Assembly (NCBI GenBank): GCA_020832905.1
Contig: JAJHRG010000002.1
Coordinates: forward strand, 1 to 64,000
DNA from: Thermoproteota archaeon
GTDB lineage: Archaea; Thermoproteota; Methanomethylicia; Methanomethylicales; Methanomethylicaceae
DNA length: 64,000 nucleotides
Direction: 5' to 3'
Numbering within the stretch: position 1 is the stretch's first letter; each line of letters opens with the position of its first letter. Shown here piece after piece: positions 1 to 64,000 of this stretch. Made by a program: the position numbers and the translations under genes. The notes under the pieces were generated by a model that was not told the DNA's origin, searched no databases, and saw only the letters and a program-made list of their open reading frames with translations.

Positions 1-1
1 A

Positions 2-388
2 AATTTAACAAAGGAAGAAATTGAAGCAATTCTAAATACCTTACCTATAGATATAACTTTTGTAGATAAAGATGATACTGTAAGATTCTTCAATAAAGCA
101 GAAAAGCGTATATTTGTAAGAACAAAAGCTATTTTAGGTAGAAAAGTACAACTTTGTCATCCACAAAAAAGTATACACATAGTTAATAGAATTTTAGAAG
201 CATTTAAGAAAGGAGAAAAAGATGTAGCAGAATTCTGGATAAATAAGGATGGTCGTTTGATTTATATAAGATACTTTGCAGTTAGAGATAAAAATGGTAA
301 GTATTTAGGAACACTTGAAGTAACTCAGGATATAACAGATTTGAAGAAAATTGAGGGTGAAAAACGTCTATTAGACTGGAAGGATTAA
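2..388 (+). CDS. PAS domain-containing protein (DUF438-like C-terminus), 5' truncated by window
   Basis: Open frame from nt 2 to TAA 386-388: NLTKEEIEAILNTLPIDITFVDKDDTVRFFNKAEKRIF...GTLEVTQDITDLKKIEGEKRLLDWKD; PAS-like pattern. Confidence 0.75.
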   Translation, partial: NLTKEEIEAILNTLPIDITFVDKDDTVRFFNKAEKRIFVRTKAILGRKVQLCHPQKSIHIVNRILEAFKKGEKDVAEFWINKDGRLIYIRYFAVRDKNGKYLGTLEVTQDITDLKKIEGEKRLLDWKD

Positions 389-395
389 TTTTTTT

Positions 396-1592
396 TTAAG
401 GACCAATATGACCTAATTCAGTTTGACAAATAACAGTCTTAAGACCTTTTGATTTTAAAATTTCCCAAATTTTTGCCATTTCCATAAAGCTTGGTCTTGA
501 AATTTTTCTATTTCTAAATTCAGGTCTATAATCAAGTATACAAATTTGAACTTCTGGATCAATTTTATAAATTTCATCACCAATTTTTTCAATTTCTTCA
601 ATAGAAATAAGTTTTTTATTATATGGAATTCCAATACCAATAAAAACTTTATCTTTATAATTATCTATTAGGTATTTAACTGCTTCCCATGATGTTTTAT
701 GATATTTTTCAGCAATTTCTCTATCATTTATTCCTGTTATCTTCATAAAAGTATCTAAGTAATATCCTTTTAAATCAGGTCCAATATCTGTCATTCCTGC
801 TTCTACTAGTTCATCAATATAATCTTTTGTTAAAATTGTAGTATTTGTATCAATATGAATTCTTGCTTTTTCATCTTTATTTAATTTTTTTAATTCTTTA
901 ATATATTCAATTAACCATTCTCTATTAAGTGTACATTCTCCTCCTGATATTGCCATTCTATCAATTCCATAATGTAATCTATATTTAGTCATTATAATTG
1001 CAGCTTCTCTTGGAGTATAGACTTTTTCCTTACTATTATAAGTTATCATCCAATTTTGACATTGTGGACATCTTAAATTACATCCACATGAAAAAACTGC
1101 AATTTCAATATAGCCTTTTCCTTTAATCCACCATGGAGTTCCTACTCCTCCAACTGGATGAGGAATCCAATCATCTAAACGTCTTAAATTTTTACTAATT
1201 TTTGTTTTAATATTCATTCCTTCTTCAATTTTTGTTATACATGATGGCTTAATTTCTCCATTTACTTCTACTGCACAACAATAACATCCACCAGTACAAC
1301 ATGGAGCAAAAATATCTCCTTCATTAGGAAATTTTGAAATTTTATATCCTAATAATTCAAGTGCTTTTAAAATTGTTATATTCTCTGGAACATAGAAAAC
1401 TTCTCCATCAATAATAACTTTTATTTCTCTTTTTCTTTCAGATTCAATTAATTCAATAGCTTCATTTGGACATGCTAAATAACAAGCCATACAGCCAATA
1501 CAATTAAATTCTCCAGGACATGAAATAATCTCTTTACAAATATTACAATTTAAACATTTATTATTATTTCTTATTGTTTTATAAAACTTCAC
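396..1592 (-). CDS. Radical SAM protein with N-terminal 4Fe-4S and 2Fe-2S ferredoxin-like domains
   Basis: CNLRCPQC radical SAM motif; CIGCMACYLACP 4Fe-4S; APCCTGGCYCCAVEV...SC 2Fe-2S-like segment. Confidence 0.8.
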   Translation of the reverse strand: MKFYKTIRNNNKCLNCNICKEIISCPGEFNCIGCMACYLACPNEAIELIESERKREIKVIIDGEVFYVPENITILKALELLGYKISKFPNEGDIFAPCCTGGCYCCAVEVNGEIKPSCITKIEEGMNIKTKISKNLRRLDDWIPHPVGGVGTPWWIKGKGYIEIAVFSCGCNLRCPQCQNWMITYNSKEKVYTPREAAIIMTKYRLHYGIDRMAISGGECTLNREWLIEYIKELKKLNKDEKARIHIDTNTTILTKDYIDELVEAGMTDIGPDLKGYYLDTFMKITGINDREIAEKYHKTSWEAVKYLIDNYKDKVFIGIGIPYNKKLISIEEIEKIGDEIYKIDPEVQICILDYRPEFRNRKISRPSFMEMAKIWEILKSKGLKTVICQTELGHIGP

Positions 1593-1705
1593 AATAAAAA
1601 TATAGTAAATAAAATAAAAAACTATATTGCTTATTATCTAAAAGCAATATTTTTAAATGCATATGATTTTACTCTAAGTAGTAATATTACTAGTGTTAGT
1701 TTTTA

Positions 1706-3424
1706 TTAACTCTCTCCTAATAATCTTAGTATTTTTTCAGGAAGTTTTCTAACATCATCAAGTGCAATATATCTTGTATATTCTAAATTTTTAAGATTTT
1801 CAATTAATCTCATTACATTCTTCATATTATATCCAAAAGCAATTGCAATCATATCACAATATTTCTTTAAAGAATTAATAACTTTTCTACATTCATTTTC
1901 AGTTCCTTGTGCAGGCTCACCATCAGTTAATGTTATAAAAATAATTTTTCCTTTTGTTCTAAGTACAAGAGGTTTTAAAATTTTATAAACATCAGCTAAT
2001 GGTGTTCCTCCAAAAGGTTGTATTTGTGCTAATCTTCTTGCATTAATTTTTGTCCATTTTTCTTCAAAAGATTTTATAAGATAAACACATGTATAACGAT
2101 GACCAGTTTCTCTTTCTCTATATTCTGTAAATGCAAATATTGAAAAATCTATATTTAATTCTGATAATGCTTCAGCTAAAGCTATACAACATTTTTTATA
2201 ATTATAATGATGACCATATATACTTGAGCTATGATCTAAAAGTATTATTACTTTATAACCACCAATTTTAATTCTTTCTTCATCAATAAAGAATTTTTTA
2301 TTTTTTGAAATATAGCTTTCTAAATCAAATTCACCAGTATATGAATATACTTCTTTCCATCCTTTTTTTAAATTTCTTAATTGTGATTTTAAATGATTAA
2401 TAAGTTCTATATCATAATATCTCTGTTCATCTTCTTCTAATCTATCTGGTATTATTATTCTTGGAATTACTTTTGATTCTATACCTTTAAGACCTCTTTC
2501 TAATTTCTTTTCTTCTAAATTTATTAATTCTAATTCTTCTTTTATTATATTATCAATTTTTAGAATTTCATCAATTATTTCTTTAATATCTTTAAGATTT
2601 TCTTTACTTTTTTTAATTTCAATTTCTGATACTTCTCCAATATTACTTGTTAAATTAGTATTTTGTTCTTCAAGTTCTGCTTTTTCTTCAATTAATTTTT
2701 CTTCAAATTTACTTTTTTCTTTAATCCAATTTTCTACTATTTCTTTTAGTTGACTTTCTGAAATTTTTTGCTTACTAGTTTTTGAAAATAATTTAGTTAT
2801 AAAAAAATCAAGATTTTCATTTTCTTCTATTCCAAGAATATTACATACATTATGAGCAATATCAAATATATTTTTTCCTTTTTTTAAAGCATTTTTTGTA
2901 TATTTTACAGCTTTAGTAACTCTTTTTATCCATTCTTTATTTATTTTATCTATATTTTTTATTGCACCAAAATTCATTGCTTGAATATAAGCTTCAATTA
3001 TATTATTTGGTGTATTTGCTAAATGGTAATAAATTGCTTTTGAAAATTTTAATTCTTTTTCCATACCTGGATAAAGCTTAATTCCTTCTTCTTCTATTCT
3101 ATAATCTTCAATAATATTAGAAATTAATAAGTAATTTGATAATCTATAAAATGAATCATAATAATCTATGAAGTTTTCACTCCAAAAATTTGTTAATAAT
3201 ACATGCATTGCTTGATGCCATAATGATGTTCTCCATAAACGATATGCAATAGTAATATCTTTTGATGGAAATTTATCAAGAGTTGGAGAAAAGATAGATT
3301 CATTAATAAATGTATAAGAATAGTTAATATTTGGAGATAAAATTACATTAATATCATTATTTTCACTCCAAACATGAGCAAGAAATTGAGCAATAGGAAG
3401 AATTAATTCATTTCTTATTCCCAT
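1706..3424 (-). CDS. VWA domain (CoxE-like) protein
   Basis: VIILLDHSSSIYG MIDAS-like motif; 10-nt overlap with MoxR ATPase gene. Confidence 0.75.
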   Translation of the reverse strand: MGIRNELILPIAQFLAHVWSENNDINVILSPNINYSYTFINESIFSPTLDKFPSKDITIAYRLWRTSLWHQAMHVLLTNFWSENFIDYYDSFYRLSNYLLISNIIEDYRIEEEGIKLYPGMEKELKFSKAIYYHLANTPNNIIEAYIQAMNFGAIKNIDKINKEWIKRVTKAVKYTKNALKKGKNIFDIAHNVCNILGIEENENLDFFITKLFSKTSKQKISESQLKEIVENWIKEKSKFEEKLIEEKAELEEQNTNLTSNIGEVSEIEIKKSKENLKDIKEIIDEILKIDNIIKEELELINLEEKKLERGLKGIESKVIPRIIIPDRLEEDEQRYYDIELINHLKSQLRNLKKGWKEVYSYTGEFDLESYISKNKKFFIDEERIKIGGYKVIILLDHSSSIYGHHYNYKKCCIALAEALSELNIDFSIFAFTEYRERETGHRYTCVYLIKSFEEKWTKINARRLAQIQPFGGTPLADVYKILKPLVLRTKGKIIFITLTDGEPAQGTENECRKVINSLKKYCDMIAIAFGYNMKNVMRLIENLKNLEYTRYIALDDVRKLPEKILRLLGES

Positions 3425-4308
3425 TCACCCCATAAGCTTACAATTAAATCTCTTACTTTTTTTGCTTCAACATCTCCCCATTGATAATATACATTAGCAA
3501 ATACAATTTCTGCTGCTACTCTTGGATCTAAACCTGATGATATTAATTTAGCAAAAGCTATTGTTTCTCTAATTGATGGTGAATAATAAATATCTTCAAC
3601 TTTTGCAGCTTCTCTTAATTTATTTGCAAGAATAATTGCTAATTCTAATTGTCTTTCATCTATTGGCTTATTAATATACATTTTTACTATTCTTTTTTCA
3701 ATTTCTATTGGTGGATAATCAAGATGAATTCTTATAGGAAATCTTGAAAGTAATTGAGGTGGTAATTCCTTTGTTCCAGCATGAGATAATGGATTTATTG
3801 TAGCAATAACAAACCAATCAGGATGAGCTTTAACTATAATTGTTTCTCCTGCTTCTTTTAATACTATTTCTCTTCTATCATCTAATGCTTCATCAAGTCT
3901 AAGTAAAACATCAGGTTCTGCAGCATTTAATTCATCAAGATAAAGAATTGCTCCTTCTTTCATTGATTTTGGTATAATTCCTAAAGCAAATCTTGTTGAT
4001 CCATTTTCTAAAACTGTTGTACCAACTAAATGACTTTCTTTTGTTCTTAAACTAAAGTTTATTGAATATAATGGTTTTTTAATTATTTCAGCAAATTTTC
4101 TTACTAATGTTGTTTTTCCTGTACCTTTTGGTCCAATAATTAAAACAAAAATTTTCTTCTCATAAGCTTTTAATAAAATTGGTAAGGAATTACTCCAATC
4201 ATCATAAATAATATTTTTTGGAATATAAGAAGTAAATTCAAATAAATCTTCTGAATTACTTAATTTTCTATTTTTAAAAATTTTAGCGAATATACTATTT
4301 TTTAGCAT
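3415..4308 (-). CDS. MoxR-family AAA ATPase
   Basis: Walker A GPKGTGKTT, Walker B AILYLDELNAAEPDVLLRLDEAL. Confidence 0.88.
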   Translation of the reverse strand: MLKNSIFAKIFKNRKLSNSEDLFEFTSYIPKNIIYDDWSNSLPILLKAYEKKIFVLIIGPKGTGKTTLVRKFAEIIKKPLYSINFSLRTKESHLVGTTVLENGSTRFALGIIPKSMKEGAILYLDELNAAEPDVLLRLDEALDDRREIVLKEAGETIIVKAHPDWFVIATINPLSHAGTKELPPQLLSRFPIRIHLDYPPIEIEKRIVKMYINKPIDERQLELAIILANKLREAAKVEDIYYSPSIRETIAFAKLISSGLDPRVAAEIVFANVYYQWGDVEAKKVRDLIVSLWGEWE

Positions 4309-4361
4309 TTACTTATTCACAAAATAAAAAATAGTATTAAAATTTATAAATTTTCAAGAAT

Positions 4362-4619
4362 TTAACTTTTTAATTCTCTTAATATTATATCTTTAATTTC
4401 TTCTTTAGTTGGTACTCTTCCTGAAAATACAATTTTATCATTTATTACTACTGCAGGTGTTGTAGTAATACCATATTTATCTGCTTCTTCTGAAAATACT
4501 GAAATATGTTTTACATCTACATTTAAATTTAATTCTTTTACAACTTCTTTAACTATTTTTTCTGTTGCTCTACATCTAGCACATGGAGGATCTGAACCAA
4601 ATATTTTTATTACACTCAT
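4362..4619 (-). CDS. Small thioredoxin-like protein (CARC)
   Basis: KIFGSDPPCARCRATEKIVKEVV...GITTTPAVVINDKIVFSGRVPT. Confidence 0.8.
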   Translation of the reverse strand: MSVIKIFGSDPPCARCRATEKIVKEVVKELNLNVDVKHISVFSEEADKYGITTTPAVVINDKIVFSGRVPTKEEIKDIILRELKS

Positions 4620-4663
4620 ATTTTCACCATATTTTATTTATTTACTTTATTATAAATATTTTT

Positions 4664-5722
4664 TTAAAGTAAATTTCCAAGTAATAGAGATATAAATGTT
4701 GAAATAATTATTATTGAAATAATATAAGTAAGAGATTTCTTCCAGCCAAATATTCTTGTTATTGCCATCATATTTGGTAAACTTAATCCAGGACCTGTAA
4801 GTAATAATGCTAAAGCAGGAGCTTTTCCCATTCCCAATCCTAAAAGCATTTTAACAAAAGGTGCTTCAGTCATTGTTGAGAAATAACTTAAAGCACCAAT
4901 AATATCTGCTAATAATACAGAAGGTAAATCATTTCTTCCTAATGCTATTTTTATCCATTCCTCTGGTAATATTGCACCGATTATACCAATAATAAAAACT
5001 CCAATAAGTAGTAAAGGAAATATTATACGAACAAACCATAAGGTTTCTCTTAACCATATTTTAATTTCTTCTGAGTTAAAAGATAGTTTTGTATAAATAA
5101 TTGTAGGTATTAAAATTATTGAAAATATTAGTAATTTTTCTGAATAAGGTCTACCAATACCTAAATAATTAGGTAATAAAAGAAGAAGGATTAATAAAAA
5201 TATTAATCCAATAAATTTTTTACTTTTAATTATTTTATAATCTTTTAATTCCATAGTTTTAGATAATCTTGCTAATTCTTCTTTTCTAAATACATATACC
5301 ATTATTAATCCTACTAAAAATGATGTAGATAAAGCTGCAATAATTCTCATTATTGCAAAATTCAATCCTAATATACTACCAGTATAAGTAATAGCTAAAA
5401 TATTAAGTGCTGGAGCAGTCCATAGAAATATAAATGCTGGTCCAATACTACTTCCTCTTTTATATAAACCAGAGGCAATAGGAATTATAGTACAGGAACA
5501 TACTGCTAATCCTATACTTGATATTGCTGCTAATGGAAATGATATTATTTTACTTCTTGTATATCCTAAATATCTAATTACTACATCTTTTGAAAGAAAT
5601 GTATTAATTGCACCTGCAATTAAAAATGCAGGAATTAAACATGTAATAACATGTAATGCAACATAATCTATTAATGCATTTATTCCAGCTATTATAATAT
5701 CAATTAAATTCATAATAATCAT
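4664..5722 (-). CDS. Permease, DUF318/ArsP-like
   Basis: Multi-TM; AVCSCTIIPIASGLYKRGSSIGPAFIFLWTAPALN signature. Confidence 0.8.
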   Translation of the reverse strand: MIIMNLIDIIIAGINALIDYVALHVITCLIPAFLIAGAINTFLSKDVVIRYLGYTRSKIISFPLAAISSIGLAVCSCTIIPIASGLYKRGSSIGPAFIFLWTAPALNILAITYTGSILGLNFAIMRIIAALSTSFLVGLIMVYVFRKEELARLSKTMELKDYKIIKSKKFIGLIFLLILLLLLPNYLGIGRPYSEKLLIFSIILIPTIIYTKLSFNSEEIKIWLRETLWFVRIIFPLLLIGVFIIGIIGAILPEEWIKIALGRNDLPSVLLADIIGALSYFSTMTEAPFVKMLLGLGMGKAPALALLLTGPGLSLPNMMAITRIFGWKKSLTYIISIIIISTFISLLLGNLL

Positions 5723-5740
5723 TTAAAAAAATACATAATT

Positions 5741-6319
5741 TTATTTTTTTCTAATTTTAATTTTTTTAATTGTTTTAAATATAATCCAAGATACATATAA
5801 ATCAATAATTCCTTGTCCTGCATTCATAGTAGATACATAAGTTATGAAACCAATAATTGAGCCATAAAAGAATATTTCAATTGCTTTTTCAATAGGAATA
5901 CCAAAGAATAATGGAATTGCCCAGTAATAATTTAAAATCATAGCAATTATACATCTTGTAATTATTGCTAAAATTGATGCAATAGTATAATTAATTACTG
6001 ATGTGTATTTTGATGAAATTTTTGAAATTATCCATAATATAATTATCATTGATGTAGTACATATAGTCTTCATTACTGCACCTATTATACCACCATAACC
6101 AATTGCAGTTAATATAATAAACATTCCTAAGGATACAAATAAAGCATATTTTATACCAAAAGTAAGAAATGTAATTATTAATGGTATAGCAACAAAATCA
6201 ATTGACATGCCCCATGGTGCTCTTAATGGTACTAATCTATTTATAATTTCTAATATTGCTGTAAGAGCAATCATAAATCCAGTAAATGATATTTTAAATG
6301 TTTCTAATTGTCTACTCAT
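5741..6319 (-). CDS. ECF-type transporter S component-like membrane protein
   Basis: ~6 TM, 192 aa; LRAPWGMSIDFVAIPLIITFLTFG. Confidence 0.5.
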   Translation of the reverse strand: MSRQLETFKISFTGFMIALTAILEIINRLVPLRAPWGMSIDFVAIPLIITFLTFGIKYALFVSLGMFIILTAIGYGGIIGAVMKTICTTSMIIILWIISKISSKYTSVINYTIASILAIITRCIIAMILNYYWAIPLFFGIPIEKAIEIFFYGSIIGFITYVSTMNAGQGIIDLYVSWIIFKTIKKIKIRKK

Positions 6320-6409
6320 AAAAAATAAAAAGAAATAACTTAAATTTAAGAGTAACTACTCATTTTTGAGTAGAAATTTTAATAAAAAAAATTATTATAG
6401 TTATTCCTT

Positions 6410-6715
6410 ATGATAATTGCAGAATTTACTGTAATACCAATGGGAACTGGAAGTACAAGTGTAAGTGATTATATTGCAGAAGTATGTAAAGAAGTAAAAA
6501 ATTCTGGATTAAGATATATGGTAACACCAATGGGAACAATAATAGAAAGTGAAAATTTAGATGAAATATTTAATGTAATAAAAAAAGCTCATGAAGTAAT
6601 GGTAAAAATGGGAATAAAAAGAATTGTTACAACAATAAAAATAGATGATAGAAGAGATAAAGAAAGAAAAATGGAAGATAAAGTTGAAGTATTAAAGAAA
6701 AAAGGAGTGGTTTAA
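6410..6715 (+). CDS. MTH1187/YqgV-family thiamine-binding protein (DUF77)
   Basis: FTVIPMGTGSTSVSDYIAEV...GLRYMVTPMGTIIE. Confidence 0.85.
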   Translation: MIIAEFTVIPMGTGSTSVSDYIAEVCKEVKNSGLRYMVTPMGTIIESENLDEIFNVIKKAHEVMVKMGIKRIVTTIKIDDRRDKERKMEDKVEVLKKKGVV

Positions 6716-7260
6716 AAACCAATTAAAAACGGTGTTATAAAAGTTTCTATAATAGCTGCAATTAAAAGTAAAATTAATGAAATAAAAATCCATTTCATTT
6801 CTTTTTTTAATATTTCAATAATTTTATATTCTTTATGCTTAATAATCTTCATAATTGTATAATATCCAAAACGAAAACTACTTGATGATGCAATAACTAA
6901 AGCACTTAATTCAAATATTCCATGAGGAGCTAATGCTTTAATTGCAATATCTATAGGTAATATTGATGCAATATAACCAGTTATAAATCCATTTAATATA
7001 ATTACAAAAATTGGTGAAATTAATAATATAGGAGATAAGAAAAATGCAATAAAAATAACTAATGTATTTTTAAAAAATAAGAAAATTACTGTAGAAATAT
7101 TATAAGGTTTATATAATTCTGCATAAGGTCTTAATATTTGATAAAAAATAGATTCTTCAATAGGAATTTTTGTTTTTGGAATAAAATAACCATAAAGTAT
7201 ACTTATTATTAATAAAATAATAGGAATTAAAATTGATATGTGAAATTTCCTCATAAACAA
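6712..7260 (-). CDS. Stage II sporulation protein M (DUF95) family membrane protein
   Basis: APHGIFELSALVIASSSSFRFG, multi-TM. Confidence 0.7.
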   Translation of the reverse strand: MFMRKFHISILIPIILLIISILYGYFIPKTKIPIEESIFYQILRPYAELYKPYNISTVIFLFFKNTLVIFIAFFLSPILLISPIFVIILNGFITGYIASILPIDIAIKALAPHGIFELSALVIASSSSFRFGYYTIMKIIKHKEYKIIEILKKEMKWIFISLILLLIAAIIETFITPFLIGF

Positions 7261-7296
7261 AAATAATAAAAATTATAGAAATATATCTTTCTAATT

Positions 7297-8238
7297 ATGA
7301 AAGAAGATATTAGAAAAGAAATAATTAAAGAAAAAGTTGAAGATTTAATTTTAGAAAAAGATTTGAAAGTTAATGAGCTTGTAAATAAATTTAAAAATCT
7401 AGGTGGATTCATGGCACCAAGAATTTATAAAGCTGTAGAAATTATAAAAGAAATGATTTCAAATAATTCTACAAATTTTCTATCATTTACAGGAAATTTA
7501 ATTGCAACAGGTATAAGAGGAGTAATATCTCAGCTTATAAGAAAAAGAATATTTCATGTGGTAATAACAACTTGTGGTGCAATAGATCATGATATTGCAA
7601 GATCTTTTGGTGCAAAATATTCATGTGGAGAATTTGAATATGATGATATATTTTTAAATAAAATAGAAATTCATAGACTTGGTAATGTATTAATTCCATT
7701 AGAAGATTATGGTCCATTAATAGAAAAAATAGTAAGAAAATATCTTCCAGAAATTATAAAAAATAAAGAAGAAATTTCTCCAAGTGAATTATTAAGAGAA
7801 TTTGGTAGTAAAATAGAAGATAAAAATTCTATTTTAAGAGCAGCATATGAAGCTAATGTACCTATATTTGTTCCAGGAATTATAGATGGTGCTTTCGGAA
7901 CAAATTTATTTTTCTATTCTAAAATGAATAAATTAAGATTAAATTTATTTAAAGATATGGAAATATTATTAAATATTGTTTTTGATTCAAAGAAAACTGG
8001 TGCATTAATAATAGGAGGAGGTATAAGTAAACATCATGTAATATGGTGGAATCAATTTAAAGAAGGATTAGATTATTGTGTTTACATAACAACAGCTATG
8101 GAATATGATGGTAGTTTATCTGGAGCATTACCAAGAGAAGCAATATCATGGGGGAAAATTAAGCCAACAGCAAAACATATTGCAATAATAGGAGAAGCTT
8201 CTATAATTTTACCATTAATTGCATCATGTATAATATAA
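7297..8238 (+). CDS. dys: Deoxyhypusine synthase
   Basis: HVVITTCGAIDHDIARSFGAKY; IGGGISKHHVIWWNQFKEGLDYCVYITTA. Confidence 0.92.
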   Translation: MKEDIRKEIIKEKVEDLILEKDLKVNELVNKFKNLGGFMAPRIYKAVEIIKEMISNNSTNFLSFTGNLIATGIRGVISQLIRKRIFHVVITTCGAIDHDIARSFGAKYSCGEFEYDDIFLNKIEIHRLGNVLIPLEDYGPLIEKIVRKYLPEIIKNKEEISPSELLREFGSKIEDKNSILRAAYEANVPIFVPGIIDGAFGTNLFFYSKMNKLRLNLFKDMEILLNIVFDSKKTGALIIGGGISKHHVIWWNQFKEGLDYCVYITTAMEYDGSLSGALPREAISWGKIKPTAKHIAIIGEASIILPLIASCII

Positions 8239-8442
8239 AAAATAAAAAATTAATTTAGAAATTTAAAAGAAATTTCTTAAGAAAGCTTTATTAAATTATT
8301 TCTTCTTTTTCTTTTTCTCTTCTTTCTTAGCTTCTTCTTTCTTAGCCTCTGGTTTTGCTGACGTACTAGATCCCCTCTACTTCAATTATAAAGCTATTAC
8401 TACTTATAAATTTATCTATAAGTATTTAATAAGTTTTAAAAG

Positions 8443-10029
8443 ATGAAAGAAAGTTTTCCAAAAGAAAGTGAAGATGGAAATATAGAATATAAGCTTAAGA
8501 TAGCTCAAACTACAAAGGATAGATTAGAAGAATTAGCATCACAAATAAGATATAGACTTGCTGAAAAAGGTGGTGAAGCATTTTATATATTAGGTGTAAG
8601 TGATGATGGAGAAATTATTGGATTAAATGATGAAGAAATTAATATTTCATTAGAAAATATTAGAAAAGCAGCAGAAATTGCAGGTGCTAAAGTAAATATA
8701 ATAAGAGAAGCTCAAGGTAAAAAAGGAAAAATATTAGAATTATTAATTAGAAGATCTAAAGATCAATTACCTATACAAATTTCTATTATAACAATAGGAC
8801 AAGCAGATCATGGAAAAACAACAACTATTGGAACTTTAATTACAGGAGAATTAGATGATGGTGATGGATTAATAATGGAAAAAATAGCAAGATATAAACA
8901 TGAAGTTTTAATGAGAAGAACATCTTCTGTAACAGAAAGAATAATGGGATTTGATGAAAATGGAAATATAGTAAATTATGTATTACCATGTCCATTAGAT
9001 GAAGCTCAAGTTTATTTAAATAGTTCTAAGCTTATATCATTTATAGATGTTGGAGGTCATGAAAAATATTTAAAAACTGCAATAAGAGGATTATTATCAC
9101 ATAATCCTGATTATGCAATGCTTATTATTGCAGGAAATACTGGAGTTTCAACAATGACAAAAGAACATTTAGGAATTGCATTAAGTCTAAAAATTCCAAT
9201 ATTTATTGTTATTACAAAAAAAGATATTACACCTAATGAAATTCTTTACAAGAATATAGAAAATTTAATAACATTATTAAAATCTCCAGGAGTAAATAAA
9301 ATTCCCATAATTATAAGAAATATAGATGATATTGCAATTTCTGTAAGAAATATGAAAGGAGGAAGAATTACTCCAATATTTATTATTTCTAATAAAAGTG
9401 GAGAAGGATTAGATTTATTAAGAAAATTTTTAAATTTATTACCTCCAAGACTTAAATGGGAAAAAGAAGTATCAAAACCATTTTTAACATATATAGATGA
9501 GAAATTTAATGTTCCAGGTGTAGGTAGTGTTGTATCAGGATTAATTCTTCAAGGATGGATTAAAGTAAATGATAAAGTATGGATTGGTCCATTTAAAGAT
9601 GGAAGTTTTAAAGAAACAAGAATAAAAAGTATACATGCAAAAAAAGGAGTTTATGTAGATAAAGCACAAGCAGGAAGTAGTGTAACATTTGCTATAACAG
9701 ATATATCATATGATGAAATAGAAAAAGGAATGGTATTATTAGGTCAAGGAATGCCATTAAAAGCTTATAGAGAATTTGAAGGAGAGGTTTTTATTCTTCA
9801 TCATCCAACAACAATTAGATTAGGTTATGAAGCAGTTTTTCATATTCATTCTATAAGAGAAACATGTAAATTAATTTGGAGTTCAAAAATTCCATTAAGA
9901 ACAGGAGATAGAGCAAAAATAAGAGTAAGAACTAGATTTCATCCAATTTATATAAGAGAAGGAGATAGATTTCTTTTTAGAGAAGGAAGAGCAAGAGGAA
10001 TTGGTATAATAACAAAATTAATTACATAG
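8443..10029 (+). CDS. GTPBP1-like translational GTPase
   Basis: GQADHGKTTTIGTL G1, DVGGHEKYLKT G3, TKKD G4. Confidence 0.88.
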   Translation: MKESFPKESEDGNIEYKLKIAQTTKDRLEELASQIRYRLAEKGGEAFYILGVSDDGEIIGLNDEEINISLENIRKAAEIAGAKVNIIREAQGKKGKILELLIRRSKDQLPIQISIITIGQADHGKTTTIGTLITGELDDGDGLIMEKIARYKHEVLMRRTSSVTERIMGFDENGNIVNYVLPCPLDEAQVYLNSSKLISFIDVGGHEKYLKTAIRGLLSHNPDYAMLIIAGNTGVSTMTKEHLGIALSLKIPIFIVITKKDITPNEILYKNIENLITLLKSPGVNKIPIIIRNIDDIAISVRNMKGGRITPIFIISNKSGEGLDLLRKFLNLLPPRLKWEKEVSKPFLTYIDEKFNVPGVGSVVSGLILQGWIKVNDKVWIGPFKDGSFKETRIKSIHAKKGVYVDKAQAGSSVTFAITDISYDEIEKGMVLLGQGMPLKAYREFEGEVFILHHPTTIRLGYEAVFHIHSIRETCKLIWSSKIPLRTGDRAKIRVRTRFHPIYIREGDRFLFREGRARGIGIITKLIT

Positions 10030-11074
10030 AGATTTTTCCTTTTATAAAATCTTCAAATAATTGTTTTGCTTTACTTAATGAATATTTTACTGGTGGATTT
10101 TTAAAGCCATAAGCACATATGCTTAATATACTACCAGATAATTTTCTATCTAAAGCTAATTTTGTTGCTCTTATTATATCAAGTAATATACCTGCACCAT
10201 TTGGACCATCATTTGTTCTAAGATATATATCTATTATTACATCTGAACCAAGACAATTCTTTCCTTCTATATAGAAATAACTTGTTCTTCTATCCTTCAT
10301 AAATTCTACAAAATCAGAAGTACCTGTTGTAATTTTTGCATCCTTTGGTAATAAATTTTCTATTATTTGTGTTTTAATATTTCTTTTTTCATTTCTTCTT
10401 TCTTCTTCAAGTATTCCATAAGCTTCCATTGATCCTCCAATATCAAGTTGATAAGTTTTTTCAATTTTTACTCCTCTTGAATTTAAAAATTCAATTAATC
10501 CTAGATGAAATACAGTTCCTCCTATTTGACTCATTAAATCATCACCAACTAATGGTAAACCATTTTCTTTAAATTTATTATTCCAATTAATATCTGATGC
10601 AATTTTAGTTGTTGTACAATTTATAAAAGCACATTTAGCTTTAATTGCTTTTTCTGCATAAAATTCACTTGCTTTTTTAGCACCAGTTGGTAATAAATTT
10701 ACAAGAATTTCTGCATTTATACTTTTTAAATAATCTTCAATATTAACTGATGGCTCATTACTTATAATTATCAAATCTTTAAGTATTCCACTAGCTCCAT
10801 CTAAAACTTCTCCTTTTACTACTTTAACATTCATATAAGGAACATCAATAAATTTTTTTGTAACATTTGGTTTTGAAAATATAGCTTCTGATAAATCTTT
10901 TCCTACTTTTCTTGCATCAATATCTATTGCACCTACAATTTCTATATCATATGGTTTATATCCTCCAATATCCATATGCATTAATCCAATATCATTATTT
11001 TTATAAAAATGAATTGCTTGAACTAAAGAACAGCAGCAATTTCCTACTCCTACTATTGCAACTTTAATACTCAT
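10022..11074 (-). CDS. ino1: Inositol-3-phosphate synthase (myo-inositol-1-phosphate synthase)
   Basis: AIVGVGNCCCSLVQ..., SQIGGTVFHLGLI, LRTNDGPNGAGILLDIIRA. Confidence 0.88.
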   Translation of the reverse strand: MSIKVAIVGVGNCCCSLVQAIHFYKNNDIGLMHMDIGGYKPYDIEIVGAIDIDARKVGKDLSEAIFSKPNVTKKFIDVPYMNVKVVKGEVLDGASGILKDLIIISNEPSVNIEDYLKSINAEILVNLLPTGAKKASEFYAEKAIKAKCAFINCTTTKIASDINWNNKFKENGLPLVGDDLMSQIGGTVFHLGLIEFLNSRGVKIEKTYQLDIGGSMEAYGILEEERRNEKRNIKTQIIENLLPKDAKITTGTSDFVEFMKDRRTSYFYIEGKNCLGSDVIIDIYLRTNDGPNGAGILLDIIRATKLALDRKLSGSILSICAYGFKNPPVKYSLSKAKQLFEDFIKGKISM

Positions 11075-11169
11075 TTTTTCACCTAATATTTTACAAAAAT
11101 TTTATATTTATATTTGTTTTACAAATATACTGTTTTATAAATTTAATAAAATAAAAAAATAATGAGAAA

Positions 11170-11514
11170 ATGAGCTTAGATGAAATTAAAAAAGAAATTA
11201 GTGATATTAAAAAAATGCTAGAAGAAATAATAGTACTACAAAAAGAAATATTAGAAAGAATTAAAGAAGAAGGATCATCTGAAGAAATTCCATTAGATGC
11301 TTCTCTTCTTTTAAGATTACCAGATCATTTAAGAAAAACAATGATGGCTTTAGCAAAACTTGTAAAAGCTAAAGCTGAAGATGTAGCAAAAATTACAGGT
11401 AGAGCTAGAGCTGTAGAAAGTGCTTATTTAAATCAATTAGTAAGAATGGGTTATGTGAAAAGAGAAAGAGTAAAACGTGAAGTATATTTCTCAATAGTAG
11501 GTGGTGAAAAATGA
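11170..11514 (+). CDS. Winged-helix/HTH protein
   Basis: LRKTMMALAKLVKAKAEDVAKITGRARAVESAYLNQLVRMGYVKRERVKREVYFSI; ATGA overlap with next gene. Confidence 0.65.
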   Translation: MSLDEIKKEISDIKKMLEEIIVLQKEILERIKEEGSSEEIPLDASLLLRLPDHLRKTMMALAKLVKAKAEDVAKITGRARAVESAYLNQLVRMGYVKRERVKREVYFSIVGGEK

Positions 11515-12263
11515 AGAAAATGATAACATTACATTCTTTTAAAGGAGGAACTGGAAAAACTCAATTATCAGTTAATATAGCAACTTTACTTGCTAAAAAA
11601 GGAAAAAAAGTTGCATTATTTGATTTAGATTTAAGAGCACCTACTCTTCATGAAGTATTTATTCCAAAGGAAATAAAGTATTATATAAATAATGTATTAA
11701 GTGGAAATATTGAAATTAATGATTGTATGATAGATGTTTCTGAAAAAATAGGAGAAAAGAATAAACTCTATGTATGTTTTGCAGATTCTTCAACAGAAGC
11801 AATTAGAGAAATGATATCAAGAAAAAGAAAATGGGAAATAGAAGCCTTAAAGAAATTACTTATTATTAGAAAGAAATTATTAGAAGAAATGAATTTTGAT
11901 TATATTATAGTAGATACAAGTCCTGGTGTTATTTATTTATCTATAAATGCAGTTGTTGCAGCAGATTTACCTATTTTAGTTACAACACTAGATGAATCTG
12001 ATGTTAATGGAACAAATAAAATTGTAAGAGATTTATATAAAGTATTTGATAAAAAACCTATGATAATAGTAAATAAAGTATTGAATACTAGTGAAGAAAA
12101 AATGAAATTATTAGATGAATTAAGAAAAGAAAGTGAAATTATAGGAATATTACCATGTTTTTGTGAAATTGGAATAATGAAAAGATCTTCTATTTTTGTA
12201 ATAGAAAAACCACAACATCAATTTACAAAAATGCTAGAAAATATTGTAAATAAAATTATTTAA
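11511..12263 (+). CDS. ParA/MinD-family P-loop ATPase
   Basis: SFKGGTGKTQLSVNIA deviant Walker A; FDLDLRAPTLHEVF. Confidence 0.88.
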   Translation: MKKMITLHSFKGGTGKTQLSVNIATLLAKKGKKVALFDLDLRAPTLHEVFIPKEIKYYINNVLSGNIEINDCMIDVSEKIGEKNKLYVCFADSSTEAIREMISRKRKWEIEALKKLLIIRKKLLEEMNFDYIIVDTSPGVIYLSINAVVAADLPILVTTLDESDVNGTNKIVRDLYKVFDKKPMIIVNKVLNTSEEKMKLLDELRKESEIIGILPCFCEIGIMKRSSIFVIEKPQHQFTKMLENIVNKII

Positions 12264-13369
12264 CCATATTTTTTCTTTATTTCCTTAACTTTCTTAATAT
12301 AATTTTCTAATTCTTTCTTTTGTTTTATACTTTCTGGTAAAGTTTCAGGAAGTAATAAAATTACAAAAGTAGCTATAAATAGGAATATAGTAATAAGAGA
12401 AAATATTTGTTGAATTAATAAAGGAAATTCTATTAGATAAAATAATCTACATAATATTACAATTATAAATGAAATTGCAACATAATAAGATCTTTCATTT
12501 AATGAACAAATATCCCCCCATATTACCATCGTAAATAAAGTAGTTAATATACTCCAAGGAATACTTGCTAGAATTATTAACCCCATTAAAGTTTCTCCAA
12601 ATAGAGAAATAAAAGCATATAACATACCAAGAGAAGCATATGAAAATAGTAAAAACCATCTTCTTCCATATTTATCAATAAGAATTCCTACAATTAACAT
12701 AAAAATAATTGAAGTAAACAATACAATATTTTGAAGATGAGCGAAAATCTGATGATAAAAAGAGTAAAGAATACTTCCAGATATAGTATCAATAGAAATA
12801 AAAATAAGCCATAATAATAAAAAAGATAATTTTAATGAAAATTTAGTTTTTGTATAATCTTTATAAATAGTAAATTCCTTTGATTTTATTTTCATTATGA
12901 AAGCAATTAATTTAAGAAAAACAATTAAAAAAATAAAATAATAGACATTTAAAATAAATAATGAAAATAGACCAATTAAAAGATATGTTGTAAATAAAAT
13001 AATTCCTGATTTTATTCCTCTATCCTCAAAATTTGTAGTATTAATTACTGATGATAATGATTTAGATAAATTTAATCCTAAAGATAGTGGACCAAATATA
13101 CATAATAAAATCTTTTTTAATAAGCTATCAGGAATAATAATTAATAAAGCAAAAGGAATAATAAAAATATCAAATATAGGATGAAAAGGAATTCTATTTA
13201 ATGAGCCTAAAAAAATCATTAAAGAAATAATTATATGAAATGGAATAGAAATATCATAGCCTATAAATTTAAAATTTGAAAGAACTATGTAAATAGTAAT
13301 AATATTTATTATTGCATATAATACATGAAATTGTCTTAATATTGAAAGATATTCTAAATTTATTTTCAC
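12260..13369 (-). CDS. MFS-type transporter-like membrane protein
   Basis: ~12 hydrophobic segments; LIVGILIDKYGRRWFLLFSY. Confidence 0.65.
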   Translation of the reverse strand: MKINLEYLSILRQFHVLYAIINIITIYIVLSNFKFIGYDISIPFHIIISLMIFLGSLNRIPFHPIFDIFIIPFALLIIIPDSLLKKILLCIFGPLSLGLNLSKSLSSVINTTNFEDRGIKSGIILFTTYLLIGLFSLFILNVYYFIFLIVFLKLIAFIMKIKSKEFTIYKDYTKTKFSLKLSFLLLWLIFISIDTISGSILYSFYHQIFAHLQNIVLFTSIIFMLIVGILIDKYGRRWFLLFSYASLGMLYAFISLFGETLMGLIILASIPWSILTTLFTMVIWGDICSLNERSYYVAISFIIVILCRLFYLIEFPLLIQQIFSLITIFLFIATFVILLLPETLPESIKQKKELENYIKKVKEIKKKYG

Positions 13370-13503
13370 ATTATAATGATATTATTTTGATTTAATAATA
13401 GTTTTTGTTTAAATAATAATTATAACAATAAAATAAAAATAGAAAAGTATTTATATTAGTTTAACTAATTGTATTTGTGTAGAACAGAAATACAGGTGAA
13501 AAT

Positions 13504-13557
13504 ATGAAGAAATATAATCCTACTCCAATAAGAATTTGGGTTCCTCCACTTCCTTAA
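13504..13557 (+). CDS. Candidate 17-aa microprotein MKKYNPTPIRIWVPPLP
   Basis: ATG preceded by AGGTGA SD (same motif as other genes here) and TATA-like GTATTTATATTAG at ~13447; not in supplied ORF track. Confidence 0.4.
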   Translation: MKKYNPTPIRIWVPPLP

Positions 13558-14498
13558 GATTTAAAAAGTGATAAAAGTAATGAAGGATTTTTTAATTTAC
13601 TTGCTTCTACTTTTGCCTTTTTAATTAAAGAATTAATAACTCTCTTTGTCTTTCCAAAACTTTTATTTTTTCTTAATTTTAACTTCAAATTATTAATATC
13701 TTCTTGAGTTATAGAATTAAATAATTTTTGTAAAATATTTCTAAATTCAAAATCTTTAAGTGAAACTACTATTGGAAATGGTAAACTTTCCTTAGTAATT
13801 CTTGATATAAGCTCATAATCATCATAAAATGTATCTTCTATATCATCTCTTAATATAGCAATCATTCCTAAATAACGTCCAAATCTTCCAAGAGAATTTA
13901 TTTCTTCTTCACTTCCTCCACCTATAATTCCTCCAATTTTTGTATAACATTCTACATCTGCTGCTTTCATGTATACAATTTTAAGATATTTTCTTGGTGT
14001 AACATTTAAATTTCTTATTAATTTTAATTCTTCAATTTCAGCACTTCCTAATTCAAAAATTCCATTTTTTATTACTTCTAATATCTTAATTGATTTTTCC
14101 TTTGGTAAATTAATAAGAAAATTATGAAGATTAATTAATCCACCTACTAGTAAAGAATCTCCAATTAGTAATGTTTTCTGTAATCCATATTTTCCTAATA
14201 ATGTTTTCTTCATTTTTTTAGTTCTAAAATATGAAGAATCAATAATATCATCATGAATATCAATTCCTCCACCTATAAGAACAAAAGATTTTGCTATAGG
14301 ATATATATCCTCAGGATTTCCTCCAACAGATTTACATGCTAACATCATTAAAAAAGGTCTTGAATAATCTTTCCATTTTTTAGAAAAATTCTTTATAATT
14401 TTTCTTGCTTCAGAAGAATAAACATAGGGAATAATATCATTAAAAGCAGATTTTACTATTGGTTCTCCAAAATTTTTAATCATTTCTTCAATTTTCAT
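13554..14498 (-). CDS. Polyprenyl diphosphate synthase
   Basis: GGGIDIHDDIIDSS and ILRDDIEDTFYDD Asp-rich motifs. Confidence 0.88.
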   Translation of the reverse strand: MKIEEMIKNFGEPIVKSAFNDIIPYVYSSEARKIIKNFSKKWKDYSRPFLMMLACKSVGGNPEDIYPIAKSFVLIGGGIDIHDDIIDSSYFRTKKMKKTLLGKYGLQKTLLIGDSLLVGGLINLHNFLINLPKEKSIKILEVIKNGIFELGSAEIEELKLIRNLNVTPRKYLKIVYMKAADVECYTKIGGIIGGGSEEEINSLGRFGRYLGMIAILRDDIEDTFYDDYELISRITKESLPFPIVVSLKDFEFRNILQKLFNSITQEDINNLKLKLRKNKSFGKTKRVINSLIKKAKVEASKLKNPSLLLSLFKS

Positions 14499-14514
14499 TT
14501 AAATCACAATTTTA

Positions 14515-15414
14515 TTATCTATTTTTTATTTTAAAAAATTTAATAGGAAAATATATGATAGAAAATAATGCAGTATATATTGTTAATATAAATGAAAATT
14601 CATAAAATATGGAATTTTCTATTACAAACCAGTAATAATTAAAATACCAATGCATTAATATTGCTGCATCAAATCCATATTTTACTGCACAATAACCTAT
14701 TATAATTCCAGCAAAAAATGTAGAAGGAAATTTTCCAATTTCCCATATATTAGATATTAAATGAGCATAAGAAAAAATAAAAGAAGAAAGAATTATTAAA
14801 AATATTTTAATTATATTTAACCATTTATCTTTTACATTATAAAATCCTGGCTTAAATATAGCAATAATAAAATTATTTGTATATCTTTTTAATAATAAAT
14901 AAATTCCAATAGGAATAAGAATAGGAATTAATCTAAATCCTATTTCTTCAGATATTACTGCATATGATAGAGATAATAATGAAATTAATGGATCAGTATA
15001 AACAGGTCCTCCTATACCAACTCCAATAGTTTCTTCAAATTTATGTATTAGTAATATTATTATAAAAGTAAATGATGAAAATAAAGGCATATTAATTAAA
15101 AAATTTCTTTCACTTAAAATTCCTTCTTTTATTAACTTTATAATGGGATATTTTTCATAAGAAAAATAAGAAATTAAAAAACAAATAATAAATATTACGT
15201 AAATAATAATTAATAATTGCCATAAATTAATCTCTATTGGTATTTTTATTGAATAAAAATATAATAAATTTAATTTTATTGTAGAAATACTTTTTGAAAT
15301 ATTAAAATTAATAAAGTTAATAATTAAAATAAAAGAAATAATATAAGTAATGAAACATAAAAATGATAAAATTCCATAAATTCTATTAATTAATTTAAAA
15401 ATATAGTCTTCCAA
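14515..15414 (-). CDS. CPBP (CAAX protease-like) intramembrane metalloprotease
   Basis: VISEEIGFR, SYAHLIS, LMHWYFNY motifs in multi-TM protein. Confidence 0.75.
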   Translation of the reverse strand: MEDYIFKLINRIYGILSFLCFITYIISFILIINFINFNISKSISTIKLNLLYFYSIKIPIEINLWQLLIIIYVIFIICFLISYFSYEKYPIIKLIKEGILSERNFLINMPLFSSFTFIIILLIHKFEETIGVGIGGPVYTDPLISLLSLSYAVISEEIGFRLIPILIPIGIYLLLKRYTNNFIIAIFKPGFYNVKDKWLNIIKIFLIILSSFIFSYAHLISNIWEIGKFPSTFFAGIIIGYCAVKYGFDAAILMHWYFNYYWFVIENSIFYEFSFILTIYTALFSIIYFPIKFFKIKNR

Positions 15415-16249
15415 TTATTACTCCCTTTTTATCTATTATAAATTCAACTCCATTAAGTTTTGGTATTTTTAATATGAAATCACGTTCAGTTATAATTCCA
15501 ATAGGCTTATCATTATGTACTACAATTAATGATCCTATATTATTAGAATTCATAATTTTTACTGCTTCAGATAAATCAACTTCAGGACTAATAGTTTTTG
15601 GATTTAATGATGCAATTTTTAAAGCATTTATTTCAAATGGATTTAATTCTTTATTTATAATATTTTCAAAATAATTACTTGCCATAAATCTTATTATGTC
15701 TTTAATTGTTATTATTCCTATTAATTTATTTTTACTTACTATTGGAATTCTTCTAATATCATTATCTAGCATTAATTCTACTACATCATCAATTGTTGAT
15801 TTTATATCAGTAGTTATTAATGGTTTTGACATTATTTCTGATACTCTTATAAATGTTTGTACATCTGAAAATAATTTAAATAAATGTCTTTCAGAAAATA
15901 ATCCCCAAATTTTCATTTCTTCATCTACTATTGGTATTACACCTATATCATATTTTGCCATAATTTTTATTAAATTTGGAATTTCATCTGTTATTTTTCC
16001 AATAATTGGTTTTTTATTTACTATAGGCTCAATAGTTTCCCAAAGTATATTAAAAGATTTTTTTCTTATATATCTTAGAATATCTTTTACAGATAATAAA
16101 CCATTAATTTTAATTCCATCATTTGAAATAATTGCATGTCTAACATTTCTTTCACTTAATAATTTTATAGCATCTATTATTCTTATATTCATAGGTAAAA
16201 TTAATGCTGGAGGATGACGAGCAATTAATGTTACATACATTATAATCAC
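15395..16249 (-). CDS. CBS-domain protein (multiple CBS repeats)
   Basis: Repeated ...DDVVELMLDNDIRRIPIVSKNKLIGIITIKDI / MNSNNIGSLIVVHNDKPIGIITERDF. Confidence 0.9.
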   Translation of the reverse strand: MIIMYVTLIARHPPALILPMNIRIIDAIKLLSERNVRHAIISNDGIKINGLLSVKDILRYIRKKSFNILWETIEPIVNKKPIIGKITDEIPNLIKIMAKYDIGVIPIVDEEMKIWGLFSERHLFKLFSDVQTFIRVSEIMSKPLITTDIKSTIDDVVELMLDNDIRRIPIVSKNKLIGIITIKDIIRFMASNYFENIINKELNPFEINALKIASLNPKTISPEVDLSEAVKIMNSNNIGSLIVVHNDKPIGIITERDFILKIPKLNGVEFIIDKKGVIIGRLYF

Positions 16250-16289
16250 TTTCAGTTAAAAATAAAGCTAGTTATACTATATATTAATT

Positions 16290-17189
16290 ATGTATTTAAT
16301 ACTATATGATATAGAAGGAAAAAAAGATCCACATGGAATTAGAATAAGATTAGTAAGAAGATTAAAAAAATTAGAAGCTTTTCAATTACAAAAATCATCA
16401 TGGATTATAGATAAAATTGATGATAAGTTATTAAAATTAATAGAAGAATTTAGAGAAGCAGGTGGTTCAATAAAGATTTTAGAATGGTTACCAAGAAGTT
16501 TAAGTGAAATTACAGGTAAAATAAAGAAAATTGCTTTAGTAATAACATCAGTAGAAATTATATCAGAAAAATGGTATGAAAAAATAAGTAATTTACTTAG
16601 AGAGAAAAATATAAAATACATAACAATTCCAGCTGGAAAAGAAGTAGGAAAATTCTTTTTAAAAAATATAGATAAAAGCCTAAGTAGAATATTAGATGAA
16701 GTTTCATTAATGGATATTGATGGTATTATTATATTAAATAATGGAAGAAGTACAGAAAGTGGAATAATTTATATTGCACAAGCAATTTCTAATACAAAAA
16801 TATTAAAGAATTTAACAAATTTTCCATTAATACATATAGAAAGAATAGGAAGAAAAGATGGTGGTATTATAGTTTGGAATGAAGAAAATAATGAATTAAT
16901 TAATATTATTAAAGAAGTAACTGGACTTAGTATAATAAAACCTAGTATTGAATTAATGAATATTAGTAAAATAGGATCAAGAGAAATAAGAAAAATACAT
17001 TGTGCAATGCCAGGTGATAAAATTATAGTTAATGATATTTGTATTGGAATTTGTTTATCAGATCAAGTATATTTAATAGCTGAAAATGGAAAAATTATTG
17101 ATATTATAGGAGGAAAATTAAATAAAAAAGCAGCAAGAAAAATTTCTTTTGATTCTCTTTCAAAAGTTATTATTAAGACAATAAGATAG
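16290..17189 (+). CDS. Protein with Cas2-like N-terminal domain fused to uncharacterised C-terminal domain
   Basis: MYLILYDIEGKKDPHGIRIRLVRRLKKLEAFQLQKSSWII...GGSIKILEWLPRSL N-terminus resembles Cas2/VapD ferredoxin fold. Confidence 0.55.
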   Translation: MYLILYDIEGKKDPHGIRIRLVRRLKKLEAFQLQKSSWIIDKIDDKLLKLIEEFREAGGSIKILEWLPRSLSEITGKIKKIALVITSVEIISEKWYEKISNLLREKNIKYITIPAGKEVGKFFLKNIDKSLSRILDEVSLMDIDGIIILNNGRSTESGIIYIAQAISNTKILKNLTNFPLIHIERIGRKDGGIIVWNEENNELINIIKEVTGLSIIKPSIELMNISKIGSREIRKIHCAMPGDKIIVNDICIGICLSDQVYLIAENGKIIDIIGGKLNKKAARKISFDSLSKVIIKTIR

Positions 17190-17609
17190 TTATTTTACTG
17201 GTGTTGGATATGATATCATACATCTTATTGCTGTACCTTTATTTGTAAATATGTAAAGATAATAATCTGCACCTTCTGGATCTAATTTATAACCTGCTCC
17301 TAATGGAATTTTAGTTGAAGTATTAGTATAAGCAATTATTGGTTGAGAGAATTTTGTAGAAATAATAGTCATCCATGCTTGAATTTTAACAAGACTTGCT
17401 CCTTCTAATATTAAAGGATCTCCTTCATTATATATTGTAATACTCATTATAATATGATTTCTTCTATCTATTTCTATATCTAAAATTTTTACATTTTTTT
17501 CTAATGGTATATTTTCATATGGTTTTCTAGCATAGAAAAAAGTAAGAGAAATAAAAGAAATTCCTAATATTATTAAGATTATTATTATAATTGATGTTTT
17601 TATTTTCAT
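17190..17609 (-). CDS. Membrane-anchored hypothetical protein
   Basis: One N-terminal TM, 139 aa; co-linear with downstream NosL-like cluster. Confidence 0.65.
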   Translation of the reverse strand: MKIKTSIIIIILIILGISFISLTFFYARKPYENIPLEKNVKILDIEIDRRNHIIMSITIYNEGDPLILEGASLVKIQAWMTIISTKFSQPIIAYTNTSTKIPLGAGYKLDPEGADYYLYIFTNKGTAIRCMISYPTPVK

Positions 17610-17618
17610 AATATCACC

Positions 17619-18410
17619 TTAATGTACTGGTACTGCAGGACTCATAACTTGTATAATTGCTGGAATAAGTACTACTGTTCCTAAAATAGCAAATCCTAAT
17701 GCTAATATTGCAAGCTTTCTCATTACACTTGTTCCAACTTCTTCTATTTCTTTATATTTTGAAGTATAGTGTTTTACAACAAATCCCCATATGGTAAAGC
17801 ATATAGAAAGTCCATATCCAGAGATTACTGCAATAAATAAAGGAGCATCATGGAAGATAAAACAATATGGACATGGAACTGGACTTTCTGCAGTGAATAC
17901 AACTCTACAACATGGTACAACAACTGGACTTACTGTAAAATAAAAAGCTAAATCAAGAAAAACATCAATTATTATTAATGGTATAAAAGCAAGAAATAAT
18001 TTAGATAAAGATTTCATTAATGGTGCTCCTTTTACTCTTCTATTTATAAGATCTAAAACAAGCCAATTTCCATAGACTAATAAAACTATTAACTTAACTC
18101 CATTATCTATCCAAGACCAAGGTGCTCCAGCTTGATTTACTCCAAATTGACACATAGCACCAGGAATTAGTGGAATTAAGCTTTCATTTGTTGCCCAGAA
18201 AAGTACACTTGCAATAATTCTAACTATAAATAATACCCAAATGACTGTAGAAATAAGATAAAAAGATTTTTCTAATTCATATTTTTCTTCAAGTGATGCT
18301 TTTGATATTTTTTTAATTATAATATAAGCTTTTGGTCCAGTATATAGCATTAATACTACTCCAGAAAAACCAAGTATTATCATTATTGCAGTTAATGGAG
18401 TCCATATCAT
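17619..18410 (-). CDS. Polytopic membrane protein with Cys-rich loop
   Basis: VVVPCCRVVFTAESPVPCPYCFIFHDAP between TM segments. Confidence 0.65.
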   Translation of the reverse strand: MIWTPLTAIMIILGFSGVVLMLYTGPKAYIIIKKISKASLEEKYELEKSFYLISTVIWVLFIVRIIASVLFWATNESLIPLIPGAMCQFGVNQAGAPWSWIDNGVKLIVLLVYGNWLVLDLINRRVKGAPLMKSLSKLFLAFIPLIIIDVFLDLAFYFTVSPVVVPCCRVVFTAESPVPCPYCFIFHDAPLFIAVISGYGLSICFTIWGFVVKHYTSKYKEIEEVGTSVMRKLAILALGFAILGTVVLIPAIIQVMSPAVPVH

Positions 18411-18416
18411 TTTATT

Positions 18417-19082
18417 TCACTTTGTAGTAGTAGGAGTAGGCTTTACTAATTTCTTATATGTAAATGCTCCTACTATAAGAATTACTATTCCAATTACAAT
18501 TATGCTTGTAATAAATGCCATAGATGGTGGTACATATGCTATTCCCTTAGCTTTTAATCTTGGAAGAGCTTGATCTATAGTTAATACCGGAGTACCAGCT
18601 GGTAATTGAGTTTTAAATACAGTTAATGGATTCTTATCATTATATCCATATTTTAATAGTAATTCTACTGAAGTATCATTAATTGCTATTCTATTACTAC
18701 TACAACTATTAGTAATTGCTGCTCCTAAGAGTATTTTTGTTGTAGGAGGATCAACACTTACAACAGTTCCATTTCTTATTTCTATAATAATTTTGGGAGC
18801 TGAAGTTCCATACCAACTATCTAATGCTTCTATATGAACATTAGGATGTGCTGCAACTACTCTTAACATACATCCTGGACAGCATACCCATACTCTTTGA
18901 TTTGTATTTACATCAATTACTTTAAAGTTTGCATCCATTTCTGGTGTTATAAGCATACCACAAGCTTCACATCTTGGAACTCCATAATATGTATAGTAAT
19001 AGTACACACCTATTCCTATTATTACTATAGCAACTACTGCAAATATAGCAAATATTAATTTTTCCTTCATATTTAACCCCAA
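18417..19082 (-). CDS. NosL-like membrane-anchored metal-handling protein
   Basis: VPRCEACGMLITPEMDANFKVIDV...WVCCPGCMLRV, TM at both ends. Confidence 0.6.
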   Translation of the reverse strand: MGLNMKEKLIFAIFAVVAIVIIGIGVYYYYTYYGVPRCEACGMLITPEMDANFKVIDVNTNQRVWVCCPGCMLRVVAAHPNVHIEALDSWYGTSAPKIIIEIRNGTVVSVDPPTTKILLGAAITNSCSSNRIAINDTSVELLLKYGYNDKNPLTVFKTQLPAGTPVLTIDQALPRLKAKGIAYVPPSMAFITSIIVIGIVILIVGAFTYKKLVKPTPTTTK

Positions 19083-19192
19083 TTTAATTGATAAATCTTA
19101 AAAATATAAGAATAATGGAATTGACTTCTTCTAAAAAAAATTCTAAGAGCAATCCTTAAATAAAAAAGTAAAAATAAGAAAAATGAAAATAA

Positions 19193-19663
19193 ATGAAGAT
19201 AAATCTATCATTTATATTTATATTAATGTCTATAATATCAATATCTGGAATATTAGTAGTAGTTGGAGTTTTTCTTTATACTCATCCATATTTTAATCCT
19301 CTTTATAAACAACCATTACCAAAGGGTTGGATAGATGAAAGAACTTATGTTTCTAATAATTTTACAATAAAAAATGGAGAAACAATTAGAGATATTTTTC
19401 AATATACAGGAAGTGGAGGACAATCTATTATGATTCTTGGAGTTCAACCATTAGTTGTAGAGAAAAAAGGAAGTATATTTATAAAATTTAATGGAATACC
19501 ATTAGGTGAAAGTTATATTGAAACAACTTATGTAGTAAATACATCTATAGCTTCATGTTGTTTTGTTACATTAATTCAAGCAGGAGTAGATAATGTAATG
19601 GAAATAGAATCACATGGATTTGAAGGTTTATTAAGATATCTTATAATATTACCAACTAAATAA
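19193..19663 (+). CDS. Membrane-anchored extracytoplasmic hypothetical protein
   Basis: N-terminal TM; operon-like with ABC exporter genes. Confidence 0.6.
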   Translation: MKINLSFIFILMSIISISGILVVVGVFLYTHPYFNPLYKQPLPKGWIDERTYVSNNFTIKNGETIRDIFQYTGSGGQSIMILGVQPLVVEKKGSIFIKFNGIPLGESYIETTYVVNTSIASCCFVTLIQAGVDNVMEIESHGFEGLLRYLIILPTK

Positions 19664-20003
19664 GTGATATTTATGAAAAAATCAAGAATAATTCCAATAA
19701 TGAGTATAATCTTTACAGTGTTATTAATATTAATTACTATAATAAATCAAATACAATGGCAAAATCATGAATATTATTATGAATTAAGAAGAACAATTGG
19801 ATTACCAAGTATTGCTATTGGTACAAATTATGAAGGTACAAGAAATCCCTTACTTGATATATTTGTAAGAGCATTATATGATGTACCAGGAGGTCATGAT
19901 TATGTAGTTTCATCTAGTTTTATTGATACTCCATTAAAATTAAAAGATTTTTTTTGAAAAAATTCCAGGATTTAATATAACTGTAATGAGGGAAGGAAAA
20001 TGA
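19664..20003 (+). CDS. Hypothetical membrane-anchored protein, apparent frameshift at T8 (track ORF ends 19957; skipping one nt extends it to TGA 20001-20003)
   Basis: T8 at 19948-19955; alternate frame reads DFFEKIPGFNITVMREGK* and its TGA overlaps next gene's ATG (ATGA). Confidence 0.55.
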
Positions 20004-21178
20004 TAAAAAAACAAAAAAATATCATAAGTTATGCTTTTGATTGTATTTTAAGATATAAAATGAGAACAATGGTAATATTAATTACTTTTCTAATAGCTAC
20101 TACAATGATTTCATCAGTTTTATTTGTAAAAGATGGATTAGAAAAAGAAGCTGAAATAAGCATAGAAGCTGCTCCAGATTTAACTATTCAATTTTTAAGA
20201 GGAGGAAGACTTGAACCTATTCCTATTTCATATATAAATGAAATATCAAAAATAGAAGGTGTTGAAAAAGTTGTACCAAGAATATGGGGATATGTAGGAA
20301 TTTCAAATTATGTATTTACAATTATTGGAATTGATACTTCTAATATTTCTCCATTAGAAAATTTTGGATTAGAAAGTGGTCGTTTTATTAAAGAAGGAGA
20401 TAGAGGAAAAATAGTTGTAGGAAAATTACTTGCTAATTTATTGAATTTAAAAGTTGGAGATAATGTAATATTTTTAAATGAAGCAATACAAGCGAAGAAA
20501 TATCAAGTAATAGGAATTTTTTCTGATCAAACATCAATATATACTGCAGATATGATTATTATGTCAATTGAAGATGCAAGAGATTTCTTTAATATACCTA
20601 ATGGATATGTAAGTGATCTTTGTGTTTATATAAATCCAAGATATAGACCATCAGATATTGCAGTAAAAATGTCAACAATTCCAAATTTAAGAGTATTAGA
20701 TAAAGACTTATTATTAAGAGGTTATAAAGTAGCTTATGCAAGTAGAGGAGGAATATTTGTTACTTTATGGTCAATTATTTTAGTTGCAGTTACATTAATA
20801 TCATTAAGTCAAATGATAGTTGTTGGACAACAATCAAGATTTGAAGTAGGATTACTTAAATCCTTTGGATTTTCAACATTAGATATAATTGAAGTAAGAT
20901 TAATAGAAAGTCTTGTAATTGGATTTTTTGCATCTTCATTAGGTATGATATTAGGATATATTTATTCATTATATCTTGGAGCACCAGGATTAATAGATAT
21001 ATTATTAGGATGGTATTTCTTACCAAGAGAATTTAAAATACCTGTATTTATAAATTGGACAACAGTTTTCTCTATATATTCAGTAACAATATTTCCATTA
21101 TTAATAGCAACAGTTGTACCTGCATGGCTTAATGCAATAACAGATCCTGATATTGCTATGAGGAGAGGAATTGCATGA
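20000..21178 (+). CDS. ABC transporter permease, FtsX/MacB type
   Basis: N-terminal TM, large periplasmic-type domain, three C-terminal TMs; ATGA overlap with ATPase gene. Confidence 0.85.
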   Translation: MIKKQKNIISYAFDCILRYKMRTMVILITFLIATTMISSVLFVKDGLEKEAEISIEAAPDLTIQFLRGGRLEPIPISYINEISKIEGVEKVVPRIWGYVGISNYVFTIIGIDTSNISPLENFGLESGRFIKEGDRGKIVVGKLLANLLNLKVGDNVIFLNEAIQAKKYQVIGIFSDQTSIYTADMIIMSIEDARDFFNIPNGYVSDLCVYINPRYRPSDIAVKMSTIPNLRVLDKDLLLRGYKVAYASRGGIFVTLWSIILVAVTLISLSQMIVVGQQSRFEVGLLKSFGFSTLDIIEVRLIESLVIGFFASSLGMILGYIYSLYLGAPGLIDILLGWYFLPREFKIPVFINWTTVFSIYSVTIFPLLIATVVPAWLNAITDPDIAMRRGIA

Positions 21179-21840
21179 TTGAATTAAGGAATATAACTAA
21201 AATATATAATAAAGGAAAACCAAATGAAGTTATTGCTTTAAAAGATATAAATATGAAAATAGAAGAAGGAAAAATTACTGTTATTACTGGACCATCTGGA
21301 TGTGGAAAAACTACACTTTTAAGTATTATAGGATTAATATTAACTCCAACATATGGTGATGTAATATATAATGGAGAAAATGTTACAAAATATTCTGATT
21401 ATTGGAAAACAAAATTTAGAAGAGAAAATATTGGATTTATATTTCAACATATAAACTTACTACCAGGATATAATGCATTAGAAAATATTTTACTTCCACT
21501 TTATTCTATGGATTTAAATCCTATGGATTATATAGATAAAGCTATGGAATTATTATCAAGATTAAAAGTTCTAGAAAGAGCAAAACATAAAGTAGAACAA
21601 TTATCAGGTGGAGAACAACAAAGAATTGCATTTGTAAGAGCATTAATTAAAGATCCAAAATATATACTTGCTGATGAGCCTACAGTATTTGTTGATGAAG
21701 AAACATCTCATATAATTCATAATATAATGGAAGATTTAAGAGATAAAGGAAAAACAATTATTATATCTACACATGATCCTGAATTAATAAAAATAGCTGA
21801 TAAAGTCTATAGACTTTATAATGGAAGATTAATTACTTAA
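21175..21840 (+). CDS. ABC transporter ATPase (LolD/MacB type)
   Basis: GPSGCGKTT, LSGGEQQRIAFVRAL, ILADEPT. Confidence 0.95.
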   Translation: MIELRNITKIYNKGKPNEVIALKDINMKIEEGKITVITGPSGCGKTTLLSIIGLILTPTYGDVIYNGENVTKYSDYWKTKFRRENIGFIFQHINLLPGYNALENILLPLYSMDLNPMDYIDKAMELLSRLKVLERAKHKVEQLSGGEQQRIAFVRALIKDPKYILADEPTVFVDEETSHIIHNIMEDLRDKGKTIIISTHDPELIKIADKVYRLYNGRLIT

Positions 21841-23490
21841 TTTTAATTTTTCTAATAGTTTTTCATAAAGATCTTCATAAATTTTTAATGCTTGAGATAA
21901 AGCTTCATCTACATTTAAAGAATTAGATTCAACTTCATTCATTAATTTCTCAACATAACGTCTAGTTTCAGGTGTTACTAATCTTTCATCTACACTTATT
22001 AATAAGTTAATTAATTGTTCTCCTATTTCACTTAAGTAAAATCTTTTTCCTTTTTTAAAACTATATCCTCTTTCAACTATTAAATTTGGATAATCTGCTC
22101 TTGTTGCATCTGTTCCTATGGAGTTTTCTTCTAGTAATTTTAATAATTCAGATTCTGTAAGTCTAGATGGTGGTTTTGTTTCTTTTTCTTCAATTTTTAC
22201 ACTTACTACTGATAGTTTATAACCTGGATATAATTGTGGTACATATGTTAATCTTTTTGGTTCAAAATATGGAAAAATATCAAAAAATCCTCTATCAATA
22301 AAGTATTTTCCTGTAGCAGTTAATAATATTCCATTTACATCAATAGTAATTCTCCATCTATTTAATTTTGCATTTCTACCTACAACATTTGCTAAATATC
22401 TTCTTGCTATATACTCCCATATTTTACCTTTTATATCACTTAAATAATAATATCCTGTTGGATATATAGGTGGATGTGCTCCATCATTTTTCTTACCACT
22501 AACTGGATTATAATTCTTCATATCAATATATTTACCAAGAGGAGTTCTTGATAAAGCTTTAAGTATTTCTCTATGATCAATTCCAATCCACATATTTGTT
22601 TCAGTTCTTGGATAACTTATAAAACCATTAGCATAAAGTTCTTCTGCAATTTTCATTATTTTTGTACCACTAATATCAAATATTTTACTAACTTCTTGAA
22701 GCATAGAATCAGTATCAGTAGGTAAAGGCTTATTGATTATTTCTTCAGTTAATTCAAATTCTTTTATAGTTAAATAATTACATTTTTTAATTGTATAGTA
22801 TATTTCTTGTGCTTTTAATTTATCCTTAATAACATCAGTAGATAGTTTTATTTTTTCTCCATTTATATTAACAATAGCAGAAATAGTCCAATATTTTTCT
22901 GGTTTAAAGTTTCTTATTTCTAATTCTCTTTTATATACAAACCATAATGTTGGTGCTTGACATGATCCCCAAGAAACTAATTTACTATTAAATCTTCCAG
23001 ATAATGTTAATAATCTTGTATAAGCTGCACCTGTAATAAGATCAAATTTATGTCTAAATAATGCTTTCCATACCCAATTCCATTTTAAATCATATTCTAA
23101 TTTCTTCCATGCATTTATAATTTCAGATGATGTAACACTATTAAATCTCATTCTTCTATAATCAATATAACCTCTTACTTTTTTAGAAGTTAATAAAACC
23201 TCATAGCCTATTAATTCTCCTTCAGGATCATTATCTGTTGCAATTACTATTGTACTATTACTATTCTTAATTTTATTTTCTAGTAAATAGTAAGTTTCTT
23301 TATCTCTTATTTTCCAAATAATTGGAGCTTTAAATAAGTCTTTTGGATTTACTTTTCTCCATATATTATATTCATCTGAAAAATCTAATTCTAAAAAATG
23401 TCCTTTTAAAGCAACTACATTTGATATACCTATGATATTTTTAATTTTAATTGCAACAGAAGGTTTTTCAGTTACAATTAAATAATCCAT
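21829..23490 (-). CDS. Type IA DNA topoisomerase
   Basis: TOPRIM VTEKPS...ATDNDPEGE; active-site region FISYPRTETNMW. Confidence 0.92.
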   Translation of the reverse strand: MDYLIVTEKPSVAIKIKNIIGISNVVALKGHFLELDFSDEYNIWRKVNPKDLFKAPIIWKIRDKETYYLLENKIKNSNSTIVIATDNDPEGELIGYEVLLTSKKVRGYIDYRRMRFNSVTSSEIINAWKKLEYDLKWNWVWKALFRHKFDLITGAAYTRLLTLSGRFNSKLVSWGSCQAPTLWFVYKRELEIRNFKPEKYWTISAIVNINGEKIKLSTDVIKDKLKAQEIYYTIKKCNYLTIKEFELTEEIINKPLPTDTDSMLQEVSKIFDISGTKIMKIAEELYANGFISYPRTETNMWIGIDHREILKALSRTPLGKYIDMKNYNPVSGKKNDGAHPPIYPTGYYYLSDIKGKIWEYIARRYLANVVGRNAKLNRWRITIDVNGILLTATGKYFIDRGFFDIFPYFEPKRLTYVPQLYPGYKLSVVSVKIEEKETKPPSRLTESELLKLLEENSIGTDATRADYPNLIVERGYSFKKGKRFYLSEIGEQLINLLISVDERLVTPETRRYVEKLMNEVESNSLNVDEALSQALKIYEDLYEKLLEKLKLSN

Positions 23491-23501
23491 AGTTCACCTA
23501 A

Positions 23502-24905
23502 TTACTTATCTAGTTCAAAAGCTTTATGAATTGCTTCAACTGCTTTTTTCATATCTTTTTCTTCTACTACAAATGAAATATTAAGTTCTGATGATCCTTG
23601 TGCTATCATAAGTATATTAACTCCTGCTTCAGCTACTGCAGTAAATGCTTTAGCAGCTATACCCTTTACACCTCTCATTCCTTCACCAACTATAGCAATT
23701 ACAGCAACATCAGGAATAGCATATATATCTCTAATCATCTCTCCATTTTTAAATTCAAGCTTAAGTGCTTTAAGTGCTTTTTCTAAATCTGATTTACTTA
23801 CTACCATGGAAATATTTGCCTGAGAAGAACTTTGTGATATCATAATTACATTTATATTATTTGATGCAAGTGTAGAAAATACTCTTGCTACAACACTAGG
23901 AACACCTATCATTCCAGCTCCTCCAGTATGAATAATACTAACATCTTTTATAGCAGTAACAGCTTTTACTTTCTTACTTGTATCAGGTTTTTCTCTTATT
24001 ATAGTACCAGGATTTGATGGATTAAATGCATTTTTAATTATTATAGGTATTCTCTTATCTTGAACTGCTGTAACTGTTAATGGATGAAGAACTTTAGCAC
24101 CAAAATATGCCATTTCCATTACTTCAGCATATGAAAGAATAGGAATTGTTTTTGCATTAGGTACTAATTTAGGATCTGCAGTCATTATTCCATCAACATC
24201 CTTCCAAAGCCAAACTTCATCAGCATCTAATGCAGCTGCTAATATTGTAGCAGTATAATCAGATCCTCCTCTTCCTAATGTTGTAATAACACCATTACTA
24301 TCTTGTGCAATAAATCCTGTTACTACAGGTACTATACCTGCTTTAATAATTGGAAGTAATTTTTCTCTTACCATAATTTCTGTTATATTCATTAATGGTC
24401 TTGCATTACCATAATTACTATCAGTTATAATTCCTGCTTCACCACCAGTTAAATCAATTGCTTTTATTCCTTTTGAAATAAGTGCACCTCTCATAAGTGG
24501 AGCAGAAAGTCTTTCTCCAAAGGATTGAATTAAATCCTTTGATCTTGGAGTTAATTCTCTTAAAAGAAAAACACCTGTTAAACATTGATCTAATAAATTT
24601 ATTGTAGATCTTATTTTTTGTTCTATTTCATTAAGTATTTCTCCACTACAAATTTTTCTTGCAGTATCAATATGACGTTTTTCAAGTTCATCAATTTTAC
24701 TTCTAACTTTTTCTATTTCTCCAATTTTTGCACATTCAGCCATGTAAATAAGTTCATCAGTTACATTTGACATTGCTGATACAACAACTATAACTTCATC
24801 ACCTTTTTTTACTCTATCTACAACAAGATTTGAAGAATGATCTATTCTTTCAGCACCATCCATGAGATTTCCGCCAAATTTCATTACAATTCTCATAATA
24901 TTCAT
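23502..24905 (-). CDS. lysC: Aspartate kinase
   Basis: MKFGGNLMDGAERI; GFIAQDSNGVITTLGRGGSDYTA; two ACT domains. Confidence 0.93.
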   Translation of the reverse strand: MNIMRIVMKFGGNLMDGAERIDHSSNLVVDRVKKGDEVIVVVSAMSNVTDELIYMAECAKIGEIEKVRSKIDELEKRHIDTARKICSGEILNEIEQKIRSTINLLDQCLTGVFLLRELTPRSKDLIQSFGERLSAPLMRGALISKGIKAIDLTGGEAGIITDSNYGNARPLMNITEIMVREKLLPIIKAGIVPVVTGFIAQDSNGVITTLGRGGSDYTATILAAALDADEVWLWKDVDGIMTADPKLVPNAKTIPILSYAEVMEMAYFGAKVLHPLTVTAVQDKRIPIIIKNAFNPSNPGTIIREKPDTSKKVKAVTAIKDVSIIHTGGAGMIGVPSVVARVFSTLASNNINVIMISQSSSQANISMVVSKSDLEKALKALKLEFKNGEMIRDIYAIPDVAVIAIVGEGMRGVKGIAAKAFTAVAEAGVNILMIAQGSSELNISFVVEEKDMKKAVEAIHKAFELDK

Positions 24906-24917
24906 CTCTTGATTATT

Positions 24918-25988
24918 TTATATTATATTTTTTGCTTTTAAAAGTTCAGCAATTAAAATTGCATTACCTGCAGCTCCTCTAATAGTATTATGACTAAGAA
25001 GAATATATTTAATTCCATTATCTAATGCGAATTCTTCTCTTATTCTTCCAACAACAATAGCCATTCCTTTTGCTCTTTCAGGTTCTCCAGCAAGTCTATC
25101 AAGTCTTGGTTGAGGTCTATCAGGTTCTTCTCTTACAATTATTGGTTGTAATGGTGCAGTTGGTAATGAAAGTAATTGTGGTTCTCCTTTAAATTTCTTC
25201 ATACAATATTTTATATCATCAGGTGTTGCTTTTTTAATAGTTTCAAGAAAAACTACTTCAGTATGACCATCTAAAACACATACTCTATGACAACTTGCTC
25301 CTATTTTAATATTAGCAAATTTAAAACCATTTTCATATTTTCCTAATATTTTAAGTATTTCTTTTGATACTTTTTCTTCTTCATTTTTTATATAAGGTAT
25401 TAAGTTATCTAGTATTGCCATAGATGGTACTCCAAAATATCCTGCACCTGATAAAGCTTGCATTGTTGATACTAAAACTCTTTTTATACCAAATTCATCA
25501 TATATTGGCTTTAAAGAAATTGCAAGACCAATTGCAGTACAATTAGGTCCTGTTATAATTACTCCTTTTCTCTTCTTTTTTTGTTCTTCAATTGCAATAA
25601 TATGATCACTATTTACTTCAGGAATAATTAATGGTACATCAGGATCCATTCTATGTGCACTAGTATCTGAAACTACTGTAAATCCAGCTTCAGCCATTTT
25701 TAATTCAATATCATATGCTACTTCTGAAGGAAGTGCTGAAAATACAACTTCTACACCTTCTTTTTTCATTTCTTCAACTTCAGCAGGTACAATAATAATA
25801 TCTTTAACATTTTCAGGAATTTCATCTTCAATAATCCATTTTACAGTTTCTCCATATTTTTTTCCTACAGAAGAACTTGATGCTGAAAGTACTGAAATTT
25901 CAAACCAAGGATGATTACTTAGTAGTTTTACATATCTTTGCCCTACCATTCCTGTAGCACCAAGTATTGCTACTTTTATTTTATCCAA
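24918..25988 (-). CDS. asd: Aspartate-semialdehyde dehydrogenase
   Basis: [28 protein letters not shown]. Confidence 0.93.
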
Positions 25989-26096
25989 TTTATATCACCA
26001 TGTAATAATGATAGTATATTTTCTAAAAATTTAAACTTTATTTAAAAAATATTTTAATATTTGAAAATAAAATATTGAAGTTTTAAGGTGTAATGA

Positions 26097-28007
26097 ATGA
26101 AACACATAATAGCAAAGAATTCCCCTGGAGAAAAAGTATTATTATTAGGTAATGAGGCAATTGCAAGAGGAGCATTAGAATCAAATATAGAAATTGCAGC
26201 ATCATATCCAGGTACACCTGCTTCAGAAATTATAGATACTCTTTCACTTGTTGCAGAAGATATGAATATGCATGTAGAATGGTCTACTAATGAAATGGTT
26301 GCTTTTGAAGTTGCAATTGGTGGTGCTATATGTGGAAAAAGATCAATGGTATCTATGAAACATATAGGAGCTAATTGGATAGTAGATCCATTAATGCATG
26401 TTATTTATCATAGTCCAAGTGCAGCAATTTTAATAATATCTGCAGATGATCCTTCAGGTCATAGTTCTGCAAATGAACAAGATAATAGATATATGGCAAA
26501 AATGGCAGAAATTCCAGTTTTAGAACCATCAAATCCTCAAGAAGCAAAAGATTATGTAAAAATTGGAGTAGAATTATCAGAAGCTGTAAAATTACCTGTT
26601 ATGATAAGAATGGTAACTAGAATTTGTCATTCTAGAGGAGTAGTTACATTAGGAGAATTAAATAGAAATATTAAAAAACCAGAATTTCATGATGATTACT
26701 ATAATGATTTTATATTAGGAGAAGGAATAGTTGGACCTATTGTAATACCAAAAATGCATCAAATTTTACATGATAAATTAGAAAAATTAGAAAAAATAGT
26801 AGAAAATTCATATAAAGATAAATTATTCAAGGAAGAAAGAATTAAAGGAGAATATGAAAATATAGGAATTATATCATCTTCTGTTGCTATAAACTATGTA
26901 TTAGATTTTTTAAAATATCATAATCTAAAGATAAATTTACTAAAAATTGGAATTGCAAATCCATTTCCAAAAAATATAGTAATGAATTTCATAAAAGATT
27001 TAGATAAAGTAATTGTTATAGAAGAAGGAGAGCCATTTATAGAACAAGAATTAAAAATTATAGCAAAAGAAGTAAATCCAAAAGTAGAAATTTTAGGAAA
27101 ACTTACTGGTCATGTAAAAAGAACTGGAGAACTTAATTATTCTATTGTAAGTAAAGCATTATCACAAATACTTAAAATTCCAATTAATGAAGATTTTAAG
27201 GAGAAATTAGAGTTTATTAAAGAAGCTTCTAAATTAATTGTATCGAGAACATTAACAATGTGTGCAGGATGTCCACATAGAGCATCATTTTATGCAGCAA
27301 AAAAAGCATTAAAATCAAAATATATTGCTATTGGAGATATTGGATGTTATACCTTAGGAATAAATCCTCCATTAAGATTTATGCATAATGTATTTTGTAT
27401 GGGAGGAAGTATTGGAGTTGCTAATGGTGTTTATCAAAGCAAAATAAATATACCAGTAATTGCAACAATAGGTGATTCTACTTTTTATCATGCAGGAATA
27501 CCAGCATTAATTAATGCAATATTTAATAAAGCAAATATAAAAATTATGATATTAGATAATTATGTTACTGGAATGACTGGATATCAACCTCATCCAGGTA
27601 CTGGAAAAACTGCTACTGGTAAAGAAACAAAAAAAGTAAAAATTGAAGATATTTGTAAAGCATGTGGAATTGATTTTATTAAAATTGTTGATCCTTATGA
27701 TTTAAAAAATAGTATAGAAGTAATGAAAGAAGCAATAGAATATCCAGGACCTGCTGTTATTATATTTAGAAGATTATGTGCTCAAGTAAGAGTAAGATTA
27801 GCAAGAATAAAAGGAGAGAAAATTATTCCATGTAAAGTAAATGAAAAATTATGTAATGGATGTAAAGTTTGTGTATTAACTTTTGGATGCCCTGCAATAG
27901 GTTTTGATGTATCAAAGAATAAAGCATTTATAGATAAAACAATTTGTACAGGATGTAATGTATGTATTGATGTATGTCCTAATAAAGCAATAGAAAAAAT
28001 AGAGTGA
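26097..28007 (+). CDS. iorA: Indolepyruvate ferredoxin oxidoreductase alpha subunit
   Basis: TPP-binding GDSTFYHAGIPALINA; C-terminal 2x[4Fe-4S] CNGCKVC/CTGCNVC. Confidence 0.92.
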   Translation: MKHIIAKNSPGEKVLLLGNEAIARGALESNIEIAASYPGTPASEIIDTLSLVAEDMNMHVEWSTNEMVAFEVAIGGAICGKRSMVSMKHIGANWIVDPLMHVIYHSPSAAILIISADDPSGHSSANEQDNRYMAKMAEIPVLEPSNPQEAKDYVKIGVELSEAVKLPVMIRMVTRICHSRGVVTLGELNRNIKKPEFHDDYYNDFILGEGIVGPIVIPKMHQILHDKLEKLEKIVENSYKDKLFKEERIKGEYENIGIISSSVAINYVLDFLKYHNLKINLLKIGIANPFPKNIVMNFIKDLDKVIVIEEGEPFIEQELKIIAKEVNPKVEILGKLTGHVKRTGELNYSIVSKALSQILKIPINEDFKEKLEFIKEASKLIVSRTLTMCAGCPHRASFYAAKKALKSKYIAIGDIGCYTLGINPPLRFMHNVFCMGGSIGVANGVYQSKINIPVIATIGDSTFYHAGIPALINAIFNKANIKIMILDNYVTGMTGYQPHPGTGKTATGKETKKVKIEDICKACGIDFIKIVDPYDLKNSIEVMKEAIEYPGPAVIIFRRLCAQVRVRLARIKGEKIIPCKVNEKLCNGCKVCVLTFGCPAIGFDVSKNKAFIDKTICTGCNVCIDVCPNKAIEKIE

Positions 28008-28630
28008 TAAAAATGGAGTTTAATATCATTATATCAGGTGTAGGAGGACAAGGAAATGTAAGAGCTGCTCAAATAATAGGATTAGCAGCATTAAAATCAG
28101 GATATGATGTTAAAATTACAGATATTTATGGAATTGCACAAAGAGGAGGTTCTGTAGTAAGTCATGTAAGAATTGGAAAAAATATATATTCACCATTAAT
28201 AGAAGAACATAAAGCAGATATAGTAATAGGACTAGAGCCAATGGAATGTTTAAGAGCAGTAATTAATTTCTTAAAAGTAAAAGGAATAGTTATTACTAAT
28301 ACAAGACCAATATATCCAATAGAAGTAAATATAGGAAGAGCAAAATATCCTGATATAAATTACTTAATTTCATTAATTAAAAAAATTGCTAAGTTTGTAT
28401 TAGCCTTTGATGCTACAAAAATAGCAGAAGATATTGGATTGCCCATAGTAACTAATATTGTATTAATTGGTGCATTAATTGGATTAAATATAATTCCATT
28501 GAAAAAAGAATTAATAATTGAAGCAATAAAAGAAAGTATTCCATATAATATAGAGGAAAATATAAGAGCATTTAATGAAGGATTTTCAATTGGATTAAAA
28601 GAAAAACTTTCACTTAACTCTCTACTTTAA
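28004..28630 (+). CDS. iorB: Indolepyruvate ferredoxin oxidoreductase beta subunit
   Basis: NIIISGVGGQGNVRAAQIIG; ATGA-type coupling to iorA. Confidence 0.92.
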   Translation: MIKMEFNIIISGVGGQGNVRAAQIIGLAALKSGYDVKITDIYGIAQRGGSVVSHVRIGKNIYSPLIEEHKADIVIGLEPMECLRAVINFLKVKGIVITNTRPIYPIEVNIGRAKYPDINYLISLIKKIAKFVLAFDATKIAEDIGLPIVTNIVLIGALIGLNIIPLKKELIIEAIKESIPYNIEENIRAFNEGFSIGLKEKLSLNSLL

Positions 28631-28723
28631 AATTTTTCAATTAAGTAAAGATTTTAATTTAATATTTAATAATAAGTTTTACTGAAAATATTTAAATCTA
28701 ACTAAAACATTTTGTAATTTAGG

Positions 28724-29683
28724 ATGACTATGTCTCAGAGATATAGATTAGAAGATGTAGAGGGTGTAGGTCCTGCTACAGCTGAGAAATTAAGAGAAGC
28801 AGGTATAACTACTGTAGAAGCCCTTGCAGTTACTCCAGTAAGAACTTTAGTTGAAATAGCTGATATATCTGAGGAAAAAGCTGCAGAAATTACTCAAAAT
28901 GCAAGAAATTTATTAAAGATAAGATTTACAACTGCAAAAGAAGTATTATCAAGAAGATCTAATATAGGTTATATAACTACTGGTTCAAAAGCTTTAGATA
29001 GTTTACTTGGAAGAGGAATTGAAACACAAGCTATAACAGAAATCATTGGTGAATTTGGTTCAGGAAAAACACAATTATGTCATCAATTAAGTGTTACTGT
29101 TCAATTACCACCTGAAAAAGGAGGACTTTCTGGTAAAGCATTATATATAGATACAGAAGGTACTTTTAGACCTGAAAGAATAGTTAGTATTGCAAAAAGT
29201 TATAATTTAGATCCTGAAAAAACATTAGAAAATATAATATATGCTAGAGCATACAATTCAGATCATCAAATATTATTAGCTGAAGAAGCTACAAATTTAA
29301 TTCCAAATGAAAATATTAGACTTGTTGTAATTGATTCAGTAATTTCTCATTTTAGATCTGAATATCCAGGAAGAGAAGTACTTGCAACAAGACAACAAAA
29401 ATTAAATAAACATCTTCATCAATTATCAACAATAGCAGATATATTTAATGTTGCAGTAGTTGTTACAAATCAAATTCAATCAGCACCTGATGTATTCTTT
29501 GGAAATCCAAATAAACCAGCAGGTGGAAATATACTAGCTCATGGATCAACTTATAGAATATGGCTTAGAAAATCAAAAGAAAATAGAAGAATTGCAAGAA
29601 TTATAGATTCGCCAATGCATCCAGAAAGTGAATGTATATTTGCAATTACATCAAGAGGAATAACAGATGTAGAAGAAGATTAA
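28724..29683 (+). CDS. radA: DNA repair and recombination protein RadA
   Basis: N-terminal HhH; GEFGSGKTQLCHQL; LVVIDSVISHFRSEYPGR. Confidence 0.96.
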   Translation: MTMSQRYRLEDVEGVGPATAEKLREAGITTVEALAVTPVRTLVEIADISEEKAAEITQNARNLLKIRFTTAKEVLSRRSNIGYITTGSKALDSLLGRGIETQAITEIIGEFGSGKTQLCHQLSVTVQLPPEKGGLSGKALYIDTEGTFRPERIVSIAKSYNLDPEKTLENIIYARAYNSDHQILLAEEATNLIPNENIRLVVIDSVISHFRSEYPGREVLATRQQKLNKHLHQLSTIADIFNVAVVVTNQIQSAPDVFFGNPNKPAGGNILAHGSTYRIWLRKSKENRRIARIIDSPMHPESECIFAITSRGITDVEED

Positions 29684-30015
29684 CTTTGCTTAAGTTCAGA
29701 TTTAAGTTTTTTAGCTATTGAACTTATCTTTCCAGGAAATACTTCATATTCACCATATTTAGAATATAATTCCTTAATAGTAGCCTTAATACTTTCTTCA
29801 TTATCTCCTTCAATTGTTATAACAATTATATCTACTAATAAGCCTCTAAGTAAAATATATGAAATTGGACCAATAGCACCTATTTTATCTAATTTTACTG
29901 TAATTTTTGTTCCATGTTTTTTTGATATTTCTTCTAAATCCTTTAATGTAATTACTATTCCTTTTTGTTTTAATAAATCATTTGGAAAGTAATATAATGA
30001 AGTTTTAATTGTCAT
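29680..30015 (-). CDS. Hypothetical protein
   Basis: 111-aa ORF filling gap between radA and substrate-binding protein. Confidence 0.6.
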   Translation of the reverse strand: MTIKTSLYYFPNDLLKQKGIVITLKDLEEISKKHGTKITVKLDKIGAIGPISYILLRGLLVDIIVITIEGDNEESIKATIKELYSKYGEYEVFPGKISSIAKKLKSELKQS

Positions 30016-30018
30016 AAT

Positions 30019-31029
30019 TTAATGATAATACTCAGGAAGTGAAAAACCTTCTGCTCTTAAAGAAGAAATAGCTTTTTGATAATATGTTAAATCTATTCTT
30101 GAGAGTAATAAAGCATAATCATTTTGTGACATAAGAGAAGGAACTAATAATGAATAAAATGATTTTAAGAAATCATAATCTATATAAGCAGATACTGGAT
30201 TTCTTGGTTTTCCTATATTTTCATCAATATAAAATATACTTTTGTAAATAATTTCTACAGGAATACTAGGTAAATACTTTTTCACAAGAGGTAATGCTTC
30301 TCCAGGAGATTTATATGCAAAAACTTCAGCTTTTATAAGAGCTCTTATAAATTTAGTAATAATATCAGGATTAGATTTAATATAAGAATCTAAAAATACC
30401 ATTAAACAACAAGGATAAGTTTTATTATAAACATTAAGATCCCATAATCCTATAGTTAAATTTCTATATTCTGCTAAAGAAACATAAGGTTCCCATAATA
30501 ATGATGCATTAACAGTTCCATTTTCTAAAGCTAAAAGAGCATCAGGTGGAGAAAAATATTCTTTTATATTTACTGAAATATTTTTTTCTTCTATTACTTT
30601 TCTAAATATAAAATCACCTGGTACATATTGTACAGTACCAAGCTTCATTCCTGATAATTCTTCTAATTTTGAAATTTTCTTAGTAGATACAAGAGCAGTA
30701 CCATCAAGTGAATTTCCAGAAACAATTTTTATATCTAATTTAGATATAAATGCACCAATAGCAACTGATGTTAGTGGAGCACCTTCTATTTCTTTATTAT
30801 ATAAAGCACTAATTAATTGAGCAACTGAGGGATATTCTTTTAATTCTACATCTATACCTTCTTCTTTAAAATATCCTTTTTCATAAGCTATCCATAATAA
30901 GCTATAACTTGCTGCTGGCATATAACCTATTTTAACTTTTTTAGAAGTTGAAAAAATAGTAGGAGAAAATAAAGCAAATATGAGAACAATTACTATTATT
31001 ACAGGAATTATAAAATAAATTTTTTTCAT
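30019..31029 (-). CDS. ABC-type substrate-binding protein, NMT1/SsuA-like, orphan
   Basis: KVKIGYMPAASYSLLWIAYEKGYFKEEGIDVELKEY. Confidence 0.85.
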   Translation of the reverse strand: MKKIYFIIPVIIVIVLIFALFSPTIFSTSKKVKIGYMPAASYSLLWIAYEKGYFKEEGIDVELKEYPSVAQLISALYNKEIEGAPLTSVAIGAFISKLDIKIVSGNSLDGTALVSTKKISKLEELSGMKLGTVQYVPGDFIFRKVIEEKNISVNIKEYFSPPDALLALENGTVNASLLWEPYVSLAEYRNLTIGLWDLNVYNKTYPCCLMVFLDSYIKSNPDIITKFIRALIKAEVFAYKSPGEALPLVKKYLPSIPVEIIYKSIFYIDENIGKPRNPVSAYIDYDFLKSFYSLLVPSLMSQNDYALLLSRIDLTYYQKAISSLRAEGFSLPEYYH

Positions 31030-31130
31030 AATTAACTTTTAATATAAATTATTTTTTATGTTTTTCTATGTTATAAAAATATAAATAACACTTAGCAATT
31101 AATTATTATTGCATTAGGTGATTAAGAAAC

Positions 31131-31442
31131 TTGAGTGAAATATGTCCGAAATGTGGACTACCTAAAGATATATGTGTTTGTGAAGTAATAGTTAAAGAGC
31201 AACAAAAAATTAGAATTTTCCTAGAAAAAAGAAAATGGGGAAGAGATGTAACTATAGTTGAAGGAATTAATGATAAAAATGTAAATATTAAAGAATTAGT
31301 ATCTAAGCTTAAAAGTAAACTTGCATGTGGAGGAACTGAAAAGAATGGTAGAATAGAATTACAAGGAGATCATAGAGAAAAAGTTGCAGAAATATTAATA
31401 GAATCTGGATTTTCACCAGAAAATATTGAAATTGAAAGATAA
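31131..31442 (+). CDS. Translation initiation factor aIF1 (SUI1); TTG start
   Basis: CPKCGLPKDICVCE; KLACGGTEKNGRIELQGDHREKV. Confidence 0.93.
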   Translation: MSEICPKCGLPKDICVCEVIVKEQQKIRIFLEKRKWGRDVTIVEGINDKNVNIKELVSKLKSKLACGGTEKNGRIELQGDHREKVAEILIESGFSPENIEIER

Positions 31443-31913
31443 TTACTTAAAATAAATAACTAATTTTTTATATGTTTCTTCTAGATGTTCAGATATAACT
31501 TTTGTTTCTGATAATATAGGCATAAAATTTGTATCACCTAACCATCTTGGTACTATATGTAAATGAATATGCTCATATCCTGCTCCTGCTACTTTACCAA
31601 TATTAAATCCAATATTAAATCCATCAGGTGACATTATTTTCTTTATTACTTTAATACAATCATTTAGTAAATCAATCATATCATTCCATTCTTCTTTTGT
31701 TAAATCTTCTATATTTGTTACATGTCTATAAGGTGATATCATTACATGACCTGAATTATATGGATATTTATTTAACATTCCAAATACATACTTTCTTCTA
31801 GAAAAAATGAAGTTTTTCTCATCATTATTTTCTTTTGGTTTTTCACAAAATATACAAATATCTTTTTTTTCTGTTAGGAATACTCCTCTCCAAGGAGCCC
31901 AAAGTATTTTCAA
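31443..31913 (-). CDS. HIT-family hydrolase
   Basis: YEHIHLHIVPRW histidine triad. Confidence 0.92.
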   Translation of the reverse strand: MKILWAPWRGVFLTEKKDICIFCEKPKENNDEKNFIFSRRKYVFGMLNKYPYNSGHVMISPYRHVTNIEDLTKEEWNDMIDLLNDCIKVIKKIMSPDGFNIGFNIGKVAGAGYEHIHLHIVPRWLGDTNFMPILSETKVISEHLEETYKKLVIYFK

Positions 31914-31916
31914 TTT

Positions 31917-32849
31917 TCATCCCAACATTATACGATATAAATAAGCTCTTAAATTACTATCTACACATGAGTTCTTTATTAAATTTAATGCTTCTTCTTT
32001 TGAAGATAATTTTATATTATTTTTATTTATTACAAAATCTAAAAGAGAATTCTTTTCAATACCTTTAAGTAATCCTTTTTTAATATGTACTTCTTCTATA
32101 AATCCTCCAATTTCTTTAAACTTCTTAAAATCATTTATATTATTAGTAACTAAATATCCTCTATTTTCATATCTCTTATCAATTACTAATTTGAAATTTA
32201 ATCCTACTTCATACATAATATTTTTATAAAAAGATAATTTTTCATAAGGAATTGTTGAGCCAAATCCAAGTTTTGGATAAATTTTAATATATGATGAAGA
32301 GTTAATAAATGAAAGTGATATCCATCCTTCTCCAGACATTATAATACGAACAAATTCTATTTTTACTTTAGGATTAAAATCAAGTTTAATATTTTTCATA
32401 TCCATTAAAATATTTTTACTGTATAATTGTGTAACATATGTATTTTTAGTAATGAAAGTTGTAGGTTTTTTACCATAAACTAAGTATATCATATCTGAAA
32501 ATATTTTATGTAAAGTCATATCATTACTATATAATCGAATACAATATTTATTATCTTTACAATAAACTGAACAACTTGTATCAATTATTCCAAAGAGTAA
32601 TTTTTTAAAATCACTAATAGAAAAACCTCTTTTTAATAATTTCTTAATATATGAAGATGATATGCCATAAAGTGAAATAAGAATTAGAATATAGTTAATA
32701 GGTAAATAGTAAATTAGAACTGGTCTAACTATAATTAAATCATTTAATTCAAAATATTTCCAATAGCATACATAATTAATATAAAGTATACTAATAATTG
32801 AGCCAATAATTATAAATAAGCTAATAATTACTTTATTACTATTATTCAA
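31917..32849 (-). CDS. Membrane-anchored LAGLIDADG-like domain protein
   Basis: N-terminal hydrophobic segments then LLFGIIDTSCSV...; FVRIIMSGEGWISLSF; FKKFKEIGGFI pattern. Confidence 0.5.
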   Translation of the reverse strand: MNNSNKVIISLFIIIGSIISILYINYVCYWKYFELNDLIIVRPVLIYYLPINYILILISLYGISSSYIKKLLKRGFSISDFKKLLFGIIDTSCSVYCKDNKYCIRLYSNDMTLHKIFSDMIYLVYGKKPTTFITKNTYVTQLYSKNILMDMKNIKLDFNPKVKIEFVRIIMSGEGWISLSFINSSSYIKIYPKLGFGSTIPYEKLSFYKNIMYEVGLNFKLVIDKRYENRGYLVTNNINDFKKFKEIGGFIEEVHIKKGLLKGIEKNSLLDFVINKNNIKLSSKEEALNLIKNSCVDSNLRAYLYRIMLG

Positions 32850-32858
32850 TTTCTCACA

Positions 32859-33230
32859 TTATTTAATTTCATATGGAAGTTTTTTTAATTTTCGATCATA
32901 TATAACAATAGAATTATATGGATATGAAGAAATTATCATTATTTTTCCATAGAAATTATTTAAATCTTCTATTGATGGATTACTATTACCACTTGGATGT
33001 GAATGTGCTATACCAATAATACTTAAATCAAATGGTAACATAAATAAGGGAAAAGATGAAAAATATTCACCATAAATAGAAAAAGGAGGAATAAGAAATT
33101 CATTAATTTCTATAATATTATTTTTTATTTTTCCTCTTATTAGCATTATATTTTCTTTAGGATGAAGATTTTTACAAATATTTAAAAATAATTGAAGTGC
33201 TTCTTTATTAATAATTACTTTTTCTATCAT
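32859..33230 (-). CDS. JAB/MPN (JAMM) domain metalloprotease
   Basis: GIAHSHPSGNSNPSIEDL JAMM motif. Confidence 0.88.
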   Translation of the reverse strand: MIEKVIINKEALQLFLNICKNLHPKENIMLIRGKIKNNIIEINEFLIPPFSIYGEYFSSFPLFMLPFDLSIIGIAHSHPSGNSNPSIEDLNNFYGKIMIISSYPYNSIVIYDRKLKKLPYEIK

Positions 33231-34180
33231 TATTGAGATGGAATTTCTATTTTAAGTTCTCTCATTAATTCTTTATATCTATTTCTAACTGTAACTTCTG
33301 TTACTTGAGCTGCTTGTGCAATTTCTTTTTGTGTTCTTCTTTCATTTTCTAATAAAGATGCAATATATATTGCTGCAGCAGCTAAACCAGCAGGATCTTT
33401 TCCTGCAGTTATTCCTCTTTTCTTTGCTTCTTGAAGAATTTCAGCAGCTCTATGTTGAGTTACTCCACTTAAATTTAATATACTTCCTATTCTAACTATA
33501 AAATCAATTGGATCTGCTATAGGTATTTTAATATTAACTTCCTTTAATAGTAATCTATAACAACGTGCAACATCTTTTCTTCCAGCTTTTGTATACTTAG
33601 CAATTTCATCTAAAGTTCTTGGTACTTTTTGAGTTCTACAAGCAGCATATATAGCAGCTGCCATAACAGATTCAATAGATCTTCCTCTAACTAAACCTTT
33701 TTCTACTGCTTTACGATAAATAACTGCTGCTTCTTCTTTAACACTTTTTGGTAATTCTAATTGAGAAGAAATTCTATCAAGTTCACTCATTGCTTGTGCA
33801 AGATTTCTATCTATAGAGCTATGAACTCTAGTTCTAATTTGCCATTTTCTCCATCTTAATATTTCTATTCTTTTCTTTGGTTCTAATTTTCTTCCCATTG
33901 CATCTTTATCTCTCCAATCTATAACTGTAGATAAACCCTTATCATGAACTGTTGGTGATAATGGAGATCCTACTCTACTTCTTTTATCTCTTTCTTCAGA
34001 AGTAAATGCTCTCCATTCAGGACCTCTATCTATGACTTTTTCAGTTACTACTAAACCACAATTTGTACAAACAATTTCTCCTCTTTCATAATTATTAACA
34101 AAACTAGTACTACCACAATTAGGACATTTTAATACTTCATCATAATTTTCTTGAATTTTCATACTACTCATAAAAATCAC
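33230..34180 (-). CDS. tfb: Transcription initiation factor TFB
   Basis: Zn ribbon CPNCGS...CTNCG; two cyclin-like repeats. Confidence 0.96.
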
Positions 34181-34324
34181 CTTAAAACAAACATTTAAAT
34201 ATTTCGAAGTATTTATATATACGAAAAAAGTACTATATTAAGTTTTCGCTAATAAAAATATATAAATTTTTAATTTTATGAAGAAAGAAAAAACTTTAAT
34301 ATTATAGTTTAAAAAAATAATATT

Positions 34325-34400
34325 AGCCCGGTGGTGTAGCGGCCAAGCATGGCGGGCTCTGGCCCCGCCGACAGGAGTTCGAATCTCCTCCGGGCTACCA
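34325..34400 (+). tRNA. tRNA-Gln (anticodon CTG), CCA encoded
   Basis: AGCCCGG...CCGGGCT acceptor, GGGTTCGAATC-type T arm (GTTCGAATC), anticodon loop CTCTGGC, 3' ACCA. Confidence 0.95.
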
Positions 34401-34402
34401 AT

Positions 34403-34546
34403 TTATTTTTTATATGGACATTTTTGACAATGTATTTCTCCATTAGGTAAAAGAATACCTTCTTCATTAAATGGTGGTCTATGACATAGATAGTAAGTAC
34501 TACCTGATGGAGTTTTATATATCTCAAGGAAGGAACATTGTGGCAT
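34403..34546 (-). CDS. 47-aa Cys-containing small protein MPQCSFLEIYKTPSGSTYYLCHRPPFNEEGILLPNGEIHCQKCPYKK
   Basis: ATG 34546-34544 to TAA 34405-34403; C...C...CxxC pattern; absent from track. Confidence 0.5.
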   Translation of the reverse strand: MPQCSFLEIYKTPSGSTYYLCHRPPFNEEGILLPNGEIHCQKCPYKK

Positions 34547-34614
34547 TAATTACACCTCTGTAAATGGGAGAAGAGAATTGTTCTCATCTATATAAATATT
34601 TCTCTATCATAAAA

Positions 34615-34944
34615 TTATATTTTAAATTCTTTTCTTACATCTTTTGAAAGAAGCATTAATATGACCATAATATCAATTATAATTTTTGGAAATGCACTAA
34701 TTGCAATATAATACCATTCAATTATTGTAATTAAAATTCCACTAATTACTCCAAATAATGAAATAAGTAAACATAAAAACCAAGCCCATTTATATAAACG
34801 TAATAATCCAAAGGCAATAATAAAACTAATTATTGACATTATTAAAAATATAGGAGAATAAAAAGCTGAAAAATATATTAAGTAGATTAATCCAGAAAAG
34901 ATTTCCAATCCAGAAATTATTTTAACTTCAGAGGAAATTGTCAT
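34615..34944 (-). CDS. Small membrane protein
   Basis: 109 aa, ~3-4 TM segments. Confidence 0.6.
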   Translation of the reverse strand: MTISSEVKIISGLEIFSGLIYLIYFSAFYSPIFLIMSIISFIIAFGLLRLYKWAWFLCLLISLFGVISGILITIIEWYYIAISAFPKIIIDIMVILMLLSKDVRKEFKI

Positions 34945-34966
34945 AAATAAAAAAAATAAAAAAGAA

Positions 34967-36535
34967 TTATTTTTGTGTTATTGTTTGTTGTACTGGTTGT
35001 GGTGGAGCTATTCCATGTATATCATAATATAATGGTCCACGTTCTTTCTTTGTTACTAATGAAACTATTACTATTGTAATAAATCCAAGTATCATTCCCC
35101 ATGCTCCAGCATCAAGATAGAACATCTTTAAGAATCTTACAGTACCCATTGGAATTCTATAAAGTAAAGTTAAACCTGCACTAACAACTAATCCTACAAG
35201 TACTCCTGCGGTTCCTCCCCATTTTGTTATTCCCTTCCATGTTGTAGCAAGAAGTAATGCAGGAGTTAATGTAGCAGCAAACTGAGCCCATCCTATAGCA
35301 GCTAACCATGTAATTAATTCAGCTGGGAACATTGTTTCAATTACCATTAATACACCTACAATTAGCATTCCAATTCTTAATGCTCTTAATAATTGCTTAT
35401 CAGTCCAATTTGGTCTAAAGCATTTATTTACAATATCTCTTGCTAAAGCTGCTCCTCCCATCATTACAAATCCATCTACTGTACTCCAAGCAGCAGCAAT
35501 TACACCTGCAATTAATAAACCTCCAAGAACAGGTGCTTCTGCACCTAATTTATAAACAGTTAACCAAGCAATTACATAATCAGGTGATCCATAAACAGCA
35601 ACAATATTTGGTGCTTGTCCTGTTACTGTCAAATATTTTGTTACTACTCCTAAATAGCAATAAGCAGGACATGTAATTCCAAATACAATTGCACCTAATA
35701 ATCCCCACAACCATAATGTAGAAGGTTTCTTTATTCCATAAAGCTTTTGAACAATTTGAGGCTGACCAGCAAGTCCAAATGATGAAAGGAAGAAGGCCCA
35801 ACTGATCCAGAGGGACCATGCAGCTCCACCTGCAGCTACATCTTGATTAGTCCATGAAACTCCTCCTGAAGCCATTGCAATAGTAGCATACATATTAGCA
35901 AAGCCACCAGTCCAAATATAGCCTAATGCTACAGCAATAAGTGATGCTAAAATCATCATTGATACATTTAATACATTAATTATTGCACCTGCAATAAATC
36001 CTCCTATAATGATATATATTGCTGAAATAGCAATTCCTATAGCTGCTCCTGCTACATAAGGAATTCCTAAAATTGTGCTTAATAGGATTCCTAAGGCTTT
36101 GAATTGTGCTGTAGCATAAAATACACAACCAATAACAATTCCTATTGCAGCAAAAATTCTTATTAATTTTCCACCATAAACTGCTGCTAAAAAGTCAGGC
36201 ATTGTCATTAAATCATATTTCTTTGCAGCAATTCTCATCCATCTTCCTAAGAATAATACTGTAATTGGAAATCCTGCCATCATAGGAATACATAGCGCCC
36301 AATGCTGCCATGGACCAAATGCATAAATTGCACCTGGAAGACCAAAGAATGCCCATGCTGAAACAGATGCTCCTGCACTCCAAAATCCTAGCATCCATAC
36401 AGGAATAGCTCTTCCTCCAACCATAAATTCTCCTGAACTTTTAATGTATTTTTTGCTGTAAATACCAAGTCCAATTATTAATAAAATCCATATTACTATT
36501 ATAATTCCTTCAATAATAATTCCCATTTCTGGCAT
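34967..36535 (-). CDS. Sodium:solute symporter family protein
   Basis: ~13 TM; SGEFMVGGRAIPVWMLGFWSAGASVSAWAFFGLPGAIYAFG. Confidence 0.9.
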   Translation of the reverse strand: MPEMGIIIEGIIIVIWILLIIGLGIYSKKYIKSSGEFMVGGRAIPVWMLGFWSAGASVSAWAFFGLPGAIYAFGPWQHWALCIPMMAGFPITVLFLGRWMRIAAKKYDLMTMPDFLAAVYGGKLIRIFAAIGIVIGCVFYATAQFKALGILLSTILGIPYVAGAAIGIAISAIYIIIGGFIAGAIINVLNVSMMILASLIAVALGYIWTGGFANMYATIAMASGGVSWTNQDVAAGGAAWSLWISWAFFLSSFGLAGQPQIVQKLYGIKKPSTLWLWGLLGAIVFGITCPAYCYLGVVTKYLTVTGQAPNIVAVYGSPDYVIAWLTVYKLGAEAPVLGGLLIAGVIAAAWSTVDGFVMMGGAALARDIVNKCFRPNWTDKQLLRALRIGMLIVGVLMVIETMFPAELITWLAAIGWAQFAATLTPALLLATTWKGITKWGGTAGVLVGLVVSAGLTLLYRIPMGTVRFLKMFYLDAGAWGMILGFITIVIVSLVTKKERGPLYYDIHGIAPPQPVQQTITQK

Positions 36536-36544
36536 ATTTTCACC

Positions 36545-36778
36545 TCATATTTCTTCTAATAATTCAGGATGCTTTTTTGCCCATGATCTCCACCAAAGCA
36601 TTGTAACTATTGGTATAATGAACCAGCAAAGCCATTCTGTAATGTAAATTAAGAACCATGTACTAGTCCAAGGTGTACCAGGTAGACCAAATCCAGGAAG
36701 ACCCCAGCCTTGTATGCCACGTAGCCAATCAATGATAATTAGTATAGCATATTCTCCCAATAGTAGTATGTCTAACAT
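36545..36778 (-). CDS. Small membrane subunit adjacent to symporter
   Basis: 77 aa, 2 TM, upstream and co-directional with symporter. Confidence 0.65.
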   Translation of the reverse strand: MLDILLLGEYAILIIIDWLRGIQGWGLPGFGLPGTPWTSTWFLIYITEWLCWFIIPIVTMLWWRSWAKKHPELLEEI

Positions 36779-36905
36779 AAATTACTCCTCTCTGTTTTTC
36801 TTTTTTTAATTTAAATATTTAAATAGTTTACTTTTTGCTAAGCAAAAATTTTAAAAGAAAGCAATCCTTTTATAATTGGAATACCAATATTAGCTTGGTA
36901 ATAAA

Positions 36906-37601
36906 ATGGATGATATTCCTATATTAAAATTAAAGTGTATATTAGCATTATTTATAATTCAAATAGTATTAATAAGTATTGGAGGAGCATTAGGATTTTC
37001 TGCTTTTGGAAGTAGATTTTTAGAAAATCTTAATGAATATACTAAAAAATATGAATTAGGAAGAGAAGGTTCTCTTCAATATATATATTCAACAAGTGAA
37101 GCAGGATACATATATGCAAGTTTTGGTTTAGATATGAAAGCAAAGTATAATGAAACACATATGGTAGTATATTGGTATGAGAATATAAAGCTTAGACCAG
37201 GGGCTACTGTTATAGATCTTATTAATAACTATAGTAATGCAGAATGGGTAGAATTAAGAGTATATCCAATAGAAAATCCATCTAATTGGATTGTAATAAA
37301 AGATTATAATGTAAGTAAATATAAAATTGATTATGAATTAGGAGATGTTGCAGGTTATAGATATATAATTAGTATAAATAATGTTAGGAATAATCCTGGA
37401 ACTTTACAACAATGGATGATTTATGTATGGGATAGAAAAATACAAAACTTTCAATATCTTGCAGCTCCTCCTGATAAAATAGAAGTATATAATTATGATG
37501 CTTTTGTACTATTATTTGATAAATTTGGTGCATTTCCACCAGATTGTTGTAGTGGTTCATTAAAATGGGAATATCAAGGATATCAAGGACCATCAAAATA
37601 A
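36906..37601 (+). CDS. Membrane-anchored extracytoplasmic hypothetical protein
   Basis: N-terminal TM, 231 aa. Confidence 0.6.
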   Translation: MDDIPILKLKCILALFIIQIVLISIGGALGFSAFGSRFLENLNEYTKKYELGREGSLQYIYSTSEAGYIYASFGLDMKAKYNETHMVVYWYENIKLRPGATVIDLINNYSNAEWVELRVYPIENPSNWIVIKDYNVSKYKIDYELGDVAGYRYIISINNVRNNPGTLQQWMIYVWDRKIQNFQYLAAPPDKIEVYNYDAFVLLFDKFGAFPPDCCSGSLKWEYQGYQGPSK

Positions 37602-37604
37602 TTA

Positions 37605-38084
37605 TTATTCTAAACAATAACACTTAAAAGAAGAAATAATTTCAATTACTTTATTACCAATATCTTTTCCTTTTTCAGGAGGACGATACTGTATTGTAAT
37701 AAATCTATTGGAATTCTTACAAAAAACACCAAATCCAATTATATAATCTGAAATTTCTCTTTTTGGAAATTTTGTTATTATTTTATATGAAAGTTTATGA
37801 AAATAATAATCATGGTTAATATCAGAATTCCAATTATAATTTTCTAATTTATAATCATAAGTATCCTTAATTTTTTTTATTTCTTCAATATTCTTTTCAA
37901 AAAAATCCTTTGGTGTTTTATATTTATCAATTATTTTATTTAAATTATTCCAATCAATTCTTATTATATTTCCAATTTCATCAAAAATTTCAATAGTACC
38001 TTCATAAAAAGATGATCCCTTCCAAATAGTTACATAATACTGTATAGGTATTTCAATTTGAAATCCATAAATACGAAAAATCAT
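37605..38084 (-). CDS. Hypothetical protein
   Basis: 159-aa ORF. Confidence 0.6.
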   Translation of the reverse strand: MIFRIYGFQIEIPIQYYVTIWKGSSFYEGTIEIFDEIGNIIRIDWNNLNKIIDKYKTPKDFFEKNIEEIKKIKDTYDYKLENYNWNSDINHDYYFHKLSYKIITKFPKREISDYIIGFGVFCKNSNRFITIQYRPPEKGKDIGNKVIEIISSFKCYCLE

Positions 38085-38111
38085 TATATCACCAAATAAA
38101 AAAAGAAAAAA

Positions 38112-38546
38112 TTAGCGAACTACATGTACACTACAATGAGCATTTTTTACAACATAATCTGCAATACTACCAAGTAATGCTCTTTTTAATCCAGTTAAGC
38201 CTCTAGAGCCTATAACAATTAAAGCACAGTCTTGTTTTTCAGCTTCTGTTACTAAACCTGCACCTGGAGTAACCCAAGAAGAAATAATTTTTGATTCTGC
38301 ATTTACTCCTTCTTTCTTTGCTTTTTCTTCTAATTCTTTTAATAGTTTTTCCATTCTTTCAGAAACTTCTTTTGGAATTGTTGGAGGATATGGTGGTATA
38401 TCACCTAATAATCCAATAGCTGGTGGAGAATATACTGTAACAATTAATAATTTAGAGCCAAATTTTTTTGCCATTTCTAAAGCAACATTAAAAGCATTAA
38501 GAGAAGGTTCTGATCCATCTATACCAACAAGTATTGTTTTATACAT
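38112..38546 (-). CDS. Universal stress protein (UspA family)
   Basis: KTILVGIDGSEPSLNAFNVALE; VIGSRGLTGLKRALLGSIADYVVKNAHCSVHVVR. Confidence 0.95.
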   Translation of the reverse strand: MYKTILVGIDGSEPSLNAFNVALEMAKKFGSKLLIVTVYSPPAIGLLGDIPPYPPTIPKEVSERMEKLLKELEEKAKKEGVNAESKIISSWVTPGAGLVTEAEKQDCALIVIGSRGLTGLKRALLGSIADYVVKNAHCSVHVVR

Positions 38547-38616
38547 AAAATTTTCCCTATTTTATTTATGTTATATAAGCATATATATCTTTTTAGTAAA
38601 AATTAATTAGATAAAA

Positions 38617-39114
38617 ATGAGTATTGAAAAAGTAAATATTAAAGCTATAAGAGTAAAAATACCAAAGGATTCTAATGTAATAATAGGTCAAACACATTTT
38701 ATAAAAAGTATTGAAGATTTATATGAGACAATTGTAACAACAATTCCAAAGGCAAAATTTGGAATTGCTTTTTGTGAAGCCTCAGGACCATGTTTAATAA
38801 GATATGAAGGAAATGATGAAGAATTAGTTAATACTGCAATAGAAACTTGTAAAGAAATAGCTTCAGGACATATTTTTGTAATATATATTAGAGAAGCATA
38901 TCCAATAAATATTTTAAATGCTATTAAAAATGTACAAGAAGTTTGTACAATATTTTGTGCAACTGCTAATCCTCTTGAAGTTATAGTTGCAGAAACAGAA
39001 CAAGGAAGAGGAATATTAGGTGTAATTGATGGAAGTTCTCCAAAGGGTATAGAGACTAGTGAAGATAAAGAAAAGCGTATTAAATTCCTAAGGCAAATAG
39101 GATACAAAAAATAA
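38617..39114 (+). CDS. Adenosine-specific kinase (DUF355)
   Basis: VNIKAIRVKIPKDSNVIIGQTHFIKSIEDLYE...FGIAFCEASGPCLIR. Confidence 0.85.
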   Translation: MSIEKVNIKAIRVKIPKDSNVIIGQTHFIKSIEDLYETIVTTIPKAKFGIAFCEASGPCLIRYEGNDEELVNTAIETCKEIASGHIFVIYIREAYPINILNAIKNVQEVCTIFCATANPLEVIVAETEQGRGILGVIDGSSPKGIETSEDKEKRIKFLRQIGYKK

Positions 39115-39169
39115 TAAATAGAAGAATTACATTAAGATTATTATGAATTTTTAGAAAGAGGTATTAAAA

Positions 39170-39481
39170 TTGAAGAATAGCCGATTATGTGAACCAAATT
39201 GTCCCTATTTTAAATGTGGACAAAAAGCAATATATGTAAAAAGAGGACAAAAACAAGGAGAGAAAATAATATACTGTAATTGGATTGGAGATCTTTGTAT
39301 TGGTGCAAAATGTAGATATGCATTTTGTGAAAAAAAAGTACTTCTACCAGATGGTTCATGTGGATTAGAAGAAAAACCTAGAAAAGTAAGAAGCATAGAA
39401 GAAGAAGCATTAAAGGAAGAAATTATATTAAAGTCAGTACAAATGTTACTTAAGAAAAAAGGAATGGAATTTATTGAGTAA
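39170..39481 (+). CDS. Cys-rich hypothetical protein, TTG start
   Basis: CEPNCPYFKCGQKAIY...CNWIGDLCIGAKCRYAFCEKK. Confidence 0.65.
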   Translation: MKNSRLCEPNCPYFKCGQKAIYVKRGQKQGEKIIYCNWIGDLCIGAKCRYAFCEKKVLLPDGSCGLEEKPRKVRSIEEEALKEEIILKSVQMLLKKKGMEFIE

Positions 39482-39486
39482 AACTT

Positions 39487-40209
39487 TTATTTATTTTTAT
39501 TTTTTCCACATACAGAACAATTTGGATTTTTAGATATGTGAAATTCTTGAAAGCACATATTTTCTCCATCATATAGTATTAGTCGACCTATTGCAAGTTT
39601 TCCAATACCAGTAATTATTTTTATAGCTTCTGTAGCTTCAAGACATCCAATAACTCCAGGTGTTGGTCCAAGAACAGGAATTGATTCATGTGATTTAGCT
39701 TCTCCAGGATATAAGCATCTAAGACATGGAGATTTATTTGGTATTATTGTCATTAAGCAACCTTCCATTCCATAAACTGCACCATAAACATATGGAATAT
39801 TATTATTAACTGCAAATTCATTTATTATTAATCTTGTTTTTAAATTATCTTGACCATCTACAATTACATCAATATCTTTTAATAAATTCTTAACATTATT
39901 TTCATCTATTTTTTCATTTACTGGATCTATTTTAATTTCAGGATTTAATTGTAAAAGTTTAATAGCTGCAGATTCTGATTTTGGTCTTCCAATATCATTA
40001 GTCCAATGAATAATTTGTCTATTCAAATTAGATTCTTCTACAACATCAAAATCAATTAATCTTAAGTATCCAATACCTGCAGCTGCAAGATAATAAGAAG
40101 CTATAGAACCTAATCCTCCAATACCTACAACTGCAACTCTTGCATTTTTTAATTTTTTCTGTCCTTCTTCTCCAATAATTTTTATTTGACGAATATATCT
40201 TCTATTCAA
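39487..40209 (-). CDS. ThiF/MoeB/HesA-family E1-like adenylyltransferase
   Basis: VVGIGGLGSIASYYLAAAGIGYLRLIDFD; CxxC...CSVCG. Confidence 0.92.
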   Translation of the reverse strand: MNRRYIRQIKIIGEEGQKKLKNARVAVVGIGGLGSIASYYLAAAGIGYLRLIDFDVVEESNLNRQIIHWTNDIGRPKSESAAIKLLQLNPEIKIDPVNEKIDENNVKNLLKDIDVIVDGQDNLKTRLIINEFAVNNNIPYVYGAVYGMEGCLMTIIPNKSPCLRCLYPGEAKSHESIPVLGPTPGVIGCLEATEAIKIITGIGKLAIGRLILYDGENMCFQEFHISKNPNCSVCGKNKNK

Positions 40210-40274
40210 GTGAGATCCCTAAATTAAATTCGAGATAAGAAATAAATATCTAATTTTAAAATAATTAAAAATGA

Positions 40275-40348
40275 GCCAGGGTGGCCGAGTGGCTAGGCGG
40301 CGGGCTGCAGACCCGCTTACTGGGGTTCGAATCCTCACCCTGGCTCCA
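40275..40348 (+). tRNA. tRNA-Cys (anticodon GCA), U73 discriminator, CCA encoded
   Basis: GCCAGGG/CCCTGGC acceptor, anticodon loop CTGCAGA, GGGTTCGAATCC T arm, TCCA 3' end. Confidence 0.95.
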
Positions 40349-40358
40349 TGGTGATTTA

Positions 40359-40532
40359 ATGATTTCAGAAATAAAAGAATCTATTAATGATTTAATTAAG
40401 ATTTTATCAATTTTAAGAAAAAAAGCACCTTTTCACAATCTAGATGAAAATGAAAAAAAAGAATTAATAAATATATTAGAAGAAATAAGCAAAAGAATAA
40501 ATAAAATAAAAGAAGAAATAATAAAAAAGTAA
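40359..40532 (+). CDS. 57-aa helical hypothetical protein between tRNA-Cys and SepCysS (track start 40281 lies inside tRNA)
   Basis: MISEIKESINDLIKILSILRKKAPFHNLDENEKKELINILEEISKRINKIKEEIIKK. Confidence 0.55.
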   Translation: MISEIKESINDLIKILSILRKKAPFHNLDENEKKELINILEEISKRINKIKEEIIKK

Positions 40533-40542
40533 TTTTCATAAT

Positions 40543-41760
40543 TTGGTGCATAAAATGAAAATTCCAAAGGAGAGACTAGAGAAGTATAGAAATATTAAAA
40601 GAGAATTTTCAGAAGAAGAATATATTAATATTCATCCAATACAAAGAGGTGGAGTTTTAACAGAAGAAGCAATGAGAGCACTAATTGAATTTGGAGATGG
40701 ATATTCTGTATGTGATTTTTGTCCACCAAAAGAAGCTAGACTTGATATGATTACTCGTCCACCTATAAGAGATTTTTATGAGGATTTAGCAAAATTTTTA
40801 GGAATGGATTATGTAAGAGTAGTAACAAGATGTAGAGAAGCAATATTTATTGCTTTTAAAATGCTTAGTAAACCAAATGATTATGTTATAATTGATAGTA
40901 ATGCTCATTATTCTACATATCTTGCTGCAGAATTATGTGAATTAAGAATAAAAGAAGTACCAAATAATGGATATCCTGAATTTAAGATTAATTTAGAAGC
41001 TTATGTTGATAAAATTGAAGAAGTAAAAAAAGAAACAGGAAAATTACCATCAGCAATATTATTAACTCATGTAGATTATTTATATGGAAATTTAAATGAT
41101 GCAAAAATTGTAGGAAAAATTGCTAAAGATTATAATATTCCTTTTATATTAAATTGTGCATATAGTGCAGGATTAATGCCAATTAATGGAAAAGAACTTG
41201 GAGCAGATATAATTACTGGAAGTGGACATAAAAGCTGGGCTGCAAGTGCACCTACAGGAATTTTAGCAATTAATGAATCATTAAAAGAAAAAATATTAGC
41301 AAGATCAAAAATTTCTGGAGATATAACAAAAAGAGAATTTAAAAATAAAGAAGTTGCACTTCTTGGATGTACAGTAATGGGAGCACCTTTAATTACATTA
41401 ATGGCTTCTTTTCCAAAGATTGTAGAAAGAGTAGAAAAATGGGAAGAAGAAGTTAATAAAACAAGATATTTAGTATCAGAATTAGAAAGAATAGAAGGAT
41501 TTAAGCAATTAGGTATTAGACCAAAATTACATACATTAACTCATATGGAATCTGAAAGCTTTTATAGAGTATCACTTAATCATAAAAGAAAAGGATTTTT
41601 CTTATATGAAGAATTAAGAGAAAGAAAAATTGTAGGAATTCAACCTGGATTAACTAAGCATTTTAAGTTTAATACATATGGATTAACATGGGAACAAATT
41701 AAATATGTAAGAGATGCATTTTTTGATATTGCAAAAAAGTACAATATAGAAATTCACTAA
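40543..41760 (+). CDS. pscS: O-phospho-L-seryl-tRNA:Cys-tRNA synthase (SepCysS)
   Basis: INIHPIQRGGVLTEEA; CDFC plus LLGCTVMGAPL cysteines; GSGHKSWAASAPTG PLP lysine region. Confidence 0.88.
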   Translation: MVHKMKIPKERLEKYRNIKREFSEEEYINIHPIQRGGVLTEEAMRALIEFGDGYSVCDFCPPKEARLDMITRPPIRDFYEDLAKFLGMDYVRVVTRCREAIFIAFKMLSKPNDYVIIDSNAHYSTYLAAELCELRIKEVPNNGYPEFKINLEAYVDKIEEVKKETGKLPSAILLTHVDYLYGNLNDAKIVGKIAKDYNIPFILNCAYSAGLMPINGKELGADIITGSGHKSWAASAPTGILAINESLKEKILARSKISGDITKREFKNKEVALLGCTVMGAPLITLMASFPKIVERVEKWEEEVNKTRYLVSELERIEGFKQLGIRPKLHTLTHMESESFYRVSLNHKRKGFFLYEELRERKIVGIQPGLTKHFKFNTYGLTWEQIKYVRDAFFDIAKKYNIEIH

Positions 41761-42440
41761 GTAATTTTTTTAAGTAATTGAATTGGATTATTATAAATAA
41801 CTTCATATGCTTTTTCTTCATTTAATCCTGCTCCTTTTGCTATTGAAATAGCTATTTCTGGAGATAATAAATCATCAATAGTATGAGCATCTGAATTTAC
41901 TAATAGTTTTGCTCCAATTTTTTCTGCTAATTTAGCTATATGACCATTTGTTAAACAATGTCCTTTTCTATAAGAAATTTCAAGAAAAATATTATTTTCC
42001 TTTGCATTTATAACATCTTCTTCAGATATAATACCAGGATGAGCTAAAATATCAACATCTTGACATTTACATGCTATAGAATTAGTATTAGGAGCTACTG
42101 GTTCTACTATTGTTTCTCCATGTACTATAACAATTTTTGCACCAATTCTTTTTGCTTCTTTAGCTAATAAAGGAATACTCTTTGGAGGAATATGTGTTAA
42201 CTCAACACCTGGTATTAAAGTAAAATCATCATAATATTTTGAAACTAAATCTGAAGCTTTTATTATTGCTTTTACTACTTCTTCTATATTTGATGAATCT
42301 ACATGATCTGTTATTGCTACTGTCTTATTATTAAGTACATATGCTCTTCTTACAATTTCTAATGGTAATAAATCTCCATCACTAAATATAGAATGAATAT
42401 GAAAATCAAAAATTTTTTCCATTTTATCACCTTTTTTCAA
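41757..42440 (-). CDS. PHP-domain phosphoesterase
   Basis: FDFHIHSIFSDGDLLPLEIV; VNSDAHTIDDL. Confidence 0.9.
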   Translation of the reverse strand: MKKGDKMEKIFDFHIHSIFSDGDLLPLEIVRRAYVLNNKTVAITDHVDSSNIEEVVKAIIKASDLVSKYYDDFTLIPGVELTHIPPKSIPLLAKEAKRIGAKIVIVHGETIVEPVAPNTNSIACKCQDVDILAHPGIISEEDVINAKENNIFLEISYRKGHCLTNGHIAKLAEKIGAKLLVNSDAHTIDDLLSPEIAISIAKGAGLNEEKAYEVIYNNPIQLLKKIT

Positions 42441-42481
42441 ATATATATAGAAGTATATATAATATTATTTCAAAATCTAAG

Positions 42482-43594
42482 GTGATTTATATGCATATAA
42501 CACCATGGGAAGTAAAAGGAGAAGTAAATTATGATGAAATAGTAAAAGAATTTGGTATTAAATTAATAACAGATGATATAATAGAAAGACTTAAAAAATA
42601 CACAAGTAATATTCATGTATTACTAAGAAGAAAAATATTTTTTGCTCATAGAGAATTTGAAAAATGGTTAGATTCTTTTGATAATGGAATTAAAGTTATT
42701 CTATATACTGGAAGAGGACCTTCAGGATATACTCATTTAGGACATTTAATACCATGGATATTTACAAAATATTTACAAGATGTATTTAAAGCTGATTTAT
42801 ACTTTCAAATAACTGATGATGAAAAATTTCTTATTCATCCAGAAATGAGTATGGAAGATATAGAAAATTTTACTAATGATAATATATTGGATATTATAGC
42901 TGTTGGATTTGATCCTGAAAGAACTAAAATATTTACAAATTTAAATTATAAAGAAATATATAGAATTGCAGTTAGAATTGCAAGACATATTACATTTTCT
43001 ACAGCAAAAGCAACATTTGGATTTACTGAAAGTTCTAATATTGGTATAATATTCTTTCCAGCAATGCAAGCAGCTCCTTGTTTTCTATATCAAATATTAG
43101 AAGGAAAAGATGCTCATGTACTAATACCATGTGCTATAGATCAAGAACCATATTGGAGAATTACAAGAGATGTTGCACCAAAGCTTAGATTTAGAAAACC
43201 TGCAGGAATTTATAGTAAATTTATACCTGGATTAGGAGCAAATGGAAAAATGAGTACAAGTCGTCCTGAAACATGTATATTTTTAAAAGATACTCCTGAG
43301 GATGTAAAAAAGAAAATTTGGAATGCATTTACTGGAGGACAACCTACATTAAAAGAACAAAGAGAAAAAGGAGGAAATCCTAGTATTTGTGTTGTATATT
43401 GGTATTTATACTTCTATTTTGAAGATGATGATAAAAAAGTAGAAGAAATTTATAATGAATGTATAAGTGGAAAAAGAATTTGTGGTGAATGTAAGGAATT
43501 ATTAACAAAGAAAATTATAGAATTTCTTATAGAACATAAAAAAAGAAGAGAAAAAGCAAAAGATATGGTAGAAAAATATCTACTAAAAGATTAG
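42482..43594 (+). CDS. trpS: Tryptophanyl-tRNA synthetase
   Basis: GRGPSGYTHLGHLIPW (HIGH), GKMSTS (KMSKS). Confidence 0.92.
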   Translation: MIYMHITPWEVKGEVNYDEIVKEFGIKLITDDIIERLKKYTSNIHVLLRRKIFFAHREFEKWLDSFDNGIKVILYTGRGPSGYTHLGHLIPWIFTKYLQDVFKADLYFQITDDEKFLIHPEMSMEDIENFTNDNILDIIAVGFDPERTKIFTNLNYKEIYRIAVRIARHITFSTAKATFGFTESSNIGIIFFPAMQAAPCFLYQILEGKDAHVLIPCAIDQEPYWRITRDVAPKLRFRKPAGIYSKFIPGLGANGKMSTSRPETCIFLKDTPEDVKKKIWNAFTGGQPTLKEQREKGGNPSICVVYWYLYFYFEDDDKKVEEIYNECISGKRICGECKELLTKKIIEFLIEHKKRREKAKDMVEKYLLKD

Positions 43595-43603
43595 GGGATA
43601 TAA

Positions 43604-44155
43604 TTGAGAATAATTATTGCTATTACAGGTGCAAGTGGAGTAATATATGGATATAAATTAATTAAAGAACTTTATAAAAATAATGAATTAATCATTATTG
43701 TAAGTGAAATTGGATTAAAAATTTTAGATTATGAATTAGGAATTAAAGAAGAAGAATTAATGAAATATGGTAAATTCTATAGAGATAATGAAATAACAGC
43801 TCCTATGGCTAGTGGAAGTTATTATTTTGATGCAATGATAATAGCTCCATGTTCTATGAAAACATTAGCATGTATTGCTAATGGTATATCACTATCATTA
43901 ATACATAGAGTTGCTGATGTAGCTTTAAAAGAAGGAAGAAAATTAATAGTATTGATAAGAGAAATGCCATTAAATATAATACATTTAGAAAATATGCTAA
44001 AATTAGCAAAAGCTGGAGGTATTATATTTCCAGCATGTCCAGGATTTTATCATAAGCCAAGTAGTATAGATGATTTAGTAAATCATGTAATTGGAAAAAT
44101 TTTAGATTATTTAAAAATTCCTCATAATTTATATAAACGTTGGTCAAATGATTAA
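43604..44155 (+). CDS. ubiX: UbiX-family flavin prenyltransferase
   Basis: [54 protein letters not shown]. Confidence 0.93.
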
Positions 44156-44478
44156 AAATTTTCTAAGAATTTCTCTATACATTTTTTAGAATTATTAATT
44201 AATACTTCAATATCTTCTTTTGTTGCATTTTCTATATGAATACCACAAATTACTATTACTTTACTATTTAATTTTTTGAAAATTTTCTCTGAAGCATAAT
44301 GAGAAATTATATAATCTTTGTGTCCAAGAAAAGATATGGAAAAAGGATATTCACTATTACATATAGAAATAGAACCGATATGAGGTTTTTCACCACCATA
44401 TATAATTACTAAAAGTTCATCTCCAATTTTAAAATAATTTAAATATACTTTATATTTTCCTTCTCCAAATTCAATCAT
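44152..44478 (-). CDS. LpdD-like prenylated-flavin chaperone-type domain protein
   Basis: [16 protein letters not shown]...[21 protein letters not shown]; adjacent to ubiX. Confidence 0.6.
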
Positions 44479-46011
44479 TTAAAAACCAGGAACCTCCTCT
44501 AATAGCATTCCTTCTATCATGAATGGTGGATTTCTTGAAATAAGATCAATTGCTTCTTTAAGCTTTGTACTTCTTTCTGCATATATTTCTATAATAGGAT
44601 CTCCTTTTTTTACAGCATATCCCATTTTTGCATAAAGCTTAACACCAGCTCCTTTATCAATAGGAGCACCTGCAGCTCTTGCTATAGCATTTATAGCAGA
44701 ATTACTTATACTACTTATATAACCATCAGTTGGTGCTACTACTACATATCTTTTATCTCCTAATGGAATTTCATCTGGTTTTATATTTGGATTTCCTCCT
44801 TGAGCTTCTATTATTTCCTTCATTTTTTGATATGCTTTTCCACTTCTCAAAATTTCTTTTGCCATATCTTGTCCTCCACCTTTAGTAGTAAGACCTGTCA
44901 TTTCAAATAGCATACCTGCAAGAGCTGTAGATTTTTCTATAAGACTTTTTGGTCCATTACCCATTAATGTTTCAAGAGCTTCTTTTGCTTCTAATGCTGG
45001 ACCAACTGTATGTCCTACAGGCTGACCTCCATATGTAATACCACATCTTACTCTTATGTCTAACCTATTACCTAATTCAATAAATTGATTTGCAATTTTT
45101 CTTGCTTCATCAAAATTTTCTACTTTTGCTCCTCTTCCTACTGGAATATCTAAAACTAATGTCTTTATATTCATGGCTAATTTCTTAGCCATTATTGATG
45201 CTAACATTTGTGATAATGGATCAATAGATAATACATGTTCAATTCTAATGAAAATATCATCAGCTGGTGCTATATTTAAACTTCCACCCCAAACTATAAA
45301 TCCACCAGTTTTTTTCAAAATTCTTTTTAATTCTCCAGCTGAAAAATTAACTGGAGCAAGAACTTCCATTGTATCTGCAGTACCAGATGGACTTGTTATA
45401 GCTCTACTACTAGTTTTAGGAATTTTTAATCCAGCTGATGCAACAATTGGAACAATTAATAATGATACTTTATTTCCAGGAACACCACCTATAGAATGCT
45501 TATCTACAACAGGTTCTTCAAAATCAATAATATTTCCATTTTCTGCAATAGCACGTGTAAGATTTTCAATTTCATCCATATTCATACCTACATATTCTTC
45601 TGCCATAAGAAAAGCAGCAATTTCAATTTGACTTAATGAATATGAAACAACATCTTTAATAATTTGATTAATTTCACTTTTAGTTAAAGTCTTACCTTTC
45701 ATTTTTTTCTTTATATATTCAACTGATAATGGTGTAGGAGCAGGATTAACTTCAATATTTTCTCCATCTTTTATTGGAAAATCTTTTAAGATATCTCTAT
45801 ATATTCCAATTTCTCCAGGATTAACAAGTGTTTTTGTAATTTCAGTAAAACATACTATACTTTCACAAATACCAGTAGTAGATACATCACATCTATTTAA
45901 GCGAACTCTATCATTTAATTTTAACATTAAGTTTTTTGCATCTTCTTCATTTAAAACAATACTTTTTTCTCCAGTAATTATATCAATTATTTTTGCTTTT
46001 AGTACTACCAT
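44479..46011 (-). CDS. deoA: AMP phosphorylase
   Basis: DKHSIGGVPGNKVSLLIVPIVASAGLKIPKTSSRAITSPSGTADTMEV. Confidence 0.92.
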   Translation of the reverse strand: MVVLKAKIIDIITGEKSIVLNEEDAKNLMLKLNDRVRLNRCDVSTTGICESIVCFTEITKTLVNPGEIGIYRDILKDFPIKDGENIEVNPAPTPLSVEYIKKKMKGKTLTKSEINQIIKDVVSYSLSQIEIAAFLMAEEYVGMNMDEIENLTRAIAENGNIIDFEEPVVDKHSIGGVPGNKVSLLIVPIVASAGLKIPKTSSRAITSPSGTADTMEVLAPVNFSAGELKRILKKTGGFIVWGGSLNIAPADDIFIRIEHVLSIDPLSQMLASIMAKKLAMNIKTLVLDIPVGRGAKVENFDEARKIANQFIELGNRLDIRVRCGITYGGQPVGHTVGPALEAKEALETLMGNGPKSLIEKSTALAGMLFEMTGLTTKGGGQDMAKEILRSGKAYQKMKEIIEAQGGNPNIKPDEIPLGDKRYVVVAPTDGYISSISNSAINAIARAAGAPIDKGAGVKLYAKMGYAVKKGDPIIEIYAERSTKLKEAIDLISRNPPFMIEGMLLEEVPGF

Positions 46012-46036
46012 AATTTAATAAAAAATAAAGAAATAA

Positions 46037-49162
<3,126 letters not shown>

Positions 49163-49177
49163 TAATACTCCCCTAGA

Positions 49178-50371
49178 TTATGTAACTCCTGAATATCCTT
49201 CAAACATTTGCTGATATAAATCTAATAAATCATCTCTTGATGGTTTTCTTGGATTTTTAGTAATAAATCTTGAATAATTCTTTAATAAGTCATCAACCAT
49301 TTTCTCTAAGTTTTTTTCTTCAACTCCAATATCACTAAGATTTGTTGGAATATTAAGATTCTCCATAATTTCTAATAATCTTGAAGAGATGTATGTGCTT
49401 ATTTCATAATTTGATAATCCTGTAATATCTAAATTAAAAGCTGAGGCAATTAAACTAATTTTATCTGGAATAGCAATTGAGTTAAATTCTACTACATATG
49501 GTTGAGGTATGGCAACAGAAATACCATGAGGTAGCTTATAATCTACCGCATAAGTATAGGCAATTCCATGAGGTAAACATAGTCCTGTATTCATAAAGCT
49601 TAATGCTGAAAGTAAAGAAGCCATAGCAATAGCAGTTCTTGCTTCAATATCATCTCCATTACAATATGCACGTTCTAAATATCTATCTGAAAGTCTTATT
49701 GCTTCAAATGCTAAAGATTCTGTAATAGAATTAGAATCAATACTCATAATTGATTCTATTGCATGACATAAAGCATCAATTCCAGCTGATACTGTAACAT
49801 TAGGAGGAGCACTAATAGAAAGCATAGGATCAATAATTGCTAATGATGGATATAGAAATGAGTGATAAAGTGCTAACTTTTTTCCATTATCTATTACAAC
49901 AGAAATAGGTGTTATCTCTGATCCTGTTCCAGACAATGTTGGTATAGTTACAATAGGAGGTCCTCTATTTTGAATAATTTCTCCTTTAAAATAAGAAATA
50001 GGATCCTTATCATTTGTTACTAATATAGAAGCAATTTTTGCCATATCTAATGAGCTTCCTCCACCAATACCAATAATAAGAGATGGTTTTAATTCTCTTG
50101 CTTTTTTTGCTAATAGTAAAAGATTAGAAGAATCAGGTTCAGAAATAACATCATTAAATTCATAGACTTTAGATATTGAAGATAAAGTATCATAGATTTT
50201 CTTATAGCCTTCAGTATTACATACATTTCTTCCACTTACTATTAATATAGAACTTGTATCAAATTTCTTTATTTCATCTAATAGTTTACTTAAAGAATTT
50301 GGACCAAATACTATTCTTGTAGGTGCTTGAAATGTATATATTCTAAATAGCCTATGGTACATTTTAATCAC
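49178..50371 (-). CDS. Iron-containing alcohol dehydrogenase
   Basis: IGIGGGSSLDMAK; PTLSGTGSEIT; GIDALCHAIES; LCLPHGIAY. Confidence 0.92.
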   Translation of the reverse strand: MIKMYHRLFRIYTFQAPTRIVFGPNSLSKLLDEIKKFDTSSILIVSGRNVCNTEGYKKIYDTLSSISKVYEFNDVISEPDSSNLLLLAKKARELKPSLIIGIGGGSSLDMAKIASILVTNDKDPISYFKGEIIQNRGPPIVTIPTLSGTGSEITPISVVIDNGKKLALYHSFLYPSLAIIDPMLSISAPPNVTVSAGIDALCHAIESIMSIDSNSITESLAFEAIRLSDRYLERAYCNGDDIEARTAIAMASLLSALSFMNTGLCLPHGIAYTYAVDYKLPHGISVAIPQPYVVEFNSIAIPDKISLIASAFNLDITGLSNYEISTYISSRLLEIMENLNIPTNLSDIGVEEKNLEKMVDDLLKNYSRFITKNPRKPSRDDLLDLYQQMFEGYSGVT

Positions 50372-50411
50372 TAAATTTAATACTTCTCTCCTTTTATATA
50401 TAACTATTATA

Positions 50412-51530
50412 GTGAATATAGGTGATTATATGATAAGTAGAGAAGAAATATGGAATATAATAGAAAATTATGATTTAAATAATATTCATATTGGAGTTCT
50501 TGGAAGTCATTCTGCTTTAGATATACTAGATGGGGCAAAAGATGAAGGATTTAAAACTGTTATAGTATGTCAAAAAGGAAGAGAAAAAACATATCTAAAA
50601 TATTATAAAAGATTAGTTGATGATTATGTCTTATTAGATAAATTCTCAATGATGATAAATAATGATATTCAAAATTTCTTAAGAAATAAAAACACTATAT
50701 TTATTCCGCATAGAGCATTTTCAACTTATATAACTTATGAAGATATTGAAAATAATTTCTTAATTCCTATATTTGGAAATAGATATATGCTAAGAACTGA
50801 AGAAAGAAATTTTGAAAAAAATCAGTATTATTTACTTGAAAAAGCAGGAATAAGACAACCAAAGAAATTTAAATCACCATCAGAAATAGATAGACTTGTT
50901 ATTGTAAAAGTTCAAGAAGCAAAAAGAAAAATAGAAAGAGCATTCTTTACAGCAATAAGTGAAGAAGATTTTTGGAAAAAAGCAAATAAAAGAATTGAAG
51001 AAGGAGTAATAAGAAGAGAAGATTTAGAAAAAGCAGTAATAGAGGAATTTGTTATAGGAACTTACTTTAATTTTAACTTTTTCTATTCTCCATTAAAAAA
51101 TGAATTAGAATTTATGGGTATTGATAGAAGACTACAAACAAATTTACATGATTTTATTTCTCTTCCTGCAAAACAACAATTAGAAATTGATATAATATTA
51201 CAAAATATAGAAATTGGACATATGGGCGCAACAATAAGAGAATCAATGCTTGAAAAAGTATTTGAAATTGGAGAAAAATTTGTTGAAGTAACAAAAAGAG
51301 AATTTCCTCCTGGAATAATTGGACCTTTTGCACTACAAGGAGCAGTTACAAAAGATCAAGAAATTGTAATATTTGATGTTTCTCCAAGAATGCCAGGAAG
51401 TCCTGTAATAGGAACTACTAGTCCATATACAAAATATGCTTATGGAATTCAAATGAGTATAGGAAGAAGAATTGCAAGAGAAATAAAAGAAGCAATAGAA
51501 ACTGGAAGAATAAAGGAGTTGATTACATGA
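50412..51530 (+). CDS. purP: FAICAR synthetase PurP (copy 1)
   Basis: GVLGSHSALDILDGAKDEGFKT; ATP-grasp; GPFALQGAVTKDQEIVIFDVSPRMPGSP. Confidence 0.9.
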   Translation: MNIGDYMISREEIWNIIENYDLNNIHIGVLGSHSALDILDGAKDEGFKTVIVCQKGREKTYLKYYKRLVDDYVLLDKFSMMINNDIQNFLRNKNTIFIPHRAFSTYITYEDIENNFLIPIFGNRYMLRTEERNFEKNQYYLLEKAGIRQPKKFKSPSEIDRLVIVKVQEAKRKIERAFFTAISEEDFWKKANKRIEEGVIRREDLEKAVIEEFVIGTYFNFNFFYSPLKNELEFMGIDRRLQTNLHDFISLPAKQQLEIDIILQNIEIGHMGATIRESMLEKVFEIGEKFVEVTKREFPPGIIGPFALQGAVTKDQEIVIFDVSPRMPGSPVIGTTSPYTKYAYGIQMSIGRRIAREIKEAIETGRIKELIT

Positions 51531-52549
51531 GCTATATATCTGTTATAAGTTCTCATTCTGCACTTCAAATAATAAAAGGTGCAAAAGATGAAAATTTAAA
51601 AACTATATTACTTTGCTTTAAGGAAAGAGAAAAATTCTATAAAATGTACTGTTCACCTGATAAAATAATAATAATTAATAAAATTGAAGATATAATGAAA
51701 GAAGAAATACAGAAAGAAATTATGGAAGCTATTTTTATACCTCATGGAACATTAATTTCTGAAAAAAATTTAGATAAATTTGAAAAAGAATTTAGACCAA
51801 GAGTATTTGGAAATAAATGGATATTCAAATGGGAATCTGATAGAATTTTAAAAGATAGATTATTAAGAGAAGCAAGAATAAGAACTCCTCAATATTTTGA
51901 AAGTATAAATGATGTTGATAGACCTGTAATTGTAAAGCTTCCTGGAGCAGAAGGAGGAAGAGGATACTTTATAGCAAGAAATAAAGAAGATTTAAAAAAT
52001 AAATTAGAAGAACTAACTAAAAGAGGATTATTAAAAAATAAGGAAAATATTTTCATTCAAGAGTATATAATTGGAGTGACAATTTATCCACATTTTTTCT
52101 ACTCACCAATATATAATAGGTTGGAAATACTTGGATGTGATAGAAGATATGAAACAAATGTAGATGCAATTGGAAGAATTCCTGCAAAAGATCAATTAGA
52201 ATTAAATATTATTCCTACATTTACTGTAATAGGAAATATACCAATAGTATTAAGAGAATCTCTTTTACCAGAAATACAAGAAATAGGAGAAAAATTTGTT
52301 GAAGCTACTAAAAAATTAGTACCTCCTGGAATAATTGGACCTTTTTGTTTAGAAATGATTTGTAATGAAGAAGGAGAATTGTATACATTTGAATTTTCTG
52401 GAAGAATAGTAGCAGGAACTAATTTATTTATTAATGGATCATTATATAGCATACTATTATTTAATGAACCAATGAGTATGGGAAGAAGAATTGCAAGAGA
52501 AATAAGAAAAGCTATTGAAAATAATAAATTAGAAAGTATTACAACATAG
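51527..52549 (+). CDS. purP: FAICAR synthetase-like PurP paralogue (copy 2)
   Basis: SSHSALQIIKGAKDENLKT; PVIVKLPGAEGGRGYFIA; overlaps copy 1 by ATGA. Confidence 0.85.
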   Translation: MSYISVISSHSALQIIKGAKDENLKTILLCFKEREKFYKMYCSPDKIIIINKIEDIMKEEIQKEIMEAIFIPHGTLISEKNLDKFEKEFRPRVFGNKWIFKWESDRILKDRLLREARIRTPQYFESINDVDRPVIVKLPGAEGGRGYFIARNKEDLKNKLEELTKRGLLKNKENIFIQEYIIGVTIYPHFFYSPIYNRLEILGCDRRYETNVDAIGRIPAKDQLELNIIPTFTVIGNIPIVLRESLLPEIQEIGEKFVEATKKLVPPGIIGPFCLEMICNEEGELYTFEFSGRIVAGTNLFINGSLYSILLFNEPMSMGRRIAREIRKAIENNKLESITT

Positions 52550-52557
52550 GTGATTAT

Positions 52558-53226
52558 ATGTATCATATAAAATGTTCAAAAGTTTCTGAAAGAGTAATAG
52601 TATGTGGAGATCCTTTTAGAACTAAGAAAATAGCTTCATTTCTTGAAAATCCAAAACTTATAAATGAAAATAGATGCTTATTAACATATACTGGTATTTA
52701 TAAAGATAAAGAAATTACAGTATCCACTACAGGTATGGGAACGCCTTCTGCAGCAATAGTAATTGAGGAGCTTATAAAACTTGGTGCAAAAATTATAATA
52801 AGAGTAGGAACTACAGGAAGTGCAAAAGAAAATATAGAAGTTGGTGATATAATAGTACCAACATTAGCTATACCTTTAGATGGAACAACTAATACTTATT
52901 TAAAAAGATTTAAAGTAAATACAAAAGCTAATGAAGAACTAATTGAGATAATAAAGAAGTTTTTAAAAGGATATAAGTATCATATTGGACCAATATGTAC
53001 AAGTGATGTTTTTTATTTAGAAGAAGAAGAAAAAGATGTTTTAAGTTATGATATGGAATGTTCAATAATATTTGCTATAGCAAACATAAGAAATTGTAAA
53101 GCTGCAGCAATATTAACTGTTAATGGTAAAGCTTGGAGTGAACCTAGAATTATTGAAAATGATAAAGTTAATGAAAGTATTAATGTATGTATTAAAGTAG
53201 CTTTAAATACTTTAGCCAGTATATAA
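52558..53226 (+). CDS. Nucleoside/uridine phosphorylase family protein
   Basis: VIVCGDPFRTKKIASFL; STTGMGTPSAAIVIEELIKLGAKIIIRVGTTGS. Confidence 0.92.
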   Translation: MYHIKCSKVSERVIVCGDPFRTKKIASFLENPKLINENRCLLTYTGIYKDKEITVSTTGMGTPSAAIVIEELIKLGAKIIIRVGTTGSAKENIEVGDIIVPTLAIPLDGTTNTYLKRFKVNTKANEELIEIIKKFLKGYKYHIGPICTSDVFYLEEEEKDVLSYDMECSIIFAIANIRNCKAAAILTVNGKAWSEPRIIENDKVNESINVCIKVALNTLASI

Positions 53227-53350
53227 AATTAATTTAGTTAAATTAAAGTAAATAACAATATTTTTTGTTAATTCTAAGCATAAATATGGCAAACAATTTT
53301 TTATTGTATATTGAAAAAATATAATTTAACAAAATAAGAATTTTAGATGA

Positions 53351-53364
53351 AAATGTATAATAGG
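53351..53364 (+). promoter_or_regulatory. Candidate TATA/BRE promoter of the structured RNA (aaatgtataatagg)
   Basis: Purine-rich BRE-like GATGAAA followed by TGTATAATA; ~26 nt downstream lies ~10 nt before helix P1. Confidence 0.35.
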
Positions 53365-53394
53365 AGTTAAGAAAGTAAAAAGCAATTATTATAT

Positions 53395-53676
53395 TGCTGC
53401 AGTTGAGGTCGAGTAAACTCCTGCGGTATAAAAGTATGAACTAATACTCTCTATAGGTGGGATGTCACTCCAAAAGAGTGATGTCCTACCTATAGAGAGT
53501 AAGTTCATGCTTCTATACCGCAGGAGAACGCAAGACCTATTACAGTTAATGCAAGGGTCCTGGTGACAGGACTGCTGACATTAACTGTAATAGGTCTTGC
53601 AAAAAAGGAGGTCAAGAAGGAAGGCCTTTATAAGGCTGTACTCTTGACCTCCTATTACTCGACCTCAACTGCAGCA
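53395..53676 (+). ncRNA. Large structured RNA, four-way junction (cloverleaf-like), family unidentified
   Basis: P1 53395-53416/53655-53676 (22 bp perfect); P2 53418-53526 (~50 bp, loop CAAAA); P3 53530-53551/53579-53600 (22 bp perfect) with inner GTCCTG-GTGA-CAGGAC; P4 53606-53617/53642-53653 (12 bp); ~44% GC vs very AT-rich flanks. Confidence 0.85.
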
Positions 53677-53679
53677 TAA

Positions 53680-53699
53680 TTTTTATTTAATTCTATCTT
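53680..53699 (+). terminator. T-rich terminator-like tract following P1 (tttttatttaattctatctt)
   Basis: T-run immediately 3' of the structured RNA; could instead be the TATA region of the downstream gene. Confidence 0.35.
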
Positions 53700-53715
53700 T
53701 TATTGTAAACAGTAT

Positions 53716-54120
53716 ATGAAATCCTTTAGATACTACTTAGAAATATTAAATGAAATAAAATCAATAATAGAAAAAATGAATTATAGTTTATCCATGGTAA
53801 TAGTTGAAGGAAGAAATGATGAAAAAGTATTAAGAGAATTTGGACTTAAAATTCCAGTATATAGATTTCGTGAAAGTGGATTACCAAATTTTGAATTTAT
53901 TGATGAAATAGCAAAAAAATTCAAAGGAAAATATATTACAATTCTTTTAGATTTTGATAAAAAAGGAAATGAAATGAGTAATTATCTCAGTAGGGAATTA
54001 GAAAGTAAAGGAGTAAAAATTGATTATTATTTTAGAAATATTTTAAGAGAACTAATGATCAAAGAGGGTATTAGACATATAGAAGAAATAATCGCAATAA
54101 AAAGAAAATCTGAAATTTAA
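53716..54120 (+). CDS. Small TOPRIM-domain protein (UPF0292 / RNase M5-like COG1658 type)
   Basis: MVIVEGRNDEKVLREF; ITILLDFDKKGNEM (TOPRIM E and DxD). Confidence 0.82.
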   Translation: MKSFRYYLEILNEIKSIIEKMNYSLSMVIVEGRNDEKVLREFGLKIPVYRFRESGLPNFEFIDEIAKKFKGKYITILLDFDKKGNEMSNYLSRELESKGVKIDYYFRNILRELMIKEGIRHIEEIIAIKRKSEI

Positions 54121-54159
54121 AAATAAAATTTAAAAATAAAAATAATTAAAAGCTAGAGT

Positions 54160-54660
54160 ATGTTTGAAAAATACGTAATAAGAGAATTTAGACCTGAGGA
54201 TTTAGATGCAGTAGTAAATATAAATAGAATTTGCTTACCTGAAAATTATCCTCCATTTTTCTTCTTAGAACATTATTATGAAAATCCAAAGATATTCTTA
54301 GTAGCTGAAATAGGAAATACTATTGTTGGATATAATATGTGTAGAATAGAATTTGGAGTTTCATATATTAGAGGAGATTTTACAAAAAAAGGTCATGTAA
54401 TATCCATAGCAGTTTTATCAGAATATAGAAGAAGAGGAATAGGATATAATTTAATGTTAGAAGCATTAAAAAGACTTAAAGAGTGTGGAGCAACAGAAGT
54501 ATACTTAGAAGTAAGAGTAAGTAATAAGCCTGCTATTGAGTTATATAGAAAATTAGGATTTAAAGCATATAAAATTATAGAAGGATATTATAGAGATGGA
54601 GAAGATGCATACTTAATGGTAAGAGATCTTATGGAAATAGGAGATCTTATAAAAAAATAA
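54160..54660 (+). CDS. GNAT N-acetyltransferase, RimI-like
   Basis: ISIAVLSEYRRRGIGYNLMLEALKRLKECGATEVYLEVRVSNKPAIELYRKLGF. Confidence 0.93.
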   Translation: MFEKYVIREFRPEDLDAVVNINRICLPENYPPFFFLEHYYENPKIFLVAEIGNTIVGYNMCRIEFGVSYIRGDFTKKGHVISIAVLSEYRRRGIGYNLMLEALKRLKECGATEVYLEVRVSNKPAIELYRKLGFKAYKIIEGYYRDGEDAYLMVRDLMEIGDLIKK

Positions 54661-54666
54661 AAAAAA

Positions 54667-54921
54667 TTATTCAAGTAACCACTTTATTGGAATATCTTGA
54701 TACCTTCCATCTGGTAGTTTTCTTCTAATAGTTATTGGTAGTACTTTTTCCTTAAGTTCTTCTTCAGCTATTTCTATAGGAGATTTTGCACTAGTCATTA
54801 TTAAAGGAGGAGCACCCATGGATATTTGTAAAGCTCTAGCACCAATTATACGTGCTTTTTCATATTTTGTTAATTTTGATGGGCCAATTATCTTTTTTTC
54901 ATTAATTACTTCCATGGTCAA
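54667..54921 (-). CDS. rpoK: RNA polymerase subunit Rpo6/RpoK
   Basis: [26 protein letters not shown]. Confidence 0.94.
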
Positions 54922-54922
54922 G

Positions 54923-56566
54923 TTATTCAGCCGTTCCTAATTCAGTTTCTGGTTTCTTTTCTTCTTTTTCTTTTTCTTTCTCCTTCTTTGGTGGTGAAGC
55001 TGCAATTATATCATCTATCTTGAGTAGAGCAATAGCAGCTTCTGTTGCAGATTTAATAGCTTGTTTCTTTACAATAGCTGGTTCTACAATTCCTTCTTTT
55101 AGCATATCTACTACTTTTCCTGTAAAGACATTAATACCAGCATGCTTTTCTCCTCTTGCATGAGCAGCTCTTAATTCTACAATAATATCAACAGGATCAA
55201 GACCTGAGTTTTCTGCTAATGTTATTGGAATTTCCTCTAGTGCTTCAGCAAATTTCATTATAGCAAGTTGTTCTCTTCCACTAAATCCTCTAGCATATTC
55301 CTTAAGTCTCATTGCTATTTCTACTTCTGGAGCACCACCACCAGCTACAAGCCATGGCTCTTGTATTACATTTCTTACAACACATTTTGCATCATGAAGT
55401 GATCTTTCAGCTTCATCTACAAATCTATCAGATCCTCCTCTTATAAGTATTGTAACAGCTCTTGGATTCTTACAACCTTCAATAAATACCATTTTATCTT
55501 TTCCTACACGTCTTTCTTCTACAAGTTTTGCAAATCCTAAGTCTGCTGGTGTTAAGTCTTCTACATTTGTAACAATTCTTGCACCACATGCTTTTGCTAA
55601 TAGTTCTATATCAGATCTCTTAGCTCTTCTAACAGCAGCAATTCCTCTCTTTGCAAGATAGTGTTGTGCTATATCATCTATTCCTTTTTGAACTACAACA
55701 AAGTTAGCACCTACTTCAGCAATCTTATCAACCATAGCTTTTAGCATTGCTGCTTCTTCATCTAAGAATTTCTTCATTTGTTCTGGTGATGTAATATTTA
55801 TTTTAGCAGTAATTTCAGTTTTCTCTATTTCTAATGGGCAATCAAGTATTGCAATTTTTGCATTTTCAATTCTCTTTGGCATTCCAGGATGTACTATTTC
55901 TTTATCTAGTACAACTCCATGAATTAATTGAGTATCATCAATAGATTCTCCTTTCTTTTTCTCTAGTTTTATATTATCTAAATCTACTTTGAATTTTCCA
56001 TCTAGCTTTTCAGCTACAGCAATAGCTGCATCTACAACAAGTTCTGCAAGTCTTTCATAATGACCTGCAACAACACTTTTACCACTTAAAGTAGTTATAG
56101 CAGCTTCCTTAAGTTTTTGTTTATCCATTGGATCTATTTTTACTGCAATTTCATCAATAATTGAAAGAGCTTTCTCCATTGCTTTTTTATAACCTTCAAC
56201 AATAATTGTTGGATGTATTTCTTGTTCTAAAAGCTCATCAGCTTTCTTTAAAAGAGCTCCTGCAAGAATAATAGCAGTAGTAGTTCCATCACCAACTTCA
56301 GAATCCTGAGCTTTAGCAACTTCTACCATCATTTTAGCTGCAGGATGTTGTACATCCATTTCCTTTACAATAGTTGCACCATCATTAGTTATTGTTACAT
56401 CACCAAAACTACTTACAAGCATTTTATCCATTCCTTTTGGTCCTAAAGATGTTTTAATAGTTTCAGCTAATGTAATAGCTGCCATTATGTTAGCTCTTTG
56501 AGCTTCTCTACCAGTAGTTCTTGTTGTTCCTTCTTTTAATACTAAAACAGGTATTCCCTGAACCAT
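54923..56566 (-). CDS. Thermosome subunit (group II chaperonin)
   Basis: [28 protein letters not shown]. Confidence 0.97.
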
Positions 56567-56677
56567 ATTAAAACCACCTAGATAATTCTCGAAAAAGAAG
56601 AAGAAAGTACTTCTATATATTGCTTTCTATTTTAGATTCACATAAAAGTTTATATAGTTAGCTTAATTTTTCGAAAA

Positions 56678-58285
56678 ATGGGGGTTAATTATTTGTTAAA
56701 GAAAGTACTAATTGCTAATAGAGGAGAAATTGCTCTTAGAGTTATAAGAGCTTGTAAAGAACTTGGAATAAAGACTGTAGCAGTATACTCTGATGCAGAT
56801 GCTAATGCAAGATATGTATATTATGCAGATGAAGCATATAATATAGGTCCAGGTCCAGCATCACAAAGCTACTTAAAAATGGAGAAAATAATTGAAATTG
56901 CAAAGAAATCTGGTGCTGAAGGAATACATCCTGGTTATGGATTTCTTGCACAAAATGCAAAATTTGTAAGAATGTGTGAAGAAGCAGGTATTGAATTTAT
57001 TGGTCCAAAATCAAAAACTCAAGAACTTCTTGGAGATAAACTTGGAGCAAGAAGAACAATGAAGAAAGCAGGAATTCCAATTGTTCCTGGAGGATTAGAT
57101 CCAGTTCAAGATGAAAAAGATGCTATGCAATTAGTTGATGAAATAGGATTTCCAGTAATGGTAAAACCTGCAGGTGGAGGTGGAGGTATTGGAATGCAAG
57201 TATGTAGAAATAAAGAAGAACTTATTGAAGCTATTTCTAAAGCACAACGCTTGGCAGCATCAGCATTTGCAAGAGCAGAAGTTTATATAGAGAAATATAT
57301 TGAGAAGCCAAGACATATAGAAATTCAAATACTTGCAGATAAGAAAGGAAATGTAATATATTTAGGAGAAAGAGAATGTTCAATTCAAAGAAGACATCAG
57401 AAACTTATTGAAGAAGCTCCATCTCCAGTAATGTATGAAGATCCTGATTTAAGAAGAAGAATGGGAGAAACTGCAGTAAAAGTAGCTAAAGTTGCAGGTT
57501 ATGAAAATGCAGGAACTGTTGAGTTTTTATATTCAGAAAAAGATAAGGCATTTTACTTCTTAGAGGTAAATAGCAGATTACAAGTAGAGCATCCAGTTAC
57601 TGAGCTTGTAACTGGTATAGATATTGTAAAGGAACAATTAAAAATTGCATCAGGTGAGCCATTATCATATAAACAAGATGAAATTGAAATAAGAGGACAT
57701 GCTATGGAGTGTAGAATAAATGCTGAAGATCCATTAAATAACTTCTTACCATCTGTTGGAACTATAACCACTTATATTGAACCTGGAGGACCTGGTATTA
57801 GAGTTGATAGTGGTGTTTATGCAGGATATACTATACCACCATTCTATGATTCTCTAATAATTAAGTTATTAGCATGGGGAAGAGATAGAAATGAATGTAT
57901 TGCAAGAATGCGTCGTGCATTAGATGAATTTGTAATTGAAGGAATAAAGACTATTATACCATTCCATAAGGTAGTAATGGAAGATGAGGAATTCATAAAG
58001 GGAAGAATTCATACCGAATTCATACAAGAAAGAAATATACTAGAAAAAGTAAAACTACAATATGAAAAAGATGAAGCTTGGAGAAAAAGTAGAGAGAATA
58101 TTCTTGTTAAATTACAACCTCAAAAAGCAATAGAGGCAAAACCAGTAGAGGCAAAAGCAACTTCTATAGATAAAAAAACTGTTGCAATAGCAGCAGCTAT
58201 TGCATCATATCTTCAAAGTAAACCATCAACTTCTTCATCAATTAATCCATGGGTTTTATCAGGAAGAATTGGAAGTACAAGGTGA
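56678..58285 (+). CDS. Biotin carboxylase subunit (acetyl/propionyl-CoA carboxylase type)
   Basis: [48 protein letters not shown]. Confidence 0.95.
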
Positions 58286-58738
58286 TTAAATATCACTAAA
58301 ATAAATAAGTTTCAATTAACATTAGGAGATACAAAATATGAAATAAGTATTGAGGAAAAAGCCTATGGAATTTACAATATTAAAGTAAATGATGAAATAT
58401 ACAATATAAACATAATTGATATGCTTTCATCTACTATAGCAACTCAATCAGTAATCTCATCAGCAACTCCAGTAAGTACTCCAGTAAGTACACTAACAGG
58501 AATACCTGGTGCTACAACAGAAGTTGGTGGTGTCATAAAAGCAGCCATGCCAGGTACGGTTATGTCAATAAAGGTAAAAGTAGGTGATGTAGTAAAAGAG
58601 GGTGATGTAGTACTAACATTAGAAACTATGAAAATGGAAAATCCAATTAAAGCAACAAGAAGTGGAAAAATAAAAGAAATTAAAGTTCAGCCAGGAAAAT
58701 TTGTAAATGTTGGTGATCCTTTAATTGTTATAGAGTAG
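58286..58738 (+). CDS. Biotin carboxyl carrier protein; conserved-looking N-terminus open upstream of ATG 58421, in frame with preceding gene's TGA
   Basis: [11 protein letters not shown] biotinyl site; frame open from 58286 encoding ..[42 protein letters not shown]; possible AUC start at 58292 after GGTGA. Confidence 0.8.
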
Positions 58739-58746
58739 GTGAGATA

Positions 58747-60312
58747 ATGTCTTTAGTTGAAAAGTTTAAAGAACTAGAAGAAAAAAGAGCTATAGCAAAA
58801 CTTGGTGGTGGACAAGAGGCAATAGAAAAACAACATAAAGCTGGAAAACTTACAGCACGTGAAAGAATTGAACTATTATTAGATCCTGGAAGTTTTGTAG
58901 AAATAGATACATTTGTAGTTCATAGATGTTATGATTTTGGAATGGAAAAAAGAAGAGTATTTGGAGATGGAGTTATAGCAGGATATGGAACAATAAATGG
59001 AAGAAAAGTCTTTGTTTATGCTCAAGACTTTACATTCATGGGTGGATCTTTAGGTGAAATGCATGCTAAGAAAATAACAAAAGTTCAAGATTTAGCACTT
59101 AAAGCAGGAGTACCAATTATTGGTCTTAATGACTCAGGAGGAGCAAGAATTCAAGAAGGTATAGCTTCACTAGCAGGTTATGGTGAAATATTTTATAGAA
59201 ATGTAATGGCATCTGGAGTAATTCCACAAATAGTTGCAATTATGGGACCATGTGCTGGAGGAGCTGTATATTCACCAGCACTTGCAGATTTTATAATAAT
59301 GGTAAGAAAGACAAGTTACATGTTCATAACAGGTCCAAAAGTTGTTAAAGCAGCTATTGGAGAAGATGTAACTTTTGAAACACTTGGAGGAGCTGATGCT
59401 CATGCAAAATTAAGTGGTGTAGCACACTTTGCAGTAGATAATGATGAAGAGTGTATTAATTTAATTAAGAAATTATTAAGCTACTTACCATCAAATAATA
59501 TGGAAGATCCACCAGTTGTAGAAACTGGAGATCCACCAGATAGAATGGATGAAGAATTAAATGAAATAGTACCAGCAGATCCAAAGAAGCCATATGATGT
59601 ACGTGATGTAATAAATAGAGTATTTGATAGAGGAACATTTCTTGAAATACAAAGTCAATTTGCACCTAATGCAGTTATAGGTTTTGCAAGACTTAATGGT
59701 AGAGTTGTTGGTGTTGTAGCAAATCAGCCTATGGTATATGCTGGTTGTCTTGATATTGATTCTTCTGATAAAATTGCAAGATTTGTAAGAACATGTGATG
59801 CTTTTAATATACCATTAGTTACATTTGTTGATGTTCCTGGTTATTTACCTGGAACAAAACAAGAACATGGAGGAGTAATAAGACATGGTGCAAAGGTAAT
59901 ATTTGCATATTCAGAAGCTACTGTTCCAAAATTAACAGTAATACTAAGAAAAGCATATGGTGGAGGATATATTGCTATGTGTAGTAAACATCTTGGTGCT
60001 GATTTTGTATTTGCATGGCCAACTGCAGAAATTGCAGTTATGGGACCTGAAGGAGCTATTGAAATAATTCATAAAAGTGAATTAATGAAAGCAAAAACTC
60101 CTGAAGAAGTAAAGGAAATTACAGATAGATTAGTAGCAGAATATAGAAGTAAATTTGCAAATCCATATGTTGCAGCAAATCTTGGATATGTAGATCAAGT
60201 AATATTACCAAAAGAAACAAGACCAATGCTAATTAAGGCATTAGAAGCAATAGGTACAAAAAGAGAAATTCAACCAAGACCACCCAGAAAACATGGAAAT
60301 ATACCTGTATAA
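58747..60312 (+). CDS. Carboxyltransferase subunit (propionyl-/methylmalonyl-CoA type)
   Basis: [49 protein letters not shown]. Confidence 0.94.
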
Positions 60313-60406
60313 TTACTTTCTTTTTTAATTTTATAATTATATATAATTATAAAATTACCAAAATTTATTTTTATAATCGTAAAACATTTAGTTAATGGTG
60401 AAGTAA

Positions 60407-62758
60407 GTGTCTTCCTTTAAGTATATTATTCCATTTGAAAAATTAAGAAAAGAAGATGTTAAAATTGTTGGAGGAAAAAATGCAAACTTAGGAGAATTAA
60501 TTTCTATTGGAATACCTGTACCTCCAGGTTTTGCTATAACTGCTGAAGCCTATAAATTACATATAGAAAGAAATAATTTAGTCGATAAAATTTCCAATAT
60601 ATTATCTAATTTAGATATAATGGATAGTACTGCATTAGAAAATGCTTCTAAGAAGATAAGAGAGATAATAGAAAGTGGTGAAATTCCTGAGGAAGTTAAA
60701 ACTGAAATTTTAGAAGCATATAGAGAATTAGGTAGAAAAGTAGGAAAAGTAAATCCAGTAGTTGCAGTAAGAAGTAGTGCGACAGCTGAAGATTTACCAA
60801 CTGCAAGTTTTGCAGGTCAGCAAGAAACATATTTATTTGTAGAAGGTGAAGAAGAATTACTAAAATATGTTAAAAAATGTTTTTCTTCATTATATACTCC
60901 AAGAGCTATTGCTTATAGAAGAGCTAAGGGATTTGATGATAGAAAAGTCTATTTAAGTGTTGGAGTTCAAAAAATGATAAATAGTAAAGCATCAGGTGTA
61001 ATGTTTACACTAGATCCTGTAACTGGAGATAGAGATGTTATAGTAATAGAGGGAACTTTTGGTATTGGAGAAACAATAGTACAAGGAAGAGTTAGACCAG
61101 ATCAATTTGTAGTAGATAAGAAGAACTTAACAATAATAAGAGAAGTTATTTCTCAAAAATCTAGAATGAGTATTAGATCTCAAGAAGGAGGAATAAAAGA
61201 AATACCAGTTCCTGAAGATATGAGAGAAAGACCTTGTTTAACAAAAGATCAAGTAATAATACTTGCAAAATATGGATTAGAAATAGAAAAACATTATGGA
61301 GTACCAATGGATATAGAGTGGGCTTTAGATTCTGATGAGAATAAACTTTACATATTACAAGCTAGACCTGAAACTGTATGGTCTCAAAAAGGTAAATTAA
61401 AAGAAGAGAAAATGATAATAGCTAAACCAATTTTAAAGGGTTTACCTGCTTCTCCAGGAATAGCATCAGGAAGAGCAAGAGTTATAATTGATGTAAAGGA
61501 TATAGGAGAATTTCAGCATGGTGAAATCCTAGTAACTCATATGACATCTCCAGATTGGGGACCTGCTATAAGAAAAGCAAAAGCAATAGTAACTGATAGT
61601 GGAGGAATAACTTGTCATGCTGCTATAGTAAGTAGAGAACTTGGAATTCCATGTATTGTAGGAACAAATAATGCAACTTCTGTAATTAAAACAGGTCAAA
61701 TTATAACTGTAGATGCTACTCATGGAGTTGTTTATGAGGGTGATGTAATACCTAAAGAGGAAAAACCTATACCTACAGCTATATCATTACCTATATCTGA
61801 TCTTTATCCAGTAACAGCTACAAAAATCTACATGAATTTAGGAGAGCCTTCAGTAATAGAAAAATACAAAGATTTACCATTTGATGGAATTGGATTAATG
61901 CGTATTGAATTTATAATTGCAGACATAATAGGAGAACATCCATTATATCTAATAGAAAGAAAAGAAGAAAGAAAATTTGTAGAAAAACTTGCTGAAGGAA
62001 TAGCACAAGTTGCTAGAGCTATATTTCCAAGACCTGTTATAGTAAGATTTAGTGATTTTAAAACAAATGAATATAGACAATTAAAAGGTGGAGAAAAATA
62101 TGAACCTAAAGAAAACAATCCAATGATTGGATGGAGAGGAGTAAGTAGATATATATCATCAATTTATGAACCTGCTTTTAGACTTGAATGTCAAGCAATA
62201 AAGTATGTAAGAGATGTTCTTGGATTAAAAAATGTTCATGTAATGCTTCCATTTGTAAGAACAACATGGGAAGTTGAAAAATGTCTTAACATAATGAAAA
62301 GTGAAGGATTAGAAAGAAGTAGAGATTTTAAAGTATGGCTAATGGCAGAGATTCCATCAATAATATTTATGGCAGATGAATTTTCAAAACTTTGTGATGG
62401 ATTTAGTATAGGAAGTAATGATTTAACTCAATTAATATTAGGAGTAGATAGAGATTCTCCTGTACTTCCATCTCAAGATCCTCGTTATTTTGATGAAAGA
62501 GATCCTGCTGTTTTAAGAGCAATTTCACATTTAATAAAAGTAGCTCATGAAAATGGAGCAACTGTAAGTATATGTGGTCAGGGACCAAGTGTATATCCTG
62601 AGCTTACAGAATTTCTTGTAAGAATGGGAATTGATAGTATAAGTGTAAATCCAGATGCTGTAATATGGACAAGAAAATTAGTTGCAAGTATAGAAAGAAA
62701 AATAATACTTGAAAAAATATCAAAAATTAATGAAAAAGAATGGAAATTAAGATTTTAA
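60407..62758 (+). CDS. ppsA: Phosphoenolpyruvate synthase; GTG start
   Basis: [68 protein letters not shown]. Confidence 0.96.
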
Positions 62759-64000
62759 TATTGAAATTATCTTTTTTCTAAATATTATTATTACTATAAT
62801 CAAAATTATAATTGCTATAGTTATTGGTAGTATAATTTCACTAGTAGATTTTTCACTTATATTAATTGATGATATAATAGTTTTTGAAAGTATTCTCTCA
62901 TCTTGAGTCCAAGTAATTTCAATATCTACTTTTTGTTCTCCTGGATTTACTTTATTATCTATATCAACTTCCATCATTACAATTTTCTTACTTCCACTTG
63001 GAATATCTCCAAGTAATGATGATGTAGATCCTGATATATATGGTGAAATTACTGAAATTCTAACATTTTTTGCAGTTACATTACCTAAATTATTAATTTC
63101 TATTATTAATTTTGCATTTCTAGTACCAGGGAAGACTTCTCGATCAAAGTATATTTTTTCTATAGAAAGCTCAGCTTTTTCAGATATGGATAAAGGTAAT
63201 GTTGTTGAATAGTTTTCATTTCTTGTGGTTATAGTTATAGGTATTTCATAATATCCTGGTTTTGCATTTTCATCTATATCTATTAAGAAATAAACATTAA
63301 TACTTCCACCTACAGATAAAAATGGTATTTTTATACGATCTGAACCAATATATGATGGCTTAATTATATTTTCTATACTTCCAAGAGTTATGCTAATATC
63401 TTGTGCTGTATAATTTCCATTATTTACTATTACACATGATGCTTTAACTACTTTATCTCCTGGAAATACAGGAGATGGAATATATATCACATTAGATATT
63501 GATATTGATGATGTCCCTTTTAATTCAAATCCTATTGTTGTAGTATATGAATATTTATTATTTAAATCATCTTCAAAATTTATATTTAAATATAAAGGTA
63601 TTGCACCATAGACATTTGGTTGAATAAAAACATTTTTTTCAATTTTCCAAGATTCATTTGGTTTTAATTCTTCTTTATAATCCCATCCATCACCTACAAT
63701 TATGGCTATTTGAGGAGATTGTGATGCTAAATTTGTACTAATATGTTTTGCTTCTTTTTTTCCTATATTTGTTAAAATAATAACAATTTTATTAACAGAG
63801 TTAGGAGTTAACTCATTACTTTCTGTACTAACTTTAATTATTGGTCTTGGTTCTTCTTCGCTCATTAATCCTATATTCAAAGAATCTTGATATTGTGAAT
63901 TTCTTTCATCATAATAGCTCATATCAATATGTAAAGGTAAACTTCCATAGGTTTTAGGTTCTAAATATAATGATAAAGGAATTACTATTTTTTCATTTCT
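62747..64000 (-). CDS. CARDB-like repeat, C-terminally membrane-anchored surface protein; N-terminus beyond window
   Basis: Repeated NxGxxxAkNVxI pattern; C-terminal TM; frame open to 64000 ([34 protein letters not shown]..). Confidence 0.75.

Follow-up and report, generated by a model that had tools for sequence, protein, structure and literature searches.

Positions 53395-53676 of the analysed window (64,000 nucleotides from the start of a contig of a Thermoproteota archaeon in the Methanomethylicaceae) almost certainly constitute a non-coding RNA gene on the plus strand. The RNA belongs to a new family that is not catalogued in Rfam 15. Its broad kind, that of large structured orphan RNAs, is known, and the family is set apart by its archaeal host, its small size and the remodelled, almost fully paired copy found in the window. 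The explanation that best covers the data as a whole, and which we hold with slightly more confidence than doubt, is a free-standing structural non-coding RNA that would homo-oligomerise through the end of its fourth arm, P4. Large structured RNAs without an assigned function are known mainly from bacteria. The present example is a compact structured RNA that is fixed across an archaeal family with methyl-reducing methanogens among its relatives; because some of these have been brought into culture, its proposed properties can be tested.

On re-folding, the element forms a single closed four-way junction with 122 pairs in 282 nt, and the coordinates, helices and counts given in an initial annotation, which had been made from the sequence alone, were all reproduced. 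The segment 53380-53690 folds at -204.8 kcal/mol, compared with -74.5 +/- 5.2 kcal/mol in 100 dinucleotide shuffles (z = -25). The closing helix P1 pairs 53395-53416 with 53655-53676 without a mismatch (22/22 pairs), and its 5' arm is the best-conserved sequence of the RNA, with the family consensus GCCGCAGUUGAG. P2 (53418-53526) is a rod of 50 pairs (13 + 11 + 26) that ends in a CAAAA loop and is interrupted by an AA bulge and one A.C mismatch. P3 (53530-53600) consists of 22 perfect pairs followed by an inner hairpin capped by a GUGA loop, and P4 (53606-53653) has 12 perfect pairs and a small inner hairpin. The assignment of the RNA to the plus strand is borne out by six G.U pairs that read on this strand, by a stronger fold (-204.0 versus -187.6 kcal/mol on the minus strand) and by a higher score with the covariance model of the family (38.5 versus 20.5 bits). 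The element is also richer in G/C than its AT-rich surroundings, as had been noted (124/282 nt or 44%, versus about 21-28%).

No known RNA family accounts for the element. An Rfam 15 search returned nothing at the gathering score, and the matches seen at relaxed thresholds were mostly to microRNA-type long-hairpin models, far below the cut-off. Twelve homologue loci had no Rfam match at E <= 1, and the copy at L065 gave nothing credible (best E 5.2). Archaeal SRP RNA and archaeal RNase P RNA are likewise structured RNAs of about 300 nt, the former mostly paired. SRP RNA is usually encoded by one gene per genome. The SRP RNA (RF01857) and RNase P RNA (RF00373) genes of this genome were found at other sites, namely G000:C6:9317-9630 and G000:C6:97056-97360, and neither model matches at the locus, in agreement with the annotation, which had set both RNAs aside. 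Membership of the OLE, ROOL or GOLLD families was rejected, as none of the Rfam models matches and the element is also far shorter. Searches of phage and plasmid records, and an exact-pattern search of viral contigs, found no relatives, and no description of the family was found among open-licence papers. The evidence thus supports the overall reading of the initial annotation, namely that an AT-rich archaeon encodes, on the plus strand, a structured RNA outside the known families.

The RNA is followed on the same strand by a gene for a 134-aa Toprim protein (53716-54120), which was used as an anchor to locate the syntenic site across the class. The RNA lies directly upstream of this gene, in the same orientation, in all 22 genomes of the window's taxonomic family. 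It occupies the same place in records of Candidatus Methanomethylicota (WYZ-LMO11) and Candidatus Methanomethyliaceae (SKYB85), and four metagenome contigs carry it as well. The upstream neighbour is a plus-strand nucleoside phosphorylase gene (PNP_UDP_1, 52558-53226), and the same gene order is found at L045, L046, L116 and L117. The homologues range from 258 to 333 nt, and a coding role is disfavoured because these lengths do not differ by multiples of three. A covariance model, R1, was built from 14 homologues of the family; it recovered the family genomes and gave no credible match in 378 other genomes of the phylum (two marginal hits, E about 0.07-0.09). The copy in the window escaped the stricter filters used there, and the search was therefore rerun with laxer filters on the window genome and 18 other genomes of the class; the window copy was then recovered genome-wide (E 3.9e-10), and the 18 other genomes yielded no credible match. 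Toprim orthologues outside the taxonomic family are not accompanied by the RNA.

In five genomes (G003, G004, G005, G009 and G016), R1 additionally detects paralogues, nine in all. Their neighbours are mutually unrelated and include rhodanese, PAP2, QueC, HD-domain and IS200/TnpB genes, among others, suggesting that the RNA acts in trans. Five of the nine (L110, L112, L113, L114 and L115), drawn from three genera, form one clade and hence represent an old second gene type. The paralogue at L111:6015-6272 lies just upstream of, and on the same strand as, IS200-type TnpA and TnpB genes (6556-8144); as only this one of the nine is so placed, a linkage to IS200/IS605 elements was judged to be chance.

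Covariation is decisive in showing that selection acts on base pairing. Uncompensated disruption of the stems, which the annotation had named as evidence that would count against the RNA, is not what the homologues show. In an alignment of 31 sequences, which is biased toward the structure because it was fitted to it, 48 of 68 pairs have changed on both sides, compared with 23.9 +/- 2.6 in shuffles, and standard pairs occupy 93.1% of the cells versus 36-44% when the partners are slid. These helices are also recovered by an independent MAFFT alignment of 14 sequences, in which both partners have changed at 20 pairs. P1 is paired in 96.8% of cases, with changes on both sides in 9 of its 17 pairs; the corresponding counts are 10 of 11 for P4 and 5 of 5 for its apical pairs. 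Even between the window and its sister genome, of 92 shared pairs in a structure-aware comparison, 67 are unchanged, 13 differ at one partner and 12 differ at both partners, and the 12 compensated pairs are spread across P1, P2, P3 and P4. A mutual-information search for tertiary pairs ranked the true helix pairs at the top, and its non-nested candidates were inseparable from shared ancestry, so that none is claimed.

The flanks of the RNA carry signals of their own. When the upstream regions of 31 copies are aligned at the start of P1, position -26 is A in 97%, positions -28 and -27 are almost only A or T, and a T/A-rich stretch extends from -10 to -1. For a start at P1, the box of an archaeal TATA promoter is expected at this spacing (about -26). 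The predicted box of the window is TTAAGA, a consensus match at 53367-53372 on the plus strand (-28 to -23 from the P1 start). Immediately downstream of P1, most copies turn T-rich, as in CTCTATTTTGG; in the window this tract reads TAATTTTTATTT, and the plus-strand tract at 53680-53690 is a likely terminator, the same place being T-rich in most relatives and paralogues. From a promoter-like box at the right spacing and a terminator-like tail we infer a free-standing gene, and independent transcription is very likely on the strength of these signals. A TATA promoter of the RNA's own would direct transcription to start at P1, and the T-rich tract behind P1 would end it. The mature RNA is predicted to extend from P1 to P1', 53395-53676. 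A further T-rich element recurs in the upstream profile around -54 to -52, and the second RNA type (L110 and L112-L115) has an upstream motif of its own, like TTGCATCAGG, about 50-55 bases before P1.

The description of the RNA as nearly fully paired applies to the window's genus, in which 85-86% of nucleotides are paired, and does not extend to the family, since the value is 73-74% in the next genus and 57-70% in the others, which make up most members. Near-complete pairing is a derived trait of the window's genus. Most genera have a junction without unpaired linkers. The P2 arm of the relatives contains purine-rich internal loops and, in many copies, a GAAA or UUCG cap. The P3 arm of most relatives contains a conserved internal loop whose 5' strand has GGA..UCC and whose 3' strand has CCGCGG, or in some CCAAAGG, CCGAGG, CUGAAG or CUGCAG. 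P4 is capped by a small loop of about 7-9 nt that contains CCAUGG. In the window genus, most internal loops have been swapped for Watson-Crick pairs and the architecture has been kept, as would be expected if shape were the selected trait. A genome-wide trend to more pairing was considered as the cause and rejected, because the SRP RNA (77% paired versus 70-77% in relatives) and the RNase P RNA (64% versus 57-68%) show no comparable shift. The change is thus largely confined to this RNA. Sister lineages that share the architecture and have opposite loop content amount to a natural experiment in which shape can be separated from loop motifs.

The hexamer at the apex of P4 is self-complementary in all 35 copies, reading CCAUGG in 32, CCUAGG in L061 and L063 and UUAUAA in the window (53628-53633, plus strand), where it was placed opposite the hexamer of the relatives by a by-eye alignment with L050. 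The loop is thus self-complementary throughout, and its changes preserve the palindrome. No RNA contains a second copy of its hexamer, so an intramolecular six-base duplex cannot form. In the tree of the neighbouring gene, L061 and L063 do not group as sisters, which implies that the AU to UA change arose at least twice, or once with reversals. Palindrome-preserving changes of adjacent nucleotides have been used to support the symmetric kissing loops of OLE and GOLLD (PMC12286853), and it is the same kind of change in P4 that leads us to commit to a homo-oligomerising structural RNA. We hypothesize that the RNA works neither as a guide nor as a riboswitch but forms a structural particle. A rigid four-way junction would hold the arms, and two or more copies would be joined at the apex of P4, where CCAUGG would pair with CCAUGG in a symmetric kissing loop. 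In some genera P3 may add further self-complementary contacts, and proteins may bind the conserved P1 and junction.

For the family at large, sequence comparison leaves oligomerisation through P4 evenly balanced. The hexamer is nearly invariant, so that the palindrome argument rests mainly on the two swap events, and a conserved protein-binding loop could mimic the pattern. In the window's own species, assembly through P4 is doubtful, given that a UUAUAA contact would be weak and would compete with a tighter local hairpin. A contact through P3 is opposed by the fact that the CCGCGG palindrome is not kept by all members (CCAAAGG, CCGAGG and CUGAAG occur). We put forward, tentatively and at somewhat less than even chances, a wider reading in which the family would self-assemble as a symmetric RNA or RNA-protein particle via palindromic kissing loops. 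In this reading the RNA would have been present in the ancestor of one archaeal family, later duplicated in several genera and remodelled in the window genus into a near-pure Watson-Crick scaffold of the same architecture. The oligomer model makes a sharp prediction, namely a dimer or oligomer that depends on a six-base loop, that is broken by one point mutation and that is restored by a second.

The proposed particle has counterparts among known RNAs. OLE is also a large structured orphan RNA of extremophiles and has a symmetric kissing loop with palindrome-preserving changes (PMC12286853). In contrast to the present RNA, it is bacterial and about 600 nt long, there is no sequence or Rfam match between the two, and the oligomer described here is only predicted. 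ROOL and GOLLD are orphan structured RNAs that assemble with their own copies by kissing loops; however, they are phage-linked and about 600-800+ nt long, whereas the archaeal RNA is chromosomal and about 260-330 nt. A purine-flanked palindrome, GGCGCC, is carried by the P3 apical loop of L050-L052 and so only by the window's sister genome and the neighbouring genus; the window has a GUGA tetraloop in its place. The HIV-1 dimer initiation site has a six-base self-complementary sequence in a hairpin loop of 7-9 nt. The P3 loop of L052, which reads AAGGCGCCA, has the same layout, including the flanking purines; the HIV-1 site is a packaging element of a retroviral genome, and no relation is implied.

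The main rival is a monomeric RNP scaffold or protein decoy, in which proteins would bind P1 and the junction, as well as the purine-rich P2 loops where these are present, and the P4 loop would be a protein site. We consider it unlikely, if far from negligible. The sequence conservation of P1 exceeds what pairing needs, CCAUGG is nearly invariant, and protein binding is known from large orphan RNAs such as OLE (PMC12054373). Two points count against this rival: the swaps from CCAUGG to CCUAGG preserve self-complementarity and not sequence, and a strong paired fold is retained in the window copy although its purine-rich and P3 loops are gone.

Beyond the scaffold, the remaining explanations are all improbable. 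A trans-acting antisense RNA, whose CCAUGG apical loop would pair with start-codon regions of mRNAs, is favoured by two points: the hexamer, self-complementary and with an AUG inside it, would match CCAUGG around start codons, and paralogues exist, as they do for regulatory RNAs. Against it, only six bases would be available, these read CCUAGG in L061 and L063 and UUAUAA in the window, and all other loops are gone from the window copy. With almost no free strand left in that copy, a guide or antisense role is unlikely.

Slightly less probable still is that the RNA acts in cis as a leader of the Toprim gene that follows it, either in the manner of a riboswitch or as a processing site. Its position just upstream of that gene on the same strand in 22/22 genomes would suit such a role, as would the weak similarity of the Toprim protein to the RNA-processing enzyme RNase M5 (TIGR00334, E 1.6e-4). 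However, the nine paralogues lack a Toprim neighbour, and the related downstream genes that are expected of a riboswitch are not found beside them. The RNA has its own promoter and T-rich tail, no expression-platform variant was seen, and the Toprim orthologues outside the taxonomic family lack the RNA.

A similarly low probability is given to the window copy being a drifting relic, its arms perfected by quasi-palindrome correction during replication and its extreme pairing without function. The P1, P3 and P4 arms are indeed perfect at the DNA level, and the conserved loops of the family are gone. Against this, P2 still has G.U pairs and its A.C mismatch, the 12 compensations relative to the sister genome are separate events, the promoter box and synteny are retained, and the pairing of the SRP and RNase P RNAs of the genome has shifted far less.

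A MITE-like mobile DNA element, to which the annotation had thought identical copies with target-site duplications would point, is scarcely credible despite the perfect terminal inverted repeats and the paralogues dispersed in five genomes, of which one is next to an IS200/IS605 unit: the window genome holds a single copy, its remaining matches being the element's own arms, base pairs covary across deep divergence, and a mobile element is excluded at the window locus by the same site in 22/22 species together with the lack of target-site duplications or flanking direct repeats above shuffled flanks, at the paralogues as at the window.

Several observations on the surrounding genes and genomes may be added. 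RNase M5 is an RNA-maturation enzyme, and the Toprim protein could, judging from its resemblance to it, process the neighbouring RNA, although its orthologues outside the taxonomic family occur where the RNA is absent. The sister genome G001 (L045) has no RNase P RNA match, probably owing to a gap in the metagenome assembly. The RNase P RNA of the window genome (L041, G000:C6 about 97040-97376) has a terminal helix that continues for 15 perfect base pairs beyond the ends of the Rfam model, compared with 2-5 in relatives. Further upstream in the window, at 50412-52549, two PurP-like ATP-grasp genes lie side by side, the second of which (51527-52549) matches formate-phosphoribosylaminoimidazolecarboxamide ligase models below their cut-offs.
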